Positions 1-64,000 of a DNA stretch of 64,000 bases are shown piece after piece. A program made the translations under genes and the position numbers. The stretch comes from an uncultured Pseudophaeobacter sp. Its GTDB lineage: Bacteria; Pseudomonadota; Alphaproteobacteria; Rhodobacterales; Rhodobacteraceae. How positions within the stretch are numbered: the stretch's first letter is position 1; the number at the start of each line of letters is the position of its first letter. The DNA lies in assembly GCA_905479575.1 (NCBI GenBank), contig CAJQNB010000035.1, positions 1 to 64,000 of the forward strand. The letters are read 5' to 3'. The notes under the pieces were generated by a model, which worked only from the letters and a program-made list of their open reading frames with translations, was not told the origin of the DNA and ran no database searches.

Positions 1-28
1 GTTGCGAAAACCGGTGGTTTAGCGGTCA

Positions 29-865
29 TCAATTCGAATCCAAAAAAGCCGTTTCGAACGTACCACTAAAAACGTGGGCGGTTGGGCCGGTCATCCAGAC
101 GCCATCATCACGCCAGTCAAGGGTCAGCCAGCCGCCATCAACTTCGATCTGAACAGTTTTGCCCGTCAGGCCGCGTAGATTTGCGGCAACTGCTGTTGCG
201 CATGCACCTGAACCGCACGCTAGCGTAATTCCTGTACCGCGCTCCCAGACGCGCATGCGGATTTCCTGTTTGGACCGGATCTCGGCAAATTCGACGTTGG
301 TGTTGTTCGGGAACAATTCATGGTGTTCTGTCTCCTTCCCGAGTTCAGCAACATTTACGGCAAGAATGTCGTCCACAAAAAACACACAGTGTGGATTTCC
401 CATGCTGATGGCGACGGGATCGCCATCTATTGGCAGATGTTGAGTATCAACGGCATGGGATAATGGGATGTCCTCCCAATCGAGTTGTGGAATACCCATA
501 TTTACCGATACCAAATCGTTGTCGGCTCGCCTGGCCTGCAAAACTCCACGCAGCGTTTCGATGGTTAAGGTCTCGGTACCCGTTTCAGATAAAACATGTT
601 GAGCGACGCAGCGCGTGGCATTGCCGCATGCACCGGCGACGGTTCCATCTGCATTCCAGAAATCCAAAATTATGTCGGTATTCTCACCGGAACGAATTTC
701 CGCGAGTTGATCAAAGCCAACACCGGTATTTCGGTTGCCAATTTTTCGTGCAAGTGCAGGAGTCGTCACAGCCTTCCGGCCCCGCGAATCGATGACTACG
801 AAGTCATTCCCAAGCCCGTGCATTTTCATGAAGGCAAGGTTTTGTGTTGAATCTGAATATTCCAT
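29..865 (-). CDS. dapF: Diaminopimelate epimerase
   Basis: This cytoplasmic enzyme interconverts LL- and meso-diaminopimelate for lysine and peptidoglycan synthesis. The protein has about 278 residues if it starts at the Met of MEYSDS, and the family core MKMHGLGNDFVVID begins near residue 13. Both catalytic cysteines are present: Cys80 in ACGNATRC and Cys217 in ACGSGACA. A start nine codons further upstream (position 892) is open, but neither candidate has a strong ribosome binding site, so the start is uncertain. The gene ends 28 bases from the window edge, so any downstream operon partner is out of view. It is divergent from the tRNA-Lys gene. Confidence 0.95.
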   Translation of the reverse strand: MEYSDSTQNLAFMKMHGLGNDFVVIDSRGRKAVTTPALARKIGNRNTGVGFDQLAEIRSGENTDIILDFWNADGTVAGACGNATRCVAQHVLSETGTETLTIETLRGVLQARRADNDLVSVNMGIPQLDWEDIPLSHAVDTQHLPIDGDPVAISMGNPHCVFFVDDILAVNVAELGKETEHHELFPNNTNVEFAEIRSKQEIRMRVWERGTGITLACGSGACATAVAANLRGLTGKTVQIEVDGGWLTLDWRDDGVWMTGPTAHVFSGTFETAFLDSN

Positions 866-960
866 CGGATAGCGACATAACCTGCCATGCAAAGATTTGA
901 AAGAACCGGAAATTTATGCTTGACGCGTTTAGGGGGCAGGGGTAGGCACACGGCTTGAGT

Positions 961-1036
961 GGGCCGTTAGCTCAGCTGGTAGAGCAACTGACTTTTAATC
1001 AGTAGGTCGATGGTTCGAACCCATCACGGCTCACCA
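961..1036 (+). tRNA. tRNA-Lys (anticodon UUU)
   Basis: The sequence folds into a complete cloverleaf. The 7-bp acceptor stem (GGGCCGT with ACGGCTC, one G-U pair) is closed, the D-arm contains AGCTCAGCTGGTAGAGC, the anticodon loop is CTTTTAA with anticodon TTT, and the T-arm contains GGTTCGAACC. The CCA end is encoded. A terminator follows directly. No integrase gene or duplicated tRNA 3' end was seen nearby, so it does not look used as an attachment site here. Confidence 0.97.
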
Positions 1037-1043
1037 CTTTATC

Positions 1044-1081
1044 AAAGCCTTAGGCGGAAACGCCTGAGGCTTTCTCTTTTT
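1044..1081 (+). terminator. Rho-independent terminator after tRNA-Lys
   Basis: The stem AAAGCCTTAGGCG pairs with CGCCTGAGGCTTT around a GAAA tetraloop, with one internal mismatch, and is followed by the T-rich run CTCTTTTT. It begins eight bases after the tRNA CCA. Confidence 0.85.
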
Positions 1082-1248
1082 CAGCACGGTGCAGCAGAGC
1101 GTCTCATGGGAATCCGGGGTGGGGTTGTACAGGGTACAAACTTCTGAGTTTTCACGATTGACCAACAGTGGAAGCGTGAATTGTCAGGCTCAAAAATACC
1201 ACCAATGGATTAGAATAGGCACGACTGGTAAGAGCGCAGCAAGGGGGA

Positions 1249-1275
1249 CGAAAAGCCCTACACACGGGCTTTTCG
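1249..1275. repeat. Perfect 10-bp inverted repeat, possible terminator
   Basis: CGAAAAGCCC and GGGCTTTTCG form a perfect 10-bp stem with a 7-base loop, 24 bases downstream of the stop of the reverse-strand binding protein gene. Neither strand has a classic T-run after the stem, although each stem arm carries four T or A. It may terminate the reverse gene or act as a 3' RNA stabiliser. Confidence 0.5.
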
Positions 1276-1299
1276 CATCTTAAAACAACAAGGCGCGGC

Positions 1300-2013
1300 T
1301 TAGAATGCGGCGTTGAACTGGTCCCGCAATGCGCGGCCTGCGTCTGAGTTTTCAAAGCAGATATGAAGCCCATGTTCCGCCAATGGGACGGGGTTGAATT
1401 CCAGTCGTTCAGCAAGCGCGGGCATATCGGCAAGCAGGTGCGCCATGACTTCGCGGTCGATCACAGCAGCATCGATGCGACCAGCGGCAACCTTTTTAAG
1501 GTTTGCGTCATCGGCGGTCACTTCCTGGGTTTGGAGCTCCCCATTGGCGACCATGGCGTCGAAACGGGCCTCGTTAAGATAGCCGGACACCACACCAATG
1601 GTGTAGCTGGTCAGGTCGGCGTGGTCAGACCAGGTGATTGGCGCGTCGATCCGCTGGGCAAAGCCAACCGGGCTGGTGCCAAAGGATTTGGAATACAGGC
1701 AGCGATCGCCACCTTTGTCGGCATCATCCGCTTCGGAGTAATATTCTGGGTAGACGCCAAGCCACGCCGGGTCTTTGGCGGCCAGGTTCACCGCACGGTT
1801 CCAGGGGAAGACCTGCACGGTGGTTTCGATGCCGGCGCCTTGCAGAATTTCGATAACCCGGTCGGTGCTGGTCCCAGATCCATCGGAATTCACATAGGGC
1901 GGCCATTCCAGGGTAGTGAGTTGCACAGGCTCCGCCATTGTTTTTGACGCCATGAGGGACGCAGTACACACAACCGCTGCCGCGAGGGTCAGGGTTTTAC
2001 CAATTAACTTCAT
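1300..2013 (-). CDS. Periplasmic substrate-binding protein, family 3 type
   Basis: The product of about 237 residues starts MKLIGKTL, followed by a hydrophobic stretch and an AXA-type cleavage site near TMAEP, so it is exported. The mature part (LTTLEWPPYVNSDGSGTSTD onward) matches the bacterial extracellular solute-binding protein family 3 fold (PF00497): an N-terminal lobe, a hinge near YTIGVVSGY and a C-terminal lobe returning near AVIDREV. No permease or ATPase gene is adjacent, so it may serve a transporter elsewhere or act as a sensor. The ligand cannot be read from sequence. A longer reading with 13 extra N-terminal residues would spoil the signal peptide and was not chosen. Confidence 0.8.
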   Translation of the reverse strand: MKLIGKTLTLAAAVVCTASLMASKTMAEPVQLTTLEWPPYVNSDGSGTSTDRVIEILQGAGIETTVQVFPWNRAVNLAAKDPAWLGVYPEYYSEADDADKGGDRCLYSKSFGTSPVGFAQRIDAPITWSDHADLTSYTIGVVSGYLNEARFDAMVANGELQTQEVTADDANLKKVAAGRIDAAVIDREVMAHLLADMPALAERLEFNPVPLAEHGLHICFENSDAGRALRDQFNAAF

Positions 2014-2138
2014 ACGTATCTCCGCGATTTGTTGCCCTGTTTGGGCATTCATTTCGGGAGCAACGCTATAGGATCTCCCTGAATTTCTGGTGAATCCCTT
2101 GGTGGAGTGTCTTTGGGGCAGGACTCATTGGCTGCGTC

Positions 2139-2762
2139 TTATGGTGGACCAAGCGGGAGATTGAACTGTGCTTTGCGCGCGGTGCCGCTGATCGCATCAA
2201 AGCTCTTGCCCAACCGGTCTTCCGCCAGCAGGACCACCTGCGCTGCGGCGCGGGCATCTTCCCCGGCGTCGTGGTGTTGAAACGAAAGCCCCAGTTCCCT
2301 TTTTAGGTTGCCCAGCCCATGCCCGCCGTTGCCTTTGAACTCAGGCCAGGCCCGGCGGGCAATCTTGACGCTGTCACTCCAGCTCAGATCTGCATTGGGC
2401 AGGCGATAGGCACGGCAAGCTGCGCTGATGGCCCTGCTGTCAAAGCTGCTGTGCTGCACCAGATGATGTAGTTCTAACAGCGGCTTCAGCAGTTCCCATG
2501 CCTCTGGAAAGCAGGGGGCCTGGGCGACAGTTGCTGCATCAATGCCGTGTAATTCGGTGTTGAAGGCGGCAAAGCTTTGCTCGGGGTTTACATAGGTTGT
2601 GTAGGTTTCGATGTGGCTGTCCGCACGTACACAGGCAATGCCGATCTGGCAGATGCTGGCGCTGTCACGGCTGGCGGTTTCCACATCCAGCGCGATGAAC
2701 CGAAAGGGGCCAGCCGGCAGGGCTGCGTCGGGTGAATAACCGATCATTTCATTCGGCCCCAT
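2139..2762 (-). CDS. DEDDh-type 3'-5' exonuclease (DnaQ/epsilon-like)
   Basis: The product of about 207 residues resembles the exonuclease domain of DNA polymerase III epsilon and related nucleases. Exo I is FIALDVETA (Asp26 and Glu28), Exo II lies around LVQHSSFDSR, and Exo III is the HHDAGEDA segment with the His and Asp of the DEDDh class. It likely trims single-stranded 3' ends in repair or RNA turnover. The frame stays open for 75 codons upstream, but that extension has no family similarity and its sequence resembles non-coding DNA, so MGPNEMIGY is taken as the start; the Met five residues later is an alternative. It stands alone. Confidence 0.82.
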   Translation of the reverse strand: MGPNEMIGYSPDAALPAGPFRFIALDVETASRDSASICQIGIACVRADSHIETYTTYVNPEQSFAAFNTELHGIDAATVAQAPCFPEAWELLKPLLELHHLVQHSSFDSRAISAACRAYRLPNADLSWSDSVKIARRAWPEFKGNGGHGLGNLKRELGLSFQHHDAGEDARAAAQVVLLAEDRLGKSFDAISGTARKAQFNLPLGPP

Positions 2763-3004
2763 CAATGCCAAGACGATAGGCACGCAGTGACAGCAGAAGG
2801 CGGCACTGTTGGTGCAGCGCCGCGCTGTCGCTGCTGCCGCCCTATGGCGACCCCGTGGAACTCCTGTTTCCACAAGGTTTTGAGAGCCATATCGACAAGG
2901 GTAGGCCGGTAAGGGGAGTCGGCGCGGGGCATTTTGATCCTTGGGTTGAAATGATCGGTGCACAGTCGGCATCGCACCCTGTTCCAAGGGGGATGAGTTG
3001 CCCC
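2763..3004. other. Intergenic stretch without recognisable gene
   Basis: This is the proximal part of a gap of nearly 590 bases between the exonuclease and the E1 dehydrogenase. Several frames on both strands are open here without giving a recognisable protein. It presumably holds the exonuclease promoter on the reverse strand. No repeat or strong hairpin stood out. Confidence 0.5.
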
Positions 3005-3274
3005 ATGACTACGCGCTCTCGTAACAAAAAGAAACTCACCGCCGTCCATGGCGATCAGATGGCCTGTTTGAGGAAGACGAAGATGCAACCCAGTCGCTGA
3101 TGGCCATGGGGCCAGTGGCGGGAGGCAGTGGAGGGGGCTTTGGATAGGCTCGTGGCCTTAGGGTCCGGTTGCGACACTTATGAAAAGCAGCACAAATTTC
3201 AACTGGGGGCGATCCATGATTGGCGGGCCAAGCTGTCGGGGCGTTGCGGCCTGATTCATTCTGAATTCGCATGA
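3005..3274 (+). pseudogene. Possible decayed small gene (frame-disrupted)
   Basis: From the ATG at 3005 a basic peptide (MTTRSRNKKKLTAVHGD) is readable. An acidic segment (DGLFEEDEDATQSLMAM) follows in another frame from 3058. After about 3101 the first frame reads WGQWREAVEGALDRL, then GSGCDTYEKQHKFQLGAIHD, and stops at 3274. The pieces look protein-like, while the continuous frame is broken by a TGA at 3098-3100. Two compensating frameshifts would join them. I recognise no family. It could be a relic gene, a sequencing error, or chance. Confidence 0.25.
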
Positions 3275-3350
3275 ATTGGGCAGATAATCTCATTGGAATT
3301 CATGTCTGGTTTGCCTGATAACAGGGGCGGAACAGACAAAGGGATAGCCA

Positions 3351-5540
3351 ATGGACCGCGCTCAGATCGTGCATCAAAACTTCCTGGATCGGGTTGCCTC
3401 CGGCGCCCTGCCGCAGGGCGCGGCGCCAGCGGCGGGGCTGGCACCTGAGCAGGCGGTGGGGATCTACCGGGCACAGGTGTTGAGCAGGGCGTTGGATATT
3501 ACCAGCCGGGCGATGCAAAAGGCGGGCCAGGGGTTTTATACCATTGGTTCGTCAGGGCATGAGGGCATGGCGGCGGTTGCCCGTGCGCTGCGCCCCGATG
3601 ATATGGCGTTTTTGCACTACCGCGATGCCGCCTTTCAGATTTCCCGCGCCGATCAGGTGCCGGGGCAACGCATTGCCTGGGATATGCTTCTGTCCTTTGC
3701 ATGTTCATCTGAGGACCCAACCTCGGGCGGGCGGCATAAGGTGCTGGGCTCCAAGGCGCTGATGATCCCGCCGCAGACCTCGACCATCGCCAGCCACCTG
3801 CCCAAGGCGGTAGGTGCTGCCTATTCCATCGGTGCTGCCAAACGCCATGCGCCCGAACATCAGCTCATGCGCGACGACAGCATTGTCATGTGTTCTTTTG
3901 GCGATGCTTCTGCCAATCACTCCACCGCGCAGGGGGCGATCAATACGGCTGGCTGGACCTCGGTACAGTCAATGCCGCTGCCGCTGTTGTTTGTCTGCGA
4001 AGACAACGGCATCGGCATTTCGACCAAGACACCCCAGGGCTGGATCGAGACCTCGATGCGCGCCCGCCCCGGTATCAAATACTTCAAGGCGGACGGGCTG
4101 GACATCTACGCGGCCCATGCGGTGGCACAAGAGGCCGCCGATTACGTGCGCCGCCGCAAGAAACCCGCCTTTTTGCATCTGCGCACTGTGCGGCTTTACG
4201 GTCATGCCGGCGCGGATGTGCCAACGACCTATTTGCCCAAATCCGAGGTCGAGGCAGACGAGGCCAATGATCCGCTGCTGCATTCGGTGCGCCTGTTGGA
4301 CCAGGCCGGCGCCTTGCCCCGGGCAGAGGCGCTGAAGATCTACACCGAGACCTGTGCCCGGGTGGAACGTATCCGCGCCGAGGTGGTGACACGTCCGCAT
4401 CTGCAAAGCGGTGCCGATGTTGCGGCCAGCCTGATCCCGCCCACCCGCGCCTGCGCTGCCAGCAATGGACCCAGCGCAGCGGACCGCGCCACTGCTTTTG
4501 GCGGTGACATGCGGGCTATGTCCGAGCCGCAGCCGATGTCGCGGCTGATAAACTGGGCGCTGACCGATCTGATGCTGGCGCATAGCGAGATCGTCATGAT
4601 GGGCGAAGACGTGGGCCGTAAGGGCGGCGTTTACGGCGTCACCCAAAAGCTGCACCAGCGCTTTGGCCCGGACCGGATGATTGATACGCTGCTGGATGAG
4701 CAGTCGATTTTGGGGCTAGCCATTGGCATGGGGCATAATGGTTTTGTGCCGATGCCGGAAATTCAGTTCCTGGCCTATCTGCACAATGCCGAAGACCAGC
4801 TGCGCGGCGAGGCGGCAACCCTGCCGTTTTTCTCCAATGGCCAGTTCAGCAACCCGATGGTGCTGCGCATTGCGGGCCTGGGCTATCAAAAGGGTTTTGG
4901 TGGCCATTTCCACAATGACAACTCATTGGCGGTGTTGCGCGACATTCCGGGGATCGTGATTGCCTGCCCTTCGGATGGGGCAGAGGCGGCGATGATGCTG
5001 CGCGAATCCGTGCGACTGGCGCGTGAAGAACAGCGGGTGGTGGTTTTTGTCGAACCAATCGCGCTCTACCCGATGCGGGACCTGCACGCGGCCAAGGATG
5101 GCGGCTGGATGCGGACCTACCCAGCCCCTGATCAAAGCATCGCTTTGGGTGAGGTAGGTCAGCATGGCGCAGGGACGGATCTTGCCATCGTGACCTATGG
5201 CAATGGGCGCTATCTGTCGACTCAGGCCCAGGCCGAGCTGGAGGCGCGGGGCATAAAGACCCGCATTATTGATCTACGCTGGCTGGCACCGCTGCCGGCA
5301 GAGGCGCTGCTGGAAGCGACCAAGAGCTGCAAACATGTCCTGATTGTCGATGAATGCCGCACCACCGGCAGCCAATCCGAGGCGCTGATGGCACTGTTTA
5401 CAGAGGCCAGCGACCGCCCTGCCGCGCGCATCGCTGCCGAGGATTGCTTCATCGCCACCGGCCCGGCCTATGCCGCAACGCTGCCCTCAAAAGACAGCAT
5501 TCTTGCCGCAGCCCTGGACCTGGTAGGAGCAAAACCATGA
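3351..5540 (+). CDS. Fused alpha-beta E1 component of a 2-oxo acid dehydrogenase
   Basis: The 729-residue protein joins both E1 subunits of a thiamine-diphosphate 2-oxo acid dehydrogenase (branched-chain 2-oxoacid or acetoin dehydrogenase type). Residues about 1-370 are alpha-like, with the thiamine-diphosphate motif starting GDAS (184-187) and closing with EDN (217-219). Residues about 400-729 are beta-like, starting near MGEDVGRKGGVYG and ending with the transketolase C-terminal domain (LRWLAPLPAEALL). The family would decarboxylate a 2-oxo acid and pass the acyl group to a lipoyl E2, but no E2 or E3 gene is nearby. The stop overlaps the next start by ATGA, so the pair is translationally coupled. 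Substrate is not determined. Confidence 0.88.
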   Translation: MDRAQIVHQNFLDRVASGALPQGAAPAAGLAPEQAVGIYRAQVLSRALDITSRAMQKAGQGFYTIGSSGHEGMAAVARALRPDDMAFLHYRDAAFQISRADQVPGQRIAWDMLLSFACSSEDPTSGGRHKVLGSKALMIPPQTSTIASHLPKAVGAAYSIGAAKRHAPEHQLMRDDSIVMCSFGDASANHSTAQGAINTAGWTSVQSMPLPLLFVCEDNGIGISTKTPQGWIETSMRARPGIKYFKADGLDIYAAHAVAQEAADYVRRRKKPAFLHLRTVRLYGHAGADVPTTYLPKSEVEADEANDPLLHSVRLLDQAGALPRAEALKIYTETCARVERIRAEVVTRPHLQSGADVAASLIPPTRACAASNGPSAADRATAFGGDMRAMSEPQPMSRLINWALTDLMLAHSEIVMMGEDVGRKGGVYGVTQKLHQRFGPDRMIDTLLDEQSILGLAIGMGHNGFVPMPEIQFLAYLHNAEDQLRGEAATLPFFSNGQFSNPMVLRIAGLGYQKGFGGHFHNDNSLAVLRDIPGIVIACPSDGAEAAMMLRESVRLAREEQRVVVFVEPIALYPMRDLHAAKDGGWMRTYPAPDQSIALGEVGQHGAGTDLAIVTYGNGRYLSTQAQAELEARGIKTRIIDLRWLAPLPAEALLEATKSCKHVLIVDECRTTGSQSEALMALFTEASDRPAARIAAEDCFIATGPAYAATLPSKDSILAAALDLVGAKP

Positions 5541-6580
5541 CCCGCACCGCCGTTCTGATCTGCCCCGGCCGGGGCACCTACAACAAACCCGAGCTGGGCT
5601 ATCTGCACCGCCATCACGCCGATAAGGCGGCGCTGTTTGCGGGTTTTGACGCGGCGCGGGCTGCATTGGGCCAGGAAGAGGTCACCGCTCTGGATGGGGC
5701 AACGCGGTTTTCGGTGGGGAAATACTCGCGCGGGGATATTGCTTCACCGCTGATCTATGCCAGCGCTTTGGCGGATGCGCAGTCACTGGCGGAGGATATC
5801 GAGGTGGTTGCGGTCACTGGCAACTCCATGGGCTGGTATATCGCGCTGGCCGCTGCCGGGGCGCTGTCAGCGCAGGACGGGTTTGAGTTGGTGAACACCA
5901 TGGGGACCTTGATGCAGGAGCATCTGATTGGCGGGCAGCTGGTCTATCCCTTTACCAGTGATGACTGGCGCCCAGATCTGCAGCGCAAGGCCGAGCTTTT
6001 GGCACTGGTGGCGCAGATCAACGGCCGCAGCGGGCATGTTTTGGCGCTGTCGATTGATCTGGGGGGGATGCTGGTGCTGGCCGGAGATGACGCAGGCCTG
6101 GCTGCCTTTGAAGCTGCGGTGCCGCAAATCGCAGATCGTTTCCCCATGCGGCTGGCCAACCACGCCGGATTTCACACAGCGCTACAGGCTCCGGTGGCCG
6201 CTGAGGGGCGCAAACGTCTCGATGGCGCCATGCTGACGCAGCCCGCAGTGCCGCTGGTGGATGGGCGCGGGGCAATCTGGCAGCCGGGGTCTACTGATCT
6301 GGCAAGTCTTTGGGACTATACCCTGGGGCATCAGGTGGTGGAGAGCTATGATTTCACCCGTGCTGTGCAGATCGCAGCGCAGGAATTTGCGCCGGATCTG
6401 TTTATCGTCACCGGCCCTGGCACCACGCTGGGTGGGGCTGTGGCGCAATCGCTGGTGCATCAGGATTGGCAGGGTATGACGGACAAGGCGGCGTTCAAGG
6501 CGCGGCAGGCAGAAGAGCCGCTGTTGATCTCCATGGGGGATGATAGTCAACGATCTGTGGCGACTGCTCCTGCTTCGTAG
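5537..6580 (+). CDS. FabD-like acyltransferase (ACP S-malonyltransferase fold)
   Basis: The 347-residue protein has the acyltransferase nucleophile elbow GNSMG (Ser97) and a NHAGFH segment whose last His (213) lies where the catalytic His of malonyl-CoA:ACP transacylases is expected. Near the C-terminus IVTGPGTTLGG matches the end of the fold. It lacks the usual GQG start, having CPGRGTYNKPELG instead, so it is a divergent member and not the housekeeping FabD. It is coupled by an ATGA overlap to the fused E1 gene, which suggests that the two act on one acyl substrate. The donor and acceptor are unknown. No acyl carrier protein gene is close. Confidence 0.78.
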   Translation: MTRTAVLICPGRGTYNKPELGYLHRHHADKAALFAGFDAARAALGQEEVTALDGATRFSVGKYSRGDIASPLIYASALADAQSLAEDIEVVAVTGNSMGWYIALAAAGALSAQDGFELVNTMGTLMQEHLIGGQLVYPFTSDDWRPDLQRKAELLALVAQINGRSGHVLALSIDLGGMLVLAGDDAGLAAFEAAVPQIADRFPMRLANHAGFHTALQAPVAAEGRKRLDGAMLTQPAVPLVDGRGAIWQPGSTDLASLWDYTLGHQVVESYDFTRAVQIAAQEFAPDLFIVTGPGTTLGGAVAQSLVHQDWQGMTDKAAFKARQAEEPLLISMGDDSQRSVATAPAS

Positions 6581-6654
6581 GTAGGCTGTGGCTGCTGTCT
6601 GGTTTGAAATGGTCAAACCAGTCGGATCTGGTAAGCGGACAGCCTGACAGGCAA

Positions 6655-6740
6655 GGGGGGGCTCCCGCGCGCCGGGCCTGTTTTACTGACGCAAAACCAC
6701 CCGGCCCTTGGGCCCGGCGCCGCCCGTTCCGGGCGGCGCG
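6655..6740 (+). repeat. GC-rich structured intergenic element, copy A
   Basis: It starts GGGGGGCTCCCGC (6655-6667), has a variable middle, then TTGGGCCCGGCGC (6708-6720), and ends in the perfect hairpin GCGCCGCCCG-TTC-CGGGCGGCGC (6717-6739). It lies between the convergent FabD-like and DUF427-cyclase genes. The same architecture recurs at about 38.0, 40.2 and 40.4 kb. Confidence 0.75.
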
Positions 6741-6805
6741 CCAGCACCTGCGGCAGGCGGTGCGCCTTGTGATCCCGTCTATTTTGGGCAACTTCAATTG
6801 CGCAG

Positions 6806-8494
6806 CTATTTGATGACTTTGACGGGAACGGGCGGTGGGCCACCTGGTTCGGGCTGGGGCTTACGGTCTGGCGCGATGAGGAAGGGCGCGAGAGCGTAGC
6901 TTTCGACTGGTTGGCTGACATTGTGCAGGCTCAAGGCGCCGAGAGGTGTGGCGTTTTGGCAGGAGCCTGGCAGCGAGTTCTGGCTGACCACGATCTGATG
7001 GCCCAGCGTCTTGCCATAGTCGCCAAGGCGGGCCGCGATATTGGCAGCCTGGCCAATGACGGTGAAATCCAGCCGCTCCCGCGAGCCGACATTGCCATAG
7101 GTCACGGTGCCATAGGCAATACCGCTGGCACATTTGAGTTCAGGCAGGTCATGCTCGGCTGCGACCTCCGCCAGAGCCGGGACAATACTGCGGGCGGACT
7201 TCAGCGCCTGAGCACGGGCCTGATCTGCATCCTGACCGCTCTCCTCGCCGGCGGGAAACACGGCCAGAACCGCGTCGCCGATGAATTTCAGCACTTCGCC
7301 GCCATTGTCATGCACGATGGTAGAGGCGGTGTCGAAAAACGCATTCAGCAGCTTGATATAGTCATGCCGCCCCAGCTGCTCCTCCAGAAGGGTTGAGCCA
7401 CGCAGATCGCAGAACATGATGGCGGCGTCGATCTCATCGCCTTCACCGCGGCGGATCTTGCCGCCCAAAACCCGTTCACCGGTGCGTTTGCCCACATAGG
7501 TTTCCAGCAGGGATTGGGCGTTTTCGCGCTGCATGAATACCTCATAGTAGCGCGCCACCACGGCGGAACATTCAAAGATCAGGCCCAGATTGGCGGTAGA
7601 GAACCCATTCGGGTGATCCGAGGCCACGGTGAGCAGATTGATTCGCCCATCCGAGAAGGGCAGCGGCATGGCGACGTAATCCGTTGCCCCGGCGGCGCGC
7701 AGGTCGCTGAGGATGGGGAAGGCATCGTCGCTGTCTTCGGTGTCGATACGATGGCGCACACCGCCCAGGCCTTTGGAGACATGGCGCAACGGGCTGGCAT
7801 TATAGGCGGGGTGTTCGTAGATTTCATAGCTGGGCGCATAGGTCGTCACCTCATCTGTGGCCTTCTGCCAGATGAAGTTTTTCCCCGCGATTTGTGGGTG
7901 CAAGGACCAGGCCAGTACCGATAGGCGCGACAGGTTCACGCCTTGCTCAAGCAGCTTTTCAGCAAAGGCCTTGGTAAACTCTGCTGGGGTGGGTAAAAAG
8001 GCAGCCTCACGCAGCAGCCAGTCGACCAGCGGACCGGAGATATTGCCATATTCAGGTGGCGCAATCTGATTCGAGCCAAGGTCGATCAGGGTGTCAGGAT
8101 CAGAGACGAAGCCCACATGGCCTGCGATCTGCGAGGCCTCTGGCAGGGTGTTCTCATAGATCCAGACGGCGTTGTCGACGCGACCATCCTCTAGTTTCAG
8201 GTCATGGTAGCAGGCGGTGCCTTTGAAGGGGCAGAAGGTCTGCAGACCAACTTTGTTGGAGAGATCCACCACGAGATCATCGCGCGGAATGTAGATGGTT
8301 GGCTGTACCCGGGTTTCATACATCACCCGCGCGCGGGTGCTTTTGGCCAAAAGGCAACCACCGCGCCGCACCTGAACCTCGCCGCGCAGGGGCTCGACCA
8401 GAATGCCATAGCCATGATTTTGCGGGCCGCGATTCTGTGGCCCGGTACTGTTGGGGCCGGCACTGTTGGGGGGAGGCGGAACATGTGCGTTCAT
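6806..8494 (-). CDS. DUF427 domain fused to class III adenylate cyclase
   Basis: The 562-residue protein begins with a proline/asparagine-rich leader, then a DUF427 domain (about 30-120, with the CPFKGTACYHDL core). A middle region of about 200 residues that resembles a GAF-type sensor follows (about 170-330). A class III nucleotide cyclase domain spans about 345-530. Metal-binding aspartates are in AIMFCDLRGST and KFIGDAVLAVF. The base-selecting pair is Lys (EVLKFIGD) and Asp (LDFTVIGQAAN), which predicts ATP as substrate. A proline-rich tail ends the protein. No membrane segment is seen, so it should be cytoplasmic. The gene stands alone between a convergent neighbour and a downstream-facing reverse gene. 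Confidence 0.9.
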   Translation of the reverse strand: MNAHVPPPPNSAGPNSTGPQNRGPQNHGYGILVEPLRGEVQVRRGGCLLAKSTRARVMYETRVQPTIYIPRDDLVVDLSNKVGLQTFCPFKGTACYHDLKLEDGRVDNAVWIYENTLPEASQIAGHVGFVSDPDTLIDLGSNQIAPPEYGNISGPLVDWLLREAAFLPTPAEFTKAFAEKLLEQGVNLSRLSVLAWSLHPQIAGKNFIWQKATDEVTTYAPSYEIYEHPAYNASPLRHVSKGLGGVRHRIDTEDSDDAFPILSDLRAAGATDYVAMPLPFSDGRINLLTVASDHPNGFSTANLGLIFECSAVVARYYEVFMQRENAQSLLETYVGKRTGERVLGGKIRRGEGDEIDAAIMFCDLRGSTLLEEQLGRHDYIKLLNAFFDTASTIVHDNGGEVLKFIGDAVLAVFPAGEESGQDADQARAQALKSARSIVPALAEVAAEHDLPELKCASGIAYGTVTYGNVGSRERLDFTVIGQAANIAARLGDYGKTLGHQIVVSQNSLPGSCQNATPLGALSLHNVSQPVESYALAPFLIAPDRKPQPEPGGPPPVPVKVIK

Positions 8495-8570
8495 TCGGGG
8501 CGATCCTCTTGTCCCCCCGACGTCCGAGAGGCCTGTTGAGCCCCGGACGCAACGAGAGACACCCCAGGGC

Positions 8571-8587
8571 GCCTCCCACAGGGAGGC
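8571..8587. repeat. Hairpin GCCTCCC-ACA-GGGAGGC
   Basis: A perfect 7-bp stem with a 3-base loop lies in the gap between the winged-helix membrane protein gene (ends 8731) and the cyclase start. It has no T-run. It may be part of the 5' untranslated region of the cyclase gene. Confidence 0.4.
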
Positions 8588-8730
8588 AGCCCTATATGTG
8601 GGGCTTTGGAGGTGAATATCCAGTGGCTGGAAGGATCATCTGTGCACAGGGGATGTGTTTTGCTGCCAAATCCACCCCGGCTCGCCAAGTTGTGACCAGC
8701 ACTTGGCGCGCCCAGACACAGGCAGGCAGG

Positions 8731-9432
8731 TCAGACCATGCGGATGACGTCTTTGCTGATCGCCAAGACATAGCCGCGTTTGGCAATGTTTTTGACCAGA
8801 AGTTCGCTCACCATCTGGTTGCCCAGAGTGTCGCGCAGCCGCTTGATCCGGGTGGCGCCGGCGGCCTCTTCGCAATCGCTGCTGTGCTTTCCGGAAATCA
8901 CCGCCTCGATCTCGGCGCCTGACAGCACGTCATCATCCATCCGGGCCTCGGCCAGGGCAGAGAGTGTCTCCATCGCGGCGGCGGTCAGTTTGAACCCCAT
9001 GTTGTTGAGGTAGACAGTGTGTTCCTCGCGACTGATCAACAGCTCGGTCACCTGAATACCCGATCGTTCGATCTGGGCCATGCGGCGGTTGAGCAGCAAG
9101 AGCATTGCCAGCACCACCAGAGCGACAATCATCATGGCGGTGGCAAAGACCAAGAGCACAAAAATCACCACCCGGTAGCTGGCCAGGGTATCGGCAAAGG
9201 CGGTGCCGGATTGGGCCAGGATCTCCAGCAGTTTGATTTCGGCCTGGGCGGTCAGGTCGTTTTCGACAAAGAGCTGTTCCACCCGTGCGTTAAAGGCATT
9301 GGCGTCGGGCAGGGCCAGCAATAGCACTGTGCCAGTGATGGCCAACAGGGCGGCGATCAGGGCGATGCCAAAGGCGATGATACGGCTGCCTGCGGTGCGG
9401 GCCTCAGAAACGGAGAAAGTAGGATCCGGCAT
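8731..9432 (-). CDS. Membrane protein with cytoplasmic C-terminal winged helix
   Basis: The product of about 233 residues (start MPDPTFSV) has two transmembrane helices (about 18-42 and 90-118) around a periplasmic loop of about 45 residues. A cytoplasmic region follows, whose end resembles the last helices and wing of an OmpR-type DNA-binding domain: TRIKRLRDTLGNQMVSELLV, then KNIAKRGYVLAI. This arrangement suggests a membrane-tethered transcription regulator that senses the envelope. The start overlaps the end of the small exported protein gene upstream by 29 bases, so the two are likely co-transcribed. The DNA-binding assignment rests on motif likeness only and could be wrong. Confidence 0.7.
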   Translation of the reverse strand: MPDPTFSVSEARTAGSRIIAFGIALIAALLAITGTVLLLALPDANAFNARVEQLFVENDLTAQAEIKLLEILAQSGTAFADTLASYRVVIFVLLVFATAMMIVALVVLAMLLLLNRRMAQIERSGIQVTELLISREEHTVYLNNMGFKLTAAAMETLSALAEARMDDDVLSGAEIEAVISGKHSSDCEEAAGATRIKRLRDTLGNQMVSELLVKNIAKRGYVLAISKDVIRMV

Positions 9433-9697
9433 TGGCCTTCCTTTGTTGCAGGCCTTCGGGACCAAAGATCGCCATCACATTCAACAGGGTCCAGCCGGAG
9501 GCCGCAAGGCGGGACTGGATTTCCCCCTGCGCGGCGGCCTTGTTGCAGGCGCCCCGGATCTGGATCACCCCGTAATGCAATTTCAGCGGGTTGTTCTGCT
9601 TGGCCTTGTAATCGGCATAGCAATCGGCGGCCTGTGCGGGCGCAATCTGCGCCAACAAAGCAAAGCATATCAGCGGTATGGCAAGGGCGTGTTTCAT
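9404..9697 (-). CDS. Small exported protein of unknown function
   Basis: The 97-residue product starts MKHALAIPLICFALLAQ and has a clear signal peptide ending near PAQAAD. The mature part is about 73 residues with two cysteines (DCYADYK and RGACNKA), which could form a disulfide in the periplasm. I do not recognise a family. Its 3' end overlaps the start of the membrane winged-helix gene, so it may be a periplasmic partner or ligand of that protein. Several upstream in-frame Met codons exist, but only this start gives a signal peptide. Confidence 0.6.
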   Translation of the reverse strand: MKHALAIPLICFALLAQIAPAQAADCYADYKAKQNNPLKLHYGVIQIRGACNKAAAQGEIQSRLAASGWTLLNVMAIFGPEGLQQRKANAGSYFLRF

Positions 9698-9948
9698 CCG
9701 CACACCCTGCCCTGAAAACCGAATGAAATTCAATAACAACAGCCGTTTGTCCCATCGGTTATTCGATATCATGGCGCTGTTATTGCCTGTCTGAGCGGTG
9801 TGGGCCGAGTGTGAGGGCACAGATTTTAAACCCGCCAACATCCCTGCCATAACCCCTGCCGACATCACGGCAGACATGGCTGAAACACAGCGGGTTGCCG
9901 CCCTATCAGGCGGCACCACCAGACAGTAACACAATAGGAACCAATCCG

Positions 9949-10425
9949 ATGACCCAGAGCACACAGCCTAAACAACACCGTAAATTCATCGCCGTCATTC
10001 TGGCCGCAGCACTGGCCATCACCGGGGCCTCCTCGGGGCCTGCGCGGGCCGGGGATGACTTTGGCAAGGTGGTCGCAGGACTGGCGGTTTTGGGCATCCT
10101 GGGCGCGGCAATTCACGATCACAACACGCGGGACCACCGCCGTGGGACTGTGACCCGGCCGCATCGCCCAAATCCAACGCCGCATCCCCGTCCGCTGCCG
10201 CCGCGCTTTGGTCGCTATGATCTGCCGGCACAATGCGTGAAGTATTTTCCCAACTTCCGAAATGGCAAAACCCTGGTGGCGCGCGGTTGCCTGCAACGCA
10301 ACTACAATCAGGTCCGTTCCCTGCCGCAAAGCTGCAAGGTGACCTTCTGGAACGGTCGGAAAAATCGCACCGCTTACAAGCCCTGGTGTCTGAACAAGCA
10401 TGGCTACCGCCTGGTCAATCGCTAA
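9949..10425 (+). CDS. Exported basic protein of unknown function
   Basis: The 158-residue product (start MTQSTQPKQHRK) has a basic N-region, a hydrophobic core and an ARAGDD cleavage region near residue 35. The mature protein has a second hydrophobic stretch (VVAGLAVLGILGAAI), a His/Arg/Pro-rich linker and a C-terminal domain with cysteines in QCVKYF, RGCLQRN, QSCKVTF and PWCLNKH, which may form two disulfides. AGGA lies 10 bases before the ATG. It is divergent from the other small exported protein. A strong terminator follows it. No function is assigned. Confidence 0.6.
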   Translation: MTQSTQPKQHRKFIAVILAAALAITGASSGPARAGDDFGKVVAGLAVLGILGAAIHDHNTRDHRRGTVTRPHRPNPTPHPRPLPPRFGRYDLPAQCVKYFPNFRNGKTLVARGCLQRNYNQVRSLPQSCKVTFWNGRKNRTAYKPWCLNKHGYRLVNR

Positions 10426-10472
10426 GGGGCACGCTGAAAAGTGACCCAAGTGCAACACGTCGAGCAGACTTG

Positions 10473-10497
10473 AGGGGGCCTTGGCCCCCTTCTTTTT
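10473..10497 (+). terminator. Rho-independent terminator
   Basis: AGGGGGCC and GGCCCCCT form an 8-bp stem with a 2-base loop, followed by TCTTTTT. It ends transcription of the exported basic protein gene and separates it from rnhB. Confidence 0.85.
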
Positions 10498-10564
10498 GTG
10501 CCTCACAGCGGTCGGCTTGCGCCGAGAGCTTGCAAAACGGGATGATTTTGGGTCTGACAGGGAC

Positions 10565-11182
10565 ATGGAACAGCCAGACAACAGCCTAGAGCTCGCCGCC
10601 CATGAAAAGGGCTATTTGAGGATTGCCGGAGTCGATGAGGTGGGCCGGGGGCCGCTTGCCGGACCCGTCACGGCGGCGGCCGTGGTCCTGGATCTGGCGC
10701 AGCTGCCTGAAGGGCTGAATGATTCCAAAAAGCTGAGCGCAAAAAAACGCGCCGCCCTCGCCGCAGAGATCTGGGCCAGTGCCGAGGTTTCCCTCGCAGA
10801 GGCCAGCGTTGAAGAGATTGATTCCATTAATATTCTCCGCGCCTCGCATCTGGCGATGGAGCGCGCGGTGGCGGCCTTGGACCCGCCCCCGGATTACCTG
10901 CTGATTGACGGCAATATGATCCCCCGCGACCTGACAATTGAGTCGGAAGCAGTGGTCAAAGGAGATGGCAAATCAGTCTCGATTGCAGCCGCCTCGATCG
11001 TGGCAAAAGAGGCACGCGATTTGCTCATGGTGGATTTGGCGCAACAGTTTCCAGGATATGGATGGGAGCGCAACGCCGGATATCCTTCAAAGCAACACCG
11101 GGAGGCCTTGGTCGAATTGGGGGTGACACCACATCATCGGCGCTCCTTCAAGCCGGTACACAAGATATTGTATCAAGAGTGA
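10565..11182 (+). CDS. rnhB: Ribonuclease HII
   Basis: This enzyme nicks the RNA strand of RNA-DNA hybrids, including single ribonucleotides in DNA. The 205-residue product (start [10 protein letters not shown]) contains [14 protein letters not shown], with the first catalytic Asp and Glu, the LIDGN segment with the next Asp, and the VAKEARD helix with the last one. A longer frame exists upstream, but it runs through the preceding terminator, so the Met at 10565 is preferred. It lies directly before ccrM in the same orientation, a pairing I recall from other Rhodobacterales. The gap holds a separate ccrM promoter region. Confidence 0.95.
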
Positions 11183-11197
11183 ACCGTAGAGGGCTGA

Positions 11198-12397
<1,200 letters not shown>

Positions 12398-12399
12398 CC

Positions 12400-12519
12400 C
12401 GCCCGACTGTTTTCAAACTTATCCAAGTTAACCACCGGTCCCCGAGCCTGCGTCACCCAATGTGGCGCGGCATGAACATGGGGACCGCACCTTGCCCCGC
12501 CTGTTAGGCGGGGTTTTTT
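12400..12519 (+). ncRNA. Candidate small RNA or structured ccrM 3' UTR
   Basis: The 120 bases after ccrM fold strongly. CGGTCCCC (12436-12443) pairs perfectly with GGGGACCG (12480-12487). Inside it, GCGTCAC (12450-12456) pairs with GTGGCGC (12462-12468) around a CCAAT loop. A strong terminator follows at once. Nested perfect stems ending at a terminator are typical of a small RNA or a processed 3' UTR. I recognise no named family, and no convincing separate promoter was seen. Confidence 0.4.
12495..12519 (+). terminator. Rho-independent terminator after ccrM
   Basis: CCCCGCC and GGCGGGG form a perfect 7-bp stem with loop TGTTA, followed by six T. Confidence 0.92.
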
Positions 12520-12594
12520 CGTGTTGCCTACCAGCTGGAGGATGTATGTTACCGAGGGACTGCCTATCTAGGGCACAGAAATAGGGATTTCCTG

Positions 12595-13983
12595 ATGACT
12601 GACTCTGCTCTGATTCCGCCCAAGTCCAGATTGAATGATTTGTATCGGGTGACAGAGGTCGAAGACACTCCAGAGACGCAATATGTCTTGGCGGCGCTGG
12701 AAAACCACAAGCGTGAAGGCTTGGAACTGGCGGTGAAAGCGCGCTGGATCGCGATGACGATCTTTGCGATTTTTGTCGTCTCAGTGCACCCGCATTTTGA
12801 AGTCGCCTATCACATCGGCATCATGGCGCTGCTGTGCCTGAATGGCTGGTTTATCCAGCGTGTCGGGCGTGTTGGGCGGTCGCGCCTTGAGCTGTTCCTG
12901 ATCTTTGTTGATTTGTTTTTGATGACCCTGGGGATGATCGGGCCGAACCCGTTGAGCGTCGATGCGATGCCGCTTGCGATGCAGTACAGGTTAGACAATT
13001 TCATCTACTTCTTTGTGATCCTGGCCGTTGGTACCATGGCCTATTCCTGGCGTACGGTGATTGCCATTGGGGTCTGGACCTTTGTGATGTGGCTGGGGGC
13101 GACGGCCCTGTCATGGTGGTTTGCCACGCCTGCTCCGGGGCTTACAGAGGCGGCGATTGATGCTTTTGGCGCTGATTCCGACTTGTTACAATTCCTGGAC
13201 CCCAACAGCTATGTTCCCCAGTTGCGCATACAGGAGGTCATTGTCTTTCTCATCGTTGCAATCACACTGGGGATATCGGCGCGCCGGACCAATACCTTGC
13301 TGTTGAATAACGCCGGGCTTGAACGTGAACGCGCCAACCTGTCGCGCTACTTTTCACCCAATGTGGTGGAGCAGTTGTCGCAGAACGACGAACCTTTGAA
13401 GCAGGTGAAGATCCAGAGTGTTGCGGTACTGTTCATCGATATCATAGGCTTTACGCGGCTTGCCGCCGGACGGGATCCGCACCAGGTTATTGCCCTGCTG
13501 CGCGGGTTTCATGGCCGGATGGAGCGCGAGGTTTTTCGTCATAACGGCACGCTTGATAAATATCTAGGCGATGGGTTGATGGCGACCTTTGGCACGCCTA
13601 CCGCCGGAGAACGCGACGCGAGCAATGCCTTGGAATGTGCCTTGGCAATGCAAGAGGCCCTGACGATCTGGAACCGGGAACGCCGCCGCATGGGCGAGCC
13701 GGAAATCCAAGCCGGGATTGGTATCCATTTTGGCGAAACCTTGCTGGGGGATATCGGGGCTAACCGTCTGGAATATGCGGTGATCGGGACAGCGGTGAAT
13801 GTTGCAGCCCGGCTGGAAGAAATGACCCGGCGGCTAAAGACGCCAATTGTCATGAGCGATGCCCTGCGGCTGCAAGCTCAGCTGGAACATCCCAACTCTG
13901 AGATAACCCAGGGCTTTGAATGCCACCCAGAGCAAGAAGTGCGCGGTCTGGATGAGACGATGAAGGTTTGGGCAAAGCGCTAA
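12595..13983 (+). CDS. Membrane-bound class III adenylate/guanylate cyclase
   Basis: The 462-residue protein has a cytoplasmic N-terminal stretch, then about six hydrophobic helices between residues 50 and 240, a short linker (RERANLSRYFSPNVVEQL) and a C-terminal cyclase domain (about 275-440). Metal-binding aspartates are in LFIDIIGFTRL and DKYLGDGLMATF. Lys in LDKYLGDG fits adenine selection, but the second selector position is Glu (LEYAVIGTAVN) in place of the usual Asp, so the substrate is likely but not surely ATP. The linker resembles the signalling helix that couples membrane sensing to cyclase output. It is the second cyclase gene within 6 kb. It is preceded by the ccrM terminator and must have its own promoter. 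Confidence 0.9.
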   Translation: MTDSALIPPKSRLNDLYRVTEVEDTPETQYVLAALENHKREGLELAVKARWIAMTIFAIFVVSVHPHFEVAYHIGIMALLCLNGWFIQRVGRVGRSRLELFLIFVDLFLMTLGMIGPNPLSVDAMPLAMQYRLDNFIYFFVILAVGTMAYSWRTVIAIGVWTFVMWLGATALSWWFATPAPGLTEAAIDAFGADSDLLQFLDPNSYVPQLRIQEVIVFLIVAITLGISARRTNTLLLNNAGLERERANLSRYFSPNVVEQLSQNDEPLKQVKIQSVAVLFIDIIGFTRLAAGRDPHQVIALLRGFHGRMEREVFRHNGTLDKYLGDGLMATFGTPTAGERDASNALECALAMQEALTIWNRERRRMGEPEIQAGIGIHFGETLLGDIGANRLEYAVIGTAVNVAARLEEMTRRLKTPIVMSDALRLQAQLEHPNSEITQGFECHPEQEVRGLDETMKVWAKR

Positions 13984-13995
13984 TTGACTTGCAGC

Positions 13996-14052
13996 CATGG
14001 GGTGCTCAGTAAGTTAATGTAATACCGCAACTGAGAAACCCCATGTTTCTAT
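13996..14052 (+). terminator. Long stem-loop after the cyclase gene
   Basis: CATGGGGT-G-CTCAGT pairs with ACTGAG-AA-ACCCCATG (14 paired bases with a small internal bulge), followed by TTTCTATTT. It begins 13 bases after the stop. It is probably a terminator, though the long loop is unusual. Confidence 0.6.
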
Positions 14053-14130
14053 TTGGCTGCTTTCACTGCGCTAATGAAAATTCCCTTGGTTGTGTGGGTG
14101 GTGTTAAGCTTTTTTAAGGGTTGTATACGT

Positions 14131-14262
14131 CAGTATGCCCTTGTTGCAGTGCAGCAAGGGAGTTGTCCGTCCAAACTCACTTCCGACCTGTGCCTCATTG
14201 AGACCCTTGCCAAGGGTCTTATAAAGAACACTGACCCTTGGGCCGGTCAGTGTTCTTTTTCC
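14131..14262 (+). ncRNA. Candidate small RNA with three hairpins
   Basis: Three stem-loops follow one another. The first is CCCTTGTTGC/GCAGCAAGGG with a 3-base loop (14138-14160). The second is AGACCCTT/AAGGGTCT with a 3-base loop (14201-14219). The third is a perfect 14-bp terminator-like stem (14223-14258) closed by T-rich sequence. The motif CCCTTG or its complement recurs in all three and twice upstream. No open frame of coding quality fits the 337-base gap. It may be a small RNA transcribed rightward, or untranslated decoration of the flanking genes. Confidence 0.4.
14223..14260. terminator. Bidirectional terminator between cyclase region and alkB
   Basis: AAAGAACACTGACC and GGTCAGTGTTCTTT form a perfect 14-bp stem with an 8-base loop. 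TTTTT follows on the forward strand and T-rich sequence on the reverse strand, so it can serve the reverse alkB gene as well. Confidence 0.8.
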
Positions 14263-14320
14263 GTTTCAGGCCCTTTCCGATTCAGACCATGGCACCCAGG
14301 CAGTATGAAGGGGTTTTCCC

Positions 14321-15460
14321 CTAGGCGCGCGGCATGGGGGTTTTGGCCTTGTTGTAGCTGCTCCAGTCGGTGATTTCGGGGTAATACATCTGACGCCAGC
14401 GCCGTACCCTTGGGTTCATCACCCGGCGCCACAGGGGTGGGATCATTGCCGCCACCGTCATCACCGGATAGCCATAGGGCAGTTGCGGTGCATCCGAGGG
14501 GGTATAGTTCTGCAACAAGGGAAACCGCCGATCCGGCCGGTAGTGGTGATCCGAGTGGCGTTGCAGGTTGATCAGCAGCCAGTTTGAGGCCTTATGAGCG
14601 GCATTCCATGAGTGATGCGGGCGGACATGTTCGTATTTCCCCTCGCCCAGGTGTTTGCGGGTCAGCCCGTAATGCTCCACGTAGTTGACCAGCTCCAGCT
14701 GCCAGATGGCAACGCCGGCCTGCACCAGGAACAGCACCAGACCGGTTACACCGCCAAGCAGCAGCGCCAGCATCAGCATGGTGATCTGCAATCCCCAGTA
14801 GCGGAAAAACGGGTTTTTGGCATGGGTCCAGGGCAGGTTCTTTTTGGCGAGCTTTTCACGTTCGGCCCGGAAGGCGGACTGCCAGCATTGTCGCAACACG
14901 CGCGGATAAAACCGGTGAAAGCCCTCGTTATAGCGGGCAGTGACGGGATCGCGGGGGGTGCCGACATAGCGGTGATGCACCAAAAGATGCTCAGAGCGGA
15001 AATGCGAATACAGGACCATGGCCAGCAACAGATCAGCCAGGCTGCGCTCCAGTCGGTTGCGCTGATGCATCAGCTCGTGGCTGTAGTTGATGCCGATGGT
15101 TCCGGTGACCACACCGGCACCAAAAAACACCCCGAACTTTTCCAGCCCAGACAGATGGCCGGCATCGCTGACATACCAGATCAGACCAAACAGGGTGAGA
15201 AACTGAAGCGGCACCCAGGCGGTGGTCAGGCTGCGATACCAGACCAGATCCTCCTCCGGTGTTGCCGGGTCGGCATTTTCAGGGTTGAGCCCTAAAACGC
15301 CATCCAGCACCGCAAACAGATACCAGGTCACCAGCGGCGGCAGCAGAATGATCCAGCCTCCAAACAGGGCGGCGGCCCAGATCAGCGGCAGCAGCAAAAA
15401 GGAGAGCCAGAAGGGCAGGGCGGATTGCCAGCGCGGCAGGATATCAGCGGCGATCATCAA
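14321..15460 (-). CDS. alkB: Alkane 1-monooxygenase
   Basis: This integral-membrane di-iron enzyme hydroxylates terminal carbons of alkanes, using electrons from rubredoxin. The 379-residue product shows the four histidine motifs: HELMH, HLLVHHRYVGTP, NYVEHYGL and LQRHSDHH. About six hydrophobic helices lie before and between them. Length and motif order match AlkB. No rubredoxin or rubredoxin reductase gene is adjacent, so electron transfer proteins must be encoded elsewhere. The second Met (15457) is an equally good start. The gene stands alone between a bidirectional terminator and mutY. Confidence 0.95.
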   Translation of the reverse strand: MMIAADILPRWQSALPFWLSFLLLPLIWAAALFGGWIILLPPLVTWYLFAVLDGVLGLNPENADPATPEEDLVWYRSLTTAWVPLQFLTLFGLIWYVSDAGHLSGLEKFGVFFGAGVVTGTIGINYSHELMHQRNRLERSLADLLLAMVLYSHFRSEHLLVHHRYVGTPRDPVTARYNEGFHRFYPRVLRQCWQSAFRAEREKLAKKNLPWTHAKNPFFRYWGLQITMLMLALLLGGVTGLVLFLVQAGVAIWQLELVNYVEHYGLTRKHLGEGKYEHVRPHHSWNAAHKASNWLLINLQRHSDHHYRPDRRFPLLQNYTPSDAPQLPYGYPVMTVAAMIPPLWRRVMNPRVRRWRQMYYPEITDWSSYNKAKTPMPRA

Positions 15461-15587
15461 TCAGTCTCCAAAATCAGTGGCCTAGATCAGGCCTTGTGAG
15501 ATGGGCTGAGCCTAGGCCCGTTTTATGCGAAACCCAAGGGGGCTGAGCAGCGACCAAAGGAGACAGGGCGCAGGGCTCTGCCTTGCC

Positions 15588-16691
15588 TTACCGGTCTTTG
15601 CCCGGATTGAAATCCGATCCGGCCCACAGATCAAATACCTTGCGCATCACTGTCGGCAGATCCTGGGGGCGAAAGTCATGCCGCGACAGCAGCTCCTGCC
15701 CCGGCAATAGGTTATGTCCCATGGGCAGCTCTGCCAGTTTGACCTGCAGGATCAGGTGGAAATGAGTGAAGGTATGGCGCACTTCGCCACCCAGGTCCTG
15801 CCACTCCGCCGCAAAGGGCGGGTGCGGTGCTGGGGCCGCGTTCCACTCCGATCCGGGCCAGCCCAGCATGCCCCCCAACAGCCCCTTGTCGGGACGGCGC
15901 TCCAACAGCCAGGCGCCATCGGCACTGCGGGCCAGATAGGCCACACCCAGCCGCGTTGGCTTGGGCTGCTTCGGGGTCTTCTTTGGCAGCTCGGGGGCGG
16001 TTCCGGCAACCCGGGCCAGGCACGGGCTGCGCCAGGGGCAAATGCCGCAGGCAGGATTTTTAGGGGTGCAGATGGTGGCGCCCAGATCCATCACCGCCTG
16101 GGCATAATCGCCGGGACGCAGTGTCGGCGTCAGGAGGCCGGCCTGCTCTTTTAGCACCGGTTTCACCGCAGGCAGTGGATCATGGATGTCATGAAGCCGT
16201 GCCATCACCCGCTCTACATTGCCGTCGAGCACCGTTTCGGCACGATCAAAGGCGATCGAGGCTATGGCGGCGGCCGTATAGGGGCCAATGCCAGGCAGTT
16301 TCAGCAGCGCCTCATAGCTGTCAGGAAAGCAGCCATCCAGATCCTGTGCGACCACGCGGGCGCATTTCAGCAGGTTGCGGGCACGCGCGTAATAGCCAAG
16401 GCCGGCCCATTCGGCCATCACCTGGGCGTCCTCAGCAGCGGCGAGATCCTGCACGCTTGGCCAGCGCTGGGTAAAGCGTTGAAAATACTCCGTGACGGCG
16501 GCAACCGTGGTCTGCTGCAACATCACTTCGCTGAGCCAAACCCGATAGGGGTCGGGGCGTTGGCCACGGGCGCGATCCGCCGGAGAGACCCGCCAGGGCA
16601 TCGCACGGGCGTTGTGGTCGTACCAGGTCAGCAACTGCTGGTTCAGGGCAGAGCTGTCCTCCACTTTTGGGGGTTTGTCCAAATCACGCAT
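15588..16691 (-). CDS. mutY: A/G-specific adenine DNA glycosylase
   Basis: This enzyme removes adenine mispaired with 8-oxoguanine. The 367-residue product has the catalytic Glu in SEVMLQQT, the helix-hairpin-helix LPGIGPYTAAAI, and the catalytic Asp just before the cluster region. The 4Fe-4S ligands are spaced C-x6-C-x2-C-x5-C (CTPKNPACGICPWRSPC). The C-terminal NUDIX-like domain that checks 8-oxoguanine spans about 240-355. It is divergent from the DciA-type gene; the spacer is under 90 bases and must hold both promoters. Confidence 0.96.
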   Translation of the reverse strand: MRDLDKPPKVEDSSALNQQLLTWYDHNARAMPWRVSPADRARGQRPDPYRVWLSEVMLQQTTVAAVTEYFQRFTQRWPSVQDLAAAEDAQVMAEWAGLGYYARARNLLKCARVVAQDLDGCFPDSYEALLKLPGIGPYTAAAIASIAFDRAETVLDGNVERVMARLHDIHDPLPAVKPVLKEQAGLLTPTLRPGDYAQAVMDLGATICTPKNPACGICPWRSPCLARVAGTAPELPKKTPKQPKPTRLGVAYLARSADGAWLLERRPDKGLLGGMLGWPGSEWNAAPAPHPPFAAEWQDLGGEVRHTFTHFHLILQVKLAELPMGHNLLPGQELLSRHDFRPQDLPTVMRKVFDLWAGSDFNPGKDR

Positions 16692-16775
16692 TCTTTACCC
16701 CTTGCTATCGTTGTTTTGATGACCACGTTACAACGACCCTTTACAATAGGGGGACCAGTCACGCAAAACCAGATT

Positions 16776-17303
16776 ATGGCATTCAGACGCAGTACCACAC
16801 GCGGGTTCTCCCGCACCTCCCGGCTCCTGTCGGATCAGATTCGCAAGGCAGGCGAAAGCCGTGGCTTTGCGGTGTCGCGTCTGCTCACCCATTGGGAGGA
16901 GATTGCCGGGGCTGATATTGCGGCGATTGCCCGGCCAGTCAAGGTTGGTTATGGGCGCAGTTCCTTTGGCGCCACCCTGACGGTGCTGACCAATGGCGCC
17001 AATGCGCCAATGCTGGAGATGCAAAAGGAACGGCTGCGGGAAAAGGTGAACGCGGTCTACGGCTACAATGCCATCTCCAAGGTTTGGATCACCCAGACGG
17101 CCCCTACCGGGTTTTCCGATGGCCAGGTGGAATTCACACATGCCCCCAAGGTGCAAAAGCTGGCGCCGGTTGATCCCCAGGATCAGGCCGAGGCCGCCCA
17201 GGCTGCCGAAGGGGTTGAAAACGACGATCTGCGCGCCGCGCTCGAACGATTGGGGCGCAATGTGCTGACAAAAAAGAAAACTGAACGAAAGAGGTATGAA
17301 TGA
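16776..17303 (+). CDS. DUF721/DciA-family protein
   Basis: The 175-residue product contains a DUF721 domain in its first 110 residues (LLSDQIRKAGESRGFAVSRL, then THWEEIAGADIA). DUF721 includes DciA, which helps load the replicative helicase where DnaC is absent. The rest is polar and probably flexible, ending in a basic cluster. ATG at 16776 (MAFRRSTTRG) fits the domain start; an upstream ATG at 16719 would add 19 residues. The gene overlaps the DsbA-like gene by ATGA. A helicase-loading role is inferred from family membership. Confidence 0.8.
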   Translation: MAFRRSTTRGFSRTSRLLSDQIRKAGESRGFAVSRLLTHWEEIAGADIAAIARPVKVGYGRSSFGATLTVLTNGANAPMLEMQKERLREKVNAVYGYNAISKVWITQTAPTGFSDGQVEFTHAPKVQKLAPVDPQDQAEAAQAAEGVENDDLRAALERLGRNVLTKKKTERKRYE

Positions 17304-17971
17304 CCCGTCTTATGTCTGGTGTTTTTGCTGCGGTGGCGCTTGCTGCCGGGGCCTATACGGTCAACGGCTACAACAGCCAAACCCGCCTGCCCGATCTTCC
17401 CCTGGTGGGGGCTGCCTCTGCACAAGAGGCCGAGGTTGACACCTCGACCATCACCGAAATGGTCATCGGTGCCGAAGATGCTCCCGTCACCCTGATCGAA
17501 TATGCGTCCTACACCTGCATTCACTGCGCCAATTTCCACAAGGGCGTCTATCCGCAGCTGAAGGAAAATTACATCGACACCGGCAAGGTCAAACTGATCT
17601 ACCGCGAGGTCTATTTTGATCGCTACGGTCTCTGGGCGTCGATGATTGCGCGCTGCGGTGGGCCTGAAAAATTCTTTGGCATCAGCGATCTGATCTACAA
17701 AGGCCAGTCCGATTGGACCCGCGCAGGTGGCGCAACTGAGGTCATCGATGCGCTGCGTAAAATTGGCGGCATTGCCGGGCTGGATAAAGACAGGGTTGAG
17801 GCCTGCCTGCAGGATGGCACCAAGGCACAGACACTGGTGGCCTGGTATCAGGAAAACGCGACGGCGGATGGTGTGGAATCAACCCCCTCTTTTGTCCTGA
17901 ACGGCACCAAGGTCGCCAATCAGTCCTATGAGCAGTTCAAGGCCCTGATCGACGCCGAGCTGGAAGACTAA
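17300..17971 (+). CDS. DsbA-like thioredoxin-fold disulfide oxidoreductase
   Basis: The 223-residue product has a hydrophobic N-terminus and an AXA-type site near SAQEAE, so it is exported. The thioredoxin-fold domain carries a CIHC active site (Cys73-Cys76) and the cis-Pro loop ESTPSFVLNG. It should form or shuffle disulfides in periplasmic proteins. The family is the thioredoxin_4 (PF13462) branch of DsbA-like proteins. Translation is coupled to the DUF721 gene through an ATGA overlap. A strong terminator ends the operon. Confidence 0.9.
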   Translation: MTRLMSGVFAAVALAAGAYTVNGYNSQTRLPDLPLVGAASAQEAEVDTSTITEMVIGAEDAPVTLIEYASYTCIHCANFHKGVYPQLKENYIDTGKVKLIYREVYFDRYGLWASMIARCGGPEKFFGISDLIYKGQSDWTRAGGATEVIDALRKIGGIAGLDKDRVEACLQDGTKAQTLVAWYQENATADGVESTPSFVLNGTKVANQSYEQFKALIDAELED

Positions 17972-17996
17972 AGCGCTTATATCAAAGTGACTATGT

Positions 17997-18030
17997 CAAA
18001 GCCCGGGGGAAACCTCGGGCTTTGTTTTTT
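17997..18030 (+). terminator. Rho-independent terminator
   Basis: CAAAGCCCG pairs with CGGGCTTTG over a 10-base loop and is followed by six T. It closes the DUF721-DsbA operon and faces the convergent lpxK gene. Confidence 0.88.
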
Positions 18031-18061
18031 AGTGCTGTAGGGTGGTATCCTTGGCAACCCG

Positions 18062-19060
18062 CTAAGGCGCCGGGGCAATTGCCTTGAGCTGATCCATCAG
18101 CGCCTGATCATTGGCGATCTTCAGTCGCACCGGCAGGGTGATCACCTTATGGCGGAAACTTGAGGGCAGGCGCACTGCGTCTTTTTCTGTGGTGACCAGC
18201 TGAGCGCCGCGCATCTTGGAGTCGGCCTCCAACCGGGTCATCAACGCGGTGGACAGCGGCTGGTGATCATCCAGCGCCTCGGCGTGGATGATCCGAGCAC
18301 CAAGGTCGCGCAGGGTATCGAAAAATTTTTGCGGATGACCAATGCCCGCAAAGGCAAGAACCGGAGTGTCCTTCCAGGGCATCCCCGTCTGCAGCGGCTC
18401 CAGCGCGGCCTGGACATGGGGCAGGTCTTGCAGGCTGGGCGACCACTGAGCGGCAAAGCGCGCTTGGGCGGCTGCATCACCGATGGAAAGCAGCAGATCC
18501 GCCCGGCGCAGGCCAGGCTGCACGGGCTCGCGTAGGGGGCCGGCGGGCAGGCAGCTACCATTGCCAAAGCCGCGGGTGGCATCCGCCACCACAATCGACA
18601 GATCCTTGATCACACTCGGGTTTTGAAACCCGTCGTCCAGCACGATAACCGTGGCGCCCGCCGCCTCGGCGGCTTTGGCCCCTGCGGCGCGGTCGCGGGA
18701 CACCCAGACCTCGCCAAAAGCAGCCAGCAGCAAGGGCTCGTCGCCGCAGTCCTGTGCCCTGTGGGTGCTGGGGTCAACTGCCACCGGTCCCTGCAAGGTG
18801 CCACCATAGCCGCGTGTGATCACATGTGGATCATGACCCATGGCCCGCAGTGTCTCCAGCAGCCAGATCACGGTGGGCGTTTTGCCAGTGCCGCCGGCGT
18901 TGAGATTGCCGACACAGATCACCGGTACGCGGGCCTGGTACCCAGGCCGGCGCAGTCGTCTGGCGGTGGCGGCGGCGTAGACCCAGCCCAGTGGCGCCAA
19001 AACCAGGCGACGCAGATCAAAGGCTTGCGGGGGTTTGTTCCAGAACTCAGGAGGTCGCAT
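18062..19060 (-). CDS. lpxK: Tetraacyldisaccharide 4'-kinase
   Basis: LpxK phosphorylates the 4' position of the lipid A disaccharide at the inner membrane. The 332-residue product starts with a membrane-facing helix ([20 protein letters not shown]). It has the P-loop [14 protein letters not shown] near residues 52-65 and [10 protein letters not shown] with the catalytic Asp pair. It is the last gene of a reverse-strand run and overlaps the WaaA-like gene by 14 bases, so lipid A phosphorylation and sugar addition genes are co-expressed. Confidence 0.95.
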
Positions 19061-20231
19061 CTTGGTCCTCGCGCAGGTCCAGGATGTCCTGAACTCTGTC
19101 TATCAGCTGATCGGTCATTTCTGCGCCTTCGGTCACTGCGGTCCAGCCGGCCAGTGCCCGTTTGGCCGCCATGTCCGGCGCGGAGAGATGGATCACCATC
19201 TTGGCCAGTGCCTGGGCGGTTTTGACCTGCTGCGTCGCCTTGAGCGGTGCAAGCTGGTCATAAATTACCCTGTGATGGCCGGTGCCCGGCCCGTGCAGAA
19301 CAACCGATCCCAAAGCCAGCGCATCCAGTGGGTTTTGCCCCGGCATATCCTGAATCAGGCTGGAGGCGAGCAGGGTAATCGGGGCGAGCCGGTACCAAAG
19401 CCCCAGGTGGGCGCTGTCTGTGATCAGGATTTGGGTGTAGTCGTTGAGCTCTTCCCCGGCGTCCCAATCGGCGCATTGCAGACCACTGGCCTGCACCAGA
19501 TTTCGGGCGCGGGCGCGGCACTCGGGGTTGTCCAGGGCGATAACCAACAGCATCCGATGCAGCAGCCGCAGCGCGGTGCGATGTGCGTCCAGTAGGGCGG
19601 GCAGTTCCTCCAGCTGGGCGCGGGCTGCCAGCCAGACGGGGCGGCTGCCAAGATCCTGTTGCAGGGTGCTCAGCGCCTCCTGATCGCAGCCCGGCGGCAC
19701 GGTGGAAAGCCGCAGGCGACTGGTCAGCAGGACCTGCTCTGGTGACATCTGTCCGCCGCGTAGCAATTGGCTTTGTACGGATTTTGAAGGGGTGAAAACC
19801 GCATCAAAGGTGCTAAAAATGCGATGGCGCTGATCTGGTAGCCAGCGCAGCTTGCGGGCGGGCATTTCACTGTCCAGAATATCTACCAACAGTGCAGAGC
19901 CTCCCTGCTCGCGCAGCTGCCGCAACAGCCCCCGGCGCAGGTCGCCGCCGGCCCAGAGGCACAGATCGGGACGCCAGTGGCTGAGAAAGGCCTTGGCCTC
20001 GCTGGTTTGGTCACCTGGTAGCGGTCCGAGCATAAAATCACAGCCGTCAAACCCGGGAACCGCGCCCATTTCGGCTTCCCAGGTGGCCAGGACCACCAGA
20101 TCCGGGCGCATCGCCTTGAGCCGCTGACCAATGTCACAAAGTGCCAGAAAGCGCTCAATGCTGGTGGCATGCACCCACAGAATTTCTCCCGCAGGTCGGG
20201 CAGGTGCGGCGAATGTATGCGGCTCTGTCAT
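19047..20231 (-). CDS. WaaA/KdtA-like glycosyltransferase with altered active site
   Basis: The 394-residue product aligns by pattern with the N-terminal domain and overall length of Kdo transferase (GT30). It has WVHATSIER where WaaA has WxHAxSx[15 protein letters not shown] where WaaA has a Glu-containing WxExExWP motif, and [14 protein letters not shown] matching the C-terminal nucleotide-sugar lobe. Two acidic residues important in WaaA appear shifted or replaced. No N-terminal anchor is seen. It may be a paralogue adding another sugar, a Kdo transferase with changed chemistry, or inactive. The neighbours lpxK, cysQ-like and pmbA place it in an envelope operon. Confidence 0.75.
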
Positions 20232-20271
20232 TGTTGCCCAGTCATATCTGCTGCGAGGAGGCCATTACCGG

Positions 20272-21078
20272 TCATTGCCCTGCAATGCCGGGACCTTTTG
20301 GGTCCAGGGCCTGCAGCAGTTCAAGATGCGTTGCAGGGGTTGCGGCGACAACCCCGTCCAACAGGGGCGTTGGATTGTTGAACAGCAAAGGCTTGTTCAA
20401 CCGGTCGCTGATCACCCCCCCGGCTTCGCGCAGGATGAGATCACCAGCGGCAATATCCCATTCCCAGCTGCGCCGCAGGGTCAGCATGGCGCTATAGCCA
20501 CCATCCGCCACCCGGGCCAGCCGATAGGCCAGCGAGGGGCGATAGCTGCGGTGAAAGGCGGGTGCGGCGCCTCCCAGCCAGTGCTGCGATGCTAGGTTTG
20601 GCTTGGCGGTGAGCACCTTTGTGGTACTCAGCGCCGCAGGCGCCGCCACACGGATGGGGGCGCCATTGCAAAAGGCGCCGCCGCCCTTGGCAGCGGTATA
20701 AAGCAAATCCCGTTGCGGCAGGTAGATCACCGCCGCAGTGATCTCACCACGATCTGCCACCGCCAAGGAATGCGCCCAGGTGGCGGAGCCTTCGGCAAAG
20801 CTGCGGGTGCCATCAATGGGATCAATGATGAAAACCCGGTCTTTGCTCAGCCGGGCGGCGCTGTCCTCGCTTTCCTCAGACAGCCAGCCGTAGTCAGGCC
20901 GCGCCTGTGGCAGCATGGTTTCGAGCATGGCATTGACCGCCAGATCGGCCTCTGTCACCGGGCCCTGGCCGTCGGGTTTTTCCCAGCGCTGCGCGGTTGG
21001 GCCAGAGTATTTGAGCGCGATTTCACCCGCGGCCCTGGCGGCCTGGATCAGGAGCGTGAGGTCTTCAGCTGCCGGCAA
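20272..21078 (-). CDS. CysQ-like 3'(2'),5'-bisphosphate nucleotidase, inositol monophosphatase family
   Basis: The 268-residue product has the Mg/Li-sensitive phosphatase motifs: EES near residue 68, DPIDGTRSF (Asp86, Asp89) and WDIAAGDLILREAGG. CysQ removes phosphate from PAP, a by-product of sulfate activation; other family members act on inositol monophosphate or related sugar phosphates. The sequence favours CysQ through DPIDGTRSF, but substrate is not certain. It overlaps the end of pmbA by 14 bases. Its gap to the WaaA-like gene is about 40 bases. Confidence 0.85.
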   Translation of the reverse strand: MPAAEDLTLLIQAARAAGEIALKYSGPTAQRWEKPDGQGPVTEADLAVNAMLETMLPQARPDYGWLSEESEDSAARLSKDRVFIIDPIDGTRSFAEGSATWAHSLAVADRGEITAAVIYLPQRDLLYTAAKGGGAFCNGAPIRVAAPAALSTTKVLTAKPNLASQHWLGGAAPAFHRSYRPSLAYRLARVADGGYSAMLTLRRSWEWDIAAGDLILREAGGVISDRLNKPLLFNNPTPLLDGVVAATPATHLELLQALDPKGPGIAGQ

Positions 21079-22411
21079 GGGTCATTCCTTCGACCATGAG
21101 CGAGGGCACCACCCGCGACAGGTAGCTGCGGGCGTCATTTGCCGGGGTAAGTGTTTTCAGCATGTCCCGCAGATTGCCCGCGATGGTGCATTCATTCACC
21201 GGATAGGCGATTTCGCCGTTCTCGACCCAATAGCCCGAGGCCCCACGTGAATAATCGCCGGTATTGGGATTGATGGTCGAGCCAATGAGCGATGTCACCA
21301 GCAGACCGGTGCCCATGCCTGCGATCAGCTGCTCGCGGCTGTGCTGGCCAGGGGTCAGCGCGATGTTCCAGTTCGACGGTGACGGAACAGAGCCAACACC
21401 CCGTGCCGCATTGCCGGTGCTTTGCAGGCCCAGTTTGCGGGCCGAGGCCAGATCCAGGGTCCAGCCGGTCAGGACACCATCCTGAATGATGGCGCGTCGC
21501 TGGGTGGGCAGGCCTTCACCGTCAAAGGGGCGCGACCCGGAAATCCGGGCGCGATGGGGATCCTCAATGACGGACAGTGTTTCTGGCAGGATCTGTTCGC
21601 CCACCGCGCCCTGCAACCAGGAGGATCCACGGGCGATGGCGGCGCCGTTGGCGGCGGAGAGCAGATGGCCAATCAGCGAAGACGAGACCCGTTCGTCAAA
21701 CAAGACCGGGTAGCTGCCGGTCTTTGGCCGACGGGCGTTGAGCCGCGCTACGGCGCGCTCACCTGCGAGGCGGCCAATGTCTGTCGCACTGCGCAGGTCG
21801 TTCTGAAAAGTGCGGGAATCGCCATCATAGTCGCGCTCCATCCCGGCGCCGGTTCCGGCAATCCCGGTGCAGGACAGCGACCGGCCGGTGCGCTGGTAGC
21901 CGCCCGCAAAACCATTGGAGGTGGCCAGATAGATGCTGTGGTGGCCATAGCTGGCCCCTGCTGCCTGCACCTGGCTGATGCCCTCAATGGCGGCGCAGGC
22001 GGCTTCGGCTGCTAGCGCATCCTGTTGCAGGGCTTCTGGTGCGGGCTCGGCGCTGGGATCGCACAGCTCCAGCGCGTCCAGATCCCAGTTCTGGGCCAGC
22101 TGATCGGCGCTGGCCAGACCGCTATAGGGATCCTCGGGGGCCTCGCGGGCCATGGCCACGGCGCGTTCGGCCATGGCGGTGAGGGTTTCCGGGCGGCTGT
22201 CAGAGGAGGACACCTGCGCCTGACGCTGACCTACAAAGACCCGCAGCCCCAAGTCAGTGCCTTCTGAGCGTTCTGCATGCTCAAGTTTGCCTTCGCGCAC
22301 CTCGATGCTGAGAGAGCGGCCCTCGGTGGCCATGGCATCGACGGCATCGGCGCCGGCACGTTTGGCGGCGTCAATCAGGGCGTGGCAAAGCGCTTGGGGA
22401 GACTGGGTCAT
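21065..22411 (-). CDS. pmbA: TldD/PmbA family metalloprotease component
   Basis: PmbA forms a heterodimer with TldD that cleaves small peptides and assists microcin maturation. The 448-residue product matches the family in length, with the N-terminal modulator domain (GADAVDAMATEGRSLSIEVR) and the C-terminal half containing GSYPVLFDERVSSSLIGHL and GTGLLVTSLIGS. Like PmbA and unlike TldD it has no clear HExxxH zinc motif, so it is the non-catalytic partner. The ATG at 22411 is chosen because AGG sits 5 bases upstream; a GTG two codons earlier would overlap that site. It heads the operon with cysQ-like, waaA-like and lpxK. Confidence 0.88.
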   Translation of the reverse strand: MTQSPQALCHALIDAAKRAGADAVDAMATEGRSLSIEVREGKLEHAERSEGTDLGLRVFVGQRQAQVSSSDSRPETLTAMAERAVAMAREAPEDPYSGLASADQLAQNWDLDALELCDPSAEPAPEALQQDALAAEAACAAIEGISQVQAAGASYGHHSIYLATSNGFAGGYQRTGRSLSCTGIAGTGAGMERDYDGDSRTFQNDLRSATDIGRLAGERAVARLNARRPKTGSYPVLFDERVSSSLIGHLLSAANGAAIARGSSWLQGAVGEQILPETLSVIEDPHRARISGSRPFDGEGLPTQRRAIIQDGVLTGWTLDLASARKLGLQSTGNAARGVGSVPSPSNWNIALTPGQHSREQLIAGMGTGLLVTSLIGSTINPNTGDYSRGASGYWVENGEIAYPVNECTIAGNLRDMLKTLTPANDARSYLSRVVPSLMVEGMTLAGS

Positions 22412-22480
22412 GGGCACCTACTGAATTTGGATTGCAACAAGAGCTAGCCAGACCGGCGTGCTGCCGCAAGGGTGTGGCAC

Positions 22481-22505
22481 AAAAAAGGGCCGCGCGGGGC
22501 GGCCC
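22481..22505 (-). terminator. Rho-independent terminator of the DUF2125 gene
   Basis: Read on the reverse strand, GGGCCGC and GCGGCCC form a 7-bp stem followed by six T. It lies 30 bases beyond the stop of the DUF2125 gene. Confidence 0.85.
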
Positions 22506-22534
22506 TGATTGCTTATTTTTTGCCGAACAGGCGC

Positions 22535-24055
22535 TTATTTGATGCGCTGACCATTGGCGAGGATCTGACCGTCCTCGGAGACCTTGATTTCCGATGTCAG
22601 GGTGTCTTCACCTTCGCCGGGAACGCCAAACATGCCCATCATCATCCGCGCGCCCATGGCATCGCTGTCGCTGACCAGTCCCATTTTGATCAGGTTGTCG
22701 ATCAGGCCATTGGCGCCTTCCAACTTGATATTGGCAGTGCCATCGGGAGCAGGCATACCATCAAAGGTCACCAGGTCTTCGTTGTTGAAGGTAAAATCAC
22801 CAGTGCCGGTCAGCTTGGCGCCAGCGGCGGTTACCAGCAGTTGCTTGATGGTGACGGCGTTGAATTCACCCGGTTTTTGAGCGCCACGTTCCATGGCTTT
22901 CATCGATTCTGGGTCGAACATGTCAAACAGCAGTTTGCCCTTGCCGGCCAGATCCAGCACAATTGTTGCCGGATCATGTGGCAGGGTGCCGGTGGGATCA
23001 ACCATGCCCCACAGCATGTCAGGAACCGCAAAATCACGCAGGGTGATGCCAAGGCCAAAATCCTGCTCTTCGTCAGACTGGCTTACTGGCATCAACAGTT
23101 TGAAGCCGGCTTCCGCCATGGTGAGTGCCAGCGGGAAGGGGATTTCCGACCCGGAGACATCTACCGAGATATCTTTCTGACCAACGTCATAGGACAAACC
23201 GTCCTTGCTCATGGTGACGCCAAAATCGCCGCCCGCAGAGGTGCTTTGCATGTCAAAGCTGTCAGATCCGGTCACCGAAATGGCACTATTGCCGCCGGTA
23301 TAGGCGAGCTTTGCATCAATGCTCAGACCCGCCTTGATCAGGTCAGCCATCTCCGGGCTGTCCAGACCGGATGGAATGGTGCTGACGGCCGTGCCTGTGA
23401 TGTCGCTCATGCTGCCTGTGATGGTGCCGGCGTCGTCGGAATCCGGGTCTTGGAAAGCGATGTCATAGGCCAGTTTTGCCATCGACTGGGTTTGAGTATA
23501 GCTACGCTGACCATCAATCTGCATCACAGTCTTGGCGACCATATCGTTGATCACCACGGAGGCTTTCAAGGCATCCGCAGGCATCTCTTTGCCGTCGCCG
23601 ATGATTTGGCCCAGTGTCAGGCTGGCCTGACCTATCGCATAGTCATAGGTCATAGCAGAGGTATCACCCGAGACCACCATTGGGCTGCCGTCATGGGAAT
23701 ACAGGATCTCAGCCGAGAATTTTTCGCCATCGTCTTCCCCGGCAAAGGTCATCGGGAAATCTTTGGGCAGCATCACATTGACTGTGCCATCACCATTCTC
23801 GACAAACTGGATCTCGGGCATGGTCACGCCGCCGGTGCCGTCCTGTTCGGGCATGGGCATTGTCATCGAGATATCGCTGACGGTGAGCACATTGCCGGAC
23901 TGGCTTTCGGTGCCGGTCACGGTGTAGCCCGTGCCTGTCATATAGGCTTTCCAGTCCGACCAGACATCCTGGGCGCTGACGTCAGCAAATGCGCCTTGGG
24001 CGGAGATAATCAAAACCGCAGCAGCGCCCGTGCCGCGCGCGAGGGAAACTGTCAT
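22535..24055 (-). CDS. DUF2125 exported protein
   Basis: The 506-residue product starts MTVSLARGTGAAAVL and has a signal peptide ending near GAFADV. The mature protein is rich in beta-strand patterns, acidic and methionine residues, with few basic residues. Two repeats of a similar layout can be sensed (VVINDMVAKTVMQIDGQ and ITLRDFAVPDMLWG regions). DUF2125 proteins are exported proteins conserved in alphaproteobacteria, without an established function that I know. Met codons further upstream were rejected because they would place polar sequence before the signal peptide. Confidence 0.82.
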   Translation of the reverse strand: MTVSLARGTGAAAVLIISAQGAFADVSAQDVWSDWKAYMTGTGYTVTGTESQSGNVLTVSDISMTMPMPEQDGTGGVTMPEIQFVENGDGTVNVMLPKDFPMTFAGEDDGEKFSAEILYSHDGSPMVVSGDTSAMTYDYAIGQASLTLGQIIGDGKEMPADALKASVVINDMVAKTVMQIDGQRSYTQTQSMAKLAYDIAFQDPDSDDAGTITGSMSDITGTAVSTIPSGLDSPEMADLIKAGLSIDAKLAYTGGNSAISVTGSDSFDMQSTSAGGDFGVTMSKDGLSYDVGQKDISVDVSGSEIPFPLALTMAEAGFKLLMPVSQSDEEQDFGLGITLRDFAVPDMLWGMVDPTGTLPHDPATIVLDLAGKGKLLFDMFDPESMKAMERGAQKPGEFNAVTIKQLLVTAAGAKLTGTGDFTFNNEDLVTFDGMPAPDGTANIKLEGANGLIDNLIKMGLVSDSDAMGARMMMGMFGVPGEGEDTLTSEIKVSEDGQILANGQRIK

Positions 24056-24197
24056 AGGATAACCTTTCTGCATATAAGCAAATACAATGGCCCATATGGT
24101 CAACTGCATGTCTTTACCCGTCAAGGTGCCAAGGGCTGGACCGTTCCCCCTAAGCAGTTTACCACATTTGGAATTAGAGGACTTGGAGATTTAGTTG

Positions 24198-24947
24198 ATG
24201 GATATCAAGGGCAAAACAGTTGTCATCACCGGTGCCAGCCGTGGCATCGGGGCGGATGCGGCGCGCGTTTTTGCGCAGGCAGGTGCCAATCTGGCCTTGC
24301 TGGCAAGGAGCACCGATAGTCTGGCAGCCCTCGCTGAGGAGCTCGGCGGAAACACGCTGGCCTTTGCCTGTGATGTCTCTGAACCCGCAGCGGTTGCAGC
24401 CGCACTGCAAAAGGTACATGCGGATTTTGGCAGCATTGACGTCTTGATCAACAACGCTGGCATCATCGATCCGATCGCCCGAATCGAAGATGCTGACCCG
24501 GCGGCCTGGGGCCAATTGATGGATATCAACATTAAGGGCGTTTTTAACGGCATCCATGCGGCCTTGCCGTTGATGAAATCAGGGAATGGCGGCACCATCA
24601 TCAATATCGGCTCCGGTGCGGCCTATAGTGCGCTGGAAGGCTGGAGCGCCTATTGCACCTCAAAGGCGGGTGTTTTGATGTTGACCAAGGCCCTGCATCT
24701 GGAGGAGGCCAGCAACGGTATTCGCGTACTCAGCCTGTCGCCGGGAACCGTGGCCACCGAGATGCAGCGCAAGATCAAGGCCAGTGGGATTAACGCGGTT
24801 AGCCAGCTTGACTGGAATGACCATGTGCCAGCGGAATGGCCCGCCAAGACCCTGCTGTGGATGTGCAGCTCGGATGCGGATGAATTTCTCGGCGATGAGG
24901 TCTCATTGCGTCTCGACCTGATCCGTCGCCGGGTGGGCCTGCTATGA
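24198..24947 (+). CDS. Short-chain dehydrogenase/reductase
   Basis: The 249-residue product has the Rossmann motif TGASRGIG (11-18), the structural NNAG motif and the catalytic Ser (INIGSGAAYS) and Tyr-Lys pair (YCTSK). It is an NAD(P)-dependent oxidoreductase; Asp/Arg pattern after the second strand (LLARSTDSL) suits NADP. GGAG lies 9 bases before the ATG at 24198, which fixes the start over the TTG one codon earlier. It overlaps the crotonase gene by ATGA, so both may act on one acyl or alcohol substrate, but the pathway is unknown. Confidence 0.9.
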   Translation: MDIKGKTVVITGASRGIGADAARVFAQAGANLALLARSTDSLAALAEELGGNTLAFACDVSEPAAVAAALQKVHADFGSIDVLINNAGIIDPIARIEDADPAAWGQLMDINIKGVFNGIHAALPLMKSGNGGTIINIGSGAAYSALEGWSAYCTSKAGVLMLTKALHLEEASNGIRVLSLSPGTVATEMQRKIKASGINAVSQLDWNDHVPAEWPAKTLLWMCSSDADEFLGDEVSLRLDLIRRRVGLL

Positions 24948-25558
24948 TCAATCTTGATATATCCGAGGCGGGGCTTTGGACCGTCACCATTAATCGGCCG
25001 GAAAAGGCCAATTCGCTGACCTCAGATATGCTGGAAGAGCTTGTCGATATCGCGACCCGGGCGCAGGCGGCGCGCGGGTTGATTCTTACCGGCGCTGGCA
25101 AGGTCTTTAGCGCAGGTGCCGATCTGGACGAGGCCCGCGCCGGGCTGGCGACCTCCACCGTTTGGGAACGCCTCTCGGCGGCGCTAGCGGCGGTGCCATG
25201 TCTCAAGATTGCGGCGCTGAACGGCACCCTGGCGGGGGGCGCCAATGGTATGGCGCTGGCCTGCGATATCCGTTTGGCGGTGCCTGGGGCAAAGGTCTTT
25301 TATCCGGTGATGAAGCTCGGCTATCTGCCCCAGCCTTCGGATGCCGGGCGCATGGCTGCGCTGATCGGTCCGGCCCGCACCAAGATGGTTCTGGCTGCTG
25401 GACAAAAGATCGAGGCGCCAGAGGCCTGCGCCTGGGGGTTGGTGGATCGTTTGGTGGCCCCAGAGGATCTGATGGCACAGGCGCAGGCCTTGCTGGCGGA
25501 TTCGCTGGCGGCCAAGCCTGAAATCGCCAGCGGTATTCTGGAGATGTGCCAAAGCTAA
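24944..25558 (+). CDS. Crotonase-fold protein lacking the usual catalytic glutamates
   Basis: The 204-residue product is short for an enoyl-CoA hydratase/isomerase (about 255 residues). The CoA-binding and oxyanion-hole pattern FSAGADLDE and GTLAGGANGMALACDIRLA is retained. The position of the first catalytic Glu reads Met (NGMALA), and the second region (FYPVMKLGYLPQP) also lacks Glu, so ordinary hydration is unlikely. It may act as an isomerase, a thioesterase or a non-enzymatic partner. The C-terminal trimer helix region seems shortened. It is coupled to the SDR gene. Confidence 0.82.
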   Translation: MINLDISEAGLWTVTINRPEKANSLTSDMLEELVDIATRAQAARGLILTGAGKVFSAGADLDEARAGLATSTVWERLSAALAAVPCLKIAALNGTLAGGANGMALACDIRLAVPGAKVFYPVMKLGYLPQPSDAGRMAALIGPARTKMVLAAGQKIEAPEACAWGLVDRLVAPEDLMAQAQALLADSLAAKPEIASGILEMCQS

Positions 25559-25660
25559 AGCTCGGAAGCGCGGGCCTCGTCTTTTGTATGGTCCTTCGTT
25601 AGGTGCGCAGGCAGAGAGCCCTTCTGAAGTCAGGAGGCCAAAAGCGGGAAAGAGGCCGGG

Positions 25661-26857
25661 ATGGATCAGGAACGGGTATGGGATGCGGTGGTGATCGGTG
25701 GCGGGCCTGCGGGGCTGATGGCTGCCGGTGAGCTTGCAGCCCAGGGCCATAGGGTGCTGCTGGTTGAGGCCAAGCCCTCATTGGGGCGCAAATTCCTGAT
25801 GGCGGGGAAATCCGGACTGAACCTGACCAAGGATGAGCCCCTGGCGCAGCTGTTGCCACATTTTGGCGCTGCCGCTGCATCCTTGGCGCCGATCATTGCG
25901 GCGTTTGACGCTGCTGCCATTCAAGACTGGGCGCGGGGCTTGGGTCAGCCCTTGTTCACAGGCTCCACTGGTCGGGTCTTCCCTGAAAAAATGAAAGCCT
26001 CGCCGCTGTTGCGCGCCTGGTTGGGTGAGCTGGATAAACTGGGCGTGACCCAGCAGACCCGCTGGCGCTGGACCGGTTGGCAGGGGGCTGATCTGTGTTT
26101 TGACACTCCTGACGGGGCGCAGCAGGTCAAAACGCGCTGCACGGTGCTGACGCTGGGCGGCGCCAGCTGGGCGCGGCTGGGCTCGGACGGGGGCTGGAGT
26201 GAAATTCTTGTGGCGCAGGGGGTTGGCCTGGAGCCATTCAAACCGGCCAATGCGGGCCTACTGGTCGATTGGTCTGCGCACGTGCAGGGGCAGTACGGCC
26301 AGCCAGTGAAAGGCGTGAAATGGCAGGCAGGCAGCAGCGCGTCGCGCGGTGAGGCGGTGATCTCGGCGCGTGGGCTGGAGGGCGGCGGGATCTATACCGT
26401 CAGCGCTGCGGTACGCGATGGCGCGGATCTGAGCGTGGATTTGCTGCCGGATCTATCCGCTGGAGAAATCACCAAGCGCCTGTCGCGCCCCCGTGGCAAG
26501 GCCAGCCTGGCCAATCATCTGCGCCGCAGTTTGAAACTGGGGGTGGCCCGCACCGCCCTGTTGCATGAATTTGGCCGCCCGCTGCCGCAGGATCCGGGGG
26601 ATCTGGCCGCATTGATCAAGGCGCTGCCGGTGAACCATGCGGGCCTGCGTCCCATGGATGAGGCAATCTCCACCGCTGGTGGGCTCAGTTGGGCAGAGCT
26701 GACGCCGGATCTGATGCTGGCCAAACGTCCCGGTACATTTTGCGCCGGGGAGATGCTGGACTGGGAGGCCCCCACCGGGGGCTATCTGTTGACGGGTTGT
26801 TTTGCCACTGGCCGTTGGGCTGGCCAGGGCGCCGCGCGCTATCTCGCGGCCCAGTAA
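25661..26857 (+). CDS. FAD-dependent oxidoreductase, HI0933/TIGR03862 type
   Basis: The 398-residue product starts with the dinucleotide-binding motif VIGGGPAGLMAAGELA, followed by the family signature GRKFLMAGKSGLNLT. It ends with GTFCAGEMLDWEAPTGGYLL and GCFATGRWAG, also typical of this flavoprotein family (PF03486). The biochemical role of the family is not established; related proteins bind FAD and NAD(P). The start ATG follows AGAGG by a suitable distance. It stands alone between the crotonase and the convergent GST gene. Confidence 0.88.
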   Translation: MDQERVWDAVVIGGGPAGLMAAGELAAQGHRVLLVEAKPSLGRKFLMAGKSGLNLTKDEPLAQLLPHFGAAAASLAPIIAAFDAAAIQDWARGLGQPLFTGSTGRVFPEKMKASPLLRAWLGELDKLGVTQQTRWRWTGWQGADLCFDTPDGAQQVKTRCTVLTLGGASWARLGSDGGWSEILVAQGVGLEPFKPANAGLLVDWSAHVQGQYGQPVKGVKWQAGSSASRGEAVISARGLEGGGIYTVSAAVRDGADLSVDLLPDLSAGEITKRLSRPRGKASLANHLRRSLKLGVARTALLHEFGRPLPQDPGDLAALIKALPVNHAGLRPMDEAISTAGGLSWAELTPDLMLAKRPGTFCAGEMLDWEAPTGGYLLTGCFATGRWAGQGAARYLAAQ

Positions 26858-26902
26858 CAGGCCCAGTCACAACTGGGTCGGCGCAACTGGGCTGGGGGGC
26901 GG

Positions 26903-27496
26903 CTATGTCTTGGTGAGGGCCGCAACCCGCTGATGCGCCGCCCGCCCACGCATGGCCTTGCCGTAGTCCAGCATCGCTTGGTTATCCACTGGAAACTTGG
27001 CGCCAAAGGCCCAGCTCAGGCAATGGGTCAGAACGATATCCGCCAGGGTGAAGTTTTCCCCCAAGACAAAGGGGCCTTTGATCAACGGCGCGATTCGGTT
27101 GAGGTTGCGATTGAATTCCCACATCAAGCTGGGTTTCACATCTGCCACGCGCTGGTCCTTGGGTAGGGCAAAGCTGTGCCGTGCTGCTGTCCACAACACC
27201 GCGTCCAGCTCATCCAGAAACCGCTGGGTCATGGCATCTTGCTGGGCCCGCGCCAGCGTGCCGGCCGGCGCTGTGAGGCCCCCGTGTTTGTCCGCTAGAT
27301 AGGTGATGATCGCGGTGGAGTCGGTCAGCACCGCGTCCCCCTCAATCAGGGCAGGCACCTTGCCCGAGTCCGTTACTTCCAGGATCTCGGGGCTTTGTGG
27401 CAGGGCCGGGATCAGCTCATAGGGCTGGCCCAGTTCTTCCAGGGCCCACAGCACCCGAAAGCTGCGTGTCATAGGTGCGCCGACAACTGTATACAT
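26903..27496 (-). CDS. Glutathione S-transferase family protein
   Basis: The 197-residue product has an N-terminal thioredoxin-like domain (about 1-78) with TRSFRVLWALEELG, the cis-Pro glutathione-binding KVPALIEGD and the DSTAIITYLADKH motif. The C-terminal helical domain (about 85-190) contains NFTLADIVLTHCLSWA. It should bind glutathione in the cytoplasm; its substrate is unknown. The N-terminal active residue (Thr or Ser near residue 10-12) cannot be assigned with certainty. The next reverse gene downstream of the GC-rich gap is the convergent flavoprotein. Confidence 0.9.
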   Translation of the reverse strand: MYTVVGAPMTRSFRVLWALEELGQPYELIPALPQSPEILEVTDSGKVPALIEGDAVLTDSTAIITYLADKHGGLTAPAGTLARAQQDAMTQRFLDELDAVLWTAARHSFALPKDQRVADVKPSLMWEFNRNLNRIAPLIKGPFVLGENFTLADIVLTHCLSWAFGAKFPVDNQAMLDYGKAMRGRAAHQRVAALTKT

Positions 27497-27589
27497 GATG
27501 GTCTCTCCCTCTTGGACGTTGGCGCCAAGATGAAGCCTGGGGGCGAGAGGTCAAGGCTGGAAAGGAGATGTGACGCAGCGCGTACAGCC

Positions 27590-28618
27590 TTAGCGGGCGC
27601 GGCCCAGCATCGACAGTCGGATCAACGCACGTTCCATCAGCGCCAGGGCCGGCGCGGTTTGCCCGGCTGAGCGCAGCATAAGGTCGGTGTCTGTCAGGAT
27701 TGTCAGGCCCCGTTGCAACCGATCGGCGCCCCAGTTTTGCGCCTGGCGCAACACCCTGTCGCGGCGCTTGCCATAGAGCGGCGGGCGCAAACGGCCAATA
27801 CCCTGCGCCGGACCGCCGGGATCGGCGGCAACAGTGTAAAGTGTGCGAAAATGGCGGGTGGCGCCAATACACAGTGTTACTGCATTGGTGCCTTGCGACT
27901 GTAATCTACTGATCAAGGGGCCAATTTCGGCGGTGCGTCCCTCGGCCACCACGTTGAGCACATCATCCAAGGCCGCTTCGGTGGACTGTGGCGCCACCGC
28001 CTGGATATCCTCCAGTGACAAAGGCGCAGTGTCGCCATGTTTATAAAGCGACAGCTTGTCGATCATCCGCGAGAAATCCCCGGGGCCAATGTCATTGGCA
28101 ATATCGGTCAGCGCCAGCATGCTGTCATTTGGCACATCGCGGATCTGCGCCGCCCCCAGGATACGCTCAATCTCAGCCCGCGAGGGGGGATCGTCATAGA
28201 TACCGGTGGCATAGGCATTTGAGTGACTTTCAAACCCCTTGCGCAGCTTTGAGGTGGCTTTGAGCTGGCCGGCGGTGACGATAATCTGCGCGTCTCCCGG
28301 TTGCCATTCTTCGAGTGCGGCCAGGATCGCCGGGGCGGCGGTGTCGTTGGCCTCTTCTACAAAAACGGCGCGGGCGCCGGGGAAAAAACCGACCGCCTTG
28401 ACCGCATCCAGCAACTGCGCGGGGTCTTTGCGCAGCTCGCTGCCCGGCATCCGGGCAAGGCGCATTTCTTCATCTGCACCAGGCCCCAGCAGGGCCGCGA
28501 GCATCTGCTGGCGCTTTAGCGCTACCCGCATGGCATCGGCACCATAGATCAGCAGCCCGGTCTTGGAGGGATCCGGGCGTTGGCAATAGGCGTCGGTGTC
28601 ACGCGGCGAAAGCTTCAT
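27590..28618 (-). CDS. holA: DNA polymerase III subunit delta
   Basis: HolA is the wrench of the clamp loader that opens the beta clamp. The 342-residue product has the length and layout of the family: N-terminal AAA-like domain starting LIYGADAMRVALKRQQMLAAL, middle domain, and the C-terminal collar near GATRHFRTLYTVAADPG. It is translated from an ATGA overlap with lptE, and leuS lies further upstream. This leuS-lptE-holA order is common in proteobacteria. Confidence 0.92.
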   Translation of the reverse strand: MKLSPRDTDAYCQRPDPSKTGLLIYGADAMRVALKRQQMLAALLGPGADEEMRLARMPGSELRKDPAQLLDAVKAVGFFPGARAVFVEEANDTAAPAILAALEEWQPGDAQIIVTAGQLKATSKLRKGFESHSNAYATGIYDDPPSRAEIERILGAAQIRDVPNDSMLALTDIANDIGPGDFSRMIDKLSLYKHGDTAPLSLEDIQAVAPQSTEAALDDVLNVVAEGRTAEIGPLISRLQSQGTNAVTLCIGATRHFRTLYTVAADPGGPAQGIGRLRPPLYGKRRDRVLRQAQNWGADRLQRGLTILTDTDLMLRSAGQTAPALALMERALIRLSMLGRAR

Positions 28619-29139
28619 TCGGCGGCTGTGGGGGCCAGATCCGCTGAGGCCAGCAGGCGGGCAGAGATCTGATCCGCCAGAATGCGCATCAGGCGCTTAT
28701 AGGCGTCGCGCTCCCCGGCAAGGGTTTCAACGGTTGAGCCAGTGGCAGAATAGCCGGTGAAGTTGGTCTCACTGCCGCTGGCCACCACCACCCCATCCGA
28801 TTTTCGCGTCAGGCTGTAGCCCGCAGCGCCGATGATCGAATAGCGGGTGATCGAGTTGTCAGCGGTGATCGCCTGGCCGTCGGTTCTGGTCGTCAGGGTC
28901 AGGTCAAGTTGGTAGGCGCCACTGCTGGCGCGTCCCAGACGCTGTTCCAGATCCCGCACCAGGAAATAGGCGTTCTTGTCGCCAGTCGAATCGGGCAGGT
29001 CAGGAAAGGTGATATCCACCTCTCCATAGAGCGCATCCCCGGTGCCCCCCGGTGCATGCACCGGGGTAAAGCCACAGGCACTGACCACCACAGAGGCGGC
29101 CAGCGTTAAGATCAGCAAAGACTGTTTAAGCAACGACAT
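28615..29139 (-). CDS. lptE: LPS-assembly lipoprotein LptE
   Basis: LptE plugs the LptD barrel that inserts lipopolysaccharide into the outer membrane. The 174-residue product has a signal peptide and lipobox VVSAC with the acylated Cys at residue 22, followed by [10 protein letters not shown], typical for alphaproteobacterial LptE. The rest shows the expected alpha/beta pattern ([26 protein letters not shown]). It overlaps both leuS (14 bases) and holA (4 bases), so the three form one tightly coupled operon. Confidence 0.9.
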
Positions 29140-31693
29140 TGACGATACGACCCGGCACCACGATGACCTTTTTCGGGGCGCCGCCATTCAGCGCCTTTTG
29201 TACAGCTTCGTGTGCCAGGGCGATTTTTTCAACCTCTGCTTTGTCGAGATCAGCCGCCACGGTGATTTCCCCACGGCGTTTGCCATTGATCTGGATCGGC
29301 AGGGTGACGCTGGCCTCGACCAGCATCGCCTCATCCGCAACCGGCCAGGGCGCTGTGGTGACCAGACCGGTCCCGCCCTGGTGAGCCCAGATGTCTTCGG
29401 CCAGGTGCGGCACCATGGGGGACATCAGCTGCGCTAGCACCATGATGGCCTGTTTCTGTGCCGCTTGCCCCGCCTTGGATTTGGCCAGGGTATTGGTGAA
29501 GCCATAGAGCCGCGCGATTGAGGCGTTAAAGCCAAAGCTTTCAATGCCAAGGGTCACGTCGCGGATGGTTTTATGCATCTCACGCAGCAGGTCTTCGTCG
29601 CCCTGACCAGCTGTTCCGGGCTCCATCGCGGCAATCTTGTCGCAGAGATTCCAGACCCGGTTGAGGTGCTTGTAGGAGGCCTCGGCGCCGGAGGCGGTCC
29701 ATTCCACGTCCCGTTCGGGGGGCGAATCGGAGAGGACAAACCAACGCGCAGTGTCGGCGCCGTAGGACGAGATGATCGACAGCGGATCGACGACGTTGTT
29801 CTTAGACTTCGACATCTTGGCCGACGGGATGATTTTCACCTCGGCGCCGCTCTCTTTCAGGAAGGCGCCACCGTCGCGCAGCTCCACCTCTTCGGGGTAG
29901 TGGTAGACCGGTCGGCCATTGGCCCCCGTGCTTTGATAGATCGCATGGGTCACCATGCCCTGGGTGAACAGCGCGTCAAAGGGCTCTTCGCAGCCATCCG
30001 GCAGGTGGCCGCAGATCTTCATCGCGCGGGAAAAGAACCGGGCATAGAGCAGGTGCAGAATCGCATGTTCGACGCCGCCGATATACTGATCCACATTCAT
30101 CCAGTATTTGGCCTCGGGCAGAATCGTGGGTGTTTTGGCATTTGGCGCGGTGAAACGGGAGAAATACCACGAGGAGTCCACAAAGGTGTCCATGGTATCG
30201 GTTTCGCGCCGGGCAGGTTTGCCACAGGCGGGGCAGGCACAATCGCGCCAGCTGGGGTGACGATCCAGCGGGTTGCCCGGCACCGAGAAATCAATCGCCT
30301 TGCCGTCTTCGTCATAGGGCAGGGCGATGGGCAGGTTTTCTTTCTTTTCCGGTACCACGCCGCAATCGGCGCAATGCACTACGGGAATCGGGCAGCCCCA
30401 ATAGCGCTGACGCGACAGCCCCCAGTCGCGCAGGCGGAACTTGGTGACGCCCTCGCCCCAACCGGCCTTTTCGGCAAAATCAACGGTGGTGTTGATGGCT
30501 TCTTCGCCGGTGGCCTCGGTGAGACCGGCAAAATGGTCAACCCAGCGGACTTTTTCCGATTTGGCAGGCACCAGGGCCTCGTTTGCAACCGGTGTTGCGT
30601 CTTCCAATGTGAAGAAGGCGTTTTTCACCGGCAGATCGTATTTGCGGCAGAAATCCAGGTCGCGCTGGTCATGTGCTGGGCAGGCAAAGATGGCGCCGGT
30701 GCCGTAGTCCATCAGGATGAAATTGGCGATCCAGACCGGCAGTTCCCAGTCCGGGTTCAGCGGATGTTTCACCCGGATGCCGGTGTCGTAGCCCAGCTTC
30801 TCCGCGGTCTCGATGGCCTCTTCGGTGGTGCCGCCCTTGCGGCATTGTGCAACAAACTCAGCCACTTCAGCGGATTTCGCTTCGAGCTCTTTGGCAATGG
30901 GGTGATCGGGCGAGATACCGACAAAGGACGCGCCCATCAGGGTGTCTGGGCGAGTGGTGTAGACGTCAATCGGGTCACCGCCATCTGTGCGCTCAAAGCC
31001 AAACTGCAGACCGCGGGACTTGCCGATCCAGTTTTCCTGCATCAGGCGCACCTTGGCGGGCCAGTTGTCCAGCCCGTCCAGCGCGCTCAGCAGCTCTTCG
31101 GAATAATCAGAGATCTTGAAGAACCACTGAGTCAGCTCGCGCCGTTCCACCAGCGCGCCCGAACGCCAGCCACGGCCGCCTTCGACCTGTTCGTTGGCCA
31201 GAACGGTCATATCAACCGGATCCCAGTTCACCACGGCGTTTTTGCGGTAAACCAACCCCTTGTCGAGGAAATCCAGGAACAGTGCCTGTTGCTGGCCGTA
31301 GTAATCTTCGTCACAGGTGGCAAATTCACGCGACCAGTCGAGCGACAGGCCCAGGGGCTTCATCTGCTCTTTCATCGCGTCGATATTGGCGTAGGTCCAG
31401 TCCTTGGGGTGGCCACCGCTGGCCATTGCAGCGTTTTCTGCGGGCATGCCAAAGGCATCCCAGCCCATTGGGTGCAATACGTTATGTCCGGTGGACATCT
31501 TGTAGCGCGCCACCACGTCGCCCATGGTGTAGTTGCGCACATGACCCATGTGCAGCTTCCCCGATGGGTAGGGGAACATCTCGAGCACGTAGTATTTCTC
31601 TTTGCCAGGTATGCGTTTGGCCTCAAAAATACCGGCCTCATCCCAGGCCTTTTGCCATTTTTCTTCGATTTTGGTGGCAGCGTAGCGCGACAT
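29126..31693 (-). CDS. leuS: Leucyl-tRNA synthetase
   Basis: This class I aminoacyl-tRNA synthetase charges tRNA-Leu. The 855-residue product has the HIGH-type motif [16 protein letters not shown] near residue 41-56, an editing domain in the middle third, and the KMSKS motif ([14 protein letters not shown]) near residue 620. The start [13 protein letters not shown] is typical; the open frame extends 71 codons upstream, through a terminator hairpin, and was not used. It leads the leuS-lptE-holA operon. Confidence 0.97.
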
Positions 31694-31715
31694 CACGACA
31701 GGTCCTTTAAGAATG

Positions 31716-31739
31716 AAAACGCCGGGTGGTGACCCGGCG
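31716..31739 (-). terminator. Rho-independent terminator between DUF3576 gene and leuS
   Basis: On the reverse strand CGCCGGGT and ACCCGGCG form a perfect 8-bp stem with a CACC loop, followed by TTTTC. It separates the DUF3576 gene from leuS downstream, perhaps only partly. Confidence 0.75.
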
Positions 31740-31790
31740 CATGTAATACTGTTGTTTTGATCTCTGTTCCAGAGCCGTCGTCGCGGCCTG

Positions 31791-32285
31791 TCAGAGGTTC
31801 TTGTCAGCGATGCGCAACTGGCGGGCGCGTGACAGGATTGCGTCTTCGACGGCGCGGGTGGTCGATGCGCTGACAGGGCGGCCGCCCTTTGTCTGCAGCG
31901 AGACATTCAGAGACCGCGCGTCCAGGGCCGGGTCCTTGATGTGAACCGTGGCGCGATAGGAGCGGCCGCTGCCAGGAGGTGTGCCATAGCCGGTTACGAT
32001 GACGCCGGTGAAGGGGTCAACCGATTGCACTGGCAGGAATTCCAGCACATCCAGGGTGGCATTCCACAGGTAGCGGTTCACCTGGACCTTCTGATCCGGC
32101 GTGCCGCCGAACAGATCCCAGATCGATGACTTGCTGCTTTGGGCAGTATCAATGTCATTGTTGAATTCTTGGGGGGCTGTCCCACGGGGACCGGTTCTGT
32201 CAGAGCGCCCGCCACAGGCTGCTAATCCAAGGCACACAACTCCGATAAGAGTTGTCTTTACTATCTTATGCAGTGTCATCGTCAC
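31791..32285 (-). CDS. DUF3576 lipoprotein
   Basis: The 164-residue product has a signal peptide with lipobox LAAC (Cys24) and then a polar linker. The conserved DUF3576 domain (about 60-160) includes [20 protein letters not shown] and [15 protein letters not shown]. The family is restricted to alphaproteobacteria and usually lies beside leuS, as here. Role unknown; the lipobox puts it in the cell envelope. Met3 is an alternative start. Confidence 0.85.
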
Positions 32286-32672
32286 TCCCGGCGCCAGTAT
32301 CTTGCCGCACTCCTACCGTATCGACGGGTTGCGGAGCAAGGGGTTTAGCGATCTGCGCCAGCTTCCAGCGAATCGTGCGGGCGGACAGTTATATATGGGG
32401 CACAGCCAATTACGGGCAGGCTGGTTAGCTAGGGCCATGCGCGGACTGTTGTTGATTGTGATACTGCACAGGGCGCAAATCAGGTGGATTCAGAGGGGGA
32501 AGAGCCGGGGTAGGCTTAAGACTGTGGCAAAGCTGCACCATCCGAAAGAGCAATGCTGGCTGGCAGTTGGGCCGCTCTTGCCAAAACGGGGGTGAAAAAG
32601 CGAAACCCCTTGTCATACCCACACCGGATTCCCCGGTTTGGGCATCAGATTTGAAAACCGAGGGAAAAGACA
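32286..32672. other. Divergent intergenic region before the porin
   Basis: This 387-base gap lies between the divergent DUF3576 and porin genes and must hold both promoters. GATTC sites (GANTC) occur at 32487-32491 and 32627-32631. GAGGG lies about 9 bases before the porin ATG. No coding frame of quality and no strong terminator-like hairpin was seen. A long porin leader RNA, open to small-RNA control, is possible. Confidence 0.55.
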
Positions 32673-33713
32673 ATGAAAAAGGTTCTCTTCGCGACTACCG
32701 CGCTGATCGCCACTGCTGGCATGGCAGCGGCCGAGTTGAACATCAGCGGCTATGGCCGTTTTGGCCTGAGCTACGACAGTGGTGGACCAAATGCTGCTCT
32801 GGAAGGTACCGGTGGCTACCCTTCGAATGGTAACGACCGTGCAGTAAACGGTGTTTCCAAAACCAACATCATCAGCCGTCTGCGTCTGCAGTTCGATTAT
32901 TCGACTGTAACCGACGGCGGTGTTGAACTTGGTGGTCGGATGCGCGCCGAAGCTGACAACGGCAATAACGCACCTCAGGTTATGCTGTGGAGCGCACCGC
33001 GTTTCTATGCGACTTACGGCGGCTTCACTGTTGGCGTTGGTAACATCAACGGTGCATTCGAAAACATGGCTGGAACTTACCTGGAAACCCGCGCTGTCGG
33101 CGCTGGCCTTGACGGTGCCCAGTTCATGTCTCACGTTGGCAACGTGAACAACGAATACTTCAACTGGGACTACTATGATTCCGATGGCAATGTGACCAAC
33201 GGTGTAGAAGTAATGTACAGCGCTGGCGGCTTTGGCGGTCACATTTCGTACTCGACCTCTAACGGTGCCGTTGCAATGGACCGTATTGCTGCCAATCTCT
33301 CTTACACTTTTGGAGATTGGACCGTAGCTTTGGGTCACCAGTCTTCTGACAACGCTTGGGAAGACAAGACCGCAGTATCCCTTTCCGGTGATCTGGGTCA
33401 GTTCGGCGTTCGTGTAGCCTATGCCGACAACGAAGGTATCGACAAGTTCGGCCTGTACGGCAACGTAGAGCTGGGCGCTGCTTCCAGGCTGGTAGCATGG
33501 GTCACTTCGGAAGATGCCGTTTCTGCAGCTGACGTAGCTGCTGGCCGTGGTGACAACCGTGACAACGTCGCCGGTTCGAATGGCCAGGAAGGTACCTCTT
33601 ACGGTATCAACTACTCCTACGACCTGGGTGCCGGTGCATCCTTCGAAACCGGCTACCGCCGCGGTTCGCAGGACAACAACACCTTCCAGGCTGGTGTTGT
33701 ATTCAGCTTCTAA
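32673..33713 (+). CDS. Outer-membrane porin, Rhodobacter type
   Basis: The 346-residue product has a signal peptide ending MAAAEL, then a beta-barrel pattern of alternating residues starting LNISGYGRFGLSYDSG. It ends with the outer-membrane signature FQAGVVFSF, with a terminal Phe. It should form a trimeric general diffusion pore. Codons favour GGT, CGT, GTT and TCT far more than neighbouring genes do, which suggests high expression. It is followed by a terminator. Confidence 0.93.
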   Translation: MKKVLFATTALIATAGMAAAELNISGYGRFGLSYDSGGPNAALEGTGGYPSNGNDRAVNGVSKTNIISRLRLQFDYSTVTDGGVELGGRMRAEADNGNNAPQVMLWSAPRFYATYGGFTVGVGNINGAFENMAGTYLETRAVGAGLDGAQFMSHVGNVNNEYFNWDYYDSDGNVTNGVEVMYSAGGFGGHISYSTSNGAVAMDRIAANLSYTFGDWTVALGHQSSDNAWEDKTAVSLSGDLGQFGVRVAYADNEGIDKFGLYGNVELGAASRLVAWVTSEDAVSAADVAAGRGDNRDNVAGSNGQEGTSYGINYSYDLGAGASFETGYRRGSQDNNTFQAGVVFSF

Positions 33714-33720
33714 GTTGAAC

Positions 33721-33773
33721 CACGCTTAGCGTGATTTGGGGCGGGCTCTTAGTTGAGCTCGCCCTTTTCTTTT
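33721..33773 (+). terminator. Porin terminator with preceding small hairpin
   Basis: A small CACGC-TTA-GCGTG hairpin (33721-33733) is followed by GGGCGGGCTC/GAGCTCGCCC, a 10-bp stem with one G-U pair and a 6-base loop (33739-33764), then TTTTCTTTT. Confidence 0.88.
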
Positions 33774-33833
33774 GCCCTTAACATTTGCCTGCAAACAGTG
33801 TTTCTCTCCTCTCCAAACGAAGGATGAGGCCCC

Positions 33834-34496
33834 ATGTCGCTGCAAGACATCAAATCCCGCATAGCCCAAGCCGAAGCCACTGCCGGTCGCGCCGCCGGAT
33901 CGGTCACCCTGATTGCGGTGTCCAAGGTGCAACCCAACGAACGTGTGGCGGCGGTGCTGGATCAGGGGCAGCGCTGCTTTGGCGAAAACCGGGTGCAAGA
34001 GGCGGCGGGCAAATGGCCCGACTTTGCCAAGGAATACGACGATATCGATCTGCATCTCCTTGGCCCCTTGCAAACCAACAAGGCGCGTCAGGCGATGGAG
34101 CTGTTCAACGCCATTCATACGCTGGATCGCCCAAAGCTGGCCAAAAGTATCGCACGGCTGGCGCAGGAGCTGGGCCACTGCCCTGATCTGTTCATTCAGG
34201 TCAATACCGGAGCCGAACCACAAAAGGCAGGCATCCTGCCGGAGGAGGCCGATGGCTTTGTCGCCGAGTGCCGTGGGCTGGATCTGCCGGTCAAAGGCCT
34301 GATGTGTATCCCGCCGGTAGATGAGGCCGCAGCCGATCATTTCACCCAGCTGGCAGAAATTGCCGCCCGCAATGGGCTGGCGGGGCTGTCCATGGGAATG
34401 AGCGGCGATTTCGAGCAGGCCATCGCCCATGGGGCAACCCATGTGCGGGTTGGCTCAGCCATCTTTGGCGCCCGCGCTTATGATACGCAAGCCTGA
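33834..34496 (+). CDS. YggS/PLPBP family pyridoxal phosphate-binding protein
   Basis: The 220-residue product is a single-domain alanine-racemase-fold protein that binds pyridoxal phosphate and keeps cofactor and amino-acid pools balanced. The Schiff-base Lys is in LIAVSKVQPN (about residue 31). Family motifs FGENRVQEA, HLLGPLQTNKAR, LSMGMSGDFEQAI and HVRVGSAIFG are complete. The product is slightly short but full length. It converges with the reverse L,D-transpeptidase-like gene only 6 bases away. Confidence 0.93.
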   Translation: MSLQDIKSRIAQAEATAGRAAGSVTLIAVSKVQPNERVAAVLDQGQRCFGENRVQEAAGKWPDFAKEYDDIDLHLLGPLQTNKARQAMELFNAIHTLDRPKLAKSIARLAQELGHCPDLFIQVNTGAEPQKAGILPEEADGFVAECRGLDLPVKGLMCIPPVDEAAADHFTQLAEIAARNGLAGLSMGMSGDFEQAIAHGATHVRVGSAIFGARAYDTQA

Positions 34497-34502
34497 CCGA
34501 GC

Positions 34503-35024
34503 CTAAGCCAGATCTGGGACAATCACCCGGCTGCCCGGCTCTACGCGGGCGGCCAGCCACTGTAGATCACGCCGATCAAAGGCGATGCAGCCCTCGGTCG
34601 GATATCCCGGACGGCGCCATTGGTGGATAAATATGGCAGAGCCCTTGCCGGGGGTGGCATTGGGCCAGTTCCAATCCAGTATCAGTACCAGATCATACAA
34701 AGGGTCGGCCCGGCGCAGGTGCTCGTGGCTGAATCCATAAGGCGCTGTGACCAGGGTGTTGTAGTGGCTGTCGTGACTGTCATCCGACCACAGATCACCG
34801 GGGCCAGTCGGCCGGGCCCAGGCATTTGGTCTGGCCATGCGGTCCGGGCGGTACAGCATCCCGACAATGTGGTGCAGCCCGGTTGGCGTGGCCCCGTCGC
34901 CTTCGCGCTTGTTGCGCGAGATGCCGCCCTTGCCGATGCTGCAGGGTAACAGCCGTCCGGCAAAGCGCAGCCCGCGCTTGGTCAGCACCAGATCGGCTGC
35001 AGAATAGGGCGGTGTGGTGGTCAT
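34503..35024 (-). CDS. L,D-transpeptidase (YkuD) family protein
   Basis: The 173-residue product has a YkuD catalytic signature: HQWRRPGYPTEGCIAF, where His and Cys are the catalytic pair. The rest of the domain covers GDGATPTGLH and YNTLVTAPYGFS. No signal peptide is predicted at its N-terminus (MTTTPPYSAADLVL), odd for a peptidoglycan crosslinking enzyme; it may act in the cytoplasm on precursor peptides or be exported another way. It is coupled to ribA through an ATGA overlap. Confidence 0.85.
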   Translation of the reverse strand: MTTTPPYSAADLVLTKRGLRFAGRLLPCSIGKGGISRNKREGDGATPTGLHHIVGMLYRPDRMARPNAWARPTGPGDLWSDDSHDSHYNTLVTAPYGFSHEHLRRADPLYDLVLILDWNWPNATPGKGSAIFIHQWRRPGYPTEGCIAFDRRDLQWLAARVEPGSRVIVPDLA

Positions 35025-36109
35025 AACATGTGACCCGATTTGGCGGCCTTGGTGGCCAGATACTGCGCGTTGAAGGCATTTTCGCCAACTTTAAGCGCCA
35101 CCCGCTCGGTGACCTTGATGCCGGTTTTTTCCATCATCGCGATCTTGTTTGGGTTGTTGGTCAACAGACGCACCTGGGAAAACCCCAGCTCTTTCAGGAT
35201 GGCAGAGCCAAGGCGGAAATCGCGTTCGTCATCTTCAAAGCCCAGGCGATGGTTGGCTTCCACCGTGTCAAACCCTTGATCTTGCAGGGAATAGGCGCGC
35301 ATCTTGTTGGCCAGACCAATGCCGCGCCCCTCTTGATTGAGGTAAAGCAACACGCCGCTGCCCGTCGCCCCCATCTGCGCCAGCGCCGCGTTGAGCTGCG
35401 GGCCGCAGTCGCATTTTAGCGATCCCAGAACATCGCCGGTGAAACAGGCCGAATGCAGCCGTGCCAGAACCGGCTGGTGTCGATCGGGCCGCCCCACTTC
35501 GATGGCGTAGTGTTCTTCGGCGCCATCTTCGGGGCGAAACACATGCAGCCGACCAGCCTCGGCAGCCTGCATCGGCAGGCGGGCGGCAGCGACGGCATGC
35601 AGCGGCGAGCTTTGGCTCATCAGCGGTTCAGCGGCAGCCTGCGGCAACAGGGTGAGCCCATGACTGACGGCAAACTGCGCGCCACTCTCAAGCGGCACCA
35701 ACAATGCAGCGGGCAGCAGCCGCGCCGATTTCACCAGAGCAATGGCCAGACGGTGCAGGGTGGCGGAGCCCTCACGGGCGCTGACCAGGGGGCCTTTCAT
35801 CGGCGCCTTCAGATCATCCGTCGGATCTGCCAGCGCCTGGATCCAACCCAGATCTGCTGCGTCTGGCAGGTGGATGCGGGCGGTATCGCCATCATAGGCG
35901 CGGGCCTTCAGGGTCTCGGCGCGGCGTGCGGTCAGGGCCAGGGTGACCTCTCCCAGCGCCTGCATTTCGCTCAGACGGTCCTGTGACAGGCTCTCGGCGG
36001 CGATCGCTAGGGCGGCTTGCCCCTCCTCAATCAGGACGACTGGCAGCCCCATGCGCAGATCTACCCGCGCGCGGGCCAAGAGTTCGATCATGGTGGGCAT
36101 CAGGCTCAT
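35021..36109 (-). CDS. ribA: GTP cyclohydrolase II with degenerate N-terminal domain
   Basis: RibA opens the GTP ring in the first step of riboflavin synthesis. The C-terminal part (about 165-362) has the zinc ligands Cys222, Cys233 and Cys235 in CFTGDVLGSLKCDCG and the active-site NQEGRGIGL motif. The first about 150 residues resemble the RibB (DHBP synthase) fold but lack its acidic DxxDREnEgD-type active site, as GLPVVLIEEGQAALAIAAE shows. The domain may be only structural, so a separate RibB is expected elsewhere. Start MSLMPTMIEL is the best fit; a longer frame upstream has no family support. Confidence 0.9.
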   Translation of the reverse strand: MSLMPTMIELLARARVDLRMGLPVVLIEEGQAALAIAAESLSQDRLSEMQALGEVTLALTARRAETLKARAYDGDTARIHLPDAADLGWIQALADPTDDLKAPMKGPLVSAREGSATLHRLAIALVKSARLLPAALLVPLESGAQFAVSHGLTLLPQAAAEPLMSQSSPLHAVAAARLPMQAAEAGRLHVFRPEDGAEEHYAIEVGRPDRHQPVLARLHSACFTGDVLGSLKCDCGPQLNAALAQMGATGSGVLLYLNQEGRGIGLANKMRAYSLQDQGFDTVEANHRLGFEDDERDFRLGSAILKELGFSQVRLLTNNPNKIAMMEKTGIKVTERVALKVGENAFNAQYLATKAAKSGHML

Positions 36110-36295
36110 GCGGCAAATCCAGCATTGGGTGACATAAATACCGGCCTTTCCTAGGCTCAATTTCAACAGAAGTGAAATAATTCCTTTGCTACGGACACGA
36201 CGGCGTGAATGTTTTGCAGCATATCTTGTCCTTTGCAGGGGGGAGGCGCATCTGTCAGTCACGCAAACAGGATCTAGAGGCGGGAGACCAGAACC

Positions 36296-36982
36296 ATGGC
36301 GCAACTGAAGAAAATTCTACTGGTGGATGATGACGAGGATCTGCGCGAGGCTCTGAGTGAACAGCTGATTATGACCGAGGACTTTGATGTCTTTGAGGCC
36401 GAAAATGGCCAAGGCGCCATGGAGCGCGTGAAAGAGGCGCTGTATGATCTGGTGATCCTGGATGTGGGCTTGCCCGACACCGATGGTCGTGAGCTGTGCC
36501 GCCTGATGCGCAAGCAAGGCGTCAAGGCGCCGATCCTGATGCTGACAGGCCATGACAGCGATTCAGACACCATTCTGGGACTGGATGCCGGTGCCAATGA
36601 CTATGTCTCGAAACCTTTCAAATTTCCGGTGCTATTGGCGCGTATCCGCGCCCAATTGCGCCAGCATGAACAATCCGAAGATGCGGTTTTTGTGCTTGGG
36701 CCCTATACGTTCAAGCCGGCGATGAAGATGTTGCTGACCGAGGATGAGCGCAAGATCCGGCTGACCGAGAAAGAGACCAATATCCTGAAATTCCTCTATC
36801 GCTCCACCGATGGGGTGGTGGCGCGGGATGTGCTGCTGCATGAGGTCTGGGGCTATAACGCCGGTGTCACCACGCATACCTTGGAAACCCATATCTATCG
36901 GCTGCGCCAAAAGATCGAACCGGATCCCTCCAATGCCCGTATCCTGGTAACGGAATCCGGTGGCTATCGTCTGATCAGCTAG
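36296..36982 (+). CDS. OmpR-type response regulator
   Basis: The 228-residue product has a receiver domain (1-120), with acidic pocket residues Asp11-13, phospho-acceptor Asp56 (LDVGLPD) and Lys106 (SKPF). A winged-helix DNA-binding domain (about 130-228) ends IEPDPSNARILVTESGGYRL. GGCGGGAG lies upstream of the ATG. No histidine kinase gene is adjacent, so it is an orphan regulator whose partner lies elsewhere. The gene is divergent from ribA. Confidence 0.92.
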   Translation: MAQLKKILLVDDDEDLREALSEQLIMTEDFDVFEAENGQGAMERVKEALYDLVILDVGLPDTDGRELCRLMRKQGVKAPILMLTGHDSDSDTILGLDAGANDYVSKPFKFPVLLARIRAQLRQHEQSEDAVFVLGPYTFKPAMKMLLTEDERKIRLTEKETNILKFLYRSTDGVVARDVLLHEVWGYNAGVTTHTLETHIYRLRQKIEPDPSNARILVTESGGYRLIS

Positions 36983-37047
36983 CGCCTGTCTTTTTTCCCT
37001 CATCCCGCGCATGTCCGGGTTATGATGTGCACCTCCCTGTTGGACTG

Positions 37048-37075
37048 GGCCGGGCTTTATGCCCGGCCTTTTTTT
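37048..37075 (+). terminator. Rho-independent terminator after the response regulator
   Basis: GGCCGGGC and GCCCGGCC form a perfect 8-bp stem with loop TTTAT, followed by seven T. Confidence 0.93.
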
Positions 37076-37206
37076 GCGGCTTTTGGCTCTGTGCGCCCCC
37101 AGGGGGGGTGCAAACTGGATTTCACAAAAATCCCGTCTCTGCTCTCTTCTCCGGTCAGCAGCACTGTGATAGCGAGTGGCATACCCCTGCCAATCGGAGC
37201 ATCTAC

Positions 37207-37995
37207 ATGGCTTTTTCCCTTGCGACCTGGAACATTAACTCTGTCCGCCTGCGCGAAGAGCTGGTGCAAAAACTTTTGCGCGAGGAAGGCCCGGATGTGC
37301 TGTGTCTGCAGGAGTGTAAAAGCCCGGTGGACAAGATCCCGACACAGGGTTTTGCCGATTTGGGCTACCCCTATATGGTTGCACGTGGGCAGAAGGGATA
37401 TAATGGCGTCGCCATTCTATCGCGCTTGCCCATCGTGGAAGCCGGGGCTGAGGATTTTGCCAATCTCGGCCATGCGCGCCATATCGCGGGGCGGCTGGAA
37501 AATGGCGTGACTGTGCATAATTTCTACGTGCCTGCAGGCGGGGACAAGCCCGACCGGGAAGTGAATGAGAAATTTGGTCAGAAGCTGGATTACCTGAGCG
37601 AGATGCGGGACTGGTTTAAGGCGGAGAAGCCTGAAAAATCCATTCTGGTTGGCGATCTCAATATCGCGCCGCGCGAAGATGATGTCTGGGACCACAAGAA
37701 AATGCTGAAGATCGTCAGCCACACGCCGGTGGAGGTGGATCTGCTGGCAGAGGTGCAGGAGGCCGGAAGTTGGGCCGATGTGACCCGCGCTGATATTCCT
37801 GAGGGGCTGCTGTATAGCTGGTGGAGCTACCGGGCCAAGGATTGGGACGCGGCTGACAAAGGGCGCCGTTTGGATCACGTCTGGGCCACCGGGGACATTC
37901 GTCAGGCAGCGCATTCCAGCCGGGTTCTGCGCGCCGCCCGGGGCTGGGAAAAACCCAGTGACCACGCGCCGGTTTTTGCCACCTTTGATCTGTAA
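37207..37995 (+). CDS. xth: Exodeoxyribonuclease III
   Basis: This AP endonuclease and 3'-5' exonuclease acts in base-excision repair. The 262-residue product has the family residues in order: ATWNINSVR with Asn, LQECKS with the metal Glu, the VGDLNIAP Asp-Asn pair, and the terminal RRLDHVWATGD and SDHAPVFATF motifs with the catalytic His. The Met of MAFSLATWN is the start; a longer frame upstream crosses the preceding terminator. A GC-rich repeat element follows its stop. Confidence 0.95.
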   Translation: MAFSLATWNINSVRLREELVQKLLREEGPDVLCLQECKSPVDKIPTQGFADLGYPYMVARGQKGYNGVAILSRLPIVEAGAEDFANLGHARHIAGRLENGVTVHNFYVPAGGDKPDREVNEKFGQKLDYLSEMRDWFKAEKPEKSILVGDLNIAPREDDVWDHKKMLKIVSHTPVEVDLLAEVQEAGSWADVTRADIPEGLLYSWWSYRAKDWDAADKGRRLDHVWATGDIRQAAHSSRVLRAARGWEKPSDHAPVFATFDL

Positions 37996-38009
37996 CGTTC
38001 TTGAGGAAC

Positions 38010-38087
38010 GGGGGGCTCCCGCCCGTCGTTTGGGCATCACAGATGCCCGCCTCCCGTTGGGCCCGGCGCCGCGCCAGGGCGCGGCGC
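38010..38087 (+). repeat. GC-rich structured intergenic element, copy B
   Basis: GGGGGGCTCCCGC (38010-38022) is followed by the hairpin GGGCATC-ACA-GATGCCC, TTGGGCCCGGCGC (38057-38069) and the perfect 10-bp hairpin GCGCCGCGCC/GGCGCGGCGC (38066-38087). It begins 14 bases after the xth stop. Confidence 0.75.
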
Positions 38088-38233
38088 GGGTGCGCTGTGT
38101 TGAGGTCGGACACCAAGCGTCTTAGGCTGGCGAGAAATGACAGTGGGACCAGGGCGGAGAGAACTCCACTCTTGGTTTCTGTGTTCCGGCGCTCCATATA
38201 GGGGCCAAGCTTCAAACGGAGAAGATTGAGACA

Positions 38234-39166
38234 ATGGATATTATTGGCGGAGCGGGCACCGCAGCCCCCGCAGGTGATGTGATCAAGGACGTCGGTGAGG
38301 CGACCTTTATGCAGGATGTGATCGAGGCCTCGATGCAGGCGCCGGTCATCGTTGATTTCTGGGCGCCCTGGTGTGGTCCTTGCAAGACGCTTGGACCCGC
38401 CTTGGAGGCGGTTGTGACCAAGGCCAAGGGCGCGGTCACCATGGCCAAGGTCAATGTCGATGAAAACCAGCGCCTGGCCCAGGCTTTGTCGCAGCAGGGG
38501 TTGCCGTTGCAATCGATCCCAACTGTGGTTGCCTTTGTGGAAGGGCGCCCCATTGATATGTTTCAAGGCAATGTGCCGCCGAGCGAAATCGAAGCCTTTG
38601 TGAACAAGGCAATCGAGGCGGGTGGTGGCAGTGCTGACGGTGGCCTGAGCGAAGCCCTGGACGTTGCCGAGCAAATGCTGGCAGATGGTGACGTCGCGGA
38701 TGCGGCGCAGACCTTTGCAGCAATTATTGGCGAAGATGACAAAAGCGCGGCGGCCTATGGTGGTCTGGCGCGGGCGCATATCGCGCTGGAAGATCTGGAC
38801 CAGGCCGAAGCGGTTCTGAATGGCGCCCCGGCAGAGATTGCCGATGCCGCCGAGATCGAGGCGGCGCGGGCGCAGATCGAACTGGCGCGACAGGCGGAAA
38901 ACGCCGGCCCCGTTGCCGAACTGGCAGCCAAAGTTGAGGCCAGCCCAGAGGATCTGGACGCGCGCTTTGAATTGGCGCAGGCGCTGCATGCCGCGGGCGA
39001 TGCAGAAGCGGCGGTGACTGAGCTGCTGGAGCTGTTCCGCCGTGATCGCGAGTGGAACGACGGCGCTGCCAAGGCGCAGCTTTTCACGATCTTTGACGCG
39101 CTGCAGCCCAATGATCCGGTGGTTTTGAACGGTCGCCGCAAGCTGAGCTCATTGATATTTGCCTAA
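38234..39166 (+). CDS. Thioredoxin domain with TPR-like C-terminus (CnoX/YbbN type)
   Basis: The 310-residue product has a thioredoxin domain (about 17-125) with active site WCGPC (Cys47-Cys50) and the cis-Pro SIPTVVAF. It is followed by an alanine-rich helical region (about 135-310) with tetratricopeptide-like repeats (ALDVAEQMLADGDVADAAQT). CnoX/YbbN proteins protect folding clients from oxidation and hand them to chaperonin. Here the CxxC is intact. It begins a forward run with a Lon-N protein and a Trm112-like protein. Confidence 0.9.
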   Translation: MDIIGGAGTAAPAGDVIKDVGEATFMQDVIEASMQAPVIVDFWAPWCGPCKTLGPALEAVVTKAKGAVTMAKVNVDENQRLAQALSQQGLPLQSIPTVVAFVEGRPIDMFQGNVPPSEIEAFVNKAIEAGGGSADGGLSEALDVAEQMLADGDVADAAQTFAAIIGEDDKSAAAYGGLARAHIALEDLDQAEAVLNGAPAEIADAAEIEAARAQIELARQAENAGPVAELAAKVEASPEDLDARFELAQALHAAGDAEAAVTELLELFRRDREWNDGAAKAQLFTIFDALQPNDPVVLNGRRKLSSLIFA

Positions 39167-39193
39167 TTGGGTCTCTGCCCTACAGTAATAGCC

Positions 39194-39838
39194 ATGATGC
39201 ATATCGCAGATCTGCCGGACACTATTGCTGTCTTTCCACTGCCCCGGGCGATTTTATTGCCCCGGGCCCGCCTGCCGTTGCATATCTTTGAACCGCGCTA
39301 TTTGCAGATGTTCGAAGATGCGTTGAAGACCCCGGAGCGCCTGATTGGCATGATCCAGCCCTGCGCAGGTAATGGGAATGCTGAGGCGCTGCAGGCCATT
39401 GGCTGCGCCGGACGGGTGACGCAGTTCTCCGAGACCGAAGATGGCCGCTATATGGTTACCCTGTCGGGCCTGTCCAGGTTTCGTATTCTGGGTGAAGTCA
39501 GCGGCTTTAGTCCCTACCGGCGCTGTGACGTCAGCTGGACAGGGTTTGACCGCGATCTTGGCACTGCTGCCGAGACGGATACCGAGTTTGACCGTGCCGG
39601 TTTTCTGGCTTTGCTGGAGCGCCTCTTTGTGGCCCAGGGGCTGTCAACGGATTGGGATTCTCTGAAAGAGGCCGAAGATGAGCTGCTGATCAACTCCCTG
39701 TCGATGTTGCTGGAATTCGAGCCAGAAGACAAACAGGCCTTGCTAGAGGCGCCCTGCCTTGCCACAAGGCGAAAAACCTTGGTGACATTGATCGAGTTTT
39801 CCCTAAGGGGCGGCGCAGATGAGGATATCTTGCAATGA
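39194..39838 (+). CDS. Stand-alone Lon N-terminal substrate-binding domain protein
   Basis: The 214-residue product has the LON domain of Lon protease: [20 protein letters not shown] and [13 protein letters not shown] at the start. There is no ATPase or protease domain. Such stand-alone proteins are common in alphaproteobacteria and may bind unfolded substrates. Start choice MMHIADLP; the second Met is equally possible. It overlaps the Trm112-like gene by ATGA and follows the thioredoxin-TPR gene, which together point to protein quality control. Confidence 0.88.
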
Positions 39839-40023
39839 GTGATACAAAACCGGTGACCTTTGATCGCCGCATGTTGGAGGCTCTGGTGTGTCCACAAACC
39901 CAAGGCACTCTGGAGTATGATGCTGAGGCGCAGGAATTGCTGTCCAGAGCGGCTAATCTGGCCTTTCCAATCCGCAATGGCATTCCCGTTATGTTGGTGG
40001 ATGAAGCCCGCGCCATTGAGTAG
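39835..40023 (+). CDS. Trm112 family protein (YcaR-like)
   Basis: The 62-residue product matches the small Trm112/YcaR family: [16 protein letters not shown] followed by [18 protein letters not shown]. Eukaryotic Trm112 activates methyltransferases, while bacterial members are poorly studied. Only one cysteine of the usual zinc site remains, so metal binding is doubtful. Coupled by ATGA to the Lon-N gene. Confidence 0.88.
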
Positions 40024-40157
40024 GCCTACAGCAGCACTTTCCTTTTGTTCTCGGCTAGATCGCTCTGGTCGTTTTGTTCTGGGATGAGTGCCGTCGTTTG
40101 AAAACTGCCCTGGTTCATGCTGCGGCAAAAGCAGCCGTTGCATGGTTTGGTAAAAAA

Positions 40158-40240
40158 GGGGGGCTCCCGCGCCCGCAGGTGCCCCTTTGGGGCGCCTTGG
40201 CGGCCTTGGGCCCGGCGCTGTGCTTACGCACAGCGGGCGC
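40158..40240 (+). repeat. GC-rich structured intergenic element, copy C
   Basis: GGGGGGCTCCCGC (40158-40170) is followed by the hairpin GGTGCCCC-TTT-GGGGCGCC, TTGGGCCCGGCGC (40206-40218) and a closing 8-bp hairpin CGCTGTGC/GCACAGCG (40216-40235). It lies between the Trm112-like gene and ubiH. Confidence 0.75.
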
Positions 40241-40332
40241 GCAATTTGGATCGTTGTGGCTTTGACGATCTATCGGCAGTGGTGCCGGCGGTCAGGGTGG
40301 CTTTTAGCTACAGCTGTGAAACCCGCGGTGCC

Positions 40333-40413
40333 GCGCCTTGCCGCTAGGCAAGGCGCTGGGCCCAACCAGATCGCAACACCGCAGATGTTGACGCAATGGG
40401 CGGGAGCCCCACC
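40333..40413 (-). repeat. GC-rich structured intergenic element, copy D (inverted)
   Basis: This is the same element on the reverse strand: GGTGGGGCTCCCGC, a hairpin with arms CAACA/TGTTG, TTGGGCCCAGCGC and the perfect 10-bp closing hairpin GCGCCTTGCC/GGCAAGGCGC. With copy C it forms an inverted pair inside the 406-base convergent gap before ubiH. Confidence 0.72.
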
Positions 40414-40429
40414 TTGCCGGGGCGGGACG

Positions 40430-41656
40430 TCAAATGGCTTCACCTTTGAGCAGACGCGGCAATTCGCCGGTCAGCCCGGCAGCTTCGCGCATGAAACCAC
40501 GTCTCAGACCGGGCAGGCTGTTAACCAGCCCCATCCCCAGATCCCGGCCAAGGCGCAGCAGTGGGTTGTCGTTGGAAAACAGTTTGTTGACCATATCCGT
40601 GCCGGCGACAAGCGTGGCTGTATCAAAGCGGCGCCACTGCTGGTAGCGGTCCAGCACCAGCGAGGAGCCCGCATCTTCGCCACGCCGCCGGGCCTCGGTC
40701 AGCACCTCCGCCAAGGCACCAACATCGCGTAGCCCTGCGTTCAGCCCTTGCCCGGCAATGGGGTGCATGCCATGGGCCGCATCGCCAATCAGCGCCATCC
40801 GGGCGCCTATGAAACTATTGGCGATGGTCAGGTTCAGCGGATAGGTAAAGCGTTTGCCCGCCAGGGAAATCTCGCCGAGAAAATTGCCAAATCGCGGCTT
40901 TAGCGCCGTGATGTAATCCCTGTCATCCAGCCCCTGGATCGCCTCGGCCATCTCGGTCTTTTCGCTCCAGACTATCGAAGAGCGATTGCCCGGCAGCGGT
41001 AAGACCGCCAGTGGGCCGGGTTCCATAAAGAACTGATGGGCAATGCCGTGGTGCGGCTTTTCGTGATCAATGGCGCAGACCAGCGCGGTTTGGCCGTAGT
41101 CCCAGCCTGTACGCTTGATCCCGGCGCGCGCGGCGGTGCCGCTTTTGCGCCCATCCGCCCCCACCAGAATGCCGCCGCGCAGGGTGTCACCACTTGCCAA
41201 AGTCAGGGTAACGCCGGTCTGGTCCGTGTCTTGGGCCACCACGCGGGCATCGTTGATCAGGGAAATGCGGTGCTCCTCCTCCAGCGCCTTGAGCAAGGCG
41301 CGTCGCAGATAGCGATCCTCCAACATATAGCCCATCGGGCCTTCTTCGATCTCGCGGTGATCAAAATGCACAAAAAACGGCGCCGCCCCTTCGCCGGCAT
41401 GGCCATCGCTGGCCTTGATTTCCAGCATTGGCTGGGCCTGCTCGGCCACCTGCGGCCAGATGCCAATCTGCGCCAGCAACCGCTGCGAGGCCAGGGCCAG
41501 GGCATAGCCGCGGCCGTCAAAGCCTTCATCCTCAAACCCACCGCGTGGCAGGGCGTCGACAACGGTGACGCTATGGCCGGTTTGTGCCAGGGCCAAAGCC
41601 AGGGCGGCGCCGTTCAAGCCGCCACCAACGATCAAAATATCGGATGTGTTTTTCAT
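40430..41656 (-). CDS. UbiH/UbiF-family FAD monooxygenase
   Basis: The 408-residue product belongs to the flavin hydroxylases of ubiquinone synthesis. It has the FAD-binding VGGGLNGAALALALAQTGH near the N-terminus, GADGRKSGTA in the middle and the LIGDAAHGMHPIAGQGLN motif that is diagnostic for the family. It should hydroxylate the quinone ring at the inner membrane; which position is unclear. Start MKNTSDILIVGG is preferred over a longer frame by 12 residues. Confidence 0.92.
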   Translation of the reverse strand: MKNTSDILIVGGGLNGAALALALAQTGHSVTVVDALPRGGFEDEGFDGRGYALALASQRLLAQIGIWPQVAEQAQPMLEIKASDGHAGEGAAPFFVHFDHREIEEGPMGYMLEDRYLRRALLKALEEEHRISLINDARVVAQDTDQTGVTLTLASGDTLRGGILVGADGRKSGTAARAGIKRTGWDYGQTALVCAIDHEKPHHGIAHQFFMEPGPLAVLPLPGNRSSIVWSEKTEMAEAIQGLDDRDYITALKPRFGNFLGEISLAGKRFTYPLNLTIANSFIGARMALIGDAAHGMHPIAGQGLNAGLRDVGALAEVLTEARRRGEDAGSSLVLDRYQQWRRFDTATLVAGTDMVNKLFSNDNPLLRLGRDLGMGLVNSLPGLRRGFMREAAGLTGELPRLLKGEAI

Positions 41657-41797
41657 AGCTCGCAATATGCGCCGATTGGCGGAATTGTCCATGGGAGTGG
41701 ATCAAAAGCAGGCAATTCTCAGCCGCTTTGCGGGCTCGTTTCGTCTCTTCGGGATTGTACCAGTTTGAGCAGAGGGCTACCGTCCTGAAAAATCAAA

Positions 41798-41813
41798 TGG
41801 AGGGATGGCAATG
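41798..41813 (+). promoter_or_regulatory. Ribosome binding site deciding the amidase start
   Basis: GGAGG (41799-41803) is two bases from an ATG at 41805 and seven from the ATG at 41811. Standard spacing favours the second. Confidence 0.7.
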
Positions 41814-43145
41814 CAGGACTGGCTAAAGATGAGCGCCGCAGATCTGGGGCGGGGAATTGCAGCACAAGAGATAGATCCTGTTGCTTTGGCGCAGTGCTAT
41901 CTGGCGGCCATCGACAGCCATCCGCATCGCGATCGCATCTATAGCACGGTGACCCCTGAGCGCGCTCTGGCCGAGGCCGAGGCCGCAGCCGAGCGGGCGC
42001 GGGCGGGGCTGCGCCGCTCCCCGCTTGATGGGGTGCCGATCAGCTGGAAGGACCTGTTTGATTCGGCGGGGGCCGGGACCGAGGCGGGCTCGGCGCTGCT
42101 CAAAGGCCGGGTGCCGGATCAGGATGCCTTGGTTCTGGAAGTTGCGACCTCCATGGGGGCTGTGTGCCTGGGCAAAACCCATATGAGCGAGCTGGCCTTT
42201 TCCGGGCTGGGGCTCAATCCGGTGACAGCAACGCCGCCCTGTGTCAACGATGAGGCGGCAGTGCCGGGGGGCTCGTCCTCTGGCGCCGCAGCCTCGGTTG
42301 CTTTTGATCTGGCGGCAGGGGCCATTGGCTCTGATACCGGAGGGTCGGTGCGTATTCCCTCGGCTTGGAACGATCTGGTGGGGCTGAAAACCACCGCCGG
42401 GCGGATTAGCCTCGAAGGGGTGGTGCCGTTGTGTCTGAAGTTTGACACCATCGGCCCGCTGGTGCGCTCGGTTGAGGATGCGGGCCTGTTTTTGGGGTTG
42501 CTTGAGGGCACGGCTGGCCCCGATCTGCGTGGCGCGACGGGTCTTGAGGGGCGCCGATTTGCGGATCTGCAAACGATTGCGCAGGATGATCTAGATCCTG
42601 TAGTCGCCCAAAGCTACGCGGATGCGCTGCTAAAACTGCAGCAGGCGGGCGCTGAGATTGTGCCGCTGGAAGTGCCCGAACTGGTTGAGCCCATGGGGCT
42701 CAGCGCTATCTTGTTCACTACCGAGGCCTATGGGCTGTGGAAAGAGGTGATCGAGGCCAGCCCCGAGGTGATGTTTGACAAGATCCTGGAGCGTTTCCGC
42801 TCTGGCGCAGGCTTCTCCGGGCCTGACTACGTTGCCGCCTGGGGGCGGCTGGAACAGGCCCGCATGGCCTGGGATCAGGCCACGGCTGGCTTTGATGGCG
42901 TCCTGTCCCCCAGCTGCCCGATTCTGCCGCCCAATCTGGCGCGTTTGGAGCAGGAGGAGGACTACTATGTACAGGCCAATCTGCTGACGCTGCGCAATAC
43001 CCGCATAGGCAACCTGATGGGCACCTGCGGGCTGAGCCTGCCTACGGGCACCCCCAGTTGTGGTTTGCAGGTCCTTGGCCAACCCAACTGTGAGGAGGCT
43101 TTGCTGCGGGTTGGCATGGGGATCGAAGCTGCCCTGGCAGTTTAA
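41811..43145 (+). CDS. Amidase (amidase-signature family)
   Basis: The 444-residue product has the complete catalytic triad of the amidase-signature family: Lys80 in ISWKDLF, the cis-Ser in GGSSSGAAAS (153-162) and the nucleophile Ser179 in GSDTGGSVRIPS. It hydrolyses an amide of unknown identity in the cytoplasm. It resembles GatA but has no GatB or GatC neighbour and lacks GatA length at the C-terminus. The start is fixed by the GGAGG seven bases upstream. It is divergent from ubiH and precedes the aminotransferase gene. Confidence 0.92.
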   Translation: MQDWLKMSAADLGRGIAAQEIDPVALAQCYLAAIDSHPHRDRIYSTVTPERALAEAEAAAERARAGLRRSPLDGVPISWKDLFDSAGAGTEAGSALLKGRVPDQDALVLEVATSMGAVCLGKTHMSELAFSGLGLNPVTATPPCVNDEAAVPGGSSSGAAASVAFDLAAGAIGSDTGGSVRIPSAWNDLVGLKTTAGRISLEGVVPLCLKFDTIGPLVRSVEDAGLFLGLLEGTAGPDLRGATGLEGRRFADLQTIAQDDLDPVVAQSYADALLKLQQAGAEIVPLEVPELVEPMGLSAILFTTEAYGLWKEVIEASPEVMFDKILERFRSGAGFSGPDYVAAWGRLEQARMAWDQATAGFDGVLSPSCPILPPNLARLEQEEDYYVQANLLTLRNTRIGNLMGTCGLSLPTGTPSCGLQVLGQPNCEEALLRVGMGIEAALAV

Positions 43146-43287
43146 CCCCGGGGCAGCCAATCGCCAAAGTCTGGCCGGAATGCCACAAATTTGCCCAAGG
43201 CCGCATCCTGCGGCTGGACGCATTGGCTCTTGCTCTGTAATTTGACTGCAAACGGGGCGCGAATGATCCCGAATTCGAGGCACAGCT

Positions 43288-44472
43288 ATGAATTTCCCTG
43301 ACCGGTTTGCGAACCTGCCAGCCTATGCGTTTCCGCGTCTGCGGGCGCTTTTGGACCATCACGCGCCTGGCGGCGATGTGGTGCATATGACCATTGGCGA
43401 GCCGAAACACCAATTCCCGCAATGGGTGACGGATGTCATCGTTGAAAACGCCGCTGGCTTTAACAGCTATCCGCCCAACGATGGTTCGGATGACCTGCGT
43501 GGCGCGATGGCGGGCTGGATTTCCAACCGCTACGGCGTGACCATGGACCCGGCGACACAGATTATGGCGCTGAATGGCACCCGCGAGGGGCTGTATAATG
43601 CTGCCATGGCGCTGTGTCCTGAGACAAAGAATGGCGAAACACCGGCGATTTTGATCCCGAACCCGTTTTATCAGGTCTACATGGTGGCCAGCCTGTCAGT
43701 CGCGGCTGAACCTGTGTTCCTGTCGGCCACAGCTGCGACAGGCCATCTGCCAGATTATGAGAGCCTGCCGGTTGAGCTGCTGCAGCGCACAGCGATTGCC
43801 TATATTTGCTCTCCCGCCAACCCCCAGGGCGCGGTGGCGGATCGTGCCTATTGGCAGCGGCTGATCGCCCTGGCCGAAAAGCATGATTTCTGTATTTTCG
43901 CCGATGAATGCTACAGCGAGATTTACCGCGATGCGCCGCCGCTTGGGGCGCTGACCGTGGCGCAGGAAATGGGCGCGGATCCCGAGCGGGTGGTGCTGTT
44001 CAATTCGCTTTCCAAACGTTCAAACCTGCCGGGGCTGCGGTCGGGGTTGATTGCCAGCGGGCCGGAGAATATCAAACGGATCAAGCAGCTGCGGGCCTAT
44101 TCCGGGGCACCGCTGCCGGGGCCGTTGCAGGCTGCCGCGGCAAAGGTCTGGGCGGATGAGGCCCATGTGGTGGAAAACCGGGCGCTCTATGTTGAGAAAT
44201 ACACCATTGCAGATGAGGTGTTTGCCGGGTTGGACGGGTACGTCTCTCCCCATGCCGGGTTCTTCCTGTGGCTGCCGGTTGCGGATGGAGAAGACGCCGC
44301 GCTGAAGCTGTGGCAGCAGACTGGCGTGCGGGTCTTGCCGGGGGCCTATCTGGCTCAGGGCAGTGGTGACGAAAACCCCGGTAAAGGCTATATCCGGGTG
44401 GCGCTGGTGGCCGCGCCTGAGGTGACACGGGAGGCGCTGAGTAAGCTGCGGCGCTGTCTCTACGACGACTGA
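43288..44472 (+). CDS. Class I/II aminotransferase, DapC-like
   Basis: The 394-residue product is a fold-type I pyridoxal-phosphate enzyme with GEPKHQFPQWV, PNPFYQVYMVAS and the Schiff-base Lys in SLSKRSNLPGLRSG. The pattern resembles N-succinyldiaminopimelate aminotransferase (DapC) of proteobacteria, which would place it in lysine and peptidoglycan synthesis, but substrate cannot be settled from sequence. It lies just upstream of ftsK. Confidence 0.88.
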   Translation: MNFPDRFANLPAYAFPRLRALLDHHAPGGDVVHMTIGEPKHQFPQWVTDVIVENAAGFNSYPPNDGSDDLRGAMAGWISNRYGVTMDPATQIMALNGTREGLYNAAMALCPETKNGETPAILIPNPFYQVYMVASLSVAAEPVFLSATAATGHLPDYESLPVELLQRTAIAYICSPANPQGAVADRAYWQRLIALAEKHDFCIFADECYSEIYRDAPPLGALTVAQEMGADPERVVLFNSLSKRSNLPGLRSGLIASGPENIKRIKQLRAYSGAPLPGPLQAAAAKVWADEAHVVENRALYVEKYTIADEVFAGLDGYVSPHAGFFLWLPVADGEDAALKLWQQTGVRVLPGAYLAQGSGDENPGKGYIRVALVAAPEVTREALSKLRRCLYDD

Positions 44473-44584
44473 ATGACTGCGATTGCCTGCCAGAGCGGGG
44501 GCATCGCCAATACAAAAGACAAACCGATGATCCGATCCTGTGGTACAATTCAGGGCACATCGGCAACAATGAACCGAGGTAGGC

Positions 44585-47500
44585 ATGGCATTTCAAACCC
44601 GCAGCAGGGACCCCCTGCTTGACAGTTCGATGCAGGCGGCGATCGAAAAGCGTGGCAAGGAGCTGATTGGAATCTTTCTGATCGCGCTTGGCTTGCTTGT
44701 GGCTGCAATGGTTGGTTCCTACACCCCGGATGATCCCAACTGGATGGTCTCTACCGATGCGCCGGTGCAGAATTGGATGGGGCGCCCTGGGGCCTCGATT
44801 GCGGCACCGTTGTTCCTGATTGTGGGTTGGGCTGCCTGGAGCCTGGCGCTGACGCCACTGGCCTGGGGGCTGCGTTTTTTGTTCCACAGTGGCGAAGAAC
44901 GCGTGCTTGGCCGGATGATCTTTGCGCCGGTTTTGTTGGCGGTGGCCTCGATCTATGCGGCGACGCTGGTGCCCGACGCCGATTGGAAAACCACCCATAG
45001 CTTTGGGCTGGGTGGGCTGTTTGGCGATACCGTGATGGGGGCCTTGCTGACGCTTTTGCCGGTGAGTTCACATTTTGCGGTGAAATTGATGTCGCTGCTG
45101 ATGGCCATTGGCATGTTGTCCCTTGGCGCCTTTGTGGCTGGGTTCAGCCGCGAGGAGATCAACCGCGCCGGTCGCTATCTGACCTTGGGCTTTGTGCTGA
45201 TCTACGGTGGCATCGCCAGCCTGCTGGGGCGCGGCGCTACCAGCGGTTTTCGGGCTGCGATGACCCTGCGCGAACAGCGTCGTGCCGCCAAATTGCAGGC
45301 CGAAGAAGAGGCCTGGATTGCCGAGGACACTGAGGCGCAGATGTTTGAGAGCTATCCCCAGGGCGGTGATGCTGAGGCGAGGCTCGGTGACGATGATTTT
45401 GTGGTGGAAAAACCCGAAAAAACCAGCCTGTTTTCCCGTGTGCCAGGGCTGATGCGCCGGTCTGACCCCGACGATATCCCAGATCAGATGCCGGAACCTG
45501 AGCTGGTTGAGAATGCGCAAACTGGGGAAGCCCTGCTGTCGGGCGACGCGCGTATTTCGGAAAAGATCGCCAGCGCGGTGCGCATTCGCCGCGCGGCCAC
45601 CCAGGCAGCTGCGAGCAATGACGCAGATCTGCCCCTGACCAAGGGGCGCGGCAAGCGGGCGGAGCCTTTGCTGTTCAATCCCAATGCTGCCACGAATGGC
45701 CTGCCCCCCGAGCCGCCGTTGACCGCCACCCCCGCCATTCCCGCAGCACCGGGCGCTACAGCATCGATGGCGGCATTTGTGCCCTCTGCCCCAGAGCTGC
45801 AGGCGGGACAGGGCTATGACGCGACACCTGTTGCAACCGGACCTGCAGATACCGGACCTGAGTATGCAGAGCCCACAGCAGACCATGCCGAAGCTGAGAC
45901 AGCGACAATGGAGCCAAGCGCGGCGATGGGGATGCCCTCTGAATTGGCGCCGGACCGGGTTGTTTCAGAAGAACTGCCCGCAGGCCGGGTCATCAACCGG
46001 GAATTTGGCGCGCCCGCAAGCCCCGCTGCGGCACAGCAGGCACCAGAGCCGGTGGAATATGACATTCCCGTTGCCACCCCGCGCAAGGCGGTGGTCGAGC
46101 AGCCGCAGCGCAAGCCGGTCCAGCCCTCGACACGGGCTAAGGCTGAGGCGCAGCCAGGTCTGGCCTTTGAAGAAAGTGCATCGGATTTTGAACTGCCGCC
46201 GCTGTCGTTGCTCAGCCATCCCAGTGGGGTCGAACGTCACCATCTGAGCGATGAAGCCCTGGAAGAAAACGCCCGGATGCTGGAAGTGGTTCTGGATGAC
46301 TACGGCGTCAAAGGTGAGATCGTCTCGGTGCGCCCCGGTCCTGTTGTCACCATGTATGAGCTGGAACCGGCGCCGGGTCTCAAGGCGTCGCGTGTGATTG
46401 GTCTGTCTGATGATATCGCGCGATCCATGTCGGCGCTATCGGCGCGGGTGTCTACCGTGCCTGGGCGCACTGTCATCGGCATCGAGCTGCCCAATGAAAA
46501 GCGCGAGATGGTGAACTTCCGCGAAATCCTGTCGAGCCGCGATTATGGCGATGGCACGCAGAACCTGCCGCTGGCGCTGGGCAAGGATATTGGCGGCTCC
46601 TCGATGGTGGCCGATCTGGCCAAGATGCCCCACTTGCTGATCGCGGGAACCACGGGCTCTGGTAAATCGGTGGCCATCAACACCATGATCCTGTCGCTGC
46701 TGTATAAGCTGTCACCGGATGAATGCCGCCTGATCATGATCGACCCCAAGATGCTGGAACTGTCTGTCTATGATGGCATTCCCCATCTTTTGTCACCGGT
46801 TGTGACCGATCCCAAAAAGGCGGTTGTTGCCCTGAAATGGGTGGTGGGCGAGATGGAAGATCGCTACCGCAAGATGTCCAAGATGGGCGTGCGCAACATC
46901 GCCGGCTACAATGGCCGCGTAAAAGAAGCCCTGGAAAAGGGCGAAATGTTCAGCCGCACCGTGCAGACCGGGTTTGACGATGACACCGGCGAACCCGTGT
47001 TCGAGACCGATGAATTCGCCCCCGAAGCGCTGCCCTATATCGTGGTGATCGTCGATGAGATGGCGGATCTGATGATGGTTGCCGGCAAAGAGATCGAGGC
47101 CTGTATTCAGCGTCTGGCGCAGATGGCGCGGGCCTCTGGGATCCACCTGATCATGGCCACCCAGCGCCCGTCGGTGGATGTGATCACCGGCACCATCAAG
47201 GCCAACTTCCCCACCCGGATTTCTTTCCAGGTGACCTCGAAAATCGACAGCCGTACGATCCTGGGCGAGATGGGCGCCGAGCAGCTGTTGGGCATGGGCG
47301 ACATGCTTTATATGGCGGGCGGCGCCAAAATCACCCGCTGCCATGGGCCCTTTGTGTCGGATGAAGAGGTCGAAGAGGTGGTGAACCACCTGAAACAGTT
47401 TGGCCCGCCGGAGTATATGGGCGGTGTGGTCGAGGGGCCGGATGACGACAAGGCCGAAAACATTGACGCGGTTCTGGGGCTGAATACCGGTGGCAACACC

Positions 47501-47698
47501 ACCGGCGAGGATGCGCTTTATGATTCCGCAGTGCAGATCGTGATCAAGGACCGCAAATGTTCGACCTCCTATATTCAGCGCAAGCTGGCCATCGGCTATA
47601 ACAAAGCCGCGCGCCTGGTGGAGCAGATGGAGGACGAGGGTCTGGTCTCTCCGGCCAACCACGTGGGCAAACGGGAAATCCTGGTGCCGGAGCAGTAA
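44585..47698 (+). CDS. ftsK: FtsK DNA translocase
   Basis: FtsK pumps chromosome termini through the division septum and activates XerCD. The 1037-residue product has an N-terminal membrane domain with four helices in the first about 220 residues and a variable Pro/Ala-rich linker (about 225-560). A motor domain follows with Walker A GTTGSGKS and Walker [16 protein letters not shown]. The C-terminal winged-helix gamma domain ([20 protein letters not shown]) reads the KOPS sites. It is followed by a terminator and lolA. Confidence 0.97.
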
Positions 47699-47736
47699 GG
47701 CTGGGTGAAAATCGGCTTTCCCAATCAAGAAACCGC

Positions 47737-47773
47737 GAGGTCGGCCCGCAAGCGGGGCGGCCTCTTTTCTTTT
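47737..47773 (+). terminator. Rho-independent terminator between ftsK and lolA
   Basis: GAGGTCGGCCCGC and GCGGGGCGGCCTC form a 13-bp stem with one mismatch and a 2-base loop, followed by TTTTCTTTT. Confidence 0.88.
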
Positions 47774-47798
47774 CCGCTCCAAGGATTATCTAACGCAT

Positions 47799-48401
47799 AT
47801 GAAAAAACTTCTTTGTATCTTGGCGCTGGGCGTCACAGCGTCGCTGTCCGGCACTCTGGCCTGGGCTGACGAAAAGCTGAGCCTGGATGAGATTTCCGGC
47901 TATCTGAACGAGATGAAGACCGCCACGGCGAGCTTTACCCAGATCAATGATGATGGGTCGCTGACCACCGGCAAGCTCTATCTGCACCGTCCGGGCCGGA
48001 TGCGGTTTGAATATGATGGGACCGATGGTGGCACAGTTGTGGCCGGCGCAGGCGCGGTGCGCATTCACGACCCCAAATCCAATCAACCGCCCGAGACCTT
48101 CCCACTACGCCGCACTCCGCTGTCGATCATCCTGGCCAAGCGGGTCAATCTGGATCAGGCCAATATGGTTGTCGGCCACGGCTTTGACGGCACCTCGACG
48201 GTGGTGCAGGCTCAGGACCCGGAAAACCCGGACTACGGCAGTCTGGAGCTGATGTTCACGGATGCGCCGGTGGAGTTGCGCAAATGGGTGGTACATGACG
48301 GGGCCGGGGGCAAGACCACCGTGATCCTTGGTGCGCTGGAAACCGGGATGCGCCTGCCCTCAACCCTGTTCAGCGCCGGTGGCGGTGGCAATTCACCCTA
48401 G
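47799..48401 (+). CDS. lolA: Outer-membrane lipoprotein carrier protein LolA
   Basis: LolA ferries lipoproteins across the periplasm from the LolCDE complex to LolB. The 200-residue product has a signal peptide ending TLAWADE. The mature part covers the expected half-barrel, with the family pattern ATASFTQINDDGSLTTGKLY and RPGRMRFEYD. AAGGAT lies about 12 bases before the ATG. Gene order ftsK-lolA is widespread in alphaproteobacteria. Confidence 0.93.
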   Translation: MKKLLCILALGVTASLSGTLAWADEKLSLDEISGYLNEMKTATASFTQINDDGSLTTGKLYLHRPGRMRFEYDGTDGGTVVAGAGAVRIHDPKSNQPPETFPLRRTPLSIILAKRVNLDQANMVVGHGFDGTSTVVQAQDPENPDYGSLELMFTDAPVELRKWVVHDGAGGKTTVILGALETGMRLPSTLFSAGGGGNSP

Positions 48402-48528
48402 AAACACCAAAGAATGGCCAGGTGAGGCAGAGTGGATATTGCCTTGCGGCGGAAATTCTACATGGGGTCTGCCGAGCTCTCTTTAGATCGTCTTAAGTAT
48501 TTGATTTGTCTATCTGACGGAGGAAAAA

Positions 48529-49155
48529 ATGTCATTTGAAGCTTGGCTGGCATTTACGTTGATATCTGCTGCAAACATCATAACACCAGGTCCTGCGATC
48601 TTGAATACGATCCGACGGGCCGCGCAACTTGGCTTCAAACAATGCCTGCCGACGATTGCTGCAAACGCGGCCGGTCTCGCTGTCGCGGGTTTTGCATGTG
48701 CGTTCGGCGTCGCCGCATTTGTTCTTGCCTCTGAGTGGCTGTGGTTCCTGTTTCGCTGGGCGGGGGTGCTCTATCTTGCCTATTTGGGGCTGCGCCTGAT
48801 TTTTGTCCGCGAAACGCTTGACCTTGGCCAGTCAGCATCCGCGCCACCATCCGTATCGACCCGGACATTGTTTCTGGAGGCGTTCACTCTGGCCGTGTCC
48901 AATCCCAAGGCGGTTCTTTTTTATGTGGCGATCTTTCCGCAAGTCATTCAGCCGGACGCGCCAGCCGGGCCGCAGGCGCTGGTGCTGGTGTCCACCTATT
49001 GTGCGATATCCCTCGCCTCGCTGACGACCTATGCGGCACTAGCGGGGGTGTTGCGGGCACGCTTTCTGACACAGTCCAGATACCGAGGGTTTCGGATTCT
49101 GTCTGGGATGCTGCTTTTGGGGTTTGCCGGAAAGCTGGCAAAAGAAGTTCGCTAG
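48529..49155 (+). CDS. LysE/RhtB family amino-acid exporter
   Basis: The 208-residue product is an inner-membrane exporter with about six helices and the family start MSFEAWLAFTLISAANIITP, followed by PGPAILN. NPKAVLFYVAIFPQ is a hallmark of the RhtB branch. Such proteins expel homoserine, threonine, lysine or similar compounds. GGAGG is well placed before the ATG. A paralogue of the same family lies at 56.8 kb. Substrate unknown. Confidence 0.9.
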   Translation: MSFEAWLAFTLISAANIITPGPAILNTIRRAAQLGFKQCLPTIAANAAGLAVAGFACAFGVAAFVLASEWLWFLFRWAGVLYLAYLGLRLIFVRETLDLGQSASAPPSVSTRTLFLEAFTLAVSNPKAVLFYVAIFPQVIQPDAPAGPQALVLVSTYCAISLASLTTYAALAGVLRARFLTQSRYRGFRILSGMLLLGFAGKLAKEVR

Positions 49156-49221
49156 ATCTCAGGCGCCGAGCTGCCGTTCTAAGCAGTGCGGAGAACGACA
49201 GCCTGGTGTGTGTGACCTAGA

Positions 49222-49809
49222 TCAGCGGGCGCGACGGCAGGTGGCAAGCTGGGCCTGGTACATCTGCGAGCGGGCTTCGACCTTGCTGGCGACCCGCAGC
49301 AGCCAGGTTTTTGCTTTGTAGGTTCCGCGTGCATAGCCGGTGTGACCGTCGTGATAGGCTAGGTACTGGTTGCGCGCGTCGTAAAGCGGGATGCTGTTCT
49401 TCTCGAGGCTTTTGTTCATATACCAGCCCATAAAATCGGTGGCGTCCTCGATCCGGTCGCGTTTGGCGCGGCGCCGTCCGGTGTCGCGTTTGTAATCCTC
49501 CCAGGTGCCGTCCAAAGCCTGGCCATAGCCATAGGCGCTGGATTGCCGCCCCATGGGGATCACCCCCAGCAGGTATTTGTGCGGGGTGCGGGCATTACCG
49601 CGGAATGCGCTTTCCTGATGGATGGTGGCCATTTGCACATGGATGGGCACGCCCCAGCGGCGCTCGGTGGCGCGAAAGGCGTGCAGGTATTTGGGCCGCT
49701 CCTTGATGATGGCGCACGCGTTTTCCAGATTGCGGGGTGGGGTATTGGGACCACCTCCGCAGGATGCGACAACCAGAAGAAGGGCGAGTACGACGATGAT
49801 TCTGCTCAT
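49222..49809 (-). CDS. Lytic transglycosylase-like lipoprotein (SLT family)
   Basis: The 195-residue product is a lipoprotein: signal peptide with lipobox VVASC (Cys17). The domain resembles soluble lytic transglycosylases, with the catalytic Glu in QMATIHQESAFRGNA and an AYGYGQALDGTW motif. It should cleave the glycan strands of peptidoglycan at the outer-membrane side. The C-terminus is basic. It has no adjacent partner; the next reverse gene upstream is an AEC carrier. Confidence 0.88.
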   Translation of the reverse strand: MSRIIVVLALLLVVASCGGGPNTPPRNLENACAIIKERPKYLHAFRATERRWGVPIHVQMATIHQESAFRGNARTPHKYLLGVIPMGRQSSAYGYGQALDGTWEDYKRDTGRRRAKRDRIEDATDFMGWYMNKSLEKNSIPLYDARNQYLAYHDGHTGYARGTYKAKTWLLRVASKVEARSQMYQAQLATCRRAR

Positions 49810-49869
49810 TGCCTCTGCCTATTCGTTATATTTTTTTGTCATTCTAGCTTGTTTGGCCATCCGTGAAAA

Positions 49870-50757
49870 TCACAAATCAATCAAAAGTGACAGCACCAGC
49901 GGCAGGGCCGCAATCGCCATCAGGGTCGAGACCACCACAAGCCCGGCAACCGCTTCTGCATCAGCACCGAATTTTTCGGCCAGCAGATAGGAGGTGACGG
50001 CGACGGGGGTGGCCAGTTGCAGAACCAACACGCCAAAGGCGATCTGGTCGAGGCCAAAGGCCCAGCCCAACCCCCAGCCAATGGCGACACTGGCGATGAG
50101 CTTGGCAAGAGACAGCAAAACCGCCAGCCCAGTTTTGCCCGGCGTCAACCGGGCGATGGCCACGCCCAATGTGATCAGCATCATGGGGATGGCCATTTGG
50201 CCAATGAGATCCAGCGCATTGGTCAAGAATTTGGGGGTCTGCCAGTCTTGCCACAAAAACAGCGCGCCCAGCAAAGTGGCCCAAACCATTGGTTCGCGCA
50301 GGGCCTTGGCGCCGCCGCCCTTACCCGCCACCAAGGACAGGCCGAGGGTAAAGGACAACACCGCCGATACGGCCAACATGACCACCGCATAGCCAAGGCC
50401 CGCCTCGCCAAATGCAAACAGGGCCAAGGGGATGCCAAGATTGCCGGTATTGCCAAAAATGAAAGGCGCCAGATAGGTTTGCCGGTTCAGGCGTCCCGTT
50501 TTGATCAGCACCGAACCCACCAGGGCGAGCAATACATGGCCCAAAATGGCAGCGATAACAAAGACCCCAAGCGCAGACTTGTCGAGCTCGGTTTTCATCA
50601 AGGCAGTGAAGATGAGTGCCGGGACCGCAAGGGTCATTGCTAGGCGGGTGACAAACTGAATGCGGTATTCAAATCCCAGTTTCACCCAGGCAAAACCGAC
50701 ACCCGCGAGCAGGAAAACGGGGGCGGTAATTTCAAGCACTGTTAAGGCCAGGTTCAC
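49870..50757 (-). CDS. AEC family transporter (auxin-efflux carrier type)
   Basis: The 295-residue product has about ten hydrophobic helices and belongs to the AEC/MleP family of carriers that move small organic acids, for example malate or malonate. Family features are GNTGNLGIPLALFAFGE and a C-terminal half QMAIPMMLITLGVAIARL. The substrate is unknown. The ATG is 86 bases from the divergent hspQ start. Confidence 0.9.
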   Translation of the reverse strand: MNLALTVLEITAPVFLLAGVGFAWVKLGFEYRIQFVTRLAMTLAVPALIFTALMKTELDKSALGVFVIAAILGHVLLALVGSVLIKTGRLNRQTYLAPFIFGNTGNLGIPLALFAFGEAGLGYAVVMLAVSAVLSFTLGLSLVAGKGGGAKALREPMVWATLLGALFLWQDWQTPKFLTNALDLIGQMAIPMMLITLGVAIARLTPGKTGLAVLLSLAKLIASVAIGWGLGWAFGLDQIAFGVLVLQLATPVAVTSYLLAEKFGADAEAVAGLVVVSTLMAIAALPLVLSLLIDL

Positions 50758-50842
50758 AGACTGTTTCCTCGAAAATTTGTCTCAAGAGTTGGACATCTGC
50801 CAGTGTTTCACGTTAGTAACAAGTCACGGAGACAGTCTGCCA

Positions 50843-51169
50843 ATGCTAAGAACACGTGCAAAATATAATCTGGGACAGGTTGTCCGTCATCGAAAACACC
50901 CGTTTCGCGGTGTGGTCTTTGACGTCGATCCAGAGTTCGAGAACACGGAAGAGTGGTATGAAGCCATTCCCGAAGACAGCCGTCCGGTGCGGGATCAGCC
51001 GTTCTACCATCTGCTGGCAGAGAATGATCAGACCTACTATGTGGCCTATGTCTCTGAGCAGAATCTGGTTGCGGATTATTCCGGTGAGCCAATCAGCCAC
51101 CCGGACTTGCCAGAGATGTTTGATCAGTTTGATGGGGCGGCCTACGCCTTGCAGTATCAGCTCAACTGA
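50843..51169 (+). CDS. hspQ: Heat shock protein HspQ
   Basis: HspQ (YccV) modulates Lon-type proteolysis and stabilises or marks proteins for degradation under heat stress. The 108-residue product matches the family throughout: KYNLGQVVRHRKHPFRGVVF, EWYEAIPEDSRPVRDQPFYH and LVADYSGEPISHP. An open frame upstream extends beyond the ATG but is not family-like. No clear RpoH promoter was recognised in the 85-base gap. A terminator follows further downstream. Confidence 0.95.
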   Translation: MLRTRAKYNLGQVVRHRKHPFRGVVFDVDPEFENTEEWYEAIPEDSRPVRDQPFYHLLAENDQTYYVAYVSEQNLVADYSGEPISHPDLPEMFDQFDGAAYALQYQLN

Positions 51170-51342
51170 ACGTCCCCGGATCGACGATCCGCTTTTCTAT
51201 CACTCGTTTTGAAACCTGGCTCCGGCCGTGGTCCCCCTCTTCTCGGGCGGGTTCTGATACAGGTCGCGCTTGGCCGACCTGTCAGGTGTTTTGCTGGACT
51301 TCTGGCTGGCAATTTCACGACTGGCAATTGCACGGGTGTTTT

Positions 51343-51383
51343 ACCCGCACCGACCCCCAGGTCCGGCGCGGGTGCGCGTTTTT
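51343..51383 (+). terminator. Probable terminator between hspQ and ggt
   Basis: ACCCGC pairs with GCGGGT, with further partial pairing inside, followed by GCGCG and TTTTT. It sits 30 bases before the convergent ggt stop, so it likely serves hspQ. Confidence 0.55.
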
Positions 51384-51413
51384 CAATACGTCTTGGTCAA
51401 CGGTCGGCTAGCC

Positions 51414-52991
51414 TCAATAGCCGAGGGCGCAGCCATCCTTGCGCGGGTCGCTGCCACCTTCCAACAGCCCATCAGGGTGGATCTTGATCGCCTGAGCGCC
51501 GCCAATGGCGGTGTCCGGGATTTCAACCTTATGACCCAGATCGCTCAGGTCTTGCCGCGTTTGATCGCTGTAGCCCTGTTCAACTTTGAGAACGCCGTTA
51601 TCGGAGAAGCTGCGGGGGGCATCAATTGCGGTCTGCGCATCCATGCCAAAGTCCTGCAGGTTGGATACAAACCGGGCATGGCCATTGGGCTGATAGGCCC
51701 CACCCATCACCCCAAAGGGCATCATCACCCGTCCCTGATGCCGGAGCATGCCTGGGATGATTGTGTGCATTGGGCGCTTGCCACCTGCCAATTCGTTTGG
51801 GTGCCCCTGCTGAAGGGTAAAGCCGGCGCCCCGGTTTTGCAGCAGGATGCCGAATTTCTCAGAGGCAAGGCCCGAGCCAAAGCCATGAAAGATCGAGTAG
51901 ATCAGCGAGACTGACATGCGATCTTTGTCCACCACGGTGATATAGATGGTGTCTTTGTGGATGGCTTCGGTAAGCGGAGCGGCAGCAGCCATGGCGCGCT
52001 TTGGGTCAATAAGCGCTGCAAGTCGGCTGGCTGTTTCGGGCGACAGCATATGGTCGAGCCGCTGCATATGCGCCGGGTCAGCCAGAAACCGGTTGCGTGC
52101 ATCATAGGCCAGCTTGGCGGCTTCGGCCTCGATATGGGCGCGTTGGGCGCCCAGAGGGTCCAGGGCTGCGATGTCAAAATGTGAGAGGATATTGAGCATC
52201 AGCAAGGCGGTCGCCCCCTGACCGTTGGGGGGATGCTCAACCAGATCAACGCCTTTGTAGTTGGCCGAAACCGGGGTGACCCGGTCGCAGGCGGCGGCGG
52301 AAAAATCTGCCACCTGGTGGGTACCTCCCGCGGCCTGAAGTGTCGCAACCATGTCTTCGGCGATTTCACCGGTGTAAAAGGCATCGCGGCCATCGCGCGC
52401 GATGCGGCGCAGGACTTCGGCCTGGCCGGGGGCACGAAAGATCTGGCCAACCTTCGGAGCCTTGCCATCAAAGAGGTAAGCCTCGCGGGCCGCGCCCTGC
52501 AGGGTGGCGGCATCATTCGCCCAGTCAAAGGCAACACGTGGCGCCACCGGGACGCCGGTTTCTGCATACTGAATGGCGGGGGCAAGCAGGGCATCCAGGC
52601 CAAGCTTGCCTTCGGTTTCCGCGAGATGGCAGAAGGTCTCGATCGCGGTGGGAATGGTGACGGCATCGGCGCTTTGCAACGGGACGCTGGTCAGGCCCTG
52701 ATCCCGCAGAGCCTGGGCCGTGGCACCTGCCGGTGCCCGCCCCGAACCATTCACCGCCTGAATTTCATCGCTGTCGCTGCGTGAAAAGAGCACAAAGCAA
52801 TCGCCGCCAATCCCGGTCATTTGTGGCTCGCATATGCCGAGAAGAACAGCCCCGGCAATGGCGGCATCCATGGCGTTTCCGCCGCGTTTCAACACATCAA
52901 TAGCAGCGCCAGCTGCCAGCGGGTGCGATGTTGCACAGAGACCGTTCTGGGCAAAGACGGCAGAACGTCCGGGAGATTGAAAGTTGCGCAT
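51414..52991 (-). CDS. ggt: Gamma-glutamyltransferase family protein
   Basis: The 525-residue product is an Ntn-hydrolase precursor that would self-cleave before the Thr nucleophile in DTIYITVVDKDRMSVSLI. Glutathione-binding segments GSGLASEKFGILLQNRGAGF and the N-terminal HPLAAGAAIDVLKRGGNAMD are complete. No signal peptide is seen (MRNFQSPGRSAVFAQ), so it may be a cytoplasmic member whose substrate differs from glutathione. The nucleophile is preceded by acidic residues as expected. Promoter must lie in the gap to 53.3 kb. Confidence 0.9.
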   Translation of the reverse strand: MRNFQSPGRSAVFAQNGLCATSHPLAAGAAIDVLKRGGNAMDAAIAGAVLLGICEPQMTGIGGDCFVLFSRSDSDEIQAVNGSGRAPAGATAQALRDQGLTSVPLQSADAVTIPTAIETFCHLAETEGKLGLDALLAPAIQYAETGVPVAPRVAFDWANDAATLQGAAREAYLFDGKAPKVGQIFRAPGQAEVLRRIARDGRDAFYTGEIAEDMVATLQAAGGTHQVADFSAAACDRVTPVSANYKGVDLVEHPPNGQGATALLMLNILSHFDIAALDPLGAQRAHIEAEAAKLAYDARNRFLADPAHMQRLDHMLSPETASRLAALIDPKRAMAAAAPLTEAIHKDTIYITVVDKDRMSVSLIYSIFHGFGSGLASEKFGILLQNRGAGFTLQQGHPNELAGGKRPMHTIIPGMLRHQGRVMMPFGVMGGAYQPNGHARFVSNLQDFGMDAQTAIDAPRSFSDNGVLKVEQGYSDQTRQDLSDLGHKVEIPDTAIGGAQAIKIHPDGLLEGGSDPRKDGCALGY

Positions 52992-53339
52992 TGACCGACC
53001 ACTCCTGTTAGGCTGCCCGGCAAAGTAGTGACCCTGATTGAAATGACAATGAGATTTTGTGATTCCGCGGGGTGATACGCAGCCCTGCGGGGCGCAATCT
53101 GGGAGGTCTGGTGGGAGGTCTGGACTGAGGAGGAGGATTGTCCCTGGCGTCGTACGATCGGTGGGGGCTTGGATGTCCGACGCCAGGAGAAGCTATGTCA
53201 GCTACGGGTTAATCAATGCCTGAGACCTGGGGCGAGAGTGGGCCGGAAATGTGGTGCTTTTGCGGCGCGGGTTCACCCCGTGCCCCGCTCTTGCGTGATC
53301 CAATGATCTGAGCTGAGGCTTGCTTGTATGGCTCATCAG
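52992..53339. other. Intergenic region with tandem and inverted repeats
   Basis: This 348-base gap lies upstream of ggt and downstream of the anti-sigma kinase gene. It holds a 12-base tandem repeat (53101-53112 and 53113-53124, GGGAGGTCTGGT/A) and the perfect 9-bp inverted repeat CTGGCGTCG/CGACGCCAG (53144-53152 and 53178-53186) with a 25-base loop. No coding frame of quality was seen. Confidence 0.5.
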
Positions 53340-53777
53340 CTAATTTTGTTTGGCCTGCATATCAAAAAACAGCGACAACTGGTTGCTGTCGGCCTGTCTT
53401 TCGTAGTGCAGGCGACAGGTTAGCGCACGAATAAGATGCCAGCCAAATCCCCCCTCCGGCAGCGTCTCCATGGGGCCGCTGATATCAGCGGGCAGGCCGA
53501 CTGGCAGCTCGCCGTTGGGCAGCGGAGGGCCGGTGTCGCTGATGCAAATTTGCAGTTCGTCCGGCGACAGATCGCATTGGATATAGATTTCGCCGTCTGA
53601 GAGGTCAGAATAGGCGTGCTCTACGATGTTGTTGACAGCTTCTGCCAGGGCTATTTGCACATCTCCGGCCCGGTTCACCGGCAGATCAATATCGCGCAGT
53701 TGTTGCATTACCGCCGAGATACAGGATCTGGCGCCTTGTTCGGTTGCTTTGAACGAACATGCAAAAGTCTCAGCCAT
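53340..53777 (-). CDS. RsbW-like anti-sigma factor serine kinase
   Basis: The 145-residue product is a HATPase_c single-domain protein. The N box is ALAEAVNNIVEHAYSD, the G1 box CISDTGPPLP and the G2 region EGGFGWHLIRALT. Such proteins phosphorylate STAS antagonists or sequester sigma factors in partner switching. It is downstream of the STAS gene, separated by 43 bases. Neither a sigma factor nor a PP2C phosphatase gene is visible nearby. Confidence 0.9.
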   Translation of the reverse strand: MAETFACSFKATEQGARSCISAVMQQLRDIDLPVNRAGDVQIALAEAVNNIVEHAYSDLSDGEIYIQCDLSPDELQICISDTGPPLPNGELPVGLPADISGPMETLPEGGFGWHLIRALTCRLHYERQADSNQLSLFFDMQAKQN

Positions 53778-53820
53778 TCATTTCTCGCTTCCCGCCCCTA
53801 TGCGGTCGGTTGGACAGAAC

Positions 53821-54159
53821 TCAGGTGTTATTTGCACTGACAGCGTCATTCAAAGAGGCGTAGAGATTGAAAATTGTATCCATGCGGGTCAGGCGAAATA
53901 CTTTTTCTACCATTGGTGTGGGCCCAGCCAGGTCCAGACGGCGGTCGCGCCCCAATTGCTTCATGGCGGCGACAATGGCGCCCAATCCGCTGGAGTCGAT
54001 GAACTGTACCAGTGACAGGTCCAAAATGACGCGGTCAGGTCCGCTTTCGGTCTCTGACCGCATGTCTTCTTTGAATTGAATTGCCATGGCTGCATCGATG
54101 CGATCCGCATTTACAGTCACAATTTGTGCACCATTGGCCTCTGTACTTGTCAGGCTCAT
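53821..54159 (-). CDS. STAS-domain anti-sigma factor antagonist
   Basis: The 112-residue product is a single STAS domain, with the phosphorylatable Ser in LVQFIDSSGLGAI. Family members are phosphorylated by the RsbW-like kinase and, when dephosphorylated, free the sigma factor. Start MSLTSTEANG is chosen over a frame that runs 9 residues further. The next gene downstream is its likely kinase. The upstream gene is the divergent thiolase. Confidence 0.92.
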   Translation of the reverse strand: MSLTSTEANGAQIVTVNADRIDAAMAIQFKEDMRSETESGPDRVILDLSLVQFIDSSGLGAIVAAMKQLGRDRRLDLAGPTPMVEKVFRLTRMDTIFNLYASLNDAVSANNT

Positions 54160-54259
54160 AGTGATCCCCCAGGAAAGTTGTCTCAACGTATTTATACCAG
54201 TCTAGACCTCAATCCTTAGCATTCAGTATGTTTATTGGCGACGATTGGAGGAATATCTG

Positions 54260-55432
54260 ATGAAAAATGTTGTGATTGCCGGCGCGGCGCGCACCCCTAT
54301 GGGTGGATTTCAGGGGGTCTTTGAAGCCCTGCCCGCATCTGAGCTGGGCGGGGTCGCCATCAAGGCGGCGCTGGAAGGGGCCGGCGCCAAGACCGTTGAT
54401 GAGGTGCTGATGGGCTGCGTTTTGCCAGCAGGACAGGGCCAGGCGCCCGCACGGCAGGCAGGTTTTGCCGCCGGGCTTGGTGAAGAGGTTCCGGCAACCA
54501 CGCTCAACAAGATGTGTGGCTCGGGCATGAAAGCGGCAATGATCGCCTATGACCAGATCGCCCTGGGACAAACTGACACGGTTGTTGCTGGCGGTATGGA
54601 GAGCATGACAAATGCGCCCTATTTGCTGCCAAATCAGCGTAGTGGCGCGCGAATCGGGCATGGCCAGGTCATTGACCACATGTTCCTGGATGGGCTGGAG
54701 GACGCCTACGACAAAGGCCGCCTGATGGGCACCTTTGCCGAGGACTGCGCCGAACACTACCAGTTCACCCGCGAAGCACAGGATGACTATGCGCTAAAGT
54801 CGCTCTCCAATGCTTTGGCTGCGCAAGAAAGCGGAGCTTTTGAGGGTGAAATTGCCAGTGTTACGATGAAAACGCGGAAAGGCGAAACCACCAGCGCAGC
54901 TGATGAGCAGCCCGGCAATGCCCGTCCCGAAAAGATCCCAACACTGAAACCGGCCTTCCGCAAGGACGGCACCGTGACTGCGGCGAATGCCTCGTCGATT
55001 TCCGATGGGGCGGCGGCTCTGGTTTTGGCCTCGGAAGAGGCGGCAACCACCCAGGGCCTCACTGTGCGGGCCCGCGTTCTGGGCCACGCCAGCCATGCTC
55101 AGGCGCCGGGCTGGTTCACCACTGCGCCGGTTCCTGCCGCCAAAAAACTGCTCGATTCAATTGGCTGGGCCGTAGAGGATGTCGATCTCTGGGAAGTGAA
55201 CGAAGCCTTCGCCGTGGTTCCCATGGCCTTTATGCATGAAATGGGCATCAGCCGTGACAAGGTGAATGTGAACGGCGGCGCCTGTGCGTTGGGCCATCCC
55301 ATTGGCGCATCGGGCGCGCGCATCATTGTGACGCTTCTGAATGCTTTGGAAAAGCGTGGGTTGAAACGCGGCGTTGCGGCGATTTGCATTGGCGGTGGCG
55401 AAGGTACGGCCATTGCCATCGAAGTGGTCTGA
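54260..55432 (+). CDS. Acetyl-CoA C-acetyltransferase (thiolase)
   Basis: The 390-residue product has the acyl-accepting Cys86 in LNKMCGSGMK, the catalytic His in GACALGHPIGASGARI and the second Cys in AICIGGGEGTA. It condenses or cleaves acetoacetyl-CoA, for example in polyhydroxybutyrate or fatty acid metabolism. GGAGG eight bases before the ATG decides the start; a TTG five codons earlier coincides with this site. It is divergent from the STAS gene and followed by a repeat motif and a terminator. Confidence 0.94.
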   Translation: MKNVVIAGAARTPMGGFQGVFEALPASELGGVAIKAALEGAGAKTVDEVLMGCVLPAGQGQAPARQAGFAAGLGEEVPATTLNKMCGSGMKAAMIAYDQIALGQTDTVVAGGMESMTNAPYLLPNQRSGARIGHGQVIDHMFLDGLEDAYDKGRLMGTFAEDCAEHYQFTREAQDDYALKSLSNALAAQESGAFEGEIASVTMKTRKGETTSAADEQPGNARPEKIPTLKPAFRKDGTVTAANASSISDGAAALVLASEEAATTQGLTVRARVLGHASHAQAPGWFTTAPVPAAKKLLDSIGWAVEDVDLWEVNEAFAVVPMAFMHEMGISRDKVNVNGGACALGHPIGASGARIIVTLLNALEKRGLKRGVAAICIGGGEGTAIAIEVV

Positions 55433-55433
55433 T

Positions 55434-55464
55434 TTCCATTTGGACAAAAATATCCTCGGGGATG
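55434..55464 (-). repeat. Short intergenic motif, copy 1 (reverse)
   Basis: On the reverse strand it reads CATCCCCGAGGATATTTTTG followed by TCCAAATGGAAA. It starts 2 bases after the thiolase stop. A similar motif lies in direct orientation at 56.03 kb. Confidence 0.55.
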
Positions 55465-55481
55465 AATTGACCCGGAGGGGC

Positions 55482-55515
55482 AAGAGGGGGCAGAAGAGCC
55501 CCCTCTTTTGCTTTT
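55482..55515 (+). terminator. Rho-independent terminator after thiolase
   Basis: AAGAGGGGGC and GCCCCCTCTT form a perfect 10-bp stem with a 6-base loop, followed by TTGCTTTT. The next gene starts about 15 bases later. Confidence 0.85.
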
Positions 55516-55528
55516 AAAGGACAGTGAC

Positions 55529-55984
55529 ATGGCTGTGGATTACAATACCTTGTCCAAGACACTTGCCTCTCTGACCGAGGGTGAGGATGACACCGTGGCG
55601 CTGATGGCCACTGTTGCCTGCGAATTGCATCACAGCGATGATCGATTTGACTGGACCGGGTTTTACCGCGTTGTCGCGCCTGATCTATTGAAGATCGGCC
55701 CCTATCAGGGCGGCCATGGCTGTTTGCAAATCCCGTTTTCGCGCGGTGTTTGCGGTGCAGCAGCGCGCAGTGGGGAGGCACAGCTGGTGGCGGATGTCGA
55801 CGCTTTCCCCGGGCATATCGCCTGCGCCTCTTCTACCCGGTCTGAGTTGGTGCTGCCGGTGTGGAATGCGGCAGGGCAGTTGATTGCGGTTTTGGATATC
55901 GATAGCGACCAGGCAAATGCCTTTACCCTGGACGACCAGCAGCAATTAGCTGCGATTTTACAGCAGGTATTTGCCAGGGCTTGA
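55529..55984 (+). CDS. msrC: Free methionine-(R)-sulfoxide reductase
   Basis: The 151-residue product is a single GAF domain protein of the fRMsr type, which reduces free methionine R-sulfoxide to repair oxidative damage. All three functional cysteines are present: Cys65 (GGHGCLQI), Cys75 (RGVCGAA) and Cys99 (GHIACAS), with the typical FDWTGFY start and AVLDIDSD end. The start MAVDYNTLSK is preferred over a frame seven residues longer. It lies between two inverted copies of a short motif. Confidence 0.92.
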   Translation: MAVDYNTLSKTLASLTEGEDDTVALMATVACELHHSDDRFDWTGFYRVVAPDLLKIGPYQGGHGCLQIPFSRGVCGAAARSGEAQLVADVDAFPGHIACASSTRSELVLPVWNAAGQLIAVLDIDSDQANAFTLDDQQQLAAILQQVFARA

Positions 55985-56028
55985 GGGAGGCACCCGCAAG
56001 AGGGGCTTTGCCCCTCGGCCTGCGGCCT

Positions 56029-56058
56029 CACCCCAAGGTATTTTTGGAAAGATGAAAG
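56029..56058 (+). repeat. Short intergenic motif, copy 2 (direct)
   Basis: CACCCCAAGGTATTTTTGG followed by AAAGATGAAAG resembles the reverse-strand copy at 55.43-55.46 kb. It sits about 45 bases after the msrC stop, beyond a small AGGGGCTTTGCCCCT hairpin. Confidence 0.5.
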
Positions 56059-56125
56059 CCGAAAGGGCGCGCGCCTGTTCGCGCCGTCTTTTGGAGCCCA
56101 TTGCTACGACGGGGCTGCGAGGGAT

Positions 56126-56150
56126 GTGAAAAAAGGTTTGAAAATTTCAC
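56126..56150. promoter_or_regulatory. Palindromic operator, distal copy
   Basis: The 25-base palindrome GTGAAAAAA-N6-AAAATTTCAC (half-sites GTGAAA and TTTCAC 13 bases apart) has core GGTTTG. It is one of two copies 39 bases apart, centre to centre, ahead of the XRE-cupin gene. Confidence 0.65.
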
Positions 56151-56164
56151 CGGATCGGCACATA

Positions 56165-56189
56165 GTGAAAAAACAGGTAAAAATTTCAC
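56165..56189. promoter_or_regulatory. Palindromic operator, proximal copy
   Basis: The second 25-base palindrome GTGAAAAAA-N6-AAAATTTCAC has core CAGGTA. The 19 non-core bases are identical to the distal copy. It ends 28 bases before the GTG start, so binding here should block or hinder the promoter of the regulator gene. Confidence 0.65.
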
Positions 56190-56217
56190 CAGCATTTTGC
56201 GGAGGGAGATCTCAGCC

Positions 56218-56787
56218 GTGACCAGTCAAGCCCCGCAACCGGCAACTTTGGGTGCAGATATTCGGGCCCTGCGCAAGGCACGCGGGCTGACGTTGACTGA
56301 TATCGCGGGAAAACTGGATAAATCTGTTGGTTGGCTGAGCCAGGTGGAGCGGGATCTGTCAGAGCCTTCGATTTCAGATCTGCGGCAACTTGCCAGTTGT
56401 CTATGCGTGCCAATGTCGATGCTTTTTGCCCATACGGACGCCCCGGCAAATGAACATGGCTATATTGTTCGGGCGGGATCACGGCGGCCCATGGGCTCGG
56501 GCGAGGAGGGGCTGATCGAAGAGCTGCTTTCGCCTGATCTGACCGATGATTTTGAAATGGTGCATTCTACGTTTCTGCCCCATTCCAAGATGCAGAAACC
56601 GGCAGACCGTCCAACCCAGGAGGTGGGCTATATGATCTCGGGGCGACTGGACCTTTTGATTGACCAAAAGCCCTTTACGGTTGGCCCTGGTGATAGCTTT
56701 CGCATCAAACATCAGCCCTACCAATGGGCCAACCCCTACGATGAGCCAGCCATTGCGGTCTGGGTTATCGCGCCGCCGGTCTATTGA
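56218..56787 (+). CDS. XRE-family transcriptional regulator with C-terminal cupin
   Basis: The 189-residue product (GTG start, N-terminus TSQAPQPATLG) has an XRE helix-turn-helix (about 12-70, with LTLTDIAGKLDKSVGWLSQV and SISDLRQLAS). A cupin domain follows (about 110-185, with HSKMQKPADRPTQEVGYMIS and VGPGDSFRI). Such proteins often sense a metabolite through the cupin and control adjacent genes. GGAGGGAG nine bases before the GTG sets the start; no ATG is suitably placed. Two matching palindromes precede it. It opens the cluster that continues with a LysE exporter, a GFA protein and the dimethylglycine dehydrogenase-like gene. Confidence 0.9.
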   Translation: MTSQAPQPATLGADIRALRKARGLTLTDIAGKLDKSVGWLSQVERDLSEPSISDLRQLASCLCVPMSMLFAHTDAPANEHGYIVRAGSRRPMGSGEEGLIEELLSPDLTDDFEMVHSTFLPHSKMQKPADRPTQEVGYMISGRLDLLIDQKPFTVGPGDSFRIKHQPYQWANPYDEPAIAVWVIAPPVY

Positions 56788-56790
56788 GTG

Positions 56791-57420
56791 ATGAGTTTTG
56801 AGGCCTGGACCATATTTGTAGTGTTCTGGGTGGTCTTTGTGACCACTCCGGGGCCAAATGCGGTAAATTGTATCAGCAATGGTATGAGTTTGCACTTTTC
56901 CAAGGCGATGCTTGGGGTCCTGGCGATCCTGACACAGGCGGTTTTGTTTCTGGTGCTCTCGGCACTGGGAGTGACGGCCCTGATTGCCGCATCACCAACC
57001 GGATTTTTTGTCGCCAAACTCGTAGGGGCGGCATTTTTGATCTTTTTGGGGCTGCGCAACTGGCGCAATGCCAGCACGCCCACCCCAGCGGTGGAGCGGC
57101 CTGCGCGCCATGTCTATCTGCATGCCCTGGCGGTGGCGGTGATCAACCCCAAAAGCGTCGCTGGCTATCTTGCGGCCTTTTCCCAATTTGTGCAGCCGGA
57201 TGTGCCGATCTGGCAGCAGATGGGGGTGATCATGCCCACAGCGCTGGTGCTGACCACGCTCAGCTATACTGGCTTTACCCTGTTGGGGATGATGATGGGC
57301 AAGGCGGCGCTGAAGGCGGTGTTTAACATCTGGATCCGCCGGGGGCTGGCCCTGTGTTTTATTATCTACGGTGTGCTTCTGGGCGCCAGCAGTATGCCGC
57401 AAGCGGAGGTGATGCGATGA
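56791..57420 (+). CDS. LysE/RhtB family exporter in the betaine-type cluster
   Basis: The 209-residue product has about six membrane helices and the family motifs VFVTTPGPNAVNCISNGM, GAAFLIFLGLRNWR and INPKSVAGYLAAFSQF. The ATG at 56791 is 3 bases from the regulator stop and one codon after a GTG. It is thus coupled to the regulator, and its stop overlaps the GFA gene start by ATGA. It may export an amino acid or a methylated amine derivative that accumulates during catabolism; the substrate is an inference from context. Confidence 0.88.
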   Translation: MSFEAWTIFVVFWVVFVTTPGPNAVNCISNGMSLHFSKAMLGVLAILTQAVLFLVLSALGVTALIAASPTGFFVAKLVGAAFLIFLGLRNWRNASTPTPAVERPARHVYLHALAVAVINPKSVAGYLAAFSQFVQPDVPIWQQMGVIMPTALVLTTLSYTGFTLLGMMMGKAALKAVFNIWIRRGLALCFIIYGVLLGASSMPQAEVMR

Positions 57421-57800
57421 CGGATCATGTGATCAGGGGATCCTGCCTGTGCGGCGATATCCGGTTTGAGACTGCGGCGGAGCCACAGGGGGCCTCGATG
57501 TGCCATTGCGGCCAGTGTCGCAAGCAATCCGGCGGCATCTGGTCTTCGGCCTATGTGAAGGACAGCGCGCTGACCATTTCTGGCCCTGTGCGCTGGTTTG
57601 AGGCCAGCCCACAGGCCAAACGGGGCTTTTGTGGGCGCTGTGGGTCCTCCCTGTTCTGGAAGGCCCATGACGAGGACACCACAAGTTTTGCCCTTGGCGC
57701 TGTTGCGGCGCCCACGGGGCTGAGGATCGAGAAACATATCTTTGTGCGTGACAAGGGCGATTTCTATGAGATCGCCGATGGTGTTTTGCAAAAAGACTAA
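57417..57800 (+). CDS. GFA-family protein (glutathione-dependent formaldehyde-activating type)
   Basis: The 127-residue product has the GFA zinc-binding pattern: Cys10 and Cys12 in GSCLCGD, Cys29, Cys31 and Cys34 in MCHCGQCRKQ, and Cys72 and Cys75 in GFCGRCGSS. The founding member, Gfa, was reported to speed formaldehyde-glutathione adduct formation, but many family members have other or unknown roles. It overlaps the exporter gene by ATGA and precedes a dehydrogenase that can release formaldehyde, so detoxification is a plausible role. Confidence 0.87.
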   Translation: MTDHVIRGSCLCGDIRFETAAEPQGASMCHCGQCRKQSGGIWSSAYVKDSALTISGPVRWFEASPQAKRGFCGRCGSSLFWKAHDEDTTSFALGAVAAPTGLRIEKHIFVRDKGDFYEIADGVLQKD

Positions 57801-57815
57801 GGCCGGGGAGCAAAC

Positions 57816-60263
57816 ATGTCTGATTTTCCAACCAAGGCCCGTGTGGTCATTATCGGCGGCGGCGTGATTGGCGCCTCTGGTCTTTATCATCTGGCCAAGA
57901 AGGGCTGGAGCGATTGCGTGCTTTTGGAAAAGAACGAGCTGACGGCGGGCTCTACCTGGCATGCGGCGGGCAATGTGCCGACCTTTTCGACCTCGTGGTC
58001 GATCATGAACATGCAGCGCTATTCGACCGAGCTTTATGCCCGCCTTGGAGATGAGGTCGATTATCCGATGAACTATCACCAGACCGGGTCAATCCGTCTG
58101 GCGCATTCCAAGGAGCGGATGCAGGAGTTTGAGCGCGCCTGTTCCATGGGCCGTTATCAGGGCATCGAGATGGAGATCTGGACGCCCGAGCAGGCCAAAG
58201 AGCACTATCCGTTCCTGGAAACCCATGATCTGGAAGGGGTGCTGTGGGATCCAAGTGATGGCGACATCGACCCGGCGCAGGTGACCCAGGCCCTGGCCAA
58301 AGGCGCGCGCGACATGGGGGCTAAGATCATCCGCTTTTGTCCCGCCACTGGCGTCACCCAGAAGGCAGACAAAACCTGGATCGTTCATACCGAGAAGGGC
58401 GATATCGAATGTGACTATGTGGTCAATGCTGCGGGGTATTACGCCCAGCGCGTCGGCGAATTCTTCAAACCCTATGGTGGGCGCACAGTGCCGATGATGG
58501 TGATGTCGCACCAGTATCTGCTGACCGAGCAGATTGATGAGGTAGAGGCCCATGTCAAACAGACCGGTAAGAAGCTGCCGCTGATCCGCGATGTGGATGT
58601 GTCTTACTATCTGCGCCAGGAGAAGAACGGCTATAACCTTGGGCCCTATGAACCCAACTGCCGGGGTCATTGGATGACGGATGATGACCAGATGCCGGAG
58701 GATTTCTCCTTCCAGCTTTGGCAGGATGATCTGGACCGGATCGAGGATATCGTTACCGATGCCATGGCGCGGGTGCCGTTGATGGCAACCTCCGGGGTCT
58801 CCAGCGTTATCAATGGCCCGATCCCCTATGCGCCCGATGGCCTGCCGCTGCTTGGCCCAATGCCCGGTGTCGACAACGCCTTTGAGGCCTGCGTCTTTAC
58901 CTTTGGCATCGCCCAGGGCGGGGGCGCCGGCAAGGTTCTGGCGGAATGGATTGTCGATGGTCAGACCGAATGGGACATGTGGTCGGTCGATCCGCGCCGT
59001 TACACCGATTATACCGATCAGGACTATTGCGACCAGAAAGGCATGGAAGTTTACGGTAACGAATATGCCATGCACTTCCCCCACCACGAATGGCCTGCTG
59101 CCCGGGATAAAAAGGTCAGCCAGGTGCATGGGCACCTCAGGCAACTGGGCGGACAAATGGGCGCCTACAACGGTTGGGAACGGGTGAATTGGTTTGCCAA
59201 AGACGGGGATGATATCTCTGAGGCTGCTACCCATACCTGGGGTCGCTCCGGCCCCTGGCAGCAGCGCATCAAGGAAGAGTGCGAAGCGGTGCGGGACGGG
59301 GTTGGCGTCTTGGACCTGCCGGGCTTTTCGCGCTTTAATCTCGAAGGGGAGGGCGCGGCTGAGTTTCTGCGCGGTCTGGTCACCGGCGGGCTGCCCAAGG
59401 TGGGCCGGATGAACCTGGTCTATTTCTCCGACGATCGCGGCCGTATTCTGACGGAAATGTCCTGTCTGCGTCACGGCGAGGATCACTTTACCATGATCAC
59501 CGCAGGATCGGCCCAGTGGCACGATTTTGATGTGCTGAAAAAGGCGCTGCCGACCGGGCTGACGCTGAGCGACCGCACCACCGAATTTGCCACTATGATC
59601 GTCACCGGGCCAAAATCACGCGACCTGTTTGCCGATATCTCTGACGCCGATCTGTCCCTTGGTTGGTTGACCCACCAGACGGCCACGGTTGCAGGTCAGC
59701 CGGCCCTTTTGGCGCGGGTGTCCTATGCGGGTGAGCTGGGCTGGGAGGTGCATTGCGCCAATGCCGATCAGGCGGCGATCTATGATGCGCTGCTGACAGG
59801 CGGTGCCAAACCCTTTGGCATGTATGCGCTGAACGCCCTGCGGATCGAAAAGGGCTACCGCAGCTGGAAAGGCGATCTGTCCACCGATTACACCCTGCTC
59901 GAAGGGGGCTTGGGGCGTTTTGTCAAACTCGACAAGCCACAGGAGTTCCCCGGCAAGGCGGCGATCCGCAGTGAGCTGCAGCAGGGACCAAAAAAGGTCT
60001 TTGTGACGCTGATTGTGGAGGCAGGCGAGGCTGATGCACCCTATATGTCCTGTATCTGGAAAGATGGGGAAATTGTCGGAGAGACCACCAGTGGCGATTA
60101 TGGCTACCGCGTGGATGCCTCGATCGCGCTGGGCATGCTGCGCCGTGACCTGGCCCTGCCGGGCACCGAGGTCGAGGTCGAAATCTACGGCGAGAAATGC
60201 CGCGCCATTGTTCAGGAAGATCAGCCCCTGTGGGATCCCACTAACGCTCGCCTGCGTGCCTGA
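57816..60263 (+). CDS. FAD-dependent dimethylglycine/sarcosine dehydrogenase-like protein with GcvT domain
   Basis: The 815-residue product is a two-part enzyme. The FAD domain (about 1-390) has VIIGGGVIGASGLYHLA and the STWHAAGNVPTF motif, whose His49 matches the covalent flavin site of dimethylglycine and sarcosine dehydrogenases. The second part (about 430-815) is a GcvT-type domain that passes one-carbon units to tetrahydrofolate. The family oxidatively removes N-methyl groups. Substrate choice between dimethylglycine, sarcosine and relatives is not readable here. It lies 15 bases after the GFA gene and upstream of a BHMT-like gene. Confidence 0.9.
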   Translation: MSDFPTKARVVIIGGGVIGASGLYHLAKKGWSDCVLLEKNELTAGSTWHAAGNVPTFSTSWSIMNMQRYSTELYARLGDEVDYPMNYHQTGSIRLAHSKERMQEFERACSMGRYQGIEMEIWTPEQAKEHYPFLETHDLEGVLWDPSDGDIDPAQVTQALAKGARDMGAKIIRFCPATGVTQKADKTWIVHTEKGDIECDYVVNAAGYYAQRVGEFFKPYGGRTVPMMVMSHQYLLTEQIDEVEAHVKQTGKKLPLIRDVDVSYYLRQEKNGYNLGPYEPNCRGHWMTDDDQMPEDFSFQLWQDDLDRIEDIVTDAMARVPLMATSGVSSVINGPIPYAPDGLPLLGPMPGVDNAFEACVFTFGIAQGGGAGKVLAEWIVDGQTEWDMWSVDPRRYTDYTDQDYCDQKGMEVYGNEYAMHFPHHEWPAARDKKVSQVHGHLRQLGGQMGAYNGWERVNWFAKDGDDISEAATHTWGRSGPWQQRIKEECEAVRDGVGVLDLPGFSRFNLEGEGAAEFLRGLVTGGLPKVGRMNLVYFSDDRGRILTEMSCLRHGEDHFTMITAGSAQWHDFDVLKKALPTGLTLSDRTTEFATMIVTGPKSRDLFADISDADLSLGWLTHQTATVAGQPALLARVSYAGELGWEVHCANADQAAIYDALLTGGAKPFGMYALNALRIEKGYRSWKGDLSTDYTLLEGGLGRFVKLDKPQEFPGKAAIRSELQQGPKKVFVTLIVEAGEADAPYMSCIWKDGEIVGETTSGDYGYRVDASIALGMLRRDLALPGTEVEVEIYGEKCRAIVQEDQPLWDPTNARLRA

Positions 60264-60340
60264 TAGGGAATACTGCCGTACAAAAGACCAAAATAATGGG
60301 GCGGCAGGCTGGTCCTGGTGCCATAAAAGAGAAGACGCTT

Positions 60341-61234
60341 ATGCAGATCACCTTGTTGGATGGCTCGGTTGGCCAGGAAGTTGTCAAACGGTCCGGGGAG
60401 CGGCCAACGCCGCTTTGGTCGGCTTCGGTGATGATGGATCAGCCGGATTTGGTCGGCGCGGTTCATGGTGACTATTTTGCTGCCGGGGCCACCATTGCCA
60501 CCACCAATACCTATACGGTGCACCGGGATCGTCTGCTGCGCGCTGGGCTGGAAGACCGCTTTGAAACCTTGCTGGACATTGCCATGGCACAGGCCAAGGC
60601 CGCACGGGATGCCCATGGGGGTGGACGCATCGCCGCTGCGTTGGGGCCGCTTGGGGCCAGCTATCGGCCTGATCTGAACATCCCGCTGCAAGAGGCAGCG
60701 CGGCTGTTTGCGGAACTGGTGCGCCTGACGGAGGACACGGCTGATCTGTTCCTGATCGAAACGGCCTCGTCACTGGCGCAGGCGCGCGGCGCCCTAATGG
60801 GCTGTTGCGCAACCTCCAAGCCGGTCTGGCTGGCGGTCTCGGTGAAGGACGATGACGGCAGCCGCCTGCGCTCGGGTGAGCCCTTGTTGGACCTGGCGCC
60901 GGTGCTTGCAGAATTCCAACCCGCCGCCGTTTTGATCAACTGCTCCCGCCCCGAGGTGATTGGCGCCGGGCTGGAGATCCTCCAACGCTTTGACCGCCCC
61001 TTTGGGGCCTATGCCAATGGCTTTACCGGCATCACCGACGGTTTCCTGCAAGAGGCGCCTACGGTGGACGCGTTGCAGCAGCGGCAGGATCTGGGGCCGG
61101 CTGAATACGCGCAGTTTGTGATGGGTTGGGTGGCCATGGGCGCCACGATTGTGGGCGGCTGCTGCGAGGTTGGCCCCGGCCATATTGCCGAGCTGGCCCA
61201 CCAGCTGCGCGCGGCCGGACACGAGATCATCTAA
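60341..61234 (+). CDS. Homocysteine S-methyltransferase family protein (betaine-homocysteine type)
   Basis: The 297-residue product is a zinc-dependent methyltransferase with Cys201 (LINCSRPEV) and Cys274-Cys275 (VGGCCEVGPGH) as metal ligands, and the GDYFAAGATIATTNTYT segment near the N-terminus. It would move a methyl group from betaine or another donor to homocysteine, giving methionine. Its place after the FAD-GcvT gene and before a GlxA/AraC regulator supports a betaine donor, since the product dimethylglycine would be the dehydrogenase substrate. Start MQITLLDG is chosen over a longer frame by 15 residues. Confidence 0.88.
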   Translation: MQITLLDGSVGQEVVKRSGERPTPLWSASVMMDQPDLVGAVHGDYFAAGATIATTNTYTVHRDRLLRAGLEDRFETLLDIAMAQAKAARDAHGGGRIAAALGPLGASYRPDLNIPLQEAARLFAELVRLTEDTADLFLIETASSLAQARGALMGCCATSKPVWLAVSVKDDDGSRLRSGEPLLDLAPVLAEFQPAAVLINCSRPEVIGAGLEILQRFDRPFGAYANGFTGITDGFLQEAPTVDALQQRQDLGPAEYAQFVMGWVAMGATIVGGCCEVGPGHIAELAHQLRAAGHEII

Positions 61235-61264
61235 CCTGAGATCTGCAAACGGGGGAGGCGTGAC

Positions 61265-62272
61265 ATGACACAGCAAAAGGCGACAGGCGCTCCGACCTCC
61301 CCGCCGCGCGTCTGGACGGTGGATATTCTGCTGGCCGAGGGCTTTGTGCTGACAGAACTGTCCGCCGTGGCAGAGACCCTGCGCATCGCCAACCGGGTGT
61401 TGGCGCAACCGCCGTTTCGGATCTGCTTTCGCTCGGCTCAGGGCGGGCAGCTGTCCTGTCGGGCGGGGCTGCTGGTCGATACCGATCCATATATTGATCG
61501 CCCCGACGCGGATTTTGCCTTTGTTCTGGGCAATACCGACCCGGACCACCCGGCGCTGTCCCTGGGGCGAGTGCTGAAACGATACACCAGCCGGGGGGCG
61601 CGGGTCTTTTTGTTGGCAGAGGCCGCCGCGCGCTATCTCAAAGATCAAGGCAGGGGCGGGGCCACCCATTGGGAAAATGCCGCGCTGCTGCGCGAACGTC
61701 AGGGCCTGTTCGAGGCCAGCCACGCGCTGGCCAGCGAGGATGGCCCAATCATCACCTGTGCCGGAATGGGGGCCACCACTGATATCGTGCTGGCCTTGAT
61801 TGGGCGGCTCACCTCGGCGGCCGCACAGGTCAGCGTCGCCAATATCATGCTGCATGAACAGGTGCGGGACTATTCCTCCTTGCAGCCATTCTCTGGGGCC
61901 AGACCGACGATCACTGGCGACCGGGATCTGGACCATGCTATCCGTCTGATGCAGGCCAATATCGAAGAGCCACTGCCCATTGGTGAGATCGTGGCGGAGC
62001 TGGGGGTTTCGACCCGATCGCTGGAGCGCAAGTTCAGGACCTATCTGGCCACCACCCCCAATGGGTTCTACCGGGAAATGCGACTGAACAAGGCCAATAA
62101 CCTGCTGCTGAACACCACCATGAGCGTGCGCGAAATTGGCCTCGCCTGTGGGTTTCAGAACGGATTTTCCACCCTGTACAAATCGGTCTTTGGAATCACC
62201 CCCTTTGCGCTGCGCAAGCGTCGCCGCCTGGGGGCAGATCAGTCGCCGGATTTTCAAAACGTCGGAGAATAG
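61265..62272 (+). CDS. GlxA-type AraC family transcriptional regulator
   Basis: The 335-residue product has an N-terminal class-I amidotransferase-like domain (about 15-190; VDILLAEGFVLTELSAVAET, TCAGMGATTDIVLAL). The nucleophile Cys position is an ordinary sensing residue and not proven catalytic. An AraC/XylS DNA-binding domain (about 225-320) carries two helix-turn-helix segments: IGEIVAELGVSTRSLERKFR and MSVREIGLACGFQNGFSTLY. The type includes GbdR, which controls glycine betaine catabolism in Pseudomonas. It is flanked by the BHMT-like and second FAD-GcvT genes, so it probably governs them. Confidence 0.9.
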   Translation: MTQQKATGAPTSPPRVWTVDILLAEGFVLTELSAVAETLRIANRVLAQPPFRICFRSAQGGQLSCRAGLLVDTDPYIDRPDADFAFVLGNTDPDHPALSLGRVLKRYTSRGARVFLLAEAAARYLKDQGRGGATHWENAALLRERQGLFEASHALASEDGPIITCAGMGATTDIVLALIGRLTSAAAQVSVANIMLHEQVRDYSSLQPFSGARPTITGDRDLDHAIRLMQANIEEPLPIGEIVAELGVSTRSLERKFRTYLATTPNGFYREMRLNKANNLLLNTTMSVREIGLACGFQNGFSTLYKSVFGITPFALRKRRRLGADQSPDFQNVGE

Positions 62273-62358
62273 CCCTGGGTAACTGGCGCTTTTGGCACCT
62301 TTTGTGACGCCTGCCTGTGATAATCTGAGTGGAATTCAGGTTCTTTCGGAGTGCTGAC

Positions 62359-64000
62359 ATGAGTGAACTTCCAACTCAGGCCCGTGTGGTCATTATCGGG
62401 GGCGGCGTTATTGGCTGCTCGGTTGCCTATCATCTGACCAAGCTGGGCTGGACGGATGTGGTGCTGCTGGAGCGCAAGCAGCTCACCTCGGGGACCACCT
62501 GGCATGCTGCCGGTCTGATTGCCCAGCTGCGTGCCACCGCCAATATGACCAAATTGGCCAAATACTCCCAAGAGCTCTATGGCGGGCTGGAACAGGAAAC
62601 CGGTGTCGCCACCGGCTTTAAACGCTGTGGGTCGATCACTGTTGCTCTGACCGAAGAACGCCGCGAAGAAATCTTCCGCCAGGCCGGCATGGCGCGGGCC
62701 TTTGGCGTTGATGTGGAAGAAATCTCACCTCAGGAGGTGAAGGCAAAATATGAACACCTGAACATTGGTGACGTAAAGGCCGGTGTCTGGCTGCCCAGGG
62801 ATGGTCAGGGTGATCCGGGCAATATCGCCCTGGCGCTGGCCAAGGGGGCGCGTCAGCGTGGCGCCCTGATCAAGGAACGCACCAAGGTCACTGGCCTGTC
62901 AAAGACTGGCCGCCGGGTGACCGGGGTTGACTGGATCAGCGATGATGGGGCGAGCCAGGGTCATATCGCCGCCGATATGGTGGTGAACTGTGCTGGCATG
63001 TGGGGCCACGAGGTCGGCCGCATGGCGGGGGTGAATGTGCCGCTGCATGCCTGCGAACACTTCTATATCGTCACCGAGGCCATCAAGGGCCTGACCCAGC
63101 TGCCAGTGCTGCGGGTGCCGGATGAATGCGCCTATTACAAGGAAGACGCGGGCAAGATGCTGCTGGGCGCATTTGAACCCAATGCCAAACCCTGGGCGAT
63201 GTCGGGTATTCCCGACAGTTTTGAATTTGACCAGCTGCCGGAAGATTTTGACCATTTTGAACCCATCTTGGAAAACGCCTGCAATCGAATGCCGATGTTG
63301 GCCGAGGCCGGGATCCACACTTTCTTTAACGGGCCGGAGAGCTTTACCCCCGATGACGCCTATCATCTGGGCCTGGCGCCCGAGATGGACAATGTCTGGG
63401 TCGCGGCGGGTTTTAACTCCATTGGTATTCAATCCGCTGGCGGCGCTGGCATGGCGCTGGCGCAATGGATGGACGAGGGGCAGAAACCCTTTGATCTGGG
63501 CGATGTGGACATCTCGCGGATGCAGCCTTTTCAGGGCAACAAACATTACCTGTTTGAACGCTCCAAAGAGACCCTGGGACTGCTTTATGCAGATCACTTT
63601 CCCTATCGGCAAAAGGCCACCGCGCGGGGAGTGCGCCGCACACCGTTCCATCACCACCTGAAAGAACAAGGCGCGGTGATGGGTGAACTGGCCGGCTGGG
63701 AGCGCGCCAACTGGTTCGCCAATGCGGGCCAGACGGCGGAGTATGAGTACAGCTGGAAGCGGCAGAACTGGTTTGAAAACGCCGCAGCCGAACACCGCGC
63801 CGTGCGCGAAAACCTCGGCATGTATGACATGTCGTCGTTTGGTAAACTGCGCGTCGAAGGGCCTGATGCTGAGGTGTTCCTCAACCATGTGTGTGGCGCC
63901 AACCTGTCGGTGCCTGCGGGCAAGATTGTCTATACCCAATTCCTCAACACGCGGGGCGGCATCGAGGCCGACGTCACCGTCACCCGCCTTTCGGAAACCG
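62359..64000 (+). CDS. Second FAD-GcvT dehydrogenase-like protein, truncated by window end
   Basis: The first 547 residues are visible and the frame is open to the window edge. The N-terminus (VVIIGGGVIGCSVAYHLTK) and the flavin motif GTTWHAAGL (His49) match the enzyme at 57.8 kb. The start of the GcvT part is visible (MYDMSSFGKLRVEGPDAEVF). The two proteins are paralogues that differ in the substrate-facing stretch after the flavin motif, so they likely act on different N-methyl substrates, such as dimethylglycine and sarcosine. The gap to the upstream regulator gene is 86 bases. Confidence 0.88.
   Translation, partial: MSELPTQARVVIIGGGVIGCSVAYHLTKLGWTDVVLLERKQLTSGTTWHAAGLIAQLRATANMTKLAKYSQELYGGLEQETGVATGFKRCGSITVALTEERREEIFRQAGMARAFGVDVEEISPQEVKAKYEHLNIGDVKAGVWLPRDGQGDPGNIALALAKGARQRGALIKERTKVTGLSKTGRRVTGVDWISDDGASQGHIAADMVVNCAGMWGHEVGRMAGVNVPLHACEHFYIVTEAIKGLTQLPVLRVPDECAYYKEDAGKMLLGAFEPNAKPWAMSGIPDSFEFDQLPEDFDHFEPILENACNRMPMLAEAGIHTFFNGPESFTPDDAYHLGLAPEMDNVWVAAGFNSIGIQSAGGAGMALAQWMDEGQKPFDLGDVDISRMQPFQGNKHYLFERSKETLGLLYADHFPYRQKATARGVRRTPFHHHLKEQGAVMGELAGWERANWFANAGQTAEYEYSWKRQNWFENAAAEHRAVRENLGMYDMSSFGKLRVEGPDAEVFLNHVCGANLSVPAGKIVYTQFLNTRGGIEADVTVTRLSET

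Follow-up and report, generated by a model that had tools for sequence, protein, structure and literature searches.

A dispersed structured repeat at gene 3' ends in Pseudophaeobacter and its relatives, possibly a REP-like family kept as an RNA 3' boundary

What is the G+C-rich structured element that recurs between genes in a contig of an uncultured Pseudophaeobacter sp., and which of its strands folds? We analysed a window of 64,000 nt, the whole stretch presented above, in which an earlier note had claimed four copies lying after gene ends, named A to D, the last one reversed. All four were borne out at their positions. Copy A (6655-6742) lies in a gap between convergent genes and copy B (38009-38090) in a gap flanked by two plus-strand genes, to both of which its folded strand is antisense. 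Copies C (40157-40239) and D (40330-40413) are the first and second members of a facing pair, the hairpins that we call P3 facing each other. The strand that folds, according to the evidence given below, is the minus strand for A, B and C and the plus strand for D. The copies lie 75 (A), 14 (B), 134 (C) and 17 nt (D) beyond a gene end, in agreement with the claimed position; the gene calls come from a purpose-written codon-usage script and were inspected on the window alone.

Read on the strand of the earlier note, hereafter the described strand, each window copy consists of GGGGCTCCCGC, a variable stem-loop, TTGGGCCC and a G+C-rich hairpin. On the opposite, folded strand the order becomes the P3 hairpin, GGGCCCAA, the P2 hairpin, GCGGGAGCCC and a C-run. 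The repeat unit is about 80 nt long and comprises two hairpins plus a weakly supported junction stem, P1, in which the first motif may pair with the second over a few base pairs (GGGC/GCCC and CC/GG, one A being bulged). P2 often starts with a Watson-Crick pair, G.G, another pair and then tandem G.A. For example, copy C has GGGGCTCCCGC at 40160-40170 (plus strand) and TTGGGCCC at 40206-40213 (plus strand); in the folded reading the former becomes GCGGGAGCCCC and supplies the 3' arm of P1, and the latter becomes GGGCCCAA, made up of the 5' arm of P1 plus AA. Its variable hairpin P2 spans 40171-40205 (minus strand), and a T-tract at 40153-40158 (minus strand) lies beyond the folded-strand C-run. 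The apical triloops TC(TTT)GA and TC(TGT)GA recur on differing P2 stems, in 12 of 55 copies of the window's genome and 19 of 111 related copies.

The earlier note had staked its family on further copies in the genome and on covariation beyond chance, and had proposed a covariance-model search; both were looked for and found, so that neither check refutes the family. The pattern GGGGCTCCCGC N20-50 TTGGGCCC has 26 exact matches in the genome (4.2 Mb), against none for a reversed-pattern control. A covariance model (R1) built from an alignment of 22 copies (A1) gave 53 matches at E <= 0.001. Within the genus, each of the 12 genomes (that of the window among them) carries the element, with 23-59 R1 matches. 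In a family-wide sample of one genome per genus, matches occurred in 12 of 149 genera with R1 and in 21 of 149 with the opposite-strand model R2, the per-genome copy numbers of the R2 search being lower bounds. A class-wide sample, which doubles as a false-positive control, yielded a match in one of 190 genomes, the window's own. Scanning genome contigs for the exact pattern returned at least 107 stretches; the 80 listed titles are mainly of Rhodobacteraceae, with single ones from Verrucomicrobiia, Saccharothrix, Nocardioides, Cellvibrionaceae, Longimicrobiaceae and Acidovorax. R1 matched 68 of these 80 stretches at E <= 0.1, in addition to a weak match in the Verrucomicrobiia record (29.4 bits). 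The other 11 gave no R1 match; they include the Saccharothrix, Cellvibrionaceae, Longimicrobiaceae and Acidovorax records and several Rhodobacteraceae ones. A strong match (68.9 bits; L036, 3023-3109) lies in the record whose title names the actinobacterium Nocardioides marinus; mislabelling or contamination is possible. Copy B is also matched by seven plasmid records from Ruegeria, Tritonibacter and Leisingera, and where these are annotated no feature lies under the match in the gene table, which is without RNA genes.

The pairing itself departs strongly from chance. At the outer six P2 positions of 28 copies, 113 of 168 cells are paired; swapping arms among the copies gives 64.9 +- 5.6, and none of 2000 such shuffles reached the observed value. 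In A1, four of five covariation measures were reached by none of 500 shuffles and the fifth by one. All 22 copies retain the first P2 pair (C-G 12, G-C 9, A-U 1), while the second position holds a non-standard pair in 18 of 22. When 36 selected copies (P2 of 33-36 nt and a P3 loop of 4) were aligned in the reverse-strand reading (A4), all five measures exceeded all 500 shuffles and no slid register equalled the observed one. Given A1 alone, RNAalifold predicted P1 together with some of P3, and not P2. P1 is nearly invariant: columns 34/85 hold G-C 29 times, G-U twice, C-G and U-A once each, and are unpaired in three copies.

A stem under selection tolerates G.U, and a G.U pair on one strand appears as C.A on the other, so that mismatch types indicate which strand folds. 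Across 206 distinct copies, the mismatches of the inner P2 stem on the described strand comprise 64 C.A, 29 G.U and 120 others, which makes C.A twice as frequent as G.U there. The reverse complement turns P2 mismatches into G.U, G.G and tandem G.A, and P2 folds better on it in 46 of 55 copies of the window's genome and 98 of 111 other copies. On this reverse strand, the second P2 position is G.G in 38 of 55 own and 72 of 111 other copies. Tandem G.A occurs there in 19 of 55 and 47 of 111 copies, respectively, and never on the described strand; arm swaps gave 9.0 and 18.9 (maxima 18 and 29). G-rich arms explain part of the G.G and G.A signal, which the arm-swap control allows for. P3 has few mismatches (C.A 8, G.U 1), and its energies do not favour the reverse strand (among own copies, 35 favour the described strand and 17 the reverse). 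The P2 preference is independent of the direction of neighbouring genes, and holds in 16 of 16 copies where neither neighbour would transcribe the folded strand. On the mismatch types and the P2 folding energies we set the described strand aside as the folding strand. Hence, the earlier picture of a covarying structured family at gene ends stands for structure, covariation and position, but its strand gives way to the reverse complement, and it is D, not C, that reads in the folded direction on the plus strand.

Where the element sits in relation to genes is far from even. In the window's genome, 42 of 53 copies lie in convergent gaps (one of these copies overlaps a predicted gene end), eight in co-directional gaps (four each way) and three in gaps called divergent. 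Among 90 copies at related loci, 51 are convergent, 29 co-directional (14 + 15, one of them inside a predicted gene) and 10 at an edge; this count covers 90 of 91 matches, the weak Verrucomicrobiia match being left out. For gaps of at least 90 nt at the related loci, a copy is present in 39 of 59 convergent, 23 of 145 co-directional and none of 59 divergent gaps. These shares are inflated because the loci were picked for holding a copy, which affects the empty divergent class less. In single convergent copies, it is the T end of the element, rather than the P3 end, that lies closer to a stop codon in 20 of 31 own and 20 of 29 related cases (40 of 60 together), and in 33 of 54 cases on the chromosomes of G158 and G149, two genomes of the genus.

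The folded strand of the window's genome tends to run into T. At least four T occur in the 6 nt past the C-run in 27 of 50 own copies, compared with 8 of 50 on the P3 side and 14% of positions in gaps between convergent genes; for at least five T the figures are 17 of 50, 1 and 5%. The tract is weaker in other genomes and absent from the copies of G005, a genome of another genus. Of the own co-directional copies in the sense direction, all three that could be scored show 5-6 T in 6 nt. In the pooled set, the tract is not significantly stronger where a neighbour would transcribe the folded strand (2.92 vs 2.50, p 0.18), and we therefore set aside the idea that it is restricted to transcribed settings. 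In co-directional gaps, the folded strand runs along and against the genes about equally often (4/4 in the window's genome, 15 + 14 at related loci). Canonical terminators were not clearly rarer beside the element (9 of 37 gaps with it, 11 of 32 without), hence we did not retain the element as their substitute. A terminator scan of 37800-40700 found none at B, C or D, under a loop limit of 8 that excludes the element's shape.

The orientation of the copies follows replication within the genus. With replichore limits set by eye from GC skew (20 blocks of 20 kb per chromosome), the folded strand of single copies is the lagging-strand sequence in 28 of 34 cases in G158 (same species), 29 of 36 in G149 and 28 of 34 in G152, or 85 of 104 in total. 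The test used 146 chromosomal matches from 150 listed of 176. For each chromosome alone p is near 2e-4 to 3e-4, the three being partly dependent through shared loci. In G158 and G149, orientation was set against gap type for 63 of 70 single copies: in co-directional gaps it fits replication in 7 of 8 cases and gene direction in 5 of 8, and in convergent gaps it fits replication in 42 of 54. Skew over eight kb matches the replichore in 115 of 120 test blocks of the three chromosomes, and by this local measure 36 of 39 single copies of the window's genome fit the replication orientation. On named contigs 35 of 57 copies fit (p 0.11). Splitting these post hoc by name gave 31 of 37 for Phaeobacter, Pseudophaeobacter, Roseobacter-named, Leisingera and Tritonibacter/Ruegeria-type contigs and 4 of 20 for all others; in G005, 5 of 24 copies fit (24 of the 25 copies). 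The sign of the orientation may thus be opposite in other genera, which we treat as a lead and not a result because the split was post hoc and because local skew in these genera strongly tracks the coding strand (r 0.74).

The loci themselves can be followed across the genus. DNA searches located loci A, B and C/D in the 12 genomes, and the element is present, own genome included, at A in 8 of 12 (in G149 weakly, E 0.047), at B in 11, at C in 9 and at D in 9. The locus alignments took in 7 of 8 A, 10 of 11 B, 7 of 9 C and 9 of 9 D copies. Compared with the own copy, and counting sequences rather than events, P2 shows 33 double changes that are paired and 8 that are not, with 20 one-sided changes that keep and 35 that break pairing. 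P3 shows 4 paired and no unpaired double changes (one-sided, 1 keeps and 4 break), and P1 shows 2 paired and 1 unpaired (one-sided, 2 keep and 23 break). For example, the outer pair of copy C is G-C in the window's genome and C-G in G157, with another pair U-A in G156 and yet another U-A in G151. The outer P1 pairs vary among orthologues without compensation, which makes P1 the weakest part of the model. Compensatory change at orthologous copies fits a retained functional element, and together with retention it argues for a function of the folded strand. At locus A without the element, G152 and G157 hold a different recurrent sequence, and G150 has a remnant of the 5' motif beside one (by eye). 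In G154, the CCTCCCGTTGGGCCC stretch of copy B is tandemly duplicated (L189, 4928-5025).

There are also signs that the unit multiplies. In G005, 13 of 25 fetched copies are identical at 77-80 of 80 positions to one copy, which indicates that at least one lineage has multiplied the whole unit as a block, the T-tract being absent there. The sequence shared by these copies has a sharp right edge and ends near GGCGGGAG, and in 21 of 25 cases the next gene beyond the folded 3' end is encoded on the opposite strand. A second repeat module, of the GGAGTATTT..AGATGAA type, lies within 70 nt on the P3 side in 17 of the 25. This second family (GGAGTATTT N2-8 AGATGAA; G005 loci L246-L265 and L267) has 142 exact matches in G005 and none in the window's genome, occurs in 7 of 22 genomes searched and often adjoins a GGGGGCGCTGCCCCC hairpin. 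Facing pairs of the element have a single geometry (21 of 21), and may overlap and share one P3 (L077, L025, L039, L060, and C/D in G153). Beyond P3, several own copies are followed by a recurrent stretch close to CTGCTGAGA and then by a hairpin around TTCAGG..GGCAG..CTGCC..CTGAAG, as judged by eye (L176 after 8306, L018 before 4254, L159 before 4309, L168 after 4119, L169 after 4143, L166 after 4126). The two guesses of the earlier note, an RNA 3' element and a mobile repeat, thus each gain support, the former from compensatory change between orthologues and the latter from multiplication in G005.

Does the element belong to a known system? In the whole window, Rfam 15 gave no family at the gathering cut-off on any copy, the only hits being tRNA and SorX elsewhere. 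The small RNA SorX (singlet oxygen resistance RNA X) matches 37002-37074 (plus strand, 90 bits, cut-off 46.6), about 20 nt past the predicted gene 36296-36982 and about 1 kb ahead of copy B. The Rfam family BjrC68 (RF02353) weakly matches (20.4 bits against a cut-off of 39) a hairpin of copy C that resembles a terminator; that alignment amounts to a hairpin and a U-tract, pairs other parts and leaves the P1/P2/P3 architecture uncovered. A K-turn at the P1/P2 junction does not fit the order of the G.A pairs, by inspection. An integron attC site combines two core sites, RYYYAAC and GTTRRRY, within a single folded unit; the element has one core string per copy, whose first base is G or C as set by the first P2 pair. 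DNA uptake sequences are about 10 nt long and far more numerous, so the element is too long and its copies too few (23-59 per genome by R1) to be one. Pairs of uptake sequences are described, in the cited part of the source, as a repeated gene-end motif able to form a terminator hairpin (PMC2267715). No description of the element was recognised among the titles and abstract openings covered, a scope with most subscription journals outside it.

The closest resemblance is to repetitive extragenic palindromes (REPs). In the passages cited here, REPs of the GTAG and CGTC super-families are dispersed intergenic palindromes, mostly of convergent or co-directional gaps, near 3' ends, often in facing pairs and with stem changes that preserve pairing; they are single hairpins of 20-40 bp that bear a GTAG or CGTC tag, and the CGTC ones are mainly alphaproteobacterial and apparently without a dedicated transposase (PMC3733652). 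The element shares with them, on that description, gene-end position, facing pairs and pairing-preserving stem changes (PMC3733652); unlike them, it is about 80 nt long, has two hairpins and a junction stem, carries the motifs GGGGCTCCCGC and TTGGGCCC and has a replication-tied orientation. We rejected it as a CGTC-tagged REP, which is a palindrome of 20-40 bp with an 8-9 bp stem, A/T complementary at the first two positions, a terminal unpaired CGTC (or TGTC, CCTC) and a CCA-like tail: besides its length and two hairpins, its stems start with C-G or G-C and CGTC occurs only inside some P2 arms. It does lack a dedicated transposase, lie at gene ends and form dimers as these REPs do, traits that are widely shared and do not define membership. 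REPs and REPINs mobilised by RAYT are described, in the parts of the sources cited, as short paired repeats that multiply within a genome and persist (PMC2817692, PMC3116915). The element is not one of these either: the transposase domain PF01797 (Y1_Tnp) exceeds its cut-off in only 1 of 12 genus genomes, as a 38-position fragment, and is absent from the window's genome, and the GTAG tag at the palindrome foot is missing from the inspected copies. Br-REP1 and Br-REP2 of Bradyrhizobium are, in the cited passages, 3' UTR repeats with several hairpins that evolve fast and occur patchily among relatives; one is described where the 3' UTRs of convergent genes overlap, along with complementary small RNAs (PMC5082802). 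The element is likewise multi-hairpin, at gene 3' ends and patchy among relatives, but the Br-REP consensus is unrelated by inspection and, as given there, the Br-REP1 palindrome is almost fixed whereas P2 is rewritten in nearly every copy. Multiplication, facing pairs, gene-end position and the lack of a RAYT place the element with REP-like repeats, the transposase-less CGTC REPs and the Br-REPs being nearest in kind, although it lacks defining features of the former.

Our tentative reading, to which we give slightly less than an even chance, is that of a new Rhodobacteraceae family of REP-like repeats, without the usual transposase, that would be kept for its structure as an RNA 3' boundary. 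Observed are the repetition, the covarying pairing (also among orthologues), the position at gene 3' ends, the replication-tied orientation in the genus, the T-tract after the folded strand in the window's genome and the recent amplification in a relative. The family would spread by a replication-linked route that does not use the known REP transposase, and the folded-strand RNA would be retained as a boundary at which transcripts are stopped or trimmed, sparing the gene with its stop codon beside the T end from antisense transcription. We consider such a boundary the likeliest single function, with termination a presumed part of it. Counting against it are the nearly equal sense and antisense use in co-directional gaps and the P2 strand preference where neither neighbour gene would transcribe the folded strand, as at copy B, which is kept in 11 of 12 genomes. 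On the same side stand the T-tract, which does not differ significantly between transcribed and untranscribed settings and is lacking in G005, the canonical terminators that are not clearly rarer beside the element, the terminator scan that gave no hit at B, C or D, the uncompensated P1 changes and the three own copies in gaps called divergent. An ordinary lineage-specific intrinsic terminator, made of hairpin, C-run and T-tract and devoid of repeat biology, would account for a T-tract confined to the folded strand and for the three of three scorable sense co-directional copies with 5-6 T in 6 nt. We find it improbable, as that same equality in co-directional gaps, the T end lying closer to the other gene's stop, the strict conservation of GCGGGAGC and GGCCCAA (unneeded for a terminator), the G005 amplification without a T-tract and the replication-linked orientation all speak against it.

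The main rival is a replication-linked role, and it is the sole reading that predicts the orientation. The folded strand or its complement would be active as single-stranded DNA, either while spreading, when it would enter one strand at the fork, or at the fork itself, doing a job where convergent genes meet; gene ends would hold the copies because the element would be harmful elsewhere. DNA hairpins also accommodate G.T and G.A as stable pairs, and the lagging-strand bias (28/34, 29/36 and 28/34 on three chromosomes, 36/39 in the window's genome) and the co-directional copies (7/8 for replication, 5/8 for gene direction) are as expected. However, the sign seems reversed elsewhere (4/20 named contigs, 5/24 in G005), insertion bias alone is insufficient for orthologous retention with compensatory change, and the PF01797 transposase is under its cut-off in 11 of 12 genus genomes; we deem this role rather unlikely, if to be taken seriously. 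Somewhat more doubtful is an element given its direction by the fork rather than by transcription, which some enzyme would have spread as single-stranded DNA and which would then have been kept where convergent genes meet, the folded strand guarding the gene 3' end against opposing transcription or forks. Were this true, the opposite sign elsewhere would reflect a switch of that polarity. A plain REP-like repeat, mobile now or formerly and without host function, would owe its structure to spread and its position to purifying selection against insertions elsewhere. The near-identical G005 copies with their sharp right edge, the single geometry of 21 of 21 facing pairs, the patchy occurrence (21 of 149 genera) and the swapping of locus A copies for other repeats in G150, G152 and G157 are in its favour. 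Dead insertions should decay, however, whereas the orthologous copies persist in 8-11 of 12 species and their P2 double changes keep pairing in 33 cases and lose it in 8, which leaves us doubting this explanation more strongly still.

REP-like repeats are common, and the element addresses two open questions about them: their role and their spread without a transposase. CGTC REPs are described as apparently lacking one (PMC3733652). The family read here as a REP-like 3' boundary offers three handles on these questions: compensatory change at orthologous loci, non-canonical pairs on a folding strand that is defined, and an orientation by which replication can be told apart from transcription. 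The function of the element is directly testable, since cultured marine relatives allow the deletion or inversion of single copies.
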